A DNA stretch of 64,000 nt from assembly GCA_950295325.1 (NCBI GenBank), contig OX485809.1:8742001-8806000 (forward strand), read 5' to 3'. This DNA is from Polytrichum commune (Eukaryota > Streptophyta > Polytrichopsida > Polytrichales > Polytrichaceae). Position 1 is the first letter of the stretch; each line of letters starts with the position of its first letter. Shown here in pieces: positions 1-64,000 of this stretch. The position numbers and the translations under genes are program-made. Below the pieces are notes generated by a model. It was not told the DNA's origin. It did not search any database and saw only the letters and a program-made list of their open reading frames with translations.

Positions 1-1384
1 CAATTAGTGTGGGTGACACTACATGGGCAGTTTAGGGTTAGAATTGAGCAAGACAAATAGAATTGGTGACACTAAATACAATATTTAGTGTGGCTTAGAC
101 ATGGAAATCAAAGCTTGGATCACTTTGGTAGCAACCATAAGTCTTAACCACTATTCCAAAGGCTTGAACATGTTTAGCATTTGATTACTTTCGTTATCTC
201 ATAAGATTATTCAGCCTTATGGTTGTTACGTTTTTATATTTAGCATCTAACAAGGGCCCCCACTATCTTTCCTTCATGGAAAGAACTTAGATAATAAGAA
301 GGAATTGGCAACACTATGAATAGTGAATAGAGTCCATATGAATAATATGAATAATGTCAATATTTCAGTGAATAATGTTGCTATGATTTTTTATTTTTTT
401 GAGTAATGTCAGAATGAACATGCTACATAAAGAACAGTGTAGGAATAAACATTGCTTCGTGCAAACGTGTCATGAATATGCCTCCATCCAAAATTTCAAG
501 TTTCAACTTGAATGTATGAACAATAAGCAAATACTACTACTTTATTTGGAAGGACCACAAAATATAGTATTTAAATTCTAAGATCCAATGAACGAACAAC
601 TATGGCTGAGCAAAGCTCACTAGAAATGTCAAGATATTATATTTTATAATAACTTTTTGAAGTTGGTTTTTGTTCAATCTTAATTTAATCTACACCGATC
701 TATTTCTTAATTATGTATAATTTTGAATCGCATAATTTTAGTCCATTGTTAATGCTCAAAGTTCTCGTTTCAAGAGACTCCTCATAGCAAAGCGGGAAGG
801 CAGTTCTTGAATACCCACATATTAGGGTTAATGTTGGACCACACCCATGCATGCAGTTAGGGATTAATCAGCCATAAATTATCGTTGCATGGTAAGCAAA
901 TCTCTCACTTAACAACAATGAAAAAAAGTGTTCTTCAATATAGTACGTGAATTGTCAATACTTTCTACTTTTTTATATAAAAAGTCAAAAAGAGAAAGTG
1001 ACAAGAGAATAAGCTTCAAATACCCCGAATCCCAATTTATGATGAAAGCTTGCATAATCACTACAGTCTAACCCTGATAATATGACACATTTCCCATCGA
1101 CCAAACTTTCTAGTGTTAATTTACCCCGACATTATAATTACGATGTTCGTAATGTGGCATTTGTTATGATCAAATTGTCATGTAATAGAGGTAATTAATG
1201 TGTGCATGTGATGGGATCCATATATATAGATAGATAGAAACTCCGGTCCCTTTTTAGCAAGGGGCCGGCGTGAATAAAGTGTCCGTTCGTAATGTCAATG
1301 ACCCAATGCCCACCGGACAAGGGGACATTGGGGCAATACTACTCTCCCCTTTCGAGGATGGGCACTATAGTGACACACTATACT
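1..1384. other. AT-rich intergenic DNA, no gene seen
   Basis: No splice-compatible coding exons, RNA gene or clear repeat ends were found here. The short open frames lack recognisable motifs. Position 1225-1380 is more GC-rich and may be part of an unrecognised repeat. Confidence 0.5.
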
Positions 1385-1771
1385 AAGGTAAGGGTGGCAA
1401 TTTCCGTGCGGGTCCTAAAGTCGACCCCTATGTCGGAAGCACCTATTTAGGTGCTTTTACCTGGGTTTACAAAAGCACCTATCAAGATGCTTTTACCGTT
1501 CACAGCGCTGCCAACATTTCATTGGTTGCCAGCGGTCGGTTTTAGAAATCCACCCTGTGGATATACCACGTACCCTATGTGCGAGTGTTGGTCACTCTAC
1601 AAGGTATCCTTTAAAATTTTGTAGGAAATCATAAACATGCTGGAAAATTTTGATGTTTTCATAGTTGCTCTTGCACCAGCTTTGCGGAGCGCTCAAAATT
1701 TATAAAAAAATAGTTTCAACATCCCAACTAGGCACATCTGAAATTTGGACGGAAATTGCCACCCCTACCTT
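1385..1771. mobile_element. Small inverted-repeat transposon (MITE)
   Basis: Terminal inverted repeats of about 25 bp are visible. The left end reads AAGGTAAGGGTGGCAATTTC from 1385, and the right end at 1747-1771 is its complement with one or two changes. The GGGTGGCAA core resembles hAT-type MITE ends, but no clean 8-bp target duplication can be seen, so the family is uncertain. The inside has two small hairpins around the word AAGCACCTA and no coding capacity. From 1772 to about 2340 nothing was recognised. Confidence 0.6.
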
Positions 1772-2339
1772 ATTTCCTAGCTAGCCACTAGTGCCTTGAA
1801 GATACCGGACATGGTATCCCGCCAAAGGGCTTTGAGGTACCCATACAACAAGGTCCAAGGACCCCCCACCATAGTTGGGTGGACTAAGGTGGTGGATGGG
1901 ATCCACATTAAGTATATACCTTGGGATCGGGGAGTGATTGGTGAATTCATCAAATGGTTAACTTAATTTAACTCAAGTTCATTGCGTTAAACTCCGGTTT
2001 CAAACAAACGTTGCACTTTTGAGTCTTTGGGTTTGGGTGGAGGTTGAAGGGTTTAAGGATTGTTGGATTTGCAAATTGCAATTTTGAAGTTGTAAATTCC
2101 TCTTCTTGATTCAAAATTTGTCCTCACACCTGAATCGCACAACTGTTGTTGGAAAATTTTAGCCCTCGCCTACTTACTATACTCCTAGATTTGCCCATGC
2201 CACTCTTTAATTTCTTAGCTCCATAGGTGTTGGCAGTGTTGAATGGTGGATGATTTTCATTTTGGCTATAATTTCAACAATTTTAGTGTTGATGACCATC
2301 ACTGCACACAAAACAACTTGCACAAAATTTGGTAAGCAC

Positions 2340-4060
2340 TCACCTCCGCATTTGTTGTGGCACCGGAAGATGTTTACTCTATGGATGAGATTGGTTCATT
2401 TTATCATGCCCAACCAAACAAGACACTAGTGCAAGGAAAAGTTCGTGGGGTCAAAATTTAGAAGGATTGTGTCAATTTTGCACTAGTTGTAAACATGACA
2501 TTGCACTAACAAGTTGAAACTTGTGATTATTTACAAATCTCTATGCCCAAGATGCTTTGGAAGGTGTTTGCCAATAGATTACGTGTGGTGGTTTGCCAAC
2601 CAAATAGCCTGGATGACATCATATCTATTTGAGAGTTGGATGATGAGCCTCAATGTACATTTTAAATCTAAAAAACAGAAGGTATTTTATATGATAGAAA
2701 ATTATGCTACTCATTCCCTTAAGCATGTTGATAGGGGTGAATCATTTGGTTTCCCAACCTTGCAGTTGAGCAATATTACTATTGCTTTCCACATAATATT
2801 ACAAGTGTGGTACAACCCTTGGATCGGAGCATAGCTGCTTCATTCAATTCAGTTAAAGAAGAAGCTTTTGGAATGGGTTCTCTCTTAGTTTGATTCTTCT
2901 ACTACTCATTAGGGTTTTAGGAAAATACTGCCTATTGTAACGCATGCTATTATGTGGTGTTCTCAAGTGTGGAGAGAGATGAATTCCCAAACCATATGAA
3001 ACAACTAGTGGATGTCCAAGATTTTACTTGTAGACTAGAGTGCCAATTTTACCATGGACGATGAACATGAGAAATCGAGAATGAAAAAAACAACCATTGA
3101 ATTGCCAAGTCTCAGTTCCTCTATTGAATCTTGAAAGTGAAGAAATTCCTATTAAAGAATATGTGCAATTGGCACAAGAGGTAATTGTTGATCTAGAGTA
3201 CATCATGTCTTAGTTGGTAAATTTGGCATGCGGTAGAGAAATTCATTGGGGTTTGGATTGAATAAAGAGCCAATGAAGGGGAATGTTGTGGATGACCAAC
3301 CAACACCAATAGTCAACCTTCCTCAAGCTTGTGAGCATGCCCCATTACTATCAAATATTGCAGTGGAGCATCCTTTGGAGTTTTCAGTGGTAGATGTGAC
3401 AAACACGCCATTGTTTATGGATAAATTGCACGGGTAGATCACTTAGTGCATTTTAAAAACGACGTGCGGCATAATATAGAGAGGATTAAAACCATTTGAA
3501 ATAAAAATTATAAAGGAATTCCAAATAATGAAGGGGCCATTAAATGTAGATAATCCCATTATAAGTAAGTTAGATGGGCATAAAACGTGGGCCATTATTT
3601 TTTGTAAAATTAATATAGGGGCTGAAGATAAGGATCCTAGAAGGTATGTTTAGTATGGTATGTAAATGGGTTTAGGACTCACGGGGATGGATGATAATTG
3701 GGATTTCCGTATGTCCAAAATTACTTAAAAGAAATATAGAGTACAAAAAATTGCAGTGACTTGGACAATATAAGTAATGGAAGGGTGCAAACAAATGGGC
3801 CATTTTTGAAATTTAAGTAATTATAGGGAGGTTTTAATTCAACCCTTGAAGGTAAATAGCCCCAAAACAAAAAAATCCCTAGCCGCATGTGGTGCACAAA
3901 AATGCCTTAGAGTGATCTACCCGTGATAAATTGAAGAAGGTATCAATTTCCAACATCAACAAAGGTCATCAGAAGACAATAAATTCTTACTTTCATAGTG
4001 TGATATATGGTGAAGACAACATCATGGGAAAATTTGATTTTTCAACTCCATATTGTGTTC
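2340..4060 (+). pseudogene. Decayed pogo/Tigger-type DDE transposase
   Basis: Conceptual translation in shifting frames follows the order of a CENP-B/pogo-type transposase. About 2370-2420 resembles the DE-G-F-Y catalytic block (SMDEIGSFYH). 2540-2660 resembles the block with CF, PIDY and AWMTSYLFE. 2690-2720 (IENYATH) sits where the family has a D-N-x-x-x-H block, with E replacing D. 2770-2890 resembles the NIT, Q-W-Y-N-P and LLEWVLS block. Several stops and frame changes make it non-functional. The C-terminal tail is cut by the MITE at 3429-3925; after it the frame resumes with QKTINSYF near 3970, a PCNA-binding-like QxxIxxYF motif. The outer ends of the element were not found. Family-level similarity is judged by eye. 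Confidence 0.6.
3429..3925. mobile_element. hAT-type MITE with 8-bp target duplication
   Basis: The left end is CACGGGTAGATCACT and the right end its exact complement AGTGATCTACCCGTG. The element is flanked by the perfect 8-bp direct repeat ATAAATTG (3421-3428 and 3926-3933), diagnostic of hAT insertion. It is 497 bp and non-coding. It landed in the C-terminal coding part of the decayed pogo-type transposase; the flanking codons stay in one frame if the element plus one copy of the duplication is ignored. A relative lies at 41217-41626. Confidence 0.88.
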
Positions 4061-4620
4061 GAAGGGGTCGATTCTTCATCATAAACCTAATGACGTGTGT
4101 GAGTCACTATGAATTAAAATCCCCTATATATGTGAAGATTATAGAGAAAACAAATTTATATATACCAACAGTAATCTAGAATATGGACTCATGTATTTAT
4201 ACTAAACTTTTCAATTTAGTGTGATAAATACCTCCACTTCATATTCAATATCTAAATTATGAACTGAATAGGCCTTTATTACATTAAAAACCACTTTTGT
4301 TTTTCAATAAGAAAGTCATTAAACATTTTCTCATCCATAGCATGTAAGTCAACAATTACATCAAACAAAGAAAGACAAGAACACAATAACTAGCAACAAT
4401 AAGGAGAGCATAACTCAAGGGATTCTATGAGTGCTCCAAGAGCATTTAATTTGTAAGAACCTACAACCAAAATGCAAACCCCAACAAAAATGAACAAGGT
4501 AGTCATTGGGAGCTACTACTACATGACAACAATGGATGAAAATTTGAATTGGATGAGCCTAACACATCTATTGTCAATGTATTTTCTCTAAACCTCATGG
4601 CTCCCCTTTGTACATCTACC
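4050..4620 (+). repeat. Dispersed direct repeat, copy 1
   Basis: About 550 bp aligns in the same orientation with 40450-41035. Shared blocks include GACTCATGTATTTATACTAA, CTTTTCAATTTAGTGTGAT and CTCATCCATAGCATG. Divergence is moderate with small indels. No terminal inverted repeats or target duplications were found. It begins just after the decayed pogo-type transposase, so it may be that element's 3' part or an unrelated old transposon. Confidence 0.65.
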
Positions 4621-7600
4621 TTTATCTCAAATTTCTTAATAACCTTTTTCAAAGTACACACTAGAGAAGAATAATACCTCTCCCTTATGTATATACTATG
4701 TACGCTAATGCCTCAAATAATACCCCTTCTTACACTCATGTTAGTTCATACACAATACCTGAAGAGTCCACAACCCCCCCCCCCCCACACACACCCCTCG
4801 GCAGGTTTTGTGTGATGTTGTGGGCTTATTTCTTTAACAAAAATGTTCTTCCATACTTATGTATCTTCGTTGTGTATACGAAAAGATAATTTACATTGAA
4901 ATAGGCCGTTCCCTTGAAAAAACTCGATATTACGACATTTGAGGCCAAATTCGAAAACATTATGCATACAACATTCAAAACGACATTCGGATAATACAAC
5001 TTTTTCTTGCACGATCAAACATGTCATATTAGAGGGGGAGAACAACACTAATGTAATGTTAGGAAAACCCAAAGGACCCTCCTGTGGGGTACACAACAAA
5101 GGAGAAAGGGAATTATCATATACAAGCATACCTCTCATTCATCCAACATAATGCCCCTAAAATAGTATGCAGCCTAGACATTTCTATTATTAGTTTACTT
5201 GACAATAGCATTGGTTTAAAAAACCCCCAATTAGTCTACTTGAGGTCATGTAATATGAAATGACAACAAACCTATCTTCAAGGGTCAAGCTTTTATGTTG
5301 GATGGATGAGTGGTACGTCCGTATACAATTATAATTTCCTAGACTCCCCCAAAACCCATATCCAAAAATAGGTGAGGTTTTTGGTGGGTCTTGTGAGATG
5401 GTTGGAAAACATATTAAGTGAAAGTATTGCCCAAGGTGGAAAGTGAGAAACGCACAAGAAACAACAATTCAAAGAACGGAGGACTTCATGCATATGGTGA
5501 CGAGGGAGCCCAAAGTCGTGCCTTAACTTCCCATTTAGGGTTTTCCATTCTCACATATAGTGAATGTATCATAGTTCAAGCTTCAGCATACGACACTGGA
5601 TAATGAACTCTTCAAGATGATTAATTATCCGATTTGAATTGGATACTTTGATGATAAATTGGTGGGCTTCCCTTTCGTTTCAAAGATGGCTACCATAGTT
5701 CTATGTGTCTTCAACCAAGGAAATTAGTTTTGAGAATCCATGTGTTATGTATATGTGCATCTAAGGGTTTCGAAAAACGTTTCTTATATGTATATTTTCA
5801 TAACATTATTCAATTATTATCACTCGTTTCATTCTAATAATATCATTGACAAATTTTCTCTCAAGTTTATCTAGGTGAAGCTATTAGTAAGAGAGAATAA
5901 GTATGATATAGTTCCGAATAGTATTTGACTTATTCATGGCCCCACCTAACAATGTTGGGGGGAGGGGAATGGGTAAGTGTTCTCCAAGATTTTGACCTAC
6001 TTCCAAGCCCTTGGGAGGGCCTTGAGCTCCCATGCAAGATCCCTTTTAGAAGTTAATTGGATGGTTGGCAGGTTGTTTGGTCTATGGTTGAAAGGACCCA
6101 AAATTTTAATAAGTCATATAGGGCCCACTTTTCAATCAAACAAGGTATGTAATATCCCATTGGAAAGCTCTCTACAATATGATGCTCGTAATGGTGTAAA
6201 ACAAGCTTCCTAACTCAAAGAGCTGACACACAAGGCCCCCAAAATATTTTTCCCTTGATTTTGAGGCATTTGAGAGAAAGGTGTGGGAATAGATGGTAAT
6301 AGATGGTAATGGACAACAAAGAAAGAGCAAGACAAGGTTGAGAAAGTCCTCACAAGTGCTTTTTTTTCTCAATAGGTTTTGATGGATAAGCTAAAAATTG
6401 AATGAAAGCAATATATGTATTTTGAGATATTTATATTCAAATTAACAAGAATGGTTTTATTACTATGACCATTTTTCAAATGTTTATTATGTATGTATAC
6501 ATGAACTAGAATTTAAGGGGACATGCGTACATGGAACTATGAGTGGTTACAAAGCATGCATCACCTTGGGTTTCATTTTGGTTTTTATCTTGGTATTTGG
6601 GTGTTGAAGGATGACAAATATCATAGCCGGTGATACCAATGGTACATAACGTTATTTGTTGATTCAACTGGGGTATTGGTCAGGAGTTCATTGTTTTGCA
6701 TACAACACTTTCCAAGTTCAATAAGTTTTGGTGCACGCTTGGAATTGGTGTAGATGTTTGAATGAAGAACTCTTTATATTGGTTCATTAAGGGCCAAACT
6801 CATTTTGGCATCCCCAAGAGGTGCTAAAATGTTCTTTGTTCAAACTTCCACACTGACTCTAGGTATGCACCAAAAACTTACCGAACATGTAAAGTATTGT
6901 ATGCAAAACAACCAACTCCCAACCAAAACTCTGGTTGAATTAATGGATGACTCTAATATCAATCCATTTATGTACACAAGATATACAAATATTCTAGGTG
7001 ACCATGTTATTGGTTGATTAGCATGGACATCTAGTGTAATCATAGGAAAAGGAGGCAAGGTCAACCAATATGACCAACAATTTCCACAAATTACAACAAA
7101 GGACCCAAGGGATGCATTGTACTAAACACGTACAACTATGCCGGAGTGCACAAAAGGGGTATGACTGTAAACTTTGCCATACTACATATACATTTAACCA
7201 CACAAATGACCTAAAATATACAACATTTACATTCATATGATAGTGTCCATCAAACATGGAGATTGGCTTATGTTGGTGTCAAAAAAAACCAACAACTAGT
7301 GAACATACAATCATACTAATCATTTCATAGTATACTTTAAAAAAATTGCATTAGCTTCCATGATAAATATTGCTTATGAATTACATCATTATGAAAACAA
7401 TCCTTAGTGTTTTGATTGTGTTGACAACTTTCTAAGAGGAGCAAAACACCAGCTACCGTAAAGGTGTTAGAGACCATAGCAAGTGCATCAGCCCCTTTAC
7501 AAAAAACCGCTAGCAGATAAAATCTATTTAATTTTTTTATTACATATAAGGCCCATAATGGGTCCATGTTTCCCTGGGAGACATGTATTTAATAATCCCA

Positions 7601-8889
7601 CTCACTTAAAAGCTAAATATTACAAAATAATTTAATTCATCAAATCTGATCAATTTGTCTTATAGAGACTTACGGAATGTAACTCATATTTTAGTAAATT
7701 TGGACATATTCTTACAATCCGGACTTTTGGGTTGCTTCAATTCTATTGGCGGATCAAATATTTCGACACACTTCCATTATATGTACATTCAATGAGAGAT
7801 ATGTGAATCTTGCCTGAATCCTTAATAGTGGGAACGTGAATGTTATGATAATGAAATATAATGGACAACATCAAATATCTTCTTTTTGATGTGAAATCTA
7901 TGTAATTATATGATAAGTAATAAGAAAATATAGTTAAATTTTATATAATGATATCATAATCAACTCTGTGTATTTTATTATAAGATCCTACCATACAATT
8001 CTATCAGAAGATTTTACGAAAGAATTCAACATTTTTTAACTCTAGACTCGGATAAAGTTCAGTTTTACTTAAATATTAGTTATGTCTTTGCAGGGTTCTT
8101 CTATGGATAGAACGCCTACAAAAATTTCTTGAACTAATACAAACTATACGACTTTTTACATTTCTTTAAAATGTGTTATAAGTCATTTAAACATGTACAT
8201 ATGATAGAAGAGTTGCCGCCTCGGGACATGAATAGGTGTGACTACTCCCTTATCACTCGCCTTCTTAGCCCATGGGGGGGGCAGGTTGTGGACTCCCTTG
8301 TAGAGAATTTGTGGACCATGTGCAATAATGGGGAGGTTATGATGCAACTAATGCGCATCTAATCATGAGATATTCCTCGTATTTCATTACTATTCTTTAA
8401 ATACACAAAATATTACAGTACCTTAGATTTTTCCAATTTATTCCTAATTTCTACCTTATAACATAATTTTCATTATCTATGGACTTTTATGGCTCAATTC
8501 TAGACTGAAGTTGGATACCCACCGATACAATGCCAGACATAAAATGGTAGAATTTTAGAACAATCCATACAACAAGACAGGAGTGTTTTACATCGATTGT
8601 TATAAACAAATCTCAATATCGATTGTGAAAATATATCAGCCATCAGCCGATATAAATGAAAATGGAGCACTCCTCAACATTGTTTAGATCCATAACAATG
8701 TTTTGTGGGACTGACAATATTCTACATAATATTTCTGGATATTCCCCACATTCAGCAACTATTACTAGATGATAACTCAAGATTCACTAAATTTGTCACA
8801 AAATAACCAATACGAAATCTTACATTTTTTTGAAATTAGTTTTATGTTAATAAATGAGACCTTATCTTTTATCACGCTGCGTTTTGTAG
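4621..8889. other. AT-rich intergenic DNA with repeat debris
   Basis: No exon set with conserved motifs was found on either strand. The region holds a poly-C/AC tract (4772-4796) and a foldback MITE (6641-6963, listed separately). The scattered open frames below 95 codons look random. Confidence 0.5.
6641..6963. mobile_element. Foldback MITE, family M1 (intergenic copy)
   Basis: Two arms of about 95 bp, 6676-6770 and 6831-6925, are inverted copies of each other; TTGTTTTGCATACAA in the left arm answers TTGTATGCAAAACAA in the right. The outer ends also pair (GATTCAACTGG near 6663, CTCTGGTTGAATTAA near 6931). Related copies lie at 13005-13318, 30614-30720, 31321-31703 and 61790-61905, identified by the shared GTTGGTTGTTTTGCATAC word or the GAGTTGTCCTTTAAC end. 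It is non-coding. Confidence 0.7.
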
Positions 8890-8901
8890 TGCAAGGCCCC
8901 T

Positions 8902-8907
8902 TATAAA
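8902..8907 (+). promoter_or_regulatory. Candidate TATA box for the KAI2-like gene
   Basis: TATAAA in the context CCCCTTATAAACCCAGAACC is the best TATA-like site upstream of the hydrolase start. It is followed by a pyrimidine-rich leader with two to three tandem copies of an 18-19-bp unit, AGCTTTGCTTTACTTTCA (about 8957-9005), as in many plant 5' leaders. It is 1.56 kb from the start codon, so a long or spliced leader would be needed. Confidence 0.35.
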
Positions 8908-10469
8908 CCCAGAACCAGCAACAATCCCAACATAACAGGCTCTTCTTCAAGTGCCGAGCTTTGCTTTACTTTCAAGCTTTGCTTTACTTTCAAGCTTTGT
9001 TGCTTCTGCTCTCTTCGATTCTCCATGCTCTCATGTGAGTTGCCCAAGCAATGTATGTTCTAGTGTTGGATTTTGAGCTTGGTTGCTAGTCATTTCATTG
9101 TGCAGTAGGAATCTGAGTGACTGCAGTTAGTGATTCATACCCAATTCATTTCAATCAATCTTCATATCATTCATGGACTTTGCCACTAGTAGACTGTAGG
9201 ATGTGTTGGAGGAATATTGATTCAAGCTGTGAGGAAGTTGAAGGCTGATCTCGATTGGAATGGATTTTTCTGTTCAAGTGAATCCGTTACTTCTGTTGGT
9301 GGAAGTTCCTGCTGTCTCTTTCTGTTTTGGAGGTTTTTTCGGTTTCTGTTTCGTAGAGGTGTCGAGCTACTAGGGGTTTGAGTGTGGTTACATAGCTAAC
9401 TAGGAAGCTTTTCTTCAAGCTGGTTGACATCTCATTGCGGTTGAATCTGAGTGGTTGCAGTAACTTATTCATTCGATGATGAAGCTGGAATCAGTTCATG
9501 TCACCGATTTCATCATGTCATCTTACCATTCCTGGAGCAAGTGAGCGGCAACTTGCTAGAATCATGTGTTACAGTTGGAAGAATGAAACTAGGAGGAACT
9601 TGATCGAAGGAGCTAGAGTAGAGAACTGATATTGCTCTTGAAGTTATTATTTAAAATCTGTCGGTGCAGGAGGCCCCCGGTGTGGCAACTAGATCTCCCT
9701 TCTAATAACCCTTCAATCAATTCTAATACTTTCAGTGGATCGATGATTCGTTCTTTCACAAAGAGGAGGAGGACAATGCTTGGAAAGATCGATATCTCCT
9801 AATGGCCGCCTCGACTTTCCAAGCATGTTTCTCCGCTTCGTGACAGAACAAAGCACCAATTTATTACAAGTACTACAAGAGATTCAGAAACAATTGGTCT
9901 AGAAGCTAAGAGAGCTGCTACACCGGGAGCAGTCCGTTTGTAAGAAACTTTTCATTTCAAACTACGATCGAAACAAGGATCGATGAAGTCGCTCTGTAAC
10001 ACATTTTCTGTTACAATAGACAGTAGCACTAGCTACGTGCTACTGATCTCCACATTTTGATGACTCACCAAGAATGAAATCTTACCGAGCAACAATAATC
10101 AAGTGTGCAGTGCCCTCAATCAGTTCTACTTCGTCGGTCCCGGTGGTCTTCGATGTGAAAGTGAATTTCCGGCAATGAAGAAATACTAACGTTGTTGCAT
10201 AATTCATCTAAACCCAAATAAAAAGAAAAAGAGAAAGGAATGTAGTCGCTAACATATCGGAACACTTTGTTGCAGGACCTGGCATTCATTAATTTCCCGA
10301 ACAAAAAACTTCGTTCGATCACATTATAATCGATGTTGCAATCAATCTTACTGAATCAAGTGATCATTGCAACTGTATAGTTTTTTTCTCGTCGACCCTC
10401 TTGAATAGTTCAAGCCGATCCAGTTGAAGTCGCATAGTACCTATTCATTCTTCATCAGTAGAATCTGAG
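8908..10469 (+). other. Probable 5' leader/proximal region of KAI2-like gene
   Basis: No coding exon was found. The region is moderately GC-rich compared with flanking DNA and may hold a leader with introns. Segment 9770-9930 resembles 11300-11400 and 11805-11895 inside intron 1: all three share CCAAGCAxGTTTCTCC followed by an AGAACAAA word. The leader is therefore part of the local duplication history. Confidence 0.4.
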
Positions 10470-13400
10470 ATGGTGCATTCAAGCTCCCTAGTGCTGGCCG
10501 CTCACAACGTGACCACTTTGGGGAGCAGCGGCGATGATCAAGCAGTGGTGGTGTTGGGCCATGGGTTCGGAAGCGACCAGTCCGTATGGAAGTACATCGT
10601 ACCCCGGTTGCTGCAGAGCAATTACAGGGTGATTCTTTACGACCTGATGGGCTCAGGTGCCACCAACGCCCACGAGTTCACGTTCAAGCGATACTGTGCC
10701 ACCTCGTCGATGGCAATGCACGCCTACACAGACGACCTGCTAGCCATCTTGGACGAGCTTCGGATCGACAGTTGCGTCTACGTCGGCCACTCTATGTCGG
10801 CCATGATCGGCTGCCTCGCAGCAGTTGAGCGGCCCCAACTCTTCCGTAAACTCGTCCTGTTGTCCGCATCTCCCAGGTATTGTTATTACTCATCTGCACA
10901 GAATTTGAAGGATTTTTCTCAAGATAGATGGAATCATAAGACGGTGTCACTAGTTTTGATGCTGTGGGAATTAGATGAGGATGAGTATTGGGATCCTGCC
11001 GGGGTGGCAATTAATTGATTGTCTGTAGCACAAGCTCGCAGGGATCACCTGTCTTTAGAACTTGGTTTGGAGCTGTAAACCATTTCTTGTGAGAAATAGC
11101 ATTTTGGTGGAGTTACTTTTGTATTATAAGCATTTTTGAGGTTACAGATGTTAAGAAATTTCATTAATTTTCTTATAAGTGAGCTTCAATAACTTGGAGG
11201 GGTGTGGATAGTGACCCTTCTTGTTTTAGATGAATTGCTTCTAATGAGTTCTAAAACTGACACTTCAAAATGCAAACCCTTTCTACTTCAAACACAAATG
11301 ATTGGATGAATGGATTCCTCGACTCAATGCCCTCTTTCCAAGCACGTTTCTCCTCGTTGTGGAAGAACAAATCAGTATTAGAAGTGCTTTAGAAGCAACT
11401 GTTGGAAAAGGTTGCCTCGCTGCAGTTGAGCGGCCCCAACTCTTTTAGAAACTCGTCTTGGTCTCCGCATCTCCCAGGTACTACTCGTCTGCACAGAATA
11501 TTAAGAGTTTCTCTTAAGATAGATCGATGGGTCGTCGCTTTGGGAATTAGATGAGGAGGATGAGTATTGGAATCCTCGGGGTGGCAATTAATAAATTATC
11601 TGTAGCACTCGCTCGCAGGGGTCACCGTCTTTAAAACTTGGTTTTGGAGACAGTAAAATCTAACAAATTTTGTGAATGTTGTTACAAGGAGGGGGTATGG
11701 ATGGTGACCCGACTTTTTTTAGACGAATTGCTTCTAATCAGTTCTTAACAAACTCACATTTGAACATGCAAACCTTTTCTACTTCAAACCCAAATCGTAT
11801 GAATGGATCCCTCAACTCAATCCCTCTTTCCAAGCATGTTTCTCCTCCTTCTGAAAGAACAAATCAGTATTACAAGTGATTTAGAAGCAGCTGTGCGAAA
11901 AATACGGAAAGTGCCACCCTGGGGACCGACTCCTAAATACCTTTAATTTTTTTCAAAATAGGCTCACCCATAAATTATAGGAAGATATCGGTGTGTAGTT
12001 TCGATCAACTCGGTCATTAGTTGTTGCATTGTTAGATCATGACTTGACAAATTAGAATAATATGAAGACGGCTACAAGGAAGGGACTCTCATCTCACCTT
12101 ATCAGTGCTGGAGTTTCGATGGAGATTCGGATAATCTGGCATCTGCTTCGGTGATCTCTTGCTGCAACAGTTCCTTTTGTCAACTTCTGTATTTTAGAAA
12201 TTGAGATAGACGGGGAAGTTTGATAGAGGCTCTCCACCTAACCATAGAGACAACCTTAGAGAAGCAAATCACATAAGCTGATGATTCTGCTCTCACCTTA
12301 AGCCTCTTTATTGATATGTTACTTACACTTGTGATATCTTCTCGGCGACGTGATGATAATCACTTGGTGACGTGACAGGTACTTGAATGACAAGTCGTAC
12401 TACGGAGGGTTTGAGCAGGAGGAGGTGGACCAGATGTTTGAGGCCATGAAATGCAACTACGGAGCATGGGTGTCGGGGTTTGCGCCACAGGCAGTCGGGG
12501 TTGCGGGCAATATGAATAGCCAAGCCGTGGTCGACTTCAGTCGCACATTGCTCTCCATGCGACCCGACGTGGCCCTCAATGTTTCCATGACCATATTTCA
12601 AAGTGATTTCCGAAGCATTCTTCCACAGGTTAGTATAGATCAAACTCTATCACTACAAGCATACGTGTCCTGGGTAATTGACCTGAGTCACTGGATGATT
12701 GTCCTACATCTTTGGAAAAGTTGTGCAAATCTATTACAGCAGTGGTAGATGTGCATATTCCTTCGAGCAACACAGCAGGATTGTCGAGGTCTCATATGTT
12801 GGTAGTATATGTGCTCAATGTTTCCTTATATTCAATAGTAATTGTACGCTTCAACTTATGAAAATGGAGTAAAAGATCCAACCAACGCCCTAGGTTTCGC
12901 AAAACTTTGTAACTCTCACCTTCATGACTCTGTCATGTGTTCCAAGATAGATGGACCTTATGTGGTCACTCTTTAAACAGACACGTATATGTGAATGGTA
13001 TTCCCATGGTTTTAGAATTATACGATATGTAACTCATCACGAGTTTTGGTTGGGAGTTGGTTGTTTTGCATACAATATCTTTCCTTTTTCATATTAGCAT
13101 GTCAAAAGGTGGTAGAATGAATTTGATCCTCAATAAATCATAACTCAATAGGATGCTCTTCATTCAAATCCAAACACTACCTATGAGTGGATGCACCACA
13201 AGTGGAAAAATATTCTAAATATTATATTCAATACAACCAATGAGAAATCCTAGGGGACCAATTCCCGACAACAAGTCCCATTAATAAGCTAATTAAGGAC
13301 AAAGCTCTCTATAATATGGCAAGGTTTGTATTTAAGAAATGCACACCATAAAGACACGATGATGATGATGATGTTTGTAGTTGTACTTACAATTGATTAT

Positions 13401-13613
13401 TTTGTGGTATGTTAAATATTGTAGGTGGGTGTGCGGTGTCATGTGATTCAAAGCATGAAGGACCTAGCCGTGCCAATTCAAGTGGCCGAGTATTTGAAGT
13501 CCAACCTGGGAGGGCGGACGTCTGTTGATATTCTTGAAACCGAAGGCCACGTGCCTCAGTTGAGCTCCCCAGAGATAGTCATCCCCACACTCCTGCACTG
13601 CATCAACTCGTAA
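10470..13613 (+). CDS. KAI2: KAI2/D14-like alpha/beta hydrolase
   Basis: Exons 10470-10876, 12379-12628 and 13425-13613 join in frame (phase 2, then phase 0) to give 281 residues. The family comprises soluble receptor-hydrolases that perceive karrikin/KAI2-ligand or strigolactone-type butenolides and signal with the F-box protein MAX2. The oxyanion-side motif [11 protein letters not shown] (about 31-41), nucleophile Ser108 in GHSMSAMIG, Asp232 in SMKDLAVP and His261 in [10 protein letters not shown] form a complete triad. Intron 1 falls in SASPR/YLND, the site used by angiosperm KAI2; intron 2 is extra. The protein is longer than the usual 265-270 residues, through a longer N-terminus and a CATSSMAM insertion (about 75-82). 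Reading through the first donor gives a 182-residue truncated frame ending at 11018, so intron retention would yield a protein without Asp and His. KAI2 versus another D14-family clade cannot be decided here. Confidence 0.93.
10810..11900 (+). repeat. Tandem duplication of exon 1 end and donor in KAI2 intron 1
   Basis: Unit 1 (about 10810-11410) starts in exon 1 and spans the splice donor. Unit 2 (about 11411-11900) repeats it as a degraded copy. Shared blocks are CAGTTGAGCGGCCCCAACTC (10823, 11423), CCGCATCTCCCAGGTA at the donor (10864, 11465), GGGGTGGCAATTAAT and the pair CTTCTACTTCAAA / CTCTTTCCAAGCA. Unit 2 keeps a GT after TCTCCCAG but its reading frame is broken, so it is a pseudo-exon with a possible decoy donor. 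Confidence 0.85.
13005..13318. mobile_element. MITE family M1 copy in KAI2 intron 2
   Basis: It carries the family word GGAGTTGGTTGTTTTGCATA at 13051, the internal block AGGATGCTCTTCATTCAAAT also seen in the 31.3-kb copy, and the tail block TCCTAGGGGACCAATTCC. The outer ends are worn. It lies wholly within intron 2 of the KAI2-like gene and has no coding capacity. Confidence 0.7.
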
Positions 13614-14507
13614 AATGCTTATTATATATTTATATATATATATATATTCTCAGCTTCGAAGAATTAACCATAACAGCCATTGCACCCAACATACTTCCTT
13701 ATTAGATAAACCCAGCATTTGGGAGCATAATTTGTGCAGCGCAGTGCTATAGCTGATCATGTGGCAATGTCATAATTTTCTCTGCTTTGAATCATAGGGA
13801 TCATGTTGCAGGAGGTTTCATCAGCTCATCAGGGTTCACTGCACACTCTAATTTTGGAGGACTAATGAAGAATATCCATCAGAATTATCAGTCTATGCAA
13901 CTGATGCTGGATTATAATTTCGGTTGTTGTTAATAATTATAGACTCCTTGTGTAGCAGATATACTTGCAGTTTATATGAGGTTAATGCTGACAGTCTGAT
14001 GATGTAGGAAGCTTCAAATATCAAACATCGTTGAGCTATCTGATTCCTAATTTGTACTATCATTTAATTTAAATGTGACGTGGTGTTCACTTCCAAACTT
14101 GGCAGTTGTGGGTGGGTTGGTTCATTTAGATCTTGCAGTTTCGTGTTTTTGGAAGATTCAGTACTGTTTTAAAGGCCTCTGTGATTTTTTCATCAACTTA
14201 TATGATGGATGTTGTGGGAAGGCTTAAAAGGTGTAAAATGCAAATCATCACACAAAGACCTTCAAATCAGTATTATTTATTGCCACAAGATGTGACTCGT
14301 GAAACTCTTTACTATATGTAATATGGTATATTTGTGCATACCTTAAGTGCGTATGTTCCATTTGACTGCACCCAATTATTTACACTTCCTTTCACTTTTA
14401 AAGATTGAATGTGAATAGTACTCGTGCATAGTTTGATTGGATCACATCAGCTCATGATTTCCAATGCTAGTTGCCATAATTCATGATACTCACACATCAA
14501 GCCTACT
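13614..14507. other. 3' flank of KAI2-like gene
   Basis: The stop codon is followed by an AT dinucleotide run (13620-13647) and AT-rich sequence that probably holds the 3' UTR and polyadenylation signals. No further gene was recognised. A 62-codon frame at 14133-14321 has no recognisable motif. Confidence 0.4.
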
Positions 14508-14593
14508 AAGGTATGCGGGTGTTATTCGGTGACTTTTCAGAATCGGAGAGTTGTATTCAATTGGTGTAGTTAGGTAAGGATCAAAGTTCAGTA

Positions 14594-15771
14594 CACCCTA
14601 ACCTTGATAATGTCACACCCTCCGTTTCACCAAAAAGTGTGATATAAACAAGGTGTGACATACTTGATAATGTCACATTTTGTGCATAATGTGATATTAT
14701 CAAAAATATGTAGAAAATCAAAATATAATTACAAATTTTTTAAAATAACAAATACGAGACTTCAATGTTTTTGAATGTAAAATCTAATTCAAAATTGTGA
14801 ATAACAACAAGAGCACATCATAATGTGTCATTGAGATCAGGTAAAGACCTCTCACTAGAGACAAAGAAGCTTCTAATGTCACATTGTTTTGTTGATGTTA
14901 AATGTGCAACACCAATTCTAATGAGTTTGTCATGGATTTTTTCCATTTCTAACAACTCATGAGTGCTGAAAATCTGAGAACCTTGGCTAGCCATAAAATT
15001 CAAAACATCTTTAGCATATTTTTGTGCATCGCTTAGCTTCACTACTTTAGACTCATCATCATTGCTATCAACAATCAATGGGTCCACTTCCATGGAATCA
15101 AGAACCTGTTCGCCATCTTGCACTAATTGCACAAGCTCCTCAGTAGAACCAGGTAGAACCAGCTGGTAGTTACAGATGAACAGGTGAAGGTCAAGACTTC
15201 AGGAAAATTACTGATATCAACATATTTACAAGCAAGAGCAAGGACAGAACTTAGAACCAAACATTCAAATTTGTGGAATGCAAGTTATAAGGGGAAGAAA
15301 CCCACCACCACCACCAAGTTGCTGTGAGTCGAACAATCAGCAGGAAAAATCAGCAGGAAGTGTATCTGTGTGTTTGTGAACTTCCACCTTTGGCCTCAAC
15401 TTACATACAACTGCAAGTATGTAGAATTGAGCATTTGGACTTCGAAACACGTACCAAATTTGAAATTACACAAGGCATCCCACTATGCCGAAAGCATTGA
15501 ATGAGAGCTCATTCAATGACCCCCAATATGCTTTGCTTTAGCCCATGCTCACCCATGAACAATAATATCGAACCCATGCCCACCCATACAATCCATCCAT
15601 ACTTGATATTATCACATTTACACTACGGATTTTGAAAAAGAATAGTGACATTATCAAGGGTGATAGGGATAATAACGAGGGAGTTTTACACTATGAAAAT
15701 CGGTTTCAAACTTTTAGGTGACAATATCAAGGTGTTCTATTAACAAGGGTGACATTATCAAGGTTAGACTG
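14594..15771 (-). mobile_element. Deleted pogo-type (Tc1/mariner) element
   Basis: The right end inverted repeat (ATTATCAAGGTTAGACTG, ending at 15771) pairs with a slightly mutated left end (CACCCTAACCTTGATAAT from 14594), and TA dinucleotides flank both (14592-14593, 15772-15773). Subterminal GTGACATTATCAAGG-like words recur at both ends, as expected for multiple transposase sites. The element keeps only the transposase C-terminus (14818-15132, minus). Its middle (15150-15600) contains sequence not seen in the 49-51-kb relatives; 15155-15230 resembles the repeat at 56440-56530. Confidence 0.85.
14818..15132 (-). pseudogene. pogo-type transposase C-terminal fragment
   Basis: The frame encodes about 104 residues nearly identical to the C-terminal half of the frame at 50912-51574, including KLSDAQKYAKDVLNFM and the tail KQCDIRSFF-VSSERSLPDL. 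All upstream catalytic parts are missing, so this is a remnant. QCDIRSFF fits a PCNA-interacting (QxxIxxFF) motif. Confidence 0.8.
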
Positions 15772-15849
15772 TAACCATAAAATCACATGCTTAAAAGTCA
15801 AGACTGGACTATGAGTTTAAACTTTATTACTAATTCACACTCAGTAATG

Positions 15850-17128
15850 GGGGACGTTAAGTACCCCCCCACGAACTAATAGGGATTCCATATTCGGGCG
15901 GGGGCAGCCCTCCCACGAAATTTCTGCCCCCGCCTGGATTTTCTCCAAACCCGCCCGAAAATAGCTGCCCGCCCCGCCCGAAAACGAAAAAAATATTGCT
16001 CTTCCATTCTTGAAGGCCGCTTGACTACAAATCCCATATTGAGTGCACTTCACCTTCAAGGTCTCAAATCCAATATATATGTGCACTTCCACCTAGTAAA
16101 TAAGGCATTAAATGGGATTTCATTCCGGAAGTGAAACCATCAACCAAGAATGTAATTAACTTGGAAGTCAAAAAATTAGAAATTCCTCATCAACATTGAG
16201 GTTATAATTTTTATGACTTATCATTTGAAATTGTCTTCGTCATTCTTAAATGACACTTAAATTTAGTGTGCTGATGTGGTATGTATATTTTATAATATTT
16301 TAGATAATTCTGGCTACTTTCAAGAATATTCGTACGCACTTATTCTAATTAAGTGTGATTTAATGTAATTATGTCTAATTAATTCTGATTAATCCTAATT
16401 AATCCCAAATAAATCAGAAAGTATTCTTTCCAAATTAAGTAAGACTAATTAATCTTAAAATTTAATTTCTGGAATTAACTCCAATTAAGTCCAATCAATT
16501 TCAGTAATTACAATACTCAATTTTTATATCCAGTAAGCCTAATTAACCATAAAATTTAATTAATGGAATTAACTCCAATTAAATCCGGTAATTAAAATAA
16601 TTGATTAATTAGTTCTATTAAGTATATTTTATAAATAAGCGCGTACGAATATTCTTGAAAGTAGCCAGAATTATCTAAAATATTATAAAATATACATACC
16701 ACATCAGCACACTAAATTTAAGTGTCATTTAAGAATGACGAAGACAATTTCAAATGATAAGTCATAAAAATTATAACCTCAATGTTGATGAGGAATTTCT
16801 AATTTTTTGACTTCCAAGTTAATTACATTCTTGGTTGATGGTTTCACTTCCGGAATGAAATCCCATTTAATGCCTTATTTACTAGGTGGAAGTGCACATA
16901 TATATTGGATTTGAGACCTTGAAGGTGAAGTGCACTCAATATGGGATTTGTAGTCAAGCGGCCTTCAAGAATGGAAGAGCAATGTTTTTTTCGTTTTCGG
17001 GCGGGGCGGGCAGCTATTTTCGGGCGGGTTTGGAGAAAATCCGGGCGGGGGCAGAAATTTCGTGGGAGGGCTGCCCCCGCCCGAATATGGAATCCCTATT
17101 AGTTCGTGGGGGGTACTTAACGTCCCCC
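15850..17128. mobile_element. Foldback element with 495-bp arms and 9-bp target duplication
   Basis: Arm 15850-16344 is the inverted copy of 16634-17128, with only a few mismatches and an equal-length fit (paired coordinates sum to 32978). Flanks carry the 9-bp direct repeat TCAGTAATG (15841-15849; 17129-17138 allowing one base in the C run), pointing to a Mutator-like origin. The ends begin G-run ACGTTAAGTA C-run. Each arm holds a CGGGCGGG-rich block (15894-15985; 16998-17085). The loop (16345-16633) is AT-rich with about ten TAATTAA words. The 83- and 87-codon frames in the arms are by-products of the palindrome. Confidence 0.88.
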
Positions 17129-17290
17129 CTCAGTAATGAACACAATTGAGAGGACATATGTATTCAATTATGGAAACAACGAAACATGCACTTCCAATAA
17201 TTGTATTGAAATCATGGGTTGTCTAAATTTTAATCCCATTTTTGTTGATGCTTCATCATACATCTGCTAATGCAGCAATACAAATTCCAT

Positions 17291-18512
17291 TTCAAAGACA
17301 TCAATGTTCAGAACATGTCATGGGAGTCATTTCGTCTGCAAGTTGGCAAAAGAAATTTATTTCGGTGGCCATTCCAACATATTTTTCTTTACTGGAAAGA
17401 CAAAAGTGCCACAAAATCCATACGCTTGAGATTCTGCTTTGGAGTTTTCCCAGACGCCTCAAGTTCTCAGACTACTTGTGGAAGGAAATCATCACTGCCT
17501 GCAGGCTGAGCCTCTTGAGGGATGTCAATATCCCCTGGTACCCGGCCCAGAGAACTCCGTATAACAAGAACAAGGATATTCATTTAAGATCCATCTACCT
17601 TACTCTTAGAACCAAGGAGCATACAAATTCAAAAGGTCCAAGGCCTGTAGGAAATTTCGTAATCAATTTAATTTCTTCTCGAGTCAAGTCTAAGACCTAA
17701 ACCCATGATAGATTGCGGTTTAGAAGATCAACCCCCTGACAAGTTTCCCACAACACAAGTGTGAATGGAAAAAAGCCATAGTTGTGATTACCCACTACCA
17801 CAACACCTTTTAGTGTAAACAACCCTTGAGTAATGACATAAAAAGTATGTAGGCTGAAACTTGGGTGTCCAATGCTTTCTTCCAAATTTGATGTGGCACT
17901 GCATAAAATTGGTGACCATAATTTGCTATATAAAATCCTCTACAAAAACATGAAAAATGATATGATGGCTTATAAAACAGCAGTTTCCTTCCAATTTCAT
18001 GGCTCCAAAGCATTGGTCAAAGTCCCTTACTAAAAACTTCACTCATGAAGTACAATTGTCAGTATATCATACTGCATACCCTTTACAAGAGCCCTTGATA
18101 AAGGACCCATTCAATTATCCTCTAAAAACTAGTAAGTGTGCATCAAAAATACTCCGTCATTCTACATCTCAGACATCATCAACCCCAAAAGCCTGTCATG
18201 TTAGCATCATTGAACAAGAAACTCACCACTGTGTCCAAGCAAGGATTCCAGTAAAAACTATGTATTCCTTCAAATGCTGATTGTTTCCTACATCTTGCCA
18301 TGATTGAACCTGGAAACATACCACGTCCCACATCTTTAGTTGGAATGAATTTAATTGTTGCCACTTTAAGTTTTTTCTTGTTCTTCCTCAGGTGTCAGTC
18401 TGACCAACCGAATCCTTCAAAGGAATAGAAGATTACCAGCTGCCAAATCCTCAAAGAAAAGAATTCCTTTGGTGCAGTCGATTCCAATTCCGATTCTGAT
18501 TCCAATAAAAAC
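17291..18512. other. 3' flank of RUVBL2, no gene assigned
   Basis: On the minus strand this is the downstream flank of RUVBL2 and may include its 3' UTR. A 37-codon minus-strand frame at about 17470-17580, ending with a hydrophilic PQEAQPAGSDD stretch, looks coding-like, but no upstream exon was found. The 152-codon plus-strand frame at 17242-17700 has no recognisable motif. Confidence 0.4.
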
Positions 18513-24300
<5,788 letters not shown>

Positions 24301-24490
24301 TCAGTTTCCAAGTTGCGACTCGAAATTAGGATGGAAGAATGCCACGAAATCGAGTCTTCAGCTACTTAGATTGATAGAATGACTTGCGTGTCTGGGTATT
24401 GAGGGAATAAGTAAGCGTGATCGCAAACGCGGATTTGGAAGCGAGAAACTGGAGTTGTCTCTGCCAAGTTTCGAGAAGAAGACCTCCGGG

Positions 24491-24516
24491 TTTAGGGTTT
24501 AAGGTTTTAGGGTTCT
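24491..24516 (-). promoter_or_regulatory. Telo-box cluster upstream of RUVBL2
   Basis: On the minus strand the sequence contains AAACCCTAAA twice with a diverged copy between (plus-strand TTTAGGGTTT at 24491 and TTTTAGGGTT at 24506). Telo-boxes (AAACCCTAA) are established elements of plant promoters for growth-related and translation genes. The site lies about 230 bp upstream of the RUVBL2 start, consistent with a promoter or leader role. Confidence 0.6.
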
Positions 24517-24529
24517 ACCTACTATACAT

Positions 24530-27500
24530 CCATCGATATTCGATTATCCTAATAAAAGACACTATGTACAGTACTACACTTTCAATGATAAATTGAACAT
24601 TTAATTTAGCAAATTACATTAGAGTTTGCAAACGAGAAGTCTATCTTGCTCACCTTCACAAATAAATTCTAATGAGTTTTCAATCACCGTCACTTTATAA
24701 AACTCAAGAGTTATTTTCGTATGTTCCATCTTCTATCCCAACCTTTGAAGAATAATTTTAAAAGGCTTGCTTGATTTTGGAATTTCAAGTTTCATTCAAC
24801 CCTAACTTCATGTAATACATTTATCCTTGAAGTCTCTTAAAAACTCATGTGTTGGTAGTAGTTGAGTCTCACTCTTGTTAATTCATAATGTTTAAAGAGT
24901 GTTCAAGTGGTGTTGGAACCCCAAGTTTGGTGGAATGAAGGGGAGATGTTTGACTTTGGCCTAACGGTGGCTATATAACATTGAATTTCATGGAAAACTT
25001 TTGAAGGCACCTAAAACGATGCTCATGGTAGAATGTGCAAACTACCAATGGGCTAGCCACCTTGCAATTGGAGTATGATATGCATTGTCCCATATTTCTA
25101 ACTACATATGTGTAAAGAATTCCTTAAAAATCACAAAGTGTCCAAAAGTTAAATTGAATAGTTGATGTGAGCATGAAAGCCATATTCACAAGGATGTTTT
25201 AAAAAATCCATTTTACCATTGATGTTCAAACAAAGTTCACTTTGGAGTGGCAACCATTCATTGAAGTCAACACCCTCACATGTACTCCCAACACAGCAAA
25301 AACATGACCACTTCCTATTTTAACAATTTTTTATATATTCTAATCATCCCCAAAGTACACAAGTCTTCTATCTGTGGGTAGATCTCTATGTTGGCTTCAT
25401 ATTTATGGTTTTTTTCCCCTACTAAACTTGACCTACAAGAGATATAAGTTAAGTATTCTAATGATCTTCACATAGTCGGTCTAGTAAGTACACGTTGTGC
25501 TTAAGGTAGGGGTGTGTTAATTAAATACTATTCTCACTGCACTCACTTCACATAAGTAATGAAACGCACAATTAAGGTAGAGGGTGCTTAAACCAACACT
25601 TAAGACTATTGCACATACATATGGCTATGTGGTTGATGTAAAAAATATATACATTCATAGTAGCCTTTGGGCTAAACATAGGTATAAAGAAAGAAAAAGA
25701 AAACTTAGCCTAAATTGAATATTTGATGAAAATTCAAAGTCAATACCACTAGCTTTCTTAAACCAATCCATAGGCCCCATGTATGATGACCTTGCATATA
25801 ATCAGGACCCCACTTTCATTGCCTAGAACCAACACAACATAGTTGGGTATTAAATCCAAGCTAGATTAAAGCCCAACTAATAATAGTGCATAAAGTTGCA
25901 TGGCCACCTCCATGATTTCACCCGGTTCGCTTGGTTACCGACCCCCTTGCATCCTAGGAACCAACCCCCTTTATGCCTAACACTGATCCCCTTTGTGATT
26001 TGTGGGCCTACTTCCTTGACTTTGTGAATAGAGTGGCTAACCCCCCCCCCCCCTCCACCCCGATTTATAGAATGGCTAGAAAAGGCATTGACAAGCCACC
26101 TGAACCCAAGATAGAGTGCAACCCGTTACCTACCCTACATGGGGGTAGTGAAGGCCGCTATGAGGTGGCACCACTAATGGCACCTAAAACCATCCAGACA
26201 CTCCTACACCATGGGGCACATTTCAAGGTAGTGGAGTGTTGGCAATTGGGAGGCGTTTATAGGTGTTGGTTTTGAGTGGGGTGTTGGTTTTAGCACCCTC
26301 TACCTTACTGCAAGATGATTTGCAAATCCAAATCATGCTTTTAACCATTTGCCACGTAAATTTTGGAGCTCACATGGATATGATTATCATTAATAAAGTG
26401 AAGATTTTCATGCTCATCAAGTGGTTATAGATGTCCCCCCAATCATGTTGACTATTGAACCCAGAGTTCGGGAAGTTTTTGAAGCCTTAGTGGCTAATTG
26501 CCAGTAGTTGCTATGAAGGGTCGGATTTTTTCCAATTTACATCGGCAAGAGCCGGTCTTTTGTAAAATCAATCGGCCAATTGCCTATATTTTCATGTTTT
26601 CATTGGCCAATATCCGATTAAATGGAATTCATATCGGCACTAATTGTTTAAAAAATGTATAAATAGTTATTAGAAATCATTTCTTAGTACAAAATCTTGA
26701 ATAAGTGAAAAGAAAGGCATGTTCAAAACTTTAAATTTGAAGAGTTAATATCCTTGGCAGGAATTGAACCTAGCAATGCCTTCACCACTTGAAGGTCAAG
26801 GGTCCCCCAATTCTTCATTGAAGCAATTGGATTTGGTCATGGAAAGGTTGCATAATTCAAAAAGTTTAAGGTTTAGGGTACTTCCTCAAGTGCATCATCA
26901 AATGCCCCAGACAAATAGCGCTCTGGTTGCATCCGGCTGAAAATCGGTTACATTTCTTCCAATAACTCACAAGAAAAATCGGTTACATTTCCGGGACATT
27001 TTCTAGTCCATCGGCTAATTGCCGGAGGATTGAAATTACAGTTGGATTGCCATCCGATGGTTGGAAATTTGGACCAGCCATGAGGGGAAATCCATCGGCT
27101 GATAATGAACTAGCCGTCGGTTTTCCCCGAACATAGATTGAACCTTGATTGGTTAGCATATTTTGTTTTTTTAACACATCCTTTTGGTGTTTGTTCTTAG
27201 ATCCACACATACCACTCAAATATAGGTGTCCAAATTATTGCTATGCTGTATTTAGGCACTTTCTACCTTATTTACAGTTGCATTGTCCCAACAAGTCAAG
27301 GAATGTCATATACTTTTTTTCAACCTGCTGGAATTCAAGCAACATCACCACTTTGCTCAATAATTAAAGCTCAATAAGCTAGTTGCCATTTCCAATTTAA
27401 GAACTCCAAGGGCCAGTGAGAAGCATATTTATTCAGATAGTCTGACAAATATATTTTCCACTAAACAATGAGATTTTGCCAGACTGCAGCACCTCCCTAA

Positions 27501-27599
27501 AACAAGGTGCTAAGTCAATCCTTTCATTTCATAGGGAAGGCATCTAACCAATGAATGAATGAATGAATGACAACAGAAAATAAGAGGAACCTTTGATCC
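24530..27599. other. Intergenic region between RUVBL2 and LPXA
   Basis: No gene was recognised. Content includes a poly-C run at 26041-26053, a repeat rich in the words ATCGGC and GGCCAATTGCC (about 26520-27130, with many short inverted copies), and a GAAT tetranucleotide run at 27552-27570. A CATACCACTCAAATATA word at 27208 recurs near 30032 and 43570, marking another dispersed repeat. Confidence 0.45.
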
Positions 27600-30500
27600 T
27601 CAAAAACTTGTCCAGTGCCTGAACTTGCAAATACCCCGACGCTTCTCTGCAAAGCAGTCCCGCACGGAGCGCAACATAGCTACGACAGCCGGAACCTTTG
27701 CCAACTCCAAATTCAATTCCTGCATAAAAAACACTCGAGACATGTCAACATAGACACTAATGGGAATTTGCACATAAGGTAGAGACGTGTGTTATTCGGA
27801 TACTTTCTCTCAGCACCCACTTCTCATAGGATAAGGAGTGATAAGGTGTAATGATGACAACCACAACCTCAATCACAACCAAGACTGCTCTTACACATCC
27901 AACTATGACACAAGGTGTAGTGGGGAGTGGTTGCAATAGTTGTAGTTTGATTTCTTTAGTTCTATTTGTTTGTAGTATGTGGCACCAGGAGAGAACTTCC
28001 AAGGCCAAAGGATGGGAGAAGAGGATTTGTAGGAGACACCTACTCTTAAACAAGCTTTCAACTAGAACCCATTTACTTCACAGATTGCACCAATAGTAGG
28101 AACAACTTACATAAGGTCAAATCCACAGGCTTCAACTACACCTTGTGTGTAAATTATGAAAGAAAAAAAAGAAAAAAATCATAGTTGTGGTTGAAAGTGG
28201 AACCGAACAACAACAACCCCAACCACCACGACTTGAGTAATTTTGTACTTCCGCCCCTTCAAGGAAGAAGACATTGATAAAAATAAAATAAAAAACTAAA
28301 AATAATTTTTAAAATTGAAGGGATTAAAAAAACTTTAATTGGAGATGGACAGTGGGTTATACCAGGTCCGCAAGTCTGTCTTCCAAACCTCCAGCTTCAG
28401 AGTCACTGTTCATGAAGAGCTTCTGATATGTTCGTCGAATGCTCTTGACCTGCAAGACCCACAAAATTGGTGCTTAATTCAGAGGGAAAATTAAATGTAT
28501 CCGATTAAAAATTCTTGTTCCAGTCAACTTAACTCACTTCTGCCATGTCATTCCCAAAACATTACTTGCAACCAGAACAGCTTCTCCTACTGCCTGAATC
28601 ATCAATTCTACCTCCAAATCGGAAAACCCCAGGCGTCGCATGCCCTCCAAATTCAATCCCCTTAATTCAGCGCGGTCTCCTGCTACCATCATGTACATGG
28701 GAACATCCCTATCAACCTGCCAAAAAAAAACATGGACACACAAACCAAGATCAGAAAACTCAACTATGATCTACTCACAATCAAAAACTAAACATCAGTC
28801 GATTCAAAAATCAAAATCAAAAAATCAAAAGAAAAACAGTGTTTGAGTCATGTACCATGGAGCCACCCGCAAGAAAGGAATAAGAGTCGATGTGACAAAA
28901 TTGATGTATTGCAACAGCCCCACCTGTGTGTACATAGTCCTGGTGCATAGTAAAACATTTAACTCAATTACATTACAGATGACCAAGTTTACTCCATTCA
29001 GGATATCCTTCAACTGCAAACATTTATTTCTTCGATATACCTAGGTTCCCTTTTGATTATTGTGGAATCTCACAAAGACACGTTTTAAGCAGCAGATTAC
29101 CTAAAGATGACATGATTTAGCTGCTCAAACATTTGTTTTCAGAAGGACGCATGCATAGAGCAAACACACTTCTAGACCCCAATATTTGTGTGCTTCACAA
29201 GCATAAATTCAGTCCTTGACTAGAAACAAAATGACACAATAATTAGGGACTGACCTCAATAATGACATGACCTCCAACAAGGGTGCCATTAGCAAGAATA
29301 TTTTGGTTGCCCAATTTGCAATCATGTGCAATATGGCAGGAACCCATTATCAGATTGTTATCACCTATCACCTGCACAACCAGAAATAAGCCACTATGTT
29401 TTAGGTACTTGGTCAGTAGCAGGGCGAAAAGCATAAAAACTGGGAACAGAAAAAAGAAGAAAAAAGAGAAGAGATGACTCCGATGTTGCCACCGGCGTGA
29501 ATTTCAGTGCTGCTTCATCTGCAAGTTGGTCTAACTCTATTTGTAATCGAGAAACTGGCATCACGAGAATTAGAGGGCCCTCGAAAATTACTGCCTCCTC
29601 TCCAAGGTGAACACCTTAATTGGGCAGGTCTGCACCTACCTCCCCCAACAGCAGGCCTTGGGTTCCCATAAATAATTAAAAATTTCCAGTTCACCGAATA
29701 CCCCCACTAAGGTACTCGGGTCTACAATGGACATTTGCATTCCATCTCCACATGCAATTCTGGCCGTTGGATGGGATCGTGAATTGTCTCATCCGGATAG
29801 CAATTGTGGATCATGAGGTTTGTCGTTTCAAATGTCAAAATCGGAGTTGAAATACAGAAGTTATCAGGTCACAGTGAAGACACTTCTTCTGTCTCTACAA
29901 TGCAATTGCAGAGGCCTTCCCAATTGCGTTGACTTCTGAGCCTAGAATAGTGTCCTTATCTCGAAAACATAGACCAATCTCATCATAACATGTGCCTTTT
30001 AGGGATCCATTCTTAACTATAGGCCTTGCCATATACCACTCAAATATAGACGTTTGCATACGACTTGTGTTTGCGTAAGCTATAGTGGTAGGGTGCACCA
30101 GGTATCAGTTGTTAAAGGTCACCCATCCGAGGAATATTCCAGCCTTAGGCAGCTTAACCTCACAATTCCCATGGGTTCCAAGATCAGGCCTTGGGTTTAA
30201 GCCACCCATAAGCTGAATACATCTCATACAAACAAGCAACAGGGCACTCATGCAAATTTGGTACAGTTTCACATACCGTCGTATCCTCCGGTTTTGAGGA
30301 TCTGTGTATGCTAGCATACTCTCGAATATCATTATTATTGCCAATATACAGAAAACATTCATCTCCCTCCTGCATTACCAGTTCCAGAATTACGTAAGCA
30401 ACTTCTCAACAATTTCAGAATATAACCACCCACTTCCAGCTTCAAAATTTTAAAAAATACATAAATACAGAAACTGATACTGGAATTGCTTATAACTAGG

Positions 30501-33283
30501 ACTCTCCCACTGTTAAGACCTTCTTAACTTAACTAAACTTCAGACTCCACATTTGGCCTGATGTGCATTTGGACACTTATATTATACCAACAGAATGACT
30601 GGAAAGAAAGTGGTATTGGAGTTGTCCTTTTAACTCAACAGGCTTTTGGTCGGGAGTTGGTTGTTTTGCATACAGCATTAGCAGTAAGCTTTTGGATGAA
30701 CACCCAATGAAAATCCTCGTTGAATTTGAAGAATAACCTTTATTGGGTAGAGAATCAAACCTTGTATTTCAAGTCCTGGCATTTAACCCCAACAACAGCA
30801 TGGTAACCAATATTATTCTGTTTGCCAATGACTGTACGCCCTGGGATCTCTGCACCAACCACTGCGCCACTGTCGTACAGTATTGGCCATGTCATTTGTA
30901 AGCCACCCCCTAACTACTTTTTCTCCTTGTTCAAAGAAATAAGGAATCATAATTACCCAATAACAACAACATCATCAACTGCTAGAAATTAGAAGCTATG
31001 TAGCCAATAGAATCAATATAATGATGCAAAACATATATCATATAATCTTTGACATAAAGTGAGAATTCTTACGTCATAACTTCACAGCCTTCTCCAAGTT
31101 CTGTATTCCCACAGATGTGACTACTGGGATGTAATTTGCAGCCGTTTCCTATTGAGACGCCAGGCCCTACTGTACAAAATGCACTTACAATAACCCCCTG
31201 CAAGCAAATGGGCACTACATCAGCTTCCGTTTTTACCTACTCAAGCCTTCCATGATGTAAATCAATTGAAGAGTGGACCCACGTTACCTTCGACATTTAA
31301 AACCAGTCTTAAGACAAAAGGCAATGGAGTAATCCTCTAACTCAATGTGACTTTTGGTCACGAGTTGGTTGTTTGCATAAAACACTTTCCATGTTTGGTA
31401 AGTTTTCAGTGTATGCTCAGAGTTTAGTGTGGAGATTTGAACAAAGAACATTCTATATAGGTTCATTAAGGGTCAAACAAATTTTAACATGCCAAGAGGT
31501 GCTAAAATGAGTATGGCCCTCAACGAACCAAAATAGGTTGCTCTTCATTCAAATTCAAACATTACTTCTTAACATGCACCACACACGTGGAAAATAATTA
31601 TTGATTCGGTATGCTAAATTTTTAAAAAATTAAAACCAATGGAAAATTATAGGGGACCAATTCCTGAAGAAAAACACCCATGAGTTAAAGGTAACTCTAA
31701 TATATGAACAGAGTTTTACCCTCCTCTGCTCTGTATATGTTGCTCATCAGAGTAGAAACGCTATAAGTTTATACTTTCCTCCAATAACATTAACACTTAT
31801 AGGTTGGACCTCTCTATGCCCAAGAACGTGTATTAGAACTGCATACTTCCATTTTAATCACTTAGAGACCCAATCTAAAATCAACTCAATTTTCAAGTGC
31901 AATTTGCAAATAGGTTGAATACCTTGATGTTATTAGAGAATTAGTTTCCAATAAGAAGCCTGGGTGCCTTTGGATGCAAACACATACTTCATGTTTTGAT
32001 ATTCAACGTCACATATGAATGTATATTTATTTTCTCCTTGATATAAGAGAATGTACAAGATAAAGCCTCAAACTCATAAGTATGAAAAATATGATGTTAA
32101 GACTTAGCGAGGGCTTGTAGAAATTGTGTATATAGGTCAGACATTGAGCTCCTTCATCCTTGAAGGGCTAAGCTACATACAATGCATTCTTCATCAAACA
32201 CTTGTAACCTGTCTCACCAAGGTTACTCAGCACCCATGCATACAATACACAAACTTTTCACAGCAAGTCAGAACTCTCACCTCGCCTATAATGGCATCTG
32301 GATGAACTATTGCAGTCTCATGAATGAGTTTGTAATCAGGGAGTACACTGGTCAAAGCAGCACTCATCATGCTCGTTGATACCACATCCCCTTTCCTATT
32401 CCGTGAATGTGGTACCAATATTTCTGGTTGCTCAACCTCCCTCTTTTCCGGAAAAGCAGACTCTACAGCAAGCAAAAGAAACGCAACCCAAACAAGTGTT
32501 TATCAAAGACCCATCACTCGTGAATAAGATTAGAGCAAGGTAGGTGAAATTTGAGATAAATTCGTTACAAAAATGTTGGAAAGATCGTTATAAAAATGTA
32601 TATATTGTGAAAGCGTTGCATAATTCATGCAAATTACAATGCAAAACCTCAATTTGCAGTGAATCAAGGAGCTCACCAGCCACTACTTTTGACCTCATGC
32701 CCCGGTGGTACCCAATTCGTCGTCCAGAGGATCCCATTTGACTTTCTGTGCGCATATCCTGCAGAACAAATTAATTAATCGTAGGGACCAAAAAACCAAA
32801 CATTGTTTGAGTCCACAAGCCCTCCATTTCTACTTATAGATCATGGTGGCCTTAAAGTTCAAAAGCAAATTGGCAATTCCACCCAGAGAGTAAGCACATC
32901 TTGTAATTTTCAGCACTTAGCAGAGGGCAGGGTAGACCTCATACACAAAATGGACCTCTTCTTGAGCAGAATTATCAATTGTAGGGAATCTAAAATGGAA
33001 CGTTGTTTCAATCAACAAGCATCCATGTTTGGTAATAAATCGCAGCGGTCCTAAGGATCACCATCAAATAGGCAATTCCACCCAGATAGTAGGCATGTCT
33101 CATAAGTTTCAGTACAATAGGCAGCAGACGGCAGGATAAACCTCATACAGAAAATGAACCTCTTCTCGAGGGGATCGCAGGGGGAAATGACAGTGTTGAT
33201 GTGCGACACGAAGGTACAACCAGCCGCGAAATGTAAGGAATTGCTGCCGGCAGACCACCATCCCAAAGAATTCGCAAAGCCAT
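27600..33283 (-). CDS. LPXA: UDP-N-acetylglucosamine acyltransferase LPXA
   Basis: Eleven exons join in frame: 33283-33149, 32758-32677, 32462-32281, 31197-31073, 30869-30761, 30369-30277, 29371-29255, 28939-28856, 28716-28612, 28449-28363, 27719-27600; 412 residues. In bacteria LpxA catalyses the first step of lipid A synthesis; plants keep a homologous LpxA-D pathway, reported in mitochondria. The left-handed beta-helix of hexapeptide repeats starts at IHETAIVHPDAIIG (119-132). GSCHIAHDC (252-260) carries His258, matching the catalytic His125 of E. coli; IHQFCHI follows. The C-terminal helical part ends EKRRGICKFRHW. The first 45 residues are rich in Ser/Arg/Pro, poor in acidic residues and fit a targeting peptide; this ATG has a good context (GCCATGGC). 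HIDSY replaces the usual HIGSF in one coil. Upstream in-frame extension is possible. Confidence 0.93.
27780..28110 (+). repeat. Intronic repeat family R2, copy in last LPXA intron
   Basis: Partner of 18943-19235, in opposite orientation relative to the chromosome. It lies between LPXA exons 10 and 11. The shared words are given in the partner entry. Confidence 0.7.
30614..30720. mobile_element. MITE family M1, left-half fragment in LPXA intron
   Basis: Starts with the family end TATTGGAGTTGTCC and contains GGGAGTTGGTTGTTTTGCAT. The right half is missing. It lies between LPXA exons 5 and 6. Confidence 0.65.
31321..31703. mobile_element. MITE family M1, near-complete copy in LPXA intron
   Basis: The left end GCAATGGAGTAATCCTCTAA pairs with the right end GAGTTAAAGGTAACTC; both ends match the family consensus TAGAGTTGTCCTTTAAC. 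Internal blocks AGAGGTGCTAAAATG (shared with the 6.6-kb copy) and TAGGGGACCAATTCC (shared with the 13-kb copy) join the family. It lies between LPXA exons 3 and 4. Confidence 0.75.
32862..33172 (-). repeat. Partial duplication across the LPXA exon 1 donor
   Basis: Segment 33061-33172, which includes the 3' end of exon 1 and its donor, is repeated as 32862-32968 in intron 1. Shared text includes GGCAATTCCACCCAGA and CCTCATACA(C/G)AAAATG(G/A)AC; the latter covers the donor GTATGAGG in both copies. A second, decoy donor therefore sits about 200 bp downstream. Confidence 0.8.
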
Positions 33284-33799
33284 GGCACGACCCTTTTCCT
33301 GTAGCCCTTTTACTACAGGAAAAAATCCACAACAATTTGCAGTGTCCTGAATCAAGGGCAGCTGTGTGGAGGTCTCAATAATGCATGCACCAAGAGTATT
33401 GTTGTCCCAAATCCATGATGCCCAGTTTGAAAGCTCGTGTGGTCTTAGCACCTGCATGCATTCTGGTCATAATTAGGATTAAATTCTCTCAACCACACTG
33501 ATGTATTCAATTTCATCCTAAACATCCAGAGGCAAAGTTATCATGTTTAAACAATCATGTATTGAAATAACATCATCTACTATGAGTTAAATTCAAGTTG
33601 ATTGTGCAGTCATTGTCATTTTATACATCATGTGTCACATTATACTACTACCTGGCAATTTTTTATTTAAGAATAATGATTGTGTTGTAAGGTAATTACA
33701 TTACACACCACTAGGTGTAATTTTGATATAATTTCACACTATAGAAATTTGTTATATACCACATACATAAAAATGAAAGAAACATTCATATATGTGGTA

Positions 33800-34270
33800 C
33801 CTTGATTGATAATTTTAGAGAAGCACGCAGACATACAAGACACGAATAATTCAGAACCATGTACGACATGGAACCTCCAACTGCCTAAGTTCCCCTATGT
33901 CATCATATCTAGTGATTTTTTAACTTTTCAATGCGCCAAATATCATGTTGTATGGAAACTTAGGCAGTTGGAGGTTTTAATGTCGAACAAGATTTTGAAT
34001 TAGCCATGTATTGCAGGTCTGTTTGCTTCTTGAGATTGTTGAGGCCAATTACAACAACATACATCCTAGTCATAGTCACCTAAATTCTCTCAAAAGCACT
34101 GATCTACCTCTACAAAGCTATATGTGGTTCCTTAACTAATAAATTTTAGAAAAGCATACAGACATACAACACACGGCTGATTCAGAACCATGCAGGACAG
34201 ATTAAAACCTCCAACTGCCTACGTTCCCTTACGTCTTCATGTCTAGTGAAATTTTTAACTCTCCAATGCG
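33800..34270. repeat. Direct repeat pair upstream of LPXA
   Basis: 33800-33940 and 34127-34270 are direct copies sharing AAGCAxxCAGACATACAA, GATTCAGAACCATG/AATTCAGAACCATG and CCTCCAACTGCCTA. An inverted fragment (TTAGGCAGTTGGAGGTTTTA) lies between them at 33959. The type is unknown. Confidence 0.7.
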
Positions 34271-34714
34271 TCCTACCACATCTGCTAAACCCAAAATGTT
34301 TCCCACCTCCTCTACAAGACTACACATTGTCATATCCTTGTACGGATTATACTGATAAATTCATGACACGTACAAATTACACCCAAAAAGAAGAAGTGCA
34401 CCAGGCTGCAAAATGTTGAGCATGCCAATAATGAACTCCTACCAAAAATATTGTAACAAATGACATTGTCCCACCTTAGAAGCCACCCTCCATCTTGCAC
34501 CCTAGAAAGTTAGCAGCAGCAGTTAGGGGAGCCTGAACTCTCCATCATGAGCAATTTATTGTGCTTGAAATTCTTCTTCTTCTTCTTCTTTTACTGCTGC
34601 TGCTGTTCCCCAGGGACGACAAGAAAAGATAATTGGCCTCTGTTTTGCCCAGAAAACCCAAACTCGTCCCCAAAAAACCAAACACAGACATGCAAAAGGA
34701 AAACCCAAAAAACA

Positions 34715-34960
34715 ATGTGCAATCACAGTCCCCTGTGGAAAGCTCCCAATCCCATTTCTCCTACCTTAGCTCCTAACGGCTGCTGGAGATTTCGAATGCA
34801 GTAATATGACTGAAGAAAAAATCAAAAAAATCAAAAAATCTAATTTAAAACCAAAAATCTCAGTCCCCATGGAAAATTCCCCAATCCCTGAAAACCCAAT
34901 TCCTCCAACCTTAGCTCCTAAGAAATTCTGGAGATTTCGAGTGCAATGGTGTAACTGACC
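34715..34960. repeat. ~140-bp tandem duplication
   Basis: 34725-34812 and 34858-34955 share CAGTCCCC-TGGAAA, ACCTTAGCTCCTAA and CTGGAGATTTCGA(A/G)TGCA. A TTC triplet run lies nearby at 34571-34590. Confidence 0.7.
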
Positions 34961-35560
34961 TTCAGCTTGGCGGTATCCCCGGACACCTTCCTCACAACCT
35001 GCATAGTTTTTCAAGCATCTGCACCTTTAACCCAAAAATGTTTTGTAAAAATTTCAATCCTCGCTTTCCGGCACAGTTTTCGTCACCGACTCAATCATTT
35101 CCTCAAAAAACTTAGACATCATTCCCGCTTGCTTCAAAAACAACTGTTCCTCCCTAAAGCCTTTTCCCTAAGCTCCAATCGCCCTGACCCATAACCGTGT
35201 TCCACCGAAACACAACATTTGCGGCAATCAAACAGAAGCGGACATGGAAGGCGACGAAGATTGGTGGAGAATTGGCTGGCGATTCAACGGAAGAATAAGA
35301 AGGTGGCGGTGATGATGAAGATGAGAAAGGAAGTCGAACAGCCCAATGGGAGCAGTCTGTGGTGTGCAGGGTTTTGTGGGCCCGGGGAAGCACCGGGTCA
35401 TAGCGTCGGGTGACCCTGCGAAACCAGGTCCCGAGGTAGCGGTTTCCGGGGACTGTACCTGTGACCGTGCCGGCAGAGTTTGGGGACCCGGAGGAATACC
35501 GAGAGAGACCATTCTATCACCGTGACTGCAATGAACATTCTCAGGGCCGCTTTACACTTA

Positions 35561-36163
35561 GGGCGGCTTTATATTAGGGGCCATTTGGCGGCCGGGCCAT
35601 TTGGAGTAGAGGCAACTTGGACTTGAAGTGGCCCTTACTTTACTCTAACTTTAGCTCTACTTTACAAAGTGGCCTGTTGAGTGGCCCTTGCAATATAAAG
35701 TCCATAGGACCACTTGTAGGGTCCAAATTGGAAATTCCGCTTTAAAGTGGGCCTTTCAAATGGCCCTAGGGACTTTATATTGTAAGGGCCACTCAACGGG
35801 CCACTTTGTCTTAAATGAATTATGCCCCTTCTTGAACTAAAGTCATAAAGTCATAAAGTCATAAAACCATAAAGTCATAAAGTCATAAATGACTATATGA
35901 CGGAAGTTGGGTGAAGTGGCCCGTAGATGCGAAGTGGCTCTCCATAAACCCTCGACCCATTTTTTTGCCGGCGGGCCACTTTTTTCCCTCCAAAACGCCG
36001 CCATGTCACCCGCCACGCAAGCTTTAGGAGAAGTGGGCCGACTCTCAATATAAAGCCCTCGGGGCCATATTAGGGGCCATTTGGACAATCTAAGCACTCT
36101 CATTGGTTGATGCCTAGGGTTTGGAAACGGCCCCTAGAAATGGCCCCTAATATAAAGCGGCCC
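35561..36163. mobile_element. Harbinger MITE nested in the left end of the larger element
   Basis: Ends GGGCGGCTTTATATTAGGGG (35561) and CCCCTAATATAAAGCGGCCC (ending 36163) are inverted copies, flanked by TTA on both sides (35558-35560; 36164-36166). It contains a hairpin, 35664-35703 against 35770-35808 (GTGGCC-GTTGAGTGGCCCTT and complement), and a run of CATAAAGT units (35842-35890). It is non-coding. Confidence 0.85.
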
Positions 36164-36376
36164 TTAGAGGCCGGGCCAATTTCCCTTGAGGCCGATTGCA
36201 CAAAATTTGAGCCTTTTTTGGGTTGGAGGCCGGCCTCTACTACACATTATAATAAGATTATAACGGGGGCCAATTTTTTCATATGTAAAGGCCCTCGGGC
36301 TAAGAAGCCAAGCCGATTCAATAAAATTAGGAAAATTTTAGTCCCTTTTTTTTCTTGTCATTGTCATTTGTACAAG

Positions 36377-37599
36377 ATGGATGAATGTAGACGGAAGATT
36401 TTAGTTGCTCTTGTGTTCTTCATGGGCGTGCGACATGTTATGGCGGTTGTTGCAATTTTGCAAAAATTTGCTTTGCATGAACATTATGCTGCCATGACAA
36501 TGATTTTTGCTACGATGGTTGTGGAGAGTAGTACGTCTAGGAGGACACGGAGTATTTGGATGTATGACCGGAGTAATATTTTTGCGGACAAATTGTTATT
36601 TGGATGTTACTCGGTTAAGTTATTCAAACAACATACAAGATTACTTCTCGAAACTTTTGATTATTTGTGCGGTGTCTTATCTCCGTCATTAAGTCGTAAA
36701 TATACAAATTTCAGAGCATCCATTCCTCTTAGAAATCGGATTGTTTTTTCTTTGAATAGACTTAGTAGTGATAATTCATTACGTGGTTGTGCTAAAACTT
36801 ATGGAATTCATGAAAGTATTACATTTATCATTGTAAGGGAGTTTTGTGCAGCAATTGAGAAACATTTAAAACTGCTAGTAATTGATAAACGATCTAAAGA
36901 TACATTGAATAGGATTGCAGTTGAATTTGAGGAGCTTAGGGAATTACCTTATGTAATTTGAGCAGTTGATAGTAGTCATATATCTATCATTGCTCTTCCT
37001 ATAGATCCTACTTCATATTATTGTAGAAAAAATTTCTATTAAGCTCTACTTCAAGGTGTAGTGGATAGCAAATGTAGGTTTTGGGATTTTTATTTTGGAT
37101 GGGCTGCGCACTGCCATGATTGGACTTTGTTCCAAAATTATGATACTGGAAAAAAAATAATGAAATGTGAGCTATTGCCTTACAAACTTATGGGTGATGT
37201 TGTTTATCCAATGAGACCATGGTTCTACTCTCCTTTCAAAGGTGAAAAAGATGGATTATCTAGAGCAAAGGCGTATTGGAATTTCATCCAATCATCAACA
37301 AGAATGGCGGTAAAAAAATTGGCATATTAAAACGGAGGTGGATGATACTATTGAAAAGAATTGACATGTTTCTCCGACATGTACCTAATTTGGATACTAC
37401 ATGCATTTGTCTTCACAACTTGTGCATAATACACCGAGACAAATTTGATGATGAATGGATAAAAGAAGGAGAAAAAATCATGCATAGGAAGAGTACAAAT
37501 CAACTTGGACAGCTTCAAAATGTAGATATATTTATAACGGCTACACAAGCTGCAAAAGAGATGAGGAGATACATGAAAATGAACGAGGTTAAAGCATGA
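36377..37599 (+). pseudogene. Broken Harbinger (HARBI1-like) DDE transposase
   Basis: The frame opens with MDECRRKILVAL and runs to a TGA at 36959-36961 immediately before AVDSSHI, the first catalytic Asp block. A TAA interrupts at about 37039. The second Asp block follows as FGWAAHCHDW (37090-37125). Near 37305-37335 the family's V-E-R-A-F-G-x-L-K block is ruined: the Glu codon reads AAA and a one-base loss shifts the frame, after which GILKRRWMILLKR continues to 37599. With two stops, a shift and the catalytic Glu gone, it cannot encode active transposase. Confidence 0.85.
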
Positions 37600-37869
37600 A
37601 CTATGCAAATTAAAGACCTTGAAGAAATTGTGCTAAGTACATTTGAAGATGAAGATAAGAGTGCAGAGATTGTAGAAACAATAAAATACAAATAAACAAG
37701 GATTAAAAATTTGTTGGTGCAAACAACACAAGCACATTAATTACTAGCTCAGTCTTTTTGGAAAGTTCATTTGAGGATGGAAGGAAAATTTATCTTCTCT
37801 CGTTATCATGATACATCTAATTTGGAAGAGGATTAATTCTAAAGTTTGTCTATAAGCCAAGGCCTCTAA

Positions 37870-38381
37870 AAAGGCCAAATTTGAAATCTGGATTTTTTTT
37901 TCAAAAAATTTAGGTTTGCAAAAATCTTACCTTGTTTCTTTGCGTTCTTCAAAAATTCAAGTTCCATCTCACCGCACATTGCAATCATTGTCTTCATATC
38001 ACGATCCCTCCAGTTCTTTGAGTCGAGTTCTTCATCTTCTTCCACCTCCTTCACATTCTTTTTCCGAGGTTTTTTTGAAGTTGCGATTCTTTTTTTCTTC
38101 GGTGCTAGAGAAGCTATAATCTAGACATTCTCATCCCCAATCTCTTTCGTAGCCTTTTTCTTCAAATTACTTGCACACATGTCCATAATCAACGGAGGCG
38201 GAGGAGGAATATGATTTCTACAAGGTGCTTGAAAAAATTGGAGAACCACTATACTACCTCCATGTTCTTGTAGAGGAGCTTGATAGGGTTGGAAAGCATG
38301 AGCTTCAGCACTTTGATACTTTTGCATCGCCTCATACACTTCACTAGAATTCCATCCACTTTTTTCTAAAGATCCCTCCAT
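37870..38381 (-). pseudogene. Possible Harbinger second ORF remnant
   Basis: On the minus strand, frames starting MEGSLEKSGWNSSE at 38381 and, after a stop at 38121, continuing through a lysine-rich KKKRIATSKKPRKK block and WRDRDMKTMIAMCGEMELE lie inside the Harbinger element and opposite to its transposase. Harbinger-type elements carry a second DNA-binding (Myb-like) ORF. The basic block and position fit, but I see no clear Myb helix set. Assignment is by context. Confidence 0.35.
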
Positions 38382-39359
38382 GCTTACCCTATAAACGGTA
38401 GCAACAATCTTGCAAGCGCAAAAAAATTCAACAAGAAAAGCTCTAATAAAAGGAGAGAGAGAAGTCACGATGAACCATAAGAGTCGTTCAGATTTTCCCA
38501 TAATCCAAGGGAGTTGTTTGCTGAAAATATATATTTTTTATTAGAAAATTTATTTTTTATTAAAATATGACGTTGGCCCCTAAGCCATGAATTGGCCTTC
38601 CATTTTCGGTGCACCCATTTGAGTGAGCTCGGGCTGTGTCAGACCATTCATTTTTTGATTAAAATTTTCATACCACCAAATCGGCCCGGCCTCTAGGTGT
38701 AAAGGGGTTGGGGCCAATTTCAACCTTTTGACCAATCACAAGTGAGGATTTCAAGCCTCTTACACAACGAATTAGCCCGGCCTCTAGGTGGAAAGCGGCC
38801 CTCAGATTTTGTTTTTCTGAATACTAGTAACATAATGCCCCTTCCCACCTAACTTTACCAAATAACCAAAGTCTCTCCTAAAAACCATGTAAAACTCTCT
38901 CGGTTATAGCGGAGGCATCCAGCTATCCCAATGCACCTACAAGAACTTACTCCGAAGATTGTCAAGTAGGTTTTACTTAAGTAGTTTTCACACATGTTCA
39001 TTGTTTCATCTACTAAGCAATGGCATATTGGATAGTTTCTATCCCATCGCCAATTGCCTTACTACTCATCTATCTTGTCATTGGTTTTTGGTAATGGAGT
39101 TTCTCGTGCCCTCATAGCTAAGACTAAAAGCAACCGATTACAAAGGCAGGAGGCGACACTTTTAAGGGTCCTAAATTCTTACCTCATGTCTAGGTACCGA
39201 TGGGAGGGTCAATGTTTGAGGCTTAAAACCTCCACATTTAAACCATGCCACATCATTTGCCAACTAGGCTCGGGACTAGATAGTGTCGATGATGTGAAGG
39301 TTGTATTTTTAGAACCAACTTTTAGGCTTAGCTAAAGTCAAGTGGGAAGGGGCCATAGC

Positions 39360-39650
39360 TTAAGGTATGCGGGTGTCATTCGGTTCCTTCTCTTGATCAG
39401 ACACTTATATTTGATTGGTGTGTGGTTAAGTGAGGATCGTAATAATAAACACTTCAAAGACAAATGGTTAAAAGGGATCGGAATACATCTTCAAACTCTC
39501 ATTGTACACACTCTATAATGAAGACAATTGGGAGGACTTATATACTTAGTTCAAAAATCAACTAACACGCATTTCAAATAACCATAACTAAAATAAGGGA
39601 GGTTTGATTTTTAATCCGAATTTTTTTGTTGCTTCGTAATAGATATGCTA
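39360..39650 (+). repeat. Uninterrupted copy of repeat R1
   Basis: Matches the three pieces at 14508-17290 (see that entry) and shows the sequence before two transposons inserted there. Flanking DNA 38805-39359 and 39651-40449 has no recognised gene. Confidence 0.7.
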
Positions 39651-40449
39651 ATGTAACACACATTTTGTTGTATATATCTAATTGGTAGAAGTTGGAGAAC
39701 ACGAAAACATACCAAACAACATTCATAAGCATTAAAGAATCCATATTCTATGGGGATTATCTATGATAAGTTTAATTATAACGATGGTGAATTCTAGAAC
39801 ATTACTTAACCATATGGTTGAGTTCAAAATCTAAAATACAAAATATACCAAGTACCTCAATTATCCCCCCTCAATGTACAAGAAGCATTGCCTTCAATAG
39901 AGTAAACCAATCTCACCAACCCTCCTTGCCACCTACGGAGTAGGCACATACATGCTCGTAGAGCAAACATCTTATTGGGTCTCAAATGACCTATATTGGG
40001 TCACTACTCCATTTAAGGATACTACTAGCTAAAACAACTACATGGCCTTATCCATAATTTTCTAATAAACTTATAGCCCACCCACACTTACTGGTGCGGG
40101 TCACTACAGTAGTGAACGGTTCCTACCAGCATGGGCCACTTTTAGAGTTGGTTTAGCCAGTGAGAGTCATTGGTTGTAACTAGTGTTGGTACTCACTGTT
40201 CAATGATGGCCTGTACCAATAAATGTGAGTGGATTATGGGTTATTAGTCAATCCTCATGTGCATTCCACATTGGACATCACTGGTTTTTAATTTTTAATT
40301 TTAATTTTTTTTTTGCCTAAGACAACAAGAAGACAACTGCACACAACAAACTTGAAGCTCCAGTTGAAAGTTGGGTCCTCCATCCACACAAGTGTGCGCC
40401 TCCAATTATGAATTAATTTTTGGAGTTTTGTGGCGATTGCAAAGATTTT

Positions 40450-41035
40450 ACAATGCTCTTCTCAACCCAAGGGATGGACTCTTAATTAGAAACCTAAATG
40501 ATGTGCGCGGGTCACTATGAAATTAACCTCCCAAACCCCCCCCCCCCTCCCATATACATGAAGCTTATAGAGAGAATCAAATGTATATGTACTAATAACA
40601 TGTTAGGAAATGGACTCATGTATTTATACTAAGCTTTTCAATTTAGTGTGATACATGCCTCCTCAACATATACAAAATTTATATATCGTGAATTAATTAT
40701 GCCTTTGTTACATTTAAAATCCATGTTCACTTTCTAATGAGAAAGTCGTTGAACAATTTTTTCATCCATAGCATGGAACTTAACAATTGTATCAAACAAA
40801 CAAAGACAAGATCACAATAACTTTGCCACAATCCAAAGAGCAAAACTCAAGGGAGCCTATAAGCTCTCCAAGAGGCACTAGGTTGTCCTGTGACTCAAAT
40901 GCAAAACCTAGCAAGAATGAGCAAGGGAGTCATTAAGGACTATTACCATATGACAACGATGGATAAAAATATGAATTAGATGAAACTAACACAACTATTG
41001 TCCAAAAATTCTCTAAACCTTAGGGGCCCCTTTTG
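40450..41035 (+). repeat. Dispersed direct repeat, copy 2
   Basis: Partner of 4050-4620, in the same orientation, with a poly-C run (40539-40551) inserted. The 36-kb separation and lack of LTR termini argue against a retrotransposon LTR pair. Confidence 0.65.
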
Positions 41036-41216
41036 TACTTGAGAGAATAATTGGCAATTTGTCTAAAGTCTTCAACTTGAACCACTTATTTCTCAAACTC
41101 AATTTGCCTCATTTGTGCCTATCGTTCGGATCTCCATGCTCATAGTCTATGATCTCTGAAAACATGTGCTACTTCTATTCTTTTCTTTCCTTTTTAGAGT
41201 GTATTTTGATTCTATC

Positions 41217-41626
41217 CACGGGTAGATCACTCCATTGTCAAGTTGAACACCACGTGCGACCAAAAAAAATCTTCTTTTGGTAAGTTGCACCACCAAAATG
41301 GGTCAAAATTTTATCAATTTTTTTTCATGAGTAGATATACACAGTACCTATGATATAGTCAAAAGTGGTAACTAAATTTGATGATTTGTTTTTTTCATAA
41401 AACATACCATTTCTAACTAGAATGACACAAAATTGAACTAAAAAAATTACTAAAAAAAATAAAGATGACTGAAAATTTCAAAAAAGTATTCAAAATATAC
41501 TATCAATAGTTATGTATATGTAGAAAAAATATCATAAATTTTAAAATTATATATGGCATGTAATATAGGGGTAGCAAACTTTGTCCGCACGTGGTGTCAA
41601 CTTGACAATGAAGTGACCTCCCCGTG
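41217..41626. mobile_element. hAT-type MITE, second copy
   Basis: Left end CACGGGTAGATCACTCCATT and right end complement CACGGGGAGGTCACTTCATT pair over about 45 bp through CACCACGTGCG. Perfect 8-bp target duplication ATTCTATC (41209-41216; 41627-41634). It belongs to the same family as 3429-3925. It is 410 bp and non-coding. Confidence 0.9.
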
Positions 41627-41634
41627 ATTCTATC

Positions 41635-43922
41635 AATGCGGGTTGCATTTTGAATTTGTGTTCCTCTAAGGAGTTGTGATCTTTGTGTCCCCCCCCCCCC
41701 CCCCATTACTGCCAATTTATTCTCTCCACATACACCTTAACATGGGTCCACCTATTGAAAAATATTTAGTACACCGTAGTTTTCTTACATTACCTTACGA
41801 TAATGTATTAATATGGCCAACATACCAACCTCATGTTAGCAAAGAGCAGACATCGTCGTTGTCGTTGTTGTTTGTGCTCTTTGTGTTCATGAAGAAATTC
41901 TCCCAAGATGAGGACATTTTTATTGCATTGACTTGGCCAATGGTGTGTGAAGAACACACTACTATTTGGTTTATCGTAAGATGTAACCAAGATGTAGGTA
42001 GTTAACCCACATTAATATTCAACATTCATACCACATCTCTAGTTTCTATTTAGTGCGAGTCACACCGATTGCAAGAAATTGGTATGAGCGACTATGTTCA
42101 TTAGTGCTAAGTTTAGTGTTAATGGTTCCAAGCAAGGTAAAGTGAACCATTCATGATCCTTGTCTTGCTTGAATGGAAAATGGGCAAAGAGTGCATGCAC
42201 AAAGCATTAGAGGATCTCAACTCTTTCTTGTGAACAAATAGTGGATATTGCATTTGATAATAACCAATTGAAAGTTGGGGGAAAAAAAGGAAAGGGAAAG
42301 AAAAAATTACACATCAAATGTGCAAGTGACCAAAAAAGTGATGTAAGTGACGTAAACATTTTGGAAAGTAGATAGAAAGTGGCTTGAAAGTGCATCAAAA
42401 ATTTTAAAATTGAGATTTTTAACACAATGGTGCCCTCAATATAATCATAGACTCTAATATTATCATTTTTTTTATAAATTAAATCTTTTTGCATGATGAA
42501 AAGCACATCCGATTGAAAGTATGGATCTGCATTTTGAGATGTACTTTCCATATATTGTATAAACTATATTCCCCTACAAATTTTGGAGTTGTATTCATTA
42601 GAATATAAACGAGGGCACCGTAGTTCTCTTGAACCAAACTAATTCTTAAGCATACATTGATTATCTTGTGTGTATGCAATTGCTCCATGTGTATATAATC
42701 GTGTTTCAACAAGAGATGTGGTTTATATCAAAGACCACAACATGGTATTTGTGAAAATGTCACACGGCAAGCAAAAATGTCATGAATGTCGTTTCCTTGA
42801 ATATATGGTTCGCTAGCTTGAGTTGGTCTTTGAAGGTAGCTTTTGCCAACTACATATGGATGTGTTTATCGGATGCTAGTAGCATGTTCAAGTGATAACG
42901 AGGGAAGAAGTCTTTTTATATCATGAATGTTAGGTTCTTCATTTTTACTTTTAAGCACTCTTGATAGCAATCAAAACATAACATTTATGATATGAAAGGC
43001 TTCTTTACTCTATGAACTTGTACCATAGGTGCCCAAACAAAAGTAGTTTCATAATGCAATTTTTTTCCCAATTTGAAGTGAAGCCCACAAGACTAGAAAC
43101 TGAGTTGGCCTTGAAAAAAAAACAAAGGTCACATGTGAATGTGATGTTCTCATGAATACTATGTGACACATATTCTCATTTCTATCATAAGGTCCATTAA
43201 TAGAAGCACACCTATATATTTTCATTATGTCCATGATTCATGCATTAAAACCTGGTTTACCTTAGAAAGTATTCTTTGATAAAACTAAGGTAAACGAACC
43301 TTAATTAGACACTTTTAGCTTTGCACCCACTTCTTGTTTGTTGCAAAACATGCAATCAATGTGAGATGATTCCCAATCTAAATCGTACATGTAATCATTC
43401 TCCTCATTTATGTTCAAAGCTCTTATTCACTAACAAAGCTAAGATTCTTGTGAACATTAAATGGTCATATAACGTTGACCACACATCATATAATAGTTAA
43501 TATATGATGAGCACGTAGTCCAAACCCATTGTAAGCATGTGTCATTCTAGTGTTCATACTTACATTCAGACCTACCCATACACCACTCAAATATAGTTAT
43601 CTGATGTGAAAAAACGATCATGAAAGGCATGCTTATATGATTAGTTGGTAATATGTAAGGCCTTAAGGACCGGACACTTTGTGAATAAAGGGCCGGCTCG
43701 ATGGTGGGAGCCCGAGGTTTGGCCTGCATTTGTGGAAGACCCCGCCCAAGGGCCTTATCAAAGGTAAAGCTCTTCAATAGATTTTGGACCGCATGATCAA
43801 GGATCCAATCAACGGCACATGGTCGGTTATATAGAATATTCCCTTTCGGTTTTCCATGGTGGACCCTTATGTGGTAATGCACCCACAGTTTACACTACGT
43901 AAAGCCCCTTTACGCTCAATAA
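41635..43922. other. AT-rich intergenic DNA
   Basis: Only simple features were seen: a poly-C run (41690-41704), a GTTGTCGTTG-type run near 41862 and scattered random frames. No gene was recognised. Confidence 0.45.
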
Positions 43923-44421
43923 GGGCCACTTCACACGTGAGCCACAGCCGTGACCATGAAATTATGAGAGCCCAAAAGAAAGTGTTCAAAGGCCGTCCCA
44001 ACACACCTCCAAACTCATGTAGTGTGGTCATGGATCCTCAAGTGTAGTGTGAAGTCATATGTGCATGTGCCCTCAACCAAATGCTCTTTCAATGAATTTC
44101 TATTCATGCGGGTCCTCACACATGATAAAATTGTATAAATCAACAGTTGTGAATGTTCGGAGTGCCATGGTCTCCCGGTTTTGTGTTAGGTCTACCTCTA
44201 AGACGTGGTTTTTGAAATTAGTCCAAGTGACCATGAAACATGATCCATTCGATGCCATGTAAGAATCCATAGTAGACTTTACACCCATCTTGCATTCCCA
44301 TACTCTATTGGTCCCTCAAGCGTACTCTGAAGCGTACTTGGACCAACTCTGCCTTTTCCACCAATGAGAGTGCTTGAAGTGTAATGGTCACGGGCTCTTA
44401 GTCTCGTGTGTGAAGTGGCCC
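43923..44421. mobile_element. Harbinger-type MITE, first of a TAA-linked pair
   Basis: Ends GGGCCACTTCACAC (43923) and GTGTGAAGTGGCCC (ending 44421) are inverted copies. TAA lies on each side (43920-43922; 44422-44424), the target duplication of PIF/Harbinger elements. The subterminal GCCGTGACC / GGTCACGGG also pairs. It is non-coding. Confidence 0.85.
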
Positions 44422-44424
44422 TAA

Positions 44425-44886
44425 GGGCCGCTTCACACTATGGCCGTCGAAGTCGAGAGGCCGTGGGATTGAGTGGCCAAACTTTGTTGAGATCCCAAAG
44501 AAATGGGTTGAAAATAGCCAATAAAATATAATAATTGGAGCCTTTGACTGGGCTTAGTGTGAAGCCTCCAAAGCACAAGCCCAAAGTCCAAACCCAAAGG
44601 AGCATCCCACTTTATTCCTTGCCAAAAACAACCCCTCCAATCTAACGGCCAAGATCTTGTCAATGATTGTTTTTCTAATGACCATAGTCTGGTTTCCATT
44701 CCTGTCCAACCCAAACTTCCTTCAAGAGTTCGTCGCCTTCTTCAAAAAGTAATCATCATAAATTACGATGGCCTTTGAACTTTGGCCTTAGTGTGAAAGA
44801 TCAAAAGGCCGAACTCAAGGTTTCTTGCAATATGATTGGTGGAAATCGACAACCTCTTGACCTTCAACCATAGTGTGAAGTGCCCC
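44425..44886. mobile_element. Harbinger-type MITE, second of a TAA-linked pair
   Basis: Starts GGGCCGCTTCACACTATGGC directly after the TAA that ends the first MITE and closes with AACCATAGTGTGAAGTGCCC C at 44886, followed by TAA (44887-44889). The two elements are back to back around one shared TAA. It is non-coding. Confidence 0.85.
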
Positions 44887-44889
44887 TAA

Positions 44890-46849
44890 GACCCTTGACA
44901 CTTGGCCTTCGAGAATATGGGTCAACCCTCGAGCTCCCGCCATTTGGCAAAACCCTATTTGCGGAATGCCCAGGCCCAATGGCCTTATATATTACTAAAA
45001 TATCTTAGAGGGCTTTGTGAACTAAATAAGCCCCTAGGATTGGCGCATTCCGCAAATAAGGGCCCGTTGAAGGGTGGACTCACATTCACGGAATGCCCCA
45101 TCCCAAGGGCCTTATTAAGCATAAAGTTCTCCAAAATAATTTGCACCGCACGATTAGGGATCAAATCAACAACTCATGACCATATATGCAGATTAACCCT
45201 CCTTGTTTTCTGGCATGGTAAAAATACCTTGAACATAAAGACATGGTATTTTTATTGTGTTCGTTTTAAATTATTATGTTATTTAAAAATCCACTCATTT
45301 GTGGTGACAATGCATTATGGCCTGCATAATGCCCACTATATATGGTCTTTATGTAAGGGAATATGCTTCGGGTTGTGCATTATGGAATATAAAGGCACGT
45401 GCCCTCAGACTTCCACCTTTGTGCAAGTGCCCTAAATTCCATGATGTAAGGAAGACAAATGGAAAACAATGAATGATTATTATTGGTCCACCAGACTATG
45501 AGTAGAATGATTCTTGTGTGGACCCAACATGGCTAGTTGTAAAAGTGATGGCCCTAGAGGGATGCAGTGATTGACCGGATAGGTCATGTTTCACACCACT
45601 TGGGATCCTTATGGGTGCCATTGAGTTATCCATTTTGTATGTAGAGTAGGATACTTTGATGCTCAAATTAGGGAGACTCTACTATACAAGTAGGCGTTCG
45701 ACTTACTTGCCTCTTTGAGAAGATGTAACTAATTATTTGCAAAGAATAAAATTACGAAACAACTCACATTCCTCATCATTTCCTCTACTCCATCTCTAGA
45801 AATATTCCACAAATTCCAAGGCACCCGTTTTACAAACTTCATGTATGAATTTTACATGACACTAAAAATGGACGTTAGAACTGCAATTTTTGACTATTGC
45901 AGTTAGATTTATACTTTTAGTTGAGACCCACAGGGCCGCCCAAGCTGCAGAAGCCTAGCCTCATGTGCCCAACCCATCAGGGCGTTCCTCTGCACTTAGG
46001 GTGAGTTTCCATGTAGGCCACTCGCTCACTAAATTCTAGAAGATAGTGGGTCGGAGGTGTTTGCATGCCCTTAAATCCAAGCCACCATCCAACCACATGT
46101 TGGCAATACACTAGAATACGGAGGGCCTTGGACATGAGCCACTAGACTTCCATGCGCCCACTTAAGAATCTTCAACCTACAAGTGCCGGGCACCGACAAT
46201 TTTAAGGACCGGTTCCATAAGGAGGAAGAGGTCTTAACATGAAGAAAGAGGTTAGTAACTGAGGATGGATTTAAGAAGATGAGAATAGCTACTGTAGTTG
46301 ACACATCCGAACCCTACCCCACTAGATTCCCTCTACATTTGGACGGGTTTGTCATTATTCACACTAGAATCTGGTGGGCGAGCGTTCTACAATGGAAACT
46401 CACCATTATATGGCGGGCGCGGGGAGGTGGGGCTCACCACCGCCCGCTTTTCAAGCTCCGTGTCTGCGCGGAGGGGTCTTGGCACGCGCGCTGGTTGCCG
46501 GGTGGCGGGGTCTTGAGGCGGGGGGGGGGTCTTCGCTGGGAGCCTAGAGCGGGGGATACGACGCCACGTCGAGGCCGGGAAGCGGCGCCTTGGCTATTCG
46601 TCCGCCGGCCACATGCAAAGCCGGGTCTAGAAGATGCGATGCACCGGAACCCAAAAAGCCAAACCTGTTCGAAAGCCAATACAATATCAGTTACATCATT
46701 CGTCATCATACAACACCCCCCAAAAAGGAAAATCAATCGTTCGTTTGATTGCAATTCAAGGGCGAGAGAGGTTCGAAAGTCAGAAGAGGGAGGATTCGGA
46801 CTTGTAATTTGAGCTAAGCTAAGTTAGGGTTGGTGACGATCGATCGGCG
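44890..46849 (+). other. Intergenic repeats and cytochrome c (copy 1) promoter region
   Basis: 44900-45180 shares AAGGGCCTTAT, CCGCACGATxA and GGATCxAATCAAC blocks with 43650-43830 and is part of a diverged repeat. From about 46370 to 46640 the DNA is strongly GC-rich, with G runs, and merges into a 5' leader ending at the cytochrome c start. No other gene was recognised; the long frames in the GC-rich part occur on both strands and lack motifs. Confidence 0.5.
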
Positions 46850-48610
46850 ATGGCGTCCAAGGAGAATTGGGCGGAGGCGCCCAAGGGAAACGAGAAGGCA
46901 GGCGAGAAGATCTTCAAGACCAAGTGCGCGCAATGCCACGCTGTTGAGAAGGCCGCTGGTCACAAGCAAGGTGCGTTCGGGACGGGGATGGGTTAGACTA
47001 GGTTTGTTTTGTTTGGATTGCACTTTCAGCTACGGGCAGCTTGGAGATTCTCCATGCGAGCTGTCGCTCTCCGGTAAAGTAACGAGGTCCTTCCAACTTC
47101 GTAGCGAACAAGGTTGCTCCGAGCTTGGTACAGGACATCTTACTAGATATGTCCCCATTCCGTTTCCATTGAAAAGGATGCATATAGTACAAGCCTTGCC
47201 AGTGATTCGTGTATGCATACCTAGCACATCTTGTACCGTTGTGTGCAGTGTGTGAATCGTCTGAGCACGTGATTGGTGGGCAATAATTGGGGCATAGCTC
47301 ATTGTCGTGCTCGAAGAGTTTCATGCAAGCTATTATTTATTTCGAAGCCATGTCTGGGGAGAGACACCTGGTGTTCCTCTTGTCAAGTGGAGATATATTC
47401 ATCAATCTGAGCGAAGAGAGGCAAGGAACGGGTGTCGAACAGTCTGGTGAAATTCTTTTGTAGCAGATTTGTGCCCGTTTTCTAAGGTGAAGTAGTTAAT
47501 TTTTTCAGGCGGCGCATAGGATTCTTACCACTCTTAACCAATAACGACATGCCACACATCACTTAGAATTCTAGGCATTTCCGGTCAGAGTTAGTCATGA
47601 CAGGGAAGATGATGTGTTTGAACTGAGATTGCAGTGTCGTTCTTTGTTTGGACGCGAAAGCATGTGAACTATGAAGATTCAGGAATGTCGACTTCTTATC
47701 AAGTCGAATGACTTGTCTTGCAGGACCAAACTTGAGTGGGTTGTTTGGAAGGACATCCGGAACTACTGCCGGTTACACTTACTCCAAAGCCAACAAGGAC
47801 AAGGCTGTGGATTGGAACGAGGAGCATCTCTATGAGTACTTATTGAATCCTAAGAAGGTGAAGTCACAGCAATTCCGGTTATGTTGTTTTGTGACGTTCA
47901 TTACTGTGTCAGCTAATTGTGATTTTTCAAAAGGATGAACATTTGAGGTAATCCCCTGTGATATGTGTTGCGTAATTGATATGGTGGAGAAGCCTGGACT
48001 GTGTGAAAGGCGTCTGTAACAATAGGCGCATATGCGACCTTTTAAAAGGTGTTGGATTATGAACATTTGTTGTGTTTACGTGTGCAGTTTATTCCTGGTA
48101 CAAAAATGGTGTTCCCTGGGTTGAAGAAGCCACAAGAGCGAGCGGATCTTATTGCCTACCTGAAAAAGTCTACAGCAGCTTGAAGAAGCGTTCAGTCGCC
48201 CACACAATTTTGTCTCAAGAGTCAATCTACCTTGGTCGATTGATCAAATCATTCAGTAGTATTTACCCAGGAATTCATCCTGTGAAGCAGTAATTTGTTG
48301 CTAGGGGGACTACGAAATAATGGATTCAACTGCCTGGTTTCTGGGCTTATGGAGTTGACTACATATTGCAATAGAATCATTCTTTTATTTTTATTAAATG
48401 TGCAGGACTGTTTTCCATGACTATCATGGATACGACAGAAAATTTGAGACGATTTTTGAGAGCCAAACTTCTTGGAATGTGGATGGTGTACGCTTGTGGA
48501 GGTTGGGTTGATGAGCGAATTCCCAATCCTTATTTTCTTGCGCATGCACTCCCTACATGGATTAAGCGGTTTAGCGCCAGATCTCTTACATTAGATGGTT
48601 TTATTATCTA
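46831..48610 (+). repeat. Left arm of 1.78-kb cytochrome c inverted duplication
   Basis: Pairs with 52918-54697 in inverted orientation with no gaps (paired coordinates sum to 101528). Every stretch I compared, in exons, introns and 3' flank, was identical. Identity stops sharply at 48610/52918, and around 46830/54698, where a TAGGGTT word is shared with a one-base offset. Confidence 0.92.
46850..48183 (+). CDS. CYTC: Cytochrome c, copy 1
   Basis: Exons 46850-46970, 47724-47857 and 48088-48183 join (phase 1, then phase 0) to 116 residues, near the plant norm of 111-113. It is a soluble electron carrier between complexes III and IV in the mitochondrial intermembrane space. The heme-binding CAQCH is at 26-30, and the axial Met92 lies in [23 protein letters not shown] and NPKKFIPGTK are typical plant-type landmarks, as is the extended N-terminus before [11 protein letters not shown]. 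The C-terminus ends YLKKSTAA. The start ATG is the first in the leader after the GATCGATCGGCG context. It is identical to the reverse-strand copy at 53345-54678 but has its own GC-rich promoter. Confidence 0.97.
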
Positions 48611-50456
48611 ATTGCTAGTTGTCTCAAATTAGATGGTTTAACCGTTTACGAAGATGGTATATTCCATATTCAGGCCCCGAGATTTTACAACTATCTAGTG
48701 GGAGAGAATCAGTTGTAGCTTAAAATCAAATCAGGGGTACGAAGGGGCTTCACCCGTCCACAGACCTCCCACGAACCTGCTGTGCCTTACCCTGCCCAAA
48801 GCCTGTAACCCACCCTGCCCTTGCCCTTGCTCTTGCCCTTCACCTTGTTGCTCCTTGCTTGAATTCCTGTAGAGCCTCAAAGCGGAGCAGTGGAATATGG
48901 GTTTGAAAAACTTCTAGAGAAAAAATTTCTTTTACATTCAATCGAGCAATCCGTGTGGGAGCTGAATTTGTACCCACAAGTCATCACTTCGCTGGCTTCT
49001 GTTGAATTTGATGGAAGTAGCAGAGCTTGGAAAATAGGGTTTAGCTTTCTTGTTTGCTATTGGGAATCTGTGGTGTGCATTTTATATCACTTCACGTCAC
49101 TTCATCTCCTTACTTCAGTGCACCTGGCTGGCTTTGAATAACGAGACACTCACCAATAATCTTAATTGATCTCAGTTGCAGAAATAACTTCCAAATTTGT
49201 GTAGTATGCGAGAAATGTGAATCTCTTTTCTAGCCACCATCTACCAAAATGCATCAGTGATAGTATACACAGTGGTGATCTTTGTAGTCCAGCATCTCTC
49301 GAGACCAGATTAAATATATGTGTACGATACAGTCTAACCTTGATAATGTCACCCTTGTTAATAGAACACCTTGATATTGTCACCTAAAAGTTTGAAACCG
49401 ATTTTCATAGTGTAAAACTCCCTCGTTATTATCCCTATCACCCTTGGTAATGTCACTATTTTTTTCCAAAATCCGTAGTGTAAATGTGATAATACCAAGT
49501 ACAGTCTAACCTTGATAATGTCACCCTTGTTAATAGAACACCTTGATATTGTCACCCTTGTTAATAGAACACCTTGATATTGTCACCTAAAAGTTTGAAA
49601 CCGATTTTCATAGTGTAAAACTCCCTCGTTATTATCCCTATCACCCTTGGTAATGTCACTGTTTTTTTCCAAAATCCGTAGTGTAAATGTGATAATACCA
49701 AGTATGGATGGATTGTATGTGATGGTTGGATGGACAGATTGTAGTAGCCGAAAGGGTCATGCGCCACCCCTGTGATAAATGCAATGCTATTCTTGGAACT
49801 TGATCGCGCACCAACCCTGAACGGTGTTGTCTATACACGGCACTCAAAGGTGTTGTCTTTTTACGGCGTTGTCAAGACTTCTCAGCCTCTATGCACCCCA
49901 CCTTCCGTCACATGTGTTCAACTGTGTGTCTTTTCACGATGTTCACGCATGTGGGCACAAGAAGAAGAAGAAGAAACCAAGGAATTTTGCTTCACGGAAC
50001 TAGAATTGGGGTTTCTGGAAGGTACTCACATTTGGGAAGTAGAGGGAGATCCCCAATTTTGTTTAGCAAAATCTGTAAACTAAGTTAGAGGGTTGTTTAT
50101 CACTAGTTAATTAGTTTGGGCGCCCATCTGATTCGTTTCCTAGTTTTGGAGATAACCTTCTCGGCTCTGTTTCTGGCTTTCTCTCATAGATGGGAACACG
50201 GAAATTGGGAGTAAGCAGATAGGTCTTGCGTGTGGAAGACGTCAATGCCATCACCTGCATGTTGTGTATTCCAGAATTGATCATGAGGGTTTCGGTTTGT
50301 GTGAAGTTATTCAGGAAGTTAAGTTCTACGGTTTAGCTGAGCTGGTCCAGGTACAGAGCAATGTCGACTTAAGCTGAATTAGTTCATTTGGTTTGCTGTG
50401 CAGGTGCTCTTCGTTGTGTTGTTGTTATTGTTATTGTTGCTACATTGGAAGCTAGT

Positions 50457-50640
50457 GAATTTTATGGCTAGCCAAGGTTCTTAGATTTTCAACACTATGG
50501 AGTTGTTAGGAATGGAAAAAATCCATGACAAACTCATTAGAATTGGTGTTGCACATTTAACATCAACAAAACAATGTGACATTAGAAGCTTCTTTGTCTC
50601 CACTGAGAGGTCTTTACCTGATCTCAATGACACATTATGA
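50457..50640 (+). pseudogene. pogo-type transposase, short C-terminal fragment
   Basis: About 60 codons equivalent to the end of the frame at 51390-51574, joined abruptly to unrelated upstream DNA. It includes the QCDIRSFF motif and the PDLNDTL tail. Confidence 0.8.
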
Positions 50641-50911
50641 TGTGCTCTTGTTGTTATTCACAATTTTCAATTAGATTTTACATAAAAAAAATTGAAGTCT
50701 CGCATTTGTTATTTTCTTTTTTACATTGTAATTGTATTTTGATTTTCTACCTATTTTTTTGATAATATCACATTATGCACAAATCTTCAAAATGTGACAT
50801 TATCAAGTATGTCACACCTTGTTTATATCACTCTTTTTGGTGAAACGGATGGTGTGACATTATCAAGGTTAGACTGTATGGATGGGTAATGTGATAATAC
50901 CAAGTATGTAA

Positions 50912-51574
50912 CAAATTGATAACAACTCAAATGAAGATTTGGGGAAATTGAATGTTGATCTATTTCAAGCTATGCTATGGTGTGTGGCGGCATGGCATGA
51001 ATTAGATGATCAAACCATTAGAAATTGTAGGAGAAAGTCCATCATATTGCCTACAGAGTGGAATGCAAATATCAACAATTTTGATGAACGTATGAAGTCC
51101 AAAATGGAGGAAGCAGCTTTGGAATTGGGCAATCTCATCGCCGCATTGAATTTGGGTTTGGATGTCGAAGGCAAGCCTGTAGAAAAGCTTTGTCCTTTGG
51201 AGTACATAAACATGGAAGGTGAACATGATTTTGAGGTGGAATATTCTACTGAGGAGCTTGTGCAATTAGTGCAAGATGGTGAACAGGTTCTTGATTCCAT
51301 GGAAGTAAACCCATTGATTGTTGATAGTAGTGATGGTGAGTCTAAAGTAGTGAAGCTAAGCGATGCACAAAAATATGCTAAAGATGTTTTGAATTTTATG
51401 GCTAGCCAAGGTTCTCAGATTTTCAACACTCTGGAGTTGTTAGGAATGGAAGAAATCCATGACAAACTCATTAGAATTGGTGTTGCACATTTAACATCAA
51501 CAAAACAATGTGACATTGGAAGCTTCTTTGTCTCTAGTGACAGGTCTTTACCTGATCTCAATGACACATTATGA
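50912..51574 (+). pseudogene. pogo-type transposase, 5'-truncated
   Basis: An open frame of about 220 codons has no plausible ATG at its start and follows a stop at 50909-50911. LFQAMLWCVAAWHELDDQTI-RNC matches the post-catalytic block of plant pogo-type transposases, in which a W precedes a T-I-x-N-C motif. An acidic stretch follows (about 1240-1330 bp into the cluster). The end reads QCDIGSFF, a PCNA-interacting QxxIxxFF motif. The DNA-binding and DDE parts are missing. Confidence 0.8.
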
Positions 51575-51802
51575 TGTGCTCTTGTTGTTATTCACAATTT
51601 TACATTCAAAAACATTGAACTCTCGTATTTGTTTTTTTTTTTTTTTACATTGTAATTTTATTTTGATTTTCTACCTATTTTTTTGATAATATCACATTAT
51701 GCACAAATCTTCAAAATGTGACATTATCAAATATGTCACACCTTGTTTATATCACTCTTTTTGGTGAAACGGATGGTGTGACATTATCAAGGTTAGACTG
51801 TA

Positions 51803-52917
51803 GTGGGATCAAAGTAAAGTGACCTGGAAAAGCAGTAATTGTTTGTCGCCTTTAATGCAGCAAGTTGGATGTCAACAAGTTGTTTCCTTAAGAGATTGGG
51901 AGAGTTCTTCAAATTATTGTTCTACGAAGTAGAAAATCATTTTGAGTCAAAGAGCAAGAATCTCTCCTTGATGCCGAAGTGTAACAAGGTATGCATAACA
52001 TCCCTCAAAGATTCGGAGACAAAATTGTGGGTTCGACTCTTGTTTGAGAGAAATTTCTTTTATGAGCTTGTGAGCTCATCGTGTGTTGAAACCTATTTTG
52101 AGCGTTGGATGAAACTCCTTGGACCTCATGTTACCATCCCAAAAACTGAGAAACCTTTAGCATCTTAAATAGGGTGTGTTCATGGGACCAGTCACGTTAA
52201 ATCCCGAATGGACCTATGCAAGGCTAGATTGGCCCACCCATCCCAACATGACAAGTTAGTAATCTATTTTTTGATAGCCCAGCACCACTCTTTGAACATG
52301 TTAATTCAAGCCGTCATAAAATCTATAGTTCAAGCATTCTACACCCAAAGCTCCAGTAATCGATCAATATTCAAGTTTCACAGCCATCAATATACATCTT
52401 CTAGTGCATCCCCATCCTATCAGGGAGAGGAGCGCACAGGGGCGGGAAGGTGCAGGACTTCACAACATCCTGAAAGTTGTAAACGTCTGAATATTAATTT
52501 CAAATATTTCAATATTATAACATTCTCATGGACAAGGAGAGATTTCACATATCTCTCATTAAATTTAAATTTACTGAGAGCATACCAATATAACCACACA
52601 TGTAATTGAGTTAACCAAAAATATTTTGTACAGTGCAAACTACAGCCGCATTCTGCAAGAATGAGATCATACATCCTAATCAGCTTTGATGTTGGGGATT
52701 TTCACTCATCACTAACTTACAGAATGAGATTGCAATTACAGCTTCTTCAGGCCACAAAAGAAACCATCAACAAGACCTCAACTCTGTGTCTTTACAATCT
52801 CCTTCAGAACTTGAAGCCTCCCATCACTACAGGGAATTACTTGATCTTGTGCTACTCGTTCTCTTCAGTAGATGGTTATAAACTCTATGGACCTGAACTT
52901 AGGATGTTCCATCCTTG
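51803..52917. other. Spacer DNA right of the pogo cluster
   Basis: A 109-codon plus-strand frame (51839-52168) with no recognised motif and A/T-rich sequence follow. The region ends sharply at the right arm of the palindrome. On the other side, 48611-49329 is also unassigned; it has a CCCTGCCC/CCCTTGCC run near 48790-48840. Confidence 0.4.
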
Positions 52918-54697
52918 TAGATAATAAAACCATCTAATGTAAGAGATCTGGCGCTAAACCGCTTAATCCATGTAGGGAGTGCATGCGCAAGAAAATAAGG
53001 ATTGGGAATTCGCTCATCAACCCAACCTCCACAAGCGTACACCATCCACATTCCAAGAAGTTTGGCTCTCAAAAATCGTCTCAAATTTTCTGTCGTATCC
53101 ATGATAGTCATGGAAAACAGTCCTGCACATTTAATAAAAATAAAAGAATGATTCTATTGCAATATGTAGTCAACTCCATAAGCCCAGAAACCAGGCAGTT
53201 GAATCCATTATTTCGTAGTCCCCCTAGCAACAAATTACTGCTTCACAGGATGAATTCCTGGGTAAATACTACTGAATGATTTGATCAATCGACCAAGGTA
53301 GATTGACTCTTGAGACAAAATTGTGTGGGCGACTGAACGCTTCTTCAAGCTGCTGTAGACTTTTTCAGGTAGGCAATAAGATCCGCTCGCTCTTGTGGCT
53401 TCTTCAACCCAGGGAACACCATTTTTGTACCAGGAATAAACTGCACACGTAAACACAACAAATGTTCATAATCCAACACCTTTTAAAAGGTCGCATATGC
53501 GCCTATTGTTACAGACGCCTTTCACACAGTCCAGGCTTCTCCACCATATCAATTACGCAACACATATCACAGGGGATTACCTCAAATGTTCATCCTTTTG
53601 AAAAATCACAATTAGCTGACACAGTAATGAACGTCACAAAACAACATAACCGGAATTGCTGTGACTTCACCTTCTTAGGATTCAATAAGTACTCATAGAG
53701 ATGCTCCTCGTTCCAATCCACAGCCTTGTCCTTGTTGGCTTTGGAGTAAGTGTAACCGGCAGTAGTTCCGGATGTCCTTCCAAACAACCCACTCAAGTTT
53801 GGTCCTGCAAGACAAGTCATTCGACTTGATAAGAAGTCGACATTCCTGAATCTTCATAGTTCACATGCTTTCGCGTCCAAACAAAGAACGACACTGCAAT
53901 CTCAGTTCAAACACATCATCTTCCCTGTCATGACTAACTCTGACCGGAAATGCCTAGAATTCTAAGTGATGTGTGGCATGTCGTTATTGGTTAAGAGTGG
54001 TAAGAATCCTATGCGCCGCCTGAAAAAATTAACTACTTCACCTTAGAAAACGGGCACAAATCTGCTACAAAAGAATTTCACCAGACTGTTCGACACCCGT
54101 TCCTTGCCTCTCTTCGCTCAGATTGATGAATATATCTCCACTTGACAAGAGGAACACCAGGTGTCTCTCCCCAGACATGGCTTCGAAATAAATAATAGCT
54201 TGCATGAAACTCTTCGAGCACGACAATGAGCTATGCCCCAATTATTGCCCACCAATCACGTGCTCAGACGATTCACACACTGCACACAACGGTACAAGAT
54301 GTGCTAGGTATGCATACACGAATCACTGGCAAGGCTTGTACTATATGCATCCTTTTCAATGGAAACGGAATGGGGACATATCTAGTAAGATGTCCTGTAC
54401 CAAGCTCGGAGCAACCTTGTTCGCTACGAAGTTGGAAGGACCTCGTTACTTTACCGGAGAGCGACAGCTCGCATGGAGAATCTCCAAGCTGCCCGTAGCT
54501 GAAAGTGCAATCCAAACAAAACAAACCTAGTCTAACCCATCCCCGTCCCGAACGCACCTTGCTTGTGACCAGCGGCCTTCTCAACAGCGTGGCATTGCGC
54601 GCACTTGGTCTTGAAGATCTTCTCGCCTGCCTTCTCGTTTCCCTTGGGCGCCTCCGCCCAATTCTCCTTGGACGCCATCGCCGATCGATCGTCACCA
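52918..54697 (-). repeat. Right arm of cytochrome c inverted duplication
   Basis: Inverted partner of 46831-48610; details are in that entry. It covers from about 20 bp upstream of the ATG to about 430 bp past the stop. Confidence 0.92.
53345..54678 (-). CDS. CYTC: Cytochrome c, copy 2
   Basis: Exons 54678-54558, 53804-53671 and 53440-53345 encode the same 116 residues as copy 1, with CAQCH at 26-30 and Met92 intact, and with the same intron sequences. Both introns keep GT-AG ends. The arm stops just upstream of the ATG, so the promoter (54698 onward, GC-rich, with CCCGCTCGG and GCCGCG words and an AACCCTA telo-box-like word at 54699) is unlike that of copy 1. If both promoters work, two genes supply the same protein. 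Confidence 0.95.
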
Positions 54698-55000
54698 AAC
54701 CCTAGCTAGCTTGCCGAAGAGCTTCGGAAGATCTCCGTAGGCACTCAAGTGACGAGATGCTTGTTCCCCCTCGCCCCGCTCGGCCTGGCGGCCTTGCTTT
54801 GGCCGCGTGCCTCGGGCAGCGGGCAGCCGCTCGTGGTTGGGAAACGTTTGTCCGCCGCCTGCTTCGAAGGGCAGACGTCCATGTGCGGGCCACTTATTGG
54901 ACGCCGCTGGCGTCGACGAAGCTTCTCATTGGACGGGAACCCTTAAGCTCTCGGTTGGTCGAGCACTTTCGTCGTGTTGAATAAGAGGGTCAAACATAGT
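54698..55000 (-). promoter_or_regulatory. GC-rich promoter region of cytochrome c copy 2
   Basis: About 250 bp of GC-rich DNA lies upstream of the minus-strand start, with an AAACCCTAGC telo-box-like site at 54697-54706. Frames through it occur on both strands and look incidental. It is not homologous to the upstream DNA of copy 1 beyond the first few bases. Confidence 0.4.
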
Positions 55001-55227
55001 AAGCAAAGTGGCTTCTGTTTTTGTCGTCAAACATACAACTTGGGACACTACTGTATGATTTGTTTTTTTGATGATGCACGTTGAGAGAAATTTTTAACTC
55101 TCAAATGAAGTGTTGTAGTATTTCGTTCTTGGGAGCGTGCATATATAACATTATTGAGTCGTGTGGTTAAGTGTCATTTCTATGTTTTGCATCTGACAGG
55201 GCCCTCCATTGTCTTACCTTCATGTCC

Positions 55228-55505
55228 CAAACCAGTGAGATCAATCCATGCAATCTGAACCGTTGAGGGCATGGGAGTTGAGACTCACCACTTCACACGG
55301 GTCTCAAGTCCTAAGTCCCAAATCACTAAGATCAATCCGTTCAATCTCAACCGTTGAGAGCATGGAAGTTGGGACTCACCCCTTCACATGGGTTCCAAGT
55401 CCTAAGTCCCAAATCAATGAGATCGATTCGTGCAATCTCAACCGTTGAGAGCATGGAAGCTGGGACTTACCACTTCACACGGGTCGCAAGTCCTAAGTCT
55501 CAACT
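55228..55505 (+). repeat. ~90-bp tandem repeat, three copies, in a MITE-like element
   Basis: Units begin near 55229, 55316 and 55404 with a CCCAAATCA-TGAGATCxAT type word. They continue through CAATCTxAACCGTTGAG, GCATG-AAG-TGGGACT and CTTCACA(C/T)GGGT-CAAGTCCTAAGTCC. The phrase near the unit end recurs in inverted form at 55725-55760 (GGAACCCCATGTGAACGGGCCC), suggesting the array lies inside an element bounded by GGGCCC at 55199 and 55757. Confidence 0.75.
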
Positions 55506-55769
55506 ACAACATGGATGCCTACATGGCAACACTTTTTGGAGGTGAGGTTTGGGACTTGTGTTGCGAGTTGGGTTGAGAGAAAAGCTAGACCCAATTCTAA
55601 ATCCAAGGCCTGCGAATAGTTTTGCATTAAGTAATCAAGATCCAATTTTAATGATAATCAACTTGAGGCTCACAAGTTGGGCCTTTGCCTCCATGTTGGG
55701 ATTTGCTAACATGAGTGGGACTTGGAACCTGGGACTTGGAACCCCATGTGAACGGGCCCTTAGATGATA

Positions 55770-58700
55770 AGAAGAAACCGATGTCAGTAGGAATAATGAA
55801 TTGTGCCAATATGAAAAGAATGAATTTTGTGAATAATGCCAGTATTTTCAATGAATAATGTTGCTATGAATAATATTTTCAATGTATTGTGTCAGGATAT
55901 TGCTTCCTACGAATAGTGTCGGAAATATAACTCCACCCAACTCTCCAAGTGATAGTGTGAACGTATGAACACTTAGTAATATTACTATTGTGTTCAAGGA
56001 GGCCACGAAATACAATTCCTTTGTGTTGAGGGGTTAGTGGAACTAACGCTCATGGATAAATAATGTTATGTTAGTGGCCACTATTTATATTTCACAATCT
56101 ATGTGCATTATTCATAATATTATTCAATGTTTCTTGACATTGTGCACTATTGGGTTCAATGTTTCCACTAATTACATGCCTTCCTCATTCTTGAAACTTA
56201 TTCAAAAACTAACCAATATTTAAATATATTTAGGTTATGCAATGATTTGAGGGGCTAGGTGTTGGACCCACCAAACCTAGTTGCCCCAATGTTATGTGGG
56301 GCCTACTATTTGAACTAATCATTTTACGGAACCAATCATCTTCTATCTTCATGTTTAGAAAGTGGTCATTCTTTGACAACTAATATCAAGCCCCAATGGT
56401 TGAACGACACATGCTCCACCCTTTGATTGGGGAGAACCGGCGGTTAGTTACAGATGAACCGGTTGAGTTTGAGAATTAACCGGTTGAAGTCGAAGACTGC
56501 AGGAAAATTGCCGATCATTTTAGAGGAATCTATAGAAGAATATACCTCAATTTAATAAAGGAAAGCCGAAGGATGTCATCAACATGTAACCGGTTGGACT
56601 TGCAAACACTAGGATCTCAACCGATTATGCCCAAAAATCTCCTCGATCAAGATACCCACATGAAAGAGAAGAGAAGATGTAGGTGCTCGTACTTAATTAT
56701 GATATTTAAGTGGGTTTGGGATTAACACTGTAGAGAGAAACGGGCTCCCATTCACGTCGGAGTACAATGAAACTATGATATTATTTTTATTTTGTTCTAT
56801 TTATTATGGGTTTGGGATTTGGGAGCGATTCGCTTTGCGTGCAAGTTATGAAGTCTGGTTAGTGTTTCATAGTGGATTTGGGAGGCATGTGAACACATTC
56901 AGATCAAAATTATAGTAGAGGCGTCCTTTCCCGATGAAGACCCTGTCAACAATCTATAAGATACCATAATGTTTATCAGGTTGGGACTCGATTTTGATTA
57001 GGCCAGAAGCAATGGTGTCATGATTATGGGTGCTAAAGTGAGGAGGAATGAGCGGTCTAAATGAGTGGTTATGATAGTCTCTAAGACATTGGTAATATGT
57101 TCATGCCAACTTTTCGCTTGAAAATTTTACAATAATTTCAACTTAAGGAATAAAATTACCAAAGACATAAATTGCAGTCCTCCTTACTTCTATGTTCCTA
57201 TGTGGGAATAAATTGCATCGCCTTATATTTCTCTAGACCCAATGCAAAATCTCTTAAGTGATCGATTATGGGCACATCCACTCTAAAGAATTCTAAGTTG
57301 GAATACTTTAAAGCTCATTCTCAACATCTAAGGTCAAGGCATCCGCAATCAACCAGGTTTATGTAATTGCCAACTAGGGTACATGTAATGCCAACATGGA
57401 TGAAATTTATATAGTTTTTAGGCAAATAAAGTTAAGGTTTTATGTGGCAACGGCTTGTGATTGATTACCCTCATTAGAGTTTTGAGAACTTTTGTAGCCA
57501 AGAACTAGCATTCAAATGAGTTGATAAGGGTTAACCTATGGGTTCCAATAAACTGTATCACTTTAAATTTCATAACAATTTCCATATTCATCGGGAAAAA
57601 AGGGTTTAAATTGTATTCTCTTTAGAATTTGTTCCTTTTTGCCAGAAAAATAATCCCCTGCTATTACCCCTAAACAAATGTAAACAAACTCTCTTATTTT
57701 ATATGTTGTAGATACATTAGGGACCACTGTCTCTAGTACCCATCTAAGTCTTGCACCTCCTTTTACAGGGAACAAAAATAATAAAACCCATCTAGGTGAT
57801 AACACCCATCTAGGTGATGTCCTTGCCTAATTGTAGAAGCACAAGTGACATGTCACTCACTTATGATGCTTCTTATAGAATTCATTAAAGTTTAAAATCG
57901 AAAATGCATGACCCTCTTATGTTGGAGCCTCCACTTATTTGTGTATATCAAGTGGTGCTAAGGTAACAGGTCAATAAACTGAAACTTCCAGTAATTTTTT
58001 AGCATTTAGGGCAGGGAATATACAACCTTAAAAATGCCTAATAAATATTCAAGACTAGGGAATACATTTAAGAAGCCTTGGGTGAAAGAAAATCATGTCG
58101 GACTTCACAACTAAGCTCACGTTAGCACTTGTTTACCTCTGCCTTTATCTATCTTGTGCAGCCACACTTTCAATATTCTGTGCAGATAGGTTTCTAGTGT
58201 ACCACTACACAAGGAGAGAGTAGCAAGGAAACTGGGAAACTCAAACTATACTTCCAAAGTCCCAATGCATTACAAAACATTGTTTGAAATATAGCAATCA
58301 ACACTTCTGAGGTTTTTAAATCAAATACTGCAATCAGCTCAAACTTCACAAGTGCAAAATCTGTACTTTTCATTTCAGACAGTTTAGCACACCACCTTTG
58401 TTCCTTGGGATGACTATGCTCAGTGAACCACCCAAGACCAGGCAAACTTTTGACCCAAGCATGAAGGGCTTCATAAGGAAATAGGAGAATCTTCAAGCCA
58501 TAAAATTTGATCTACGTGCTCATTCCTGAATATATATATTACACAGGCTCCTTGCAGGAGTAATATCTAAATTGCAGCTTTGAAAAAAACTGCATCAATA
58601 CATCATATTCTATGAAGCTCAGATAGAGATTAACTAGAAATTGATAAGCGAATCGGTTTGAAACTTGAAAGAGTGGGCTGCTAGGGCAGAAATACCATGA

Positions 58701-59303
58701 TCATGAACAGCCAAAAATGTGCACACAAGCTCTGAATTATGTAAGTAAGGACAAAGGTCACAACTCTTTGTTTTGTACACTAAGCTTTGCTTTGTGCACC
58801 ATTTGCTGAGGCTTTCAATAAACCTAGCTCATTCCGGGTAAAAATCAACATCATCACAGAAAAAATATAGTATGGTCACAAGATAATGCCCCAACTGGGA
58901 TTCCTTCAGTGCAAATATTGCACAGAAGAGCCATAAGAGGTCTTTGCTTCTCTTCTGAGGACATACAAGGGCACCTGAATCTTCCACTGATCAAAATTTG
59001 GAAGTTACTGCAAAGAAGTTACACTCTTTCACAATGTCACTTGTTTTGATAGATCTCTAACCTGAAATGATGAGGAAAAAGGTAGCTACCACTTAAGGTT
59101 GGGATGCTCGCTATCTCTTTCACAGCCCCGTATTAGTGGTCGCTAAAACGAATATCTCTTGTATGGACCTAAAAAAACGTTGGAAACCACACATGGATTT
59201 GGACTCGGACATCTCCACTATGCCACATTACAACAGCAATAGACAAACTACATGACCATAGGTCAGAGAGCCCATGCCTTGGAATGTACAAAACACAGGG
59301 AGC
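55770..59303. other. Intergenic DNA downstream of LARP1
   Basis: No gene was recognised. 56430-56650 holds a repeat with five ACCGGTTGA-like words; part of it recurs inside the pogo-type element at 15155-15230. The segment next to 59304 is presumably the LARP1 3' UTR (minus strand). A 100-codon minus-strand frame at 58194-58496 has no motif I can name. Confidence 0.45.
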
Positions 59304-62300
59304 TCATGTCCCCTCCGGTAAAGATTGAGACGGCACAGATACATTGAAATCCTTGTCCAACTTTGAGTCCTCGTGTACAAGATTCTCTTTTTCCTTCGCT
59401 TCCAAAGCAATCTTCTCTTTTGCTCTTCGGAAGTCATTCATAGTTCGAAATTCTTCTGCTAGTAACCTTTCCAGCTCCGGATGTTTCTTCACCGCCTTCT
59501 TGTCCTTACGATAGAAATGGAATGCCCTGCAGTCATTGACAATGGCAATGATCGCATCCAGTGTTCTCACTTGTACTATACAACTCTCAAAACATGCATA
59601 AACATATAATCTTATGCAAAAATCTGTCCTATTTGAGTATGCTCTAATGAAAAGACAAAAAGATAACCAAGTAATAAATTATGATCTTTCCACACCCATC
59701 GTGCAGCCAAACTTCCCAGATTCACTTGCTCCTTAAGATTTGCTTGCAGGCAAAAAAAGTGACCCAACCTCCATACAGAACCTAAACCTTCTAGGTTATT
59801 GAACAATGCTACTAATGATGGGAGCATACCAGTATTTCTCAAGGCCGTAGAGATTTCCTTTAGAGTAGGTATCCAATGTGAGTTTTTCAAAGTCATCATA
59901 CATGTCCTGCTTGAACTGCTTGAACTGCTCCAGGCCATAACTGCACAACAAAGTATAAACTATTCACCATCAGAAGCGATACTGAGGTAATTCAAAAGTA
60001 TCCATTTACCATGCAAAGGATCTGGTCCTAGCTCTTCGCACGGAAACAAAAAAATTTAAAAACTAGATATCTCCTACAATACGGATTTGTTGAGTTGTGT
60101 GACTCATTCTAATTCCAAAAAACCAATAAAATTCAAATTAGGCCTGACTAACATGAAATTTTAGGTCGTCGTACTTTCAACAGTCAAAAGTACACAGAGA
60201 GCAGGATAACCATCAAAATCATGAGAACTAAAGTTACAACTACTGATATTATTATTTTGATAATATACTTTTGAATTTGTTGTAGTATAAAAACTGGTGT
60301 GTGTGTGTGTGTATATAATATGATGAAATGTTTACTTTATGGTCACACTGGATATCATCATAAAGATAAGTAATCACACCATCTCATGGTGTAGCTACGT
60401 TTCATACAACTTCCAGAACGCGTATATCCTTGTGAGCAGGTTGACTGGGAGGGTAAGACTGAAAGTGAGACAAGGACATAAGAGGAAGTTACAAAAAACC
60501 TGAGGACTGCAAATAAAGTTTCAAAATCTGCAACTGCCATTATATCCTCAAAGAAACTGGCCTTTGACAAACTCAGCAATTCCTACCTGTAGAACCTGAA
60601 GAGGCATTCCATGCCGTAGTTGTATTTGGCTGCTGCATCTTCTTGTGCAAGCTTTTTGAATTCTTCATACATGGACTTATTAAAATTGGTCCGCAGGAAG
60701 TAAGACCAAAACCTGAACAGGGTGTTCATTTCCTGGAGGCACATTCACACAATCCATGAGTTCATTGTCCATCTTCAAGCTGACCTTCTCATTTCCACAC
60801 CTTTAACATATCACAATTACAGATCCAAAGAAATAATATGCAGCACACTTACTTCACTGCAACCTATGCCAACTCGCTTACGCTCCACCAAACACCGCTT
60901 GTAATACTTTGCATATCTGTTTGTCAACAACAGTATGGCATCAGGTCCATAAATAGAATTTCAGCTGTAATATTCTTGGTGTAGCTCCTATGACTATTTT
61001 GGCCAGAAATGCAGTAGTATTAAGAACTGTTTATGATCAATGAGGACTCATGTCAATGATTAATTATTTCAAAAGAAGCACATACATACTCTGCCGATTG
61101 ACACCTGAAGACTACAATTTCCCATCGACCCAATTTTTTTCTATCTTGAAACCATCTTGCTTCATAATATATAAGAATAGTTAGTGCCCAACCACAATCT
61201 GAGTTATTGGAAAGAATATAATCAGGAGAATGAAGCATACTTCTGTTGCTTGAAGCCATTGTCTTCAAGAAGAGCATGACTAGGATGCTGGAAGTGGGGG
61301 AAAGACTTCGGCACTGATCCAACAGGTGGACTGCTTCCAGGCATAAAACTACCCCCAGGTGATGTCCCATAAGGTGATGACCCCATTCGCGTTGATCCAT
61401 ATGACGAGGACAGGGATACACTGCAGCAATAATCAACCAGTGATGCTCAGCAATGTCTATGATAAATGATACTGCTATGCAATGTGCACAACAGACCACC
61501 ATGTAGAACACTTAATATCCTTAATATTCCTGGCCCAGCCTGTTCAAACTTCACATCCACAGTAAGAGTACGATTTGCATCTAAATAGATACGTCAAACC
61601 ACTTCAAAGATGGACTGTAATGGTTAGTTGAAGATGGAAGCCCATTGCATATCACACAAGATCTTCAGTTCGCGAGAAGTCTTCAAAAACTTTTGATCCA
61701 CCAGTTTTAAACAAGATGAACGCCATGACTATTGCAGCAGCCTCCACATGCTTCCCATACTAAAAATTACTGAATATCAGAATCTTCGTTCGTATTCAAA
61801 CACTACCTCCAAGTATACAACACAAGTGGCAAGAAATCACTGGGAAATCATAGGGCCAACTCTACAAGAAATGTCCAATTAGGTTAAAGGACAACTCTAA
61901 GATATCATCTCAATACGGGTACATGGTAGAAATGCCACTCACCTCTGGTTGTCAGGGGGGGTCGACCCAAAGAAGAATCCAACAGAGTCACTTGGAGGGC
62001 TCTCAGCAGTGAGCCTATTTCGATGCCCAACATCCCTTGGGTTACTAGGAAACAGCCGCTGCTGGTAACTTGGTCGGGAAAATTTGTTGAAGCCTCTGGG
62101 TGGCCGCAAAGGACCATGACCATCTGAACCTACACTACTACCAGCACTGCCTGCAAATACACGGCCTGTTGGCTCTCCTGTGTTGCTCCCAGTCTCCACA
62201 GATGACACTTTGACTGGCTGCACAGCACTAATTTTTTTGGATTTCCCTTGCCACAACTCCTGCCCATCGTCATGACGACCCAAGTCAGTTAATCATTCTG

Positions 62301-63859
62301 GGTGCAAATCTTGATACTAACTTTCTCTAAACAAAACTATTGAACTTTACTATTTAGGCTTAGGTTTCTCTACATCCCTTTGCAGATTAATATACTCTCA
62401 ATCACGATTTATAGCATACATACAAATGACATATCTTCTCACTAGCAACTCTTTCGAAACCTTCAAAGAGGGAAAGAAAGAGACTGAAGATGTTCTGCAG
62501 ATGCCTGGATCTTGGAGGTTCAGAATTTCTGAGTTAGTCACCTGTTCATAGAAATATAGACCGTCATTGATCACAGAGACTAGATCATCTGTAATAGCCT
62601 TACGACCATGGTCTCGTCCATCAGGACCTTTCCGATCAGCTCGCAGCGGCTTCTTGGTCTACAGTCATTTATTGCATGAAGGTCACTTATTAACAATAAT
62701 ACATATACCAATTATCACTACATCTGTAGTAAAATCAACAAAAACCATTTTGAAAACACAGGAGGAATCAAAATGCAGACACTCCTGATTAACATCTGAG
62801 TTCTGAACCTTACTCATGCTGCTAAGTCTCAGATGATAATGAGAAGGAAGATTTTGATACATACCTGGGTAACAATGATTAGTCGCTGCAGATCACGATC
62901 ATTAACATCAGAATCTTCATCCTCTTCGTCACCAAGGCTGCACAAAGTGTGCACACATGTTAATAATTTTCAGAATAGAACACATCCAATCTAAGTCTAA
63001 AGACATCCACTAAGTACTTCTACACAACGCCAGACATCATATCAGGTGATCTCCCTTTCCACAGGCATTTGCCAGAGCAAGATGGCCCTTCTCAAGATGG
63101 AGGTCTCTTGATCTCAAACAACCATCTGATAATAGTCAAACCCCAAAGTGCTTGTGCTGCTCCACAACAACAACTGTAACTCATATAGTCCCCTATAACA
63201 TCGGAGCGCTCAACTTAGTTCATTAATCAACAATAAGCTCTATTAATTCAACAGATTTTAGTAAGTCACAGAGCTCTTTATGTTGTTCCTGCCCCGTCAG
63301 TTGCTAGAACCTGCGAACCTTTTCACGGTACTTTGGTGATCTTTCAGATTTGACCGTTCTGAAGTCTCAAGCTCTTCATCGAGCAGGAACGTGTCCTCAT
63401 CATGACTGTCCTTAGCTTTGAAGGCGGCAGAAAGGCCCCCTGTTTTAATTTCAGCAAGCCGTGAGGTGGGTGGCCGCTTATTGCTGGAACCCCTTCGTTT
63501 GACAGTATGTGTTAGCCAATCCCCTTCATCGTCTGCAGTATCGGCATCAGCCTTTGATCCTAAATTGGAAAATTGACTACCAGTATCAGCCCCGCCCTCC
63601 ACACATGGACTCTCCAAATCTAGCCTCTCACATTTTAGTTGCTGTCCATCCTCACTTCCTCCTTGACCCTGTTCTGGAACTGATGCTGACACCTCCATAT
63701 TAATCCTGGAGGCTGTGTGGAGAACTGTGGTTTCCAAAGGTTGTGCTGTTTCCAATACGCCAGCCAGACCAACAGCTGCAGTGCAATATGAGAGAGTAGC
63801 GCCATCTCCTTCAGAAGCCTTCTTGTTGCTTTCACTGCCATCAGGTACGTCACCAGAAT
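59304..63859 (-). CDS. LARP1: LARP1 (La-related protein 1), 5' end outside window
   Basis: Nine exons are visible: 63859-63319, 62937-62865, 62658-62542, 62259-61943, 61420-61241, 60916-60853, 60732-60587, 59940-59830, 59526-59304. They join in frame to 589 residues plus stop. LARP1 is an RNA-binding regulator of TOP mRNA translation and stability and of heat-induced decay in plants. The tail holds the DM15 region with three boxes: [21 protein letters not shown] (about 399-418), [12 protein letters not shown] to YGLEQ (about 447-483), and [12 protein letters not shown] to YGLEKYWAFHFYR (about 487-521). Before it come the plant-type acidic [37 protein letters not shown] and [11 protein letters not shown] blocks. 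The La motif is expected upstream, beyond the right edge. The first visible exon begins in phase 1, so at least one more exon exists. An exon-like AG/GT block at the extreme edge (63952-64000) does not keep frame. Confidence 0.93.
60296..60316. repeat. GT dinucleotide microsatellite
   Basis: A run of about nine GT units lies in a LARP1 intron, followed by TATA. It should vary in length between individuals. Other simple runs in the window are a TGA/ATG triplet run at 13361-13373 and the GAAT run at 27552-27570. Confidence 0.8.
61790..61905. mobile_element. MITE family M1, right-half fragment in LARP1 intron
   Basis: Contains TTCAAACACTACCTCCAAGT and ends GGTTAAAGGACAACTCTAAG, the complement of the family end. 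It lies between LARP1 exons 4 and 5. The left half is absent. Confidence 0.65.
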
Positions 63860-64000
63860 CTGCAAAACATCCATCTCACTTCAGTTAAACAACACAACAA
63901 TCATGGTCATACAAAAATACTTTCAACAAAACAATAAAATTGGACCAACCTGTTTTCAGTGGAGAAAGAAAAGCTCAGAAGGAAAGGTAAGCTCCCAGAG

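Follow-up and report, generated by a model that had tools for sequence, protein, structure and literature searches.

Gene conversion between neighbouring inverted paralogs has been described in Caenorhabditis. The passages of a review that deal with these pairs report conversion between adjacent inverted copies in the hsp16 modules and in hsp70-7/hsp70-8, with tracts extending into introns, and consider diminished flank homology to be compatible with a gene-restricted duplication (PMC3966223). The pair of cytochrome c genes analysed here resembles these Caenorhabditis pairs, as far as those passages describe them, in its opposed neighbours, its apparently homogenised gene bodies, its reduced flank homology and a tract that reaches introns. 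However, it involves another gene in another lineage and differs in the diverged homology at its 3' edge and in an out-of-register junction. As weak flank homology is read as fitting a gene-restricted duplication in the relevant part of PMC3966223, the residual 3' homology is of importance here.

In the moss Physcomitrella, the similarity among tandemly arrayed genes was taken to suggest gene conversion in the passage concerned (PMC3045890), which cites Lang et al. (2008). The likeness to the cytochrome c pair lies in linked copies of very high similarity from a land plant, with conversion as the suggested process, whereas the Physcomitrella passages do not cover orientation and tract edges. 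The relevant part of PMC3729371 contains nothing on conversion between arrayed genes. In plant somatic tissue, synthesis-dependent strand annealing (SDSA) is described as the most prominent homologous repair route in the section of PMC5895730 on this subject. As in plant SDSA or one-sided invasion, so far as that section describes them, one break end would have copied from a homologous template at our locus; in contrast to the experimental systems, the cytochrome c case is deduced from a single natural junction. In one-sided repair, the second break end can be joined without homology. Puchta (1998) reportedly dealt with SDSA and one-sided invasion in plants. A literature search found no paper that combines a duplicated cytochrome c gene, introns and gene conversion. 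The process as such is already known, and the cytochrome c pair is a clean new example with unusually clear edges rather than a new kind of system.

Two cytochrome c genes in identical inverted arms

Both genes are located in the window, i.e. the whole stretch of 64,000 nucleotides that was analysed, on two arms of opposite orientation (Table 1). The first-pass annotation had described gapless inverted arms of 1,780 bp with a constant coordinate sum, and had suggested aligning them base by base. This alignment confirmed the description: the arms are identical and free of indels over 1,781 bp, and paired coordinates always add up to 101528. Arm A begins 20 bp before the ATG and ends 427 bp after the stop codon. 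BLAST carried the match between the arms to 46816/54712 at 99.83% with two gaps. The limits of the arms are sharp, with similarity continuing for only a few bases at the outer ends (46816-46829) and the two sequences parting after 48610 and 52918 at the inner ends. The spacer between the arms comprises 4,307 bp (48611-52917) and the genes converge on it, in line with the facing copies and the spacer of ~4.3 kb given before.

Each arm carries a complete and intact cytochrome c gene, as had also been claimed. Splicing of the three exons at GT..AG introns yields a coding sequence for a protein of 116 amino acids without internal stop. The introns of 753 and 230 bp are retained and identical in both copies, which rules out a retrocopy. 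The protein contains the CxxCH haem site in the form CAQCH. Among the best 60 of 87 PDB matches, the first is 1ccr_A, named 'cytochrome c' (E 2.1e-56), the second has an E-value of 3.6e-42, and those that follow include chains named somatic, testis-specific and iso-1. Judged by its sequence, the protein is a mitochondrial cytochrome c of the plant type. Given the similarity to 1ccr_A, the rice cytochrome c, the window most likely derives from a plant nuclear genome. A tblastn search of the window with the protein (E up to 1) matched only these two places and revealed no third copy. RNA folding of the 3' region of copy A gave a z-score of -2.27.

Table 1 Features of the cytochrome c locus with their positions in the window, strand and the basis of the assignment.
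Feature	Position	Strand	Basis
Arm A, identical tract, likely recipient (inferred)	46830..48610	+	base-by-base comparison, 0/1,781 differ
Copy A exon 1, cytochrome c	46850..46970	+	spliced 116-aa ORF, GT..AG introns
Copy A exon 2	47724..47857	+	spliced ORF
Copy A exon 3 with stop	48088..48183	+	spliced ORF
Imperfect 38-bp duplication spanning the 3' junction of copy A	48573..48648	+	48573-48610 / 48611-48648, 26/38 identical at offset 38
Native copy A 3' flank, diverged homologue of arm B end and B flank	48611..48752	+	alignment score 94
Transposon remnants in spacer, motif TA-CAGTCTAACCTTGATAATGTCAC terminal and internal	49328..51802	+	motif positions, BLAST, tandem repeats
Native copy B 3' flank, homologous to copy A flank	52812..52917	-	local alignments
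Arm B, identical tract, opposite orientation, likely donor (inferred)	52918..54698	-	base-by-base comparison
Copy B exon 3 with stop	53345..53440	-	mirror of copy A, coordinates from constant sum 101528
Copy B exon 2	53671..53804	-	mirror of copy A, coordinates from constant sum 101528
Copy B exon 1	54558..54678	-	mirror of copy A, coordinates from constant sum 101528

Spacer elements and other genes of the window

For the transposon remnants in the spacer, Pfam returned only a sub-threshold match to PRP4, and an ORF at 50912-51574 had no match at E 0.01. Copies of a DNA transposon with the same end motif, TA-CAGTCTAACCTTGATAATGTCAC, are present at 14598-15773 and are related to the remnants; elements with this motif are presumably pogo/Tigger-like. 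A 203-bp repeat (1.8 copies, 98% matches) lies at 49337-49704. Furthermore, the window contains a second young inverted repeat at 15849-17128, in which arms of ~496 bp with 99.2% identity surround 289 bp and which is flanked by the 9-bp direct repeat CTCAGTAAT. It looks like a non-autonomous Mutator-like element.

Three other genes were recognised by their protein domains: a TIP49/RuvB-like gene with exons at 19359-19862 and 20633-21049 on the minus strand (PF06068, E 2e-58 and 1e-49), the HEAT region of LARP1 with exons at ~60,478-60,735 and 59,829-59,981 on the minus strand, positions computed from translated frames (PF21071, E 2.3e-31 and 3.7e-08), and an alpha/beta hydrolase exon at 10428-11018 on the plus strand (PF00561, E 1.4e-17). 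Scans of the window for tRNAs and Rfam families found none.

Homology at the edges of the arms

Introns and 3' flank had previously been reported to match wherever they were compared. While they are indeed identical within the arms, diverged homologous flanks past the inner arm ends had been overlooked. Between 48614 and 48699 the flank of copy A forms a gapless block of 86 bp with B, in which 61/86 positions are identical (JC distance 0.37, ~29% different), a divergence that is, if anything, underestimated, as the block was picked as the best alignment. The counterpart of this block in B consists of 35 bp at the end of the arm and 51 bp of B's own flank. The final ~50 bp of the copy A flank can be aligned only with gaps; including this continuation to 48752, the alignment scores 94, compared to a mean of 28.6 (sd 5.1) and a maximum of 54 in 1,000 shuffles. 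Elsewhere in the window, a 170-bp A flank scored at most 48 over 780 places, these being the 796 window places (320 bp, both strands) minus 16 rows at the two loci, among which the opposite-strand rows reach 53. In the reverse test, the 170-bp flank of B stood out less, with 64 for A and 51 for the next best place. The best of 2,000 random window pairs, each tried over 121 offsets, reached 43/86 vs 61/86 for the flanks. Differences at 25/86 positions in the block stand against 0/1,410 at the non-coding sites of the arms, i.e. both introns (753 and 230 bp) and the 427 bp that follow the stop codon; the Fisher p for this contrast is 2.5e-33.

Local alignment (2/-3) of the 300 bp that follow the two 3' ends gave a score of 37 (shuffle mean 18.3, sd 2.4, maximum 30, n=300). 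With 5/-4 scoring, inner flanks of 300 bp scored 249 vs a shuffle maximum of 247 (n=300), and those of 700 bp, with 515 vs 543 (n=100), did not rise above the shuffles. Since longer flanks were barely or not above shuffles at 5/-4, we claim flank homology for ~140 bp only. A dispersed repeat as the source of this homology was rejected, as a 77-bp A piece and a 74-bp B piece align to each other with a score of 60, and their best scores in the rest of the window are 37 and 39, respectively.

At the 3' junction of copy A, the flank resumes 38 bp before the position of the arm end and is thus out of register. Copy A contains two versions of the 38-bp stretch, the first identical to B and the second diverged (Table 1), and the offset alignment passes ungapped through this repeat into the flank. 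Among the other 24 offsets (25-49), the best fraction was 12/30 (40%) and the best count 15. Aligned alone to the whole arm, the first 42 bp of the A flank gave a marginal score of 32, which 2/500 shuffles reach; for this reason the out-of-register join is put forward as a proposed step. Most simply, the register shift would mean that copy B overwrote copy A and that the 3' side was closed by end-joining.

On the 5' side, the ~14 bp next to the arms are weakly similar in place (AAGCTAAGTTAGGG / AAGCTAGCTAGGG), the anchored score being reached by 3/2,000 base-shuffled controls. Either homologous 5' DNA has left a remnant here, or the two copies may share a telomere-like box. No homology beyond chance was found outside the 5' ends, as alignments over 100, 300 and 1,000 bp scored within the shuffle range. 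The statement that the promoters differ completely therefore holds for these upstream alignments (100-1,000 bp) but not for the weakly similar ~14 bp next to the arm. Within 600 bp upstream, neither copy contains TGGGCC/TGGGCT (either strand), TATAAA or CACGTG. AGGGTTT occurs in copy B only, at -25, and CCAAT at -175 in copy A and at -254 and -222 in copy B. A 91-bp tandem repeat (3.1 copies, 86% matches) is located at 55224-55503, ~500 bp beyond the outer (5') limit of arm B.

Probable conversion of an older pair, with its alternatives

Diverged homology (61/86) bordering arms with 0/1,781 differences suggests that the pair is probably old and that its bodies were homogenised recently. On the strength of these comparisons we consider it likely that ectopic (interlocus) gene conversion recently homogenised the bodies of an older cytochrome c pair, including their introns. 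Recent duplication, arm-to-arm conversion and an artefact had been listed side by side by the first-pass annotation; the diverged homology supports conversion and disfavours a simple recent duplication, and an artefact is unlikely. Given conversion of an older pair, the sequence of the junction makes B to A the probable direction.

The starting state would be an old inverted pair of cytochrome c genes arranged tail to tail. Repair of a break in copy A may then have copied ~1.78 kb out of copy B, with the 5' tract edge falling in the short residual similarity immediately before the ATG. On the 3' side, the copied strand would have overshot and been joined to A's flank 38 bp out of register, leaving the 38-bp imperfect duplication. 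Each copy would have kept its own upstream region. If one break end copies the template and the other is joined without homology, an out-of-register 3' join would be expected. As there is no 5' homology beyond ~14 bp, it is mainly the 3' flank that suggests that a complete gene once resided at A. The 95% upper bound of arm divergence is 0.0017. Plants accumulate ~7e-9 mutations per site per generation, and at this rate the arms would be, as a rough estimate, younger than ~0.12 million generations and the flank ~26 million generations old; the flank/arm age ratio of ~200 or more is independent of the rate.

A version that overlaps with this explanation assumes that an older 38-bp tandem duplication already existed in A and that the tract ended at the heterology, in which case conversion from A to B would be possible as well. 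Given conversion, it is possible but takes the smaller share: the junction does coincide with the edge of the 38-bp repeat, but an extra duplication and a coincident tract end would be required, and the ungapped course of the offset alignment through the repeat into the flank argues against it.

A simple recent inverted duplication was rejected as the main reading, as unrelated flanks would be expected up to the breakpoint, whereas the 3' flanks are homologous and diverged. A recent duplicative insertion would be compatible with the latter if the body of gene B had been copied into a site where nothing but an old relic of a 3' flank of cytochrome c remained; the second gene would then be young. 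The identical arms and the 5' flanks without homology beyond ~14 bp fit this scenario, and so does weak flank homology, which the relevant passage of PMC3966223 considers compatible with gene-restricted duplications. We nevertheless regard it as unlikely, as a relic that is suitable in both kind and orientation would have to lie at the edge, and the weak 5'-edge similarity suggests homologous DNA at both edges. Even less probable is an assembly artefact, either a double placement of one gene body or a fusion of two haplotypes. It would account for the perfect identity over 1,781 bp but leave the diverged homology at the edges unexplained; the outer flanks differ between the arms, the inner ones are diverged homologues that meet the arms at sharp junctions, and a hairpin error would presumably have mirrored the flanks too. 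Cytochrome c is an essential protein that evolves slowly, but an old pair preserved by strong purifying selection alone, with no conversion, is hardly credible, being contradicted by identical introns (753 and 230 bp) and an identical stretch of 427 bp past the stop.

Zero divergence between copies is often taken as a sign of a young duplication. Here, the adjoining DNA suggests an old pair whose gene-body clock was reset, and the junctions show, for a plant-like nuclear genome, the start and the end of a whole-gene conversion tract, with a hint of its direction. It may be speculated, though this is rather doubtful, that recurrent conversion of approximately the transcribed unit keeps a linked inverted pair of essential respiratory genes identical, with the upstream regions remaining independent. 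If true, one protein would be locked together while two regulatory inputs are free to diverge, and one-sided repair would have left a natural footprint in the 3' junction of copy A.
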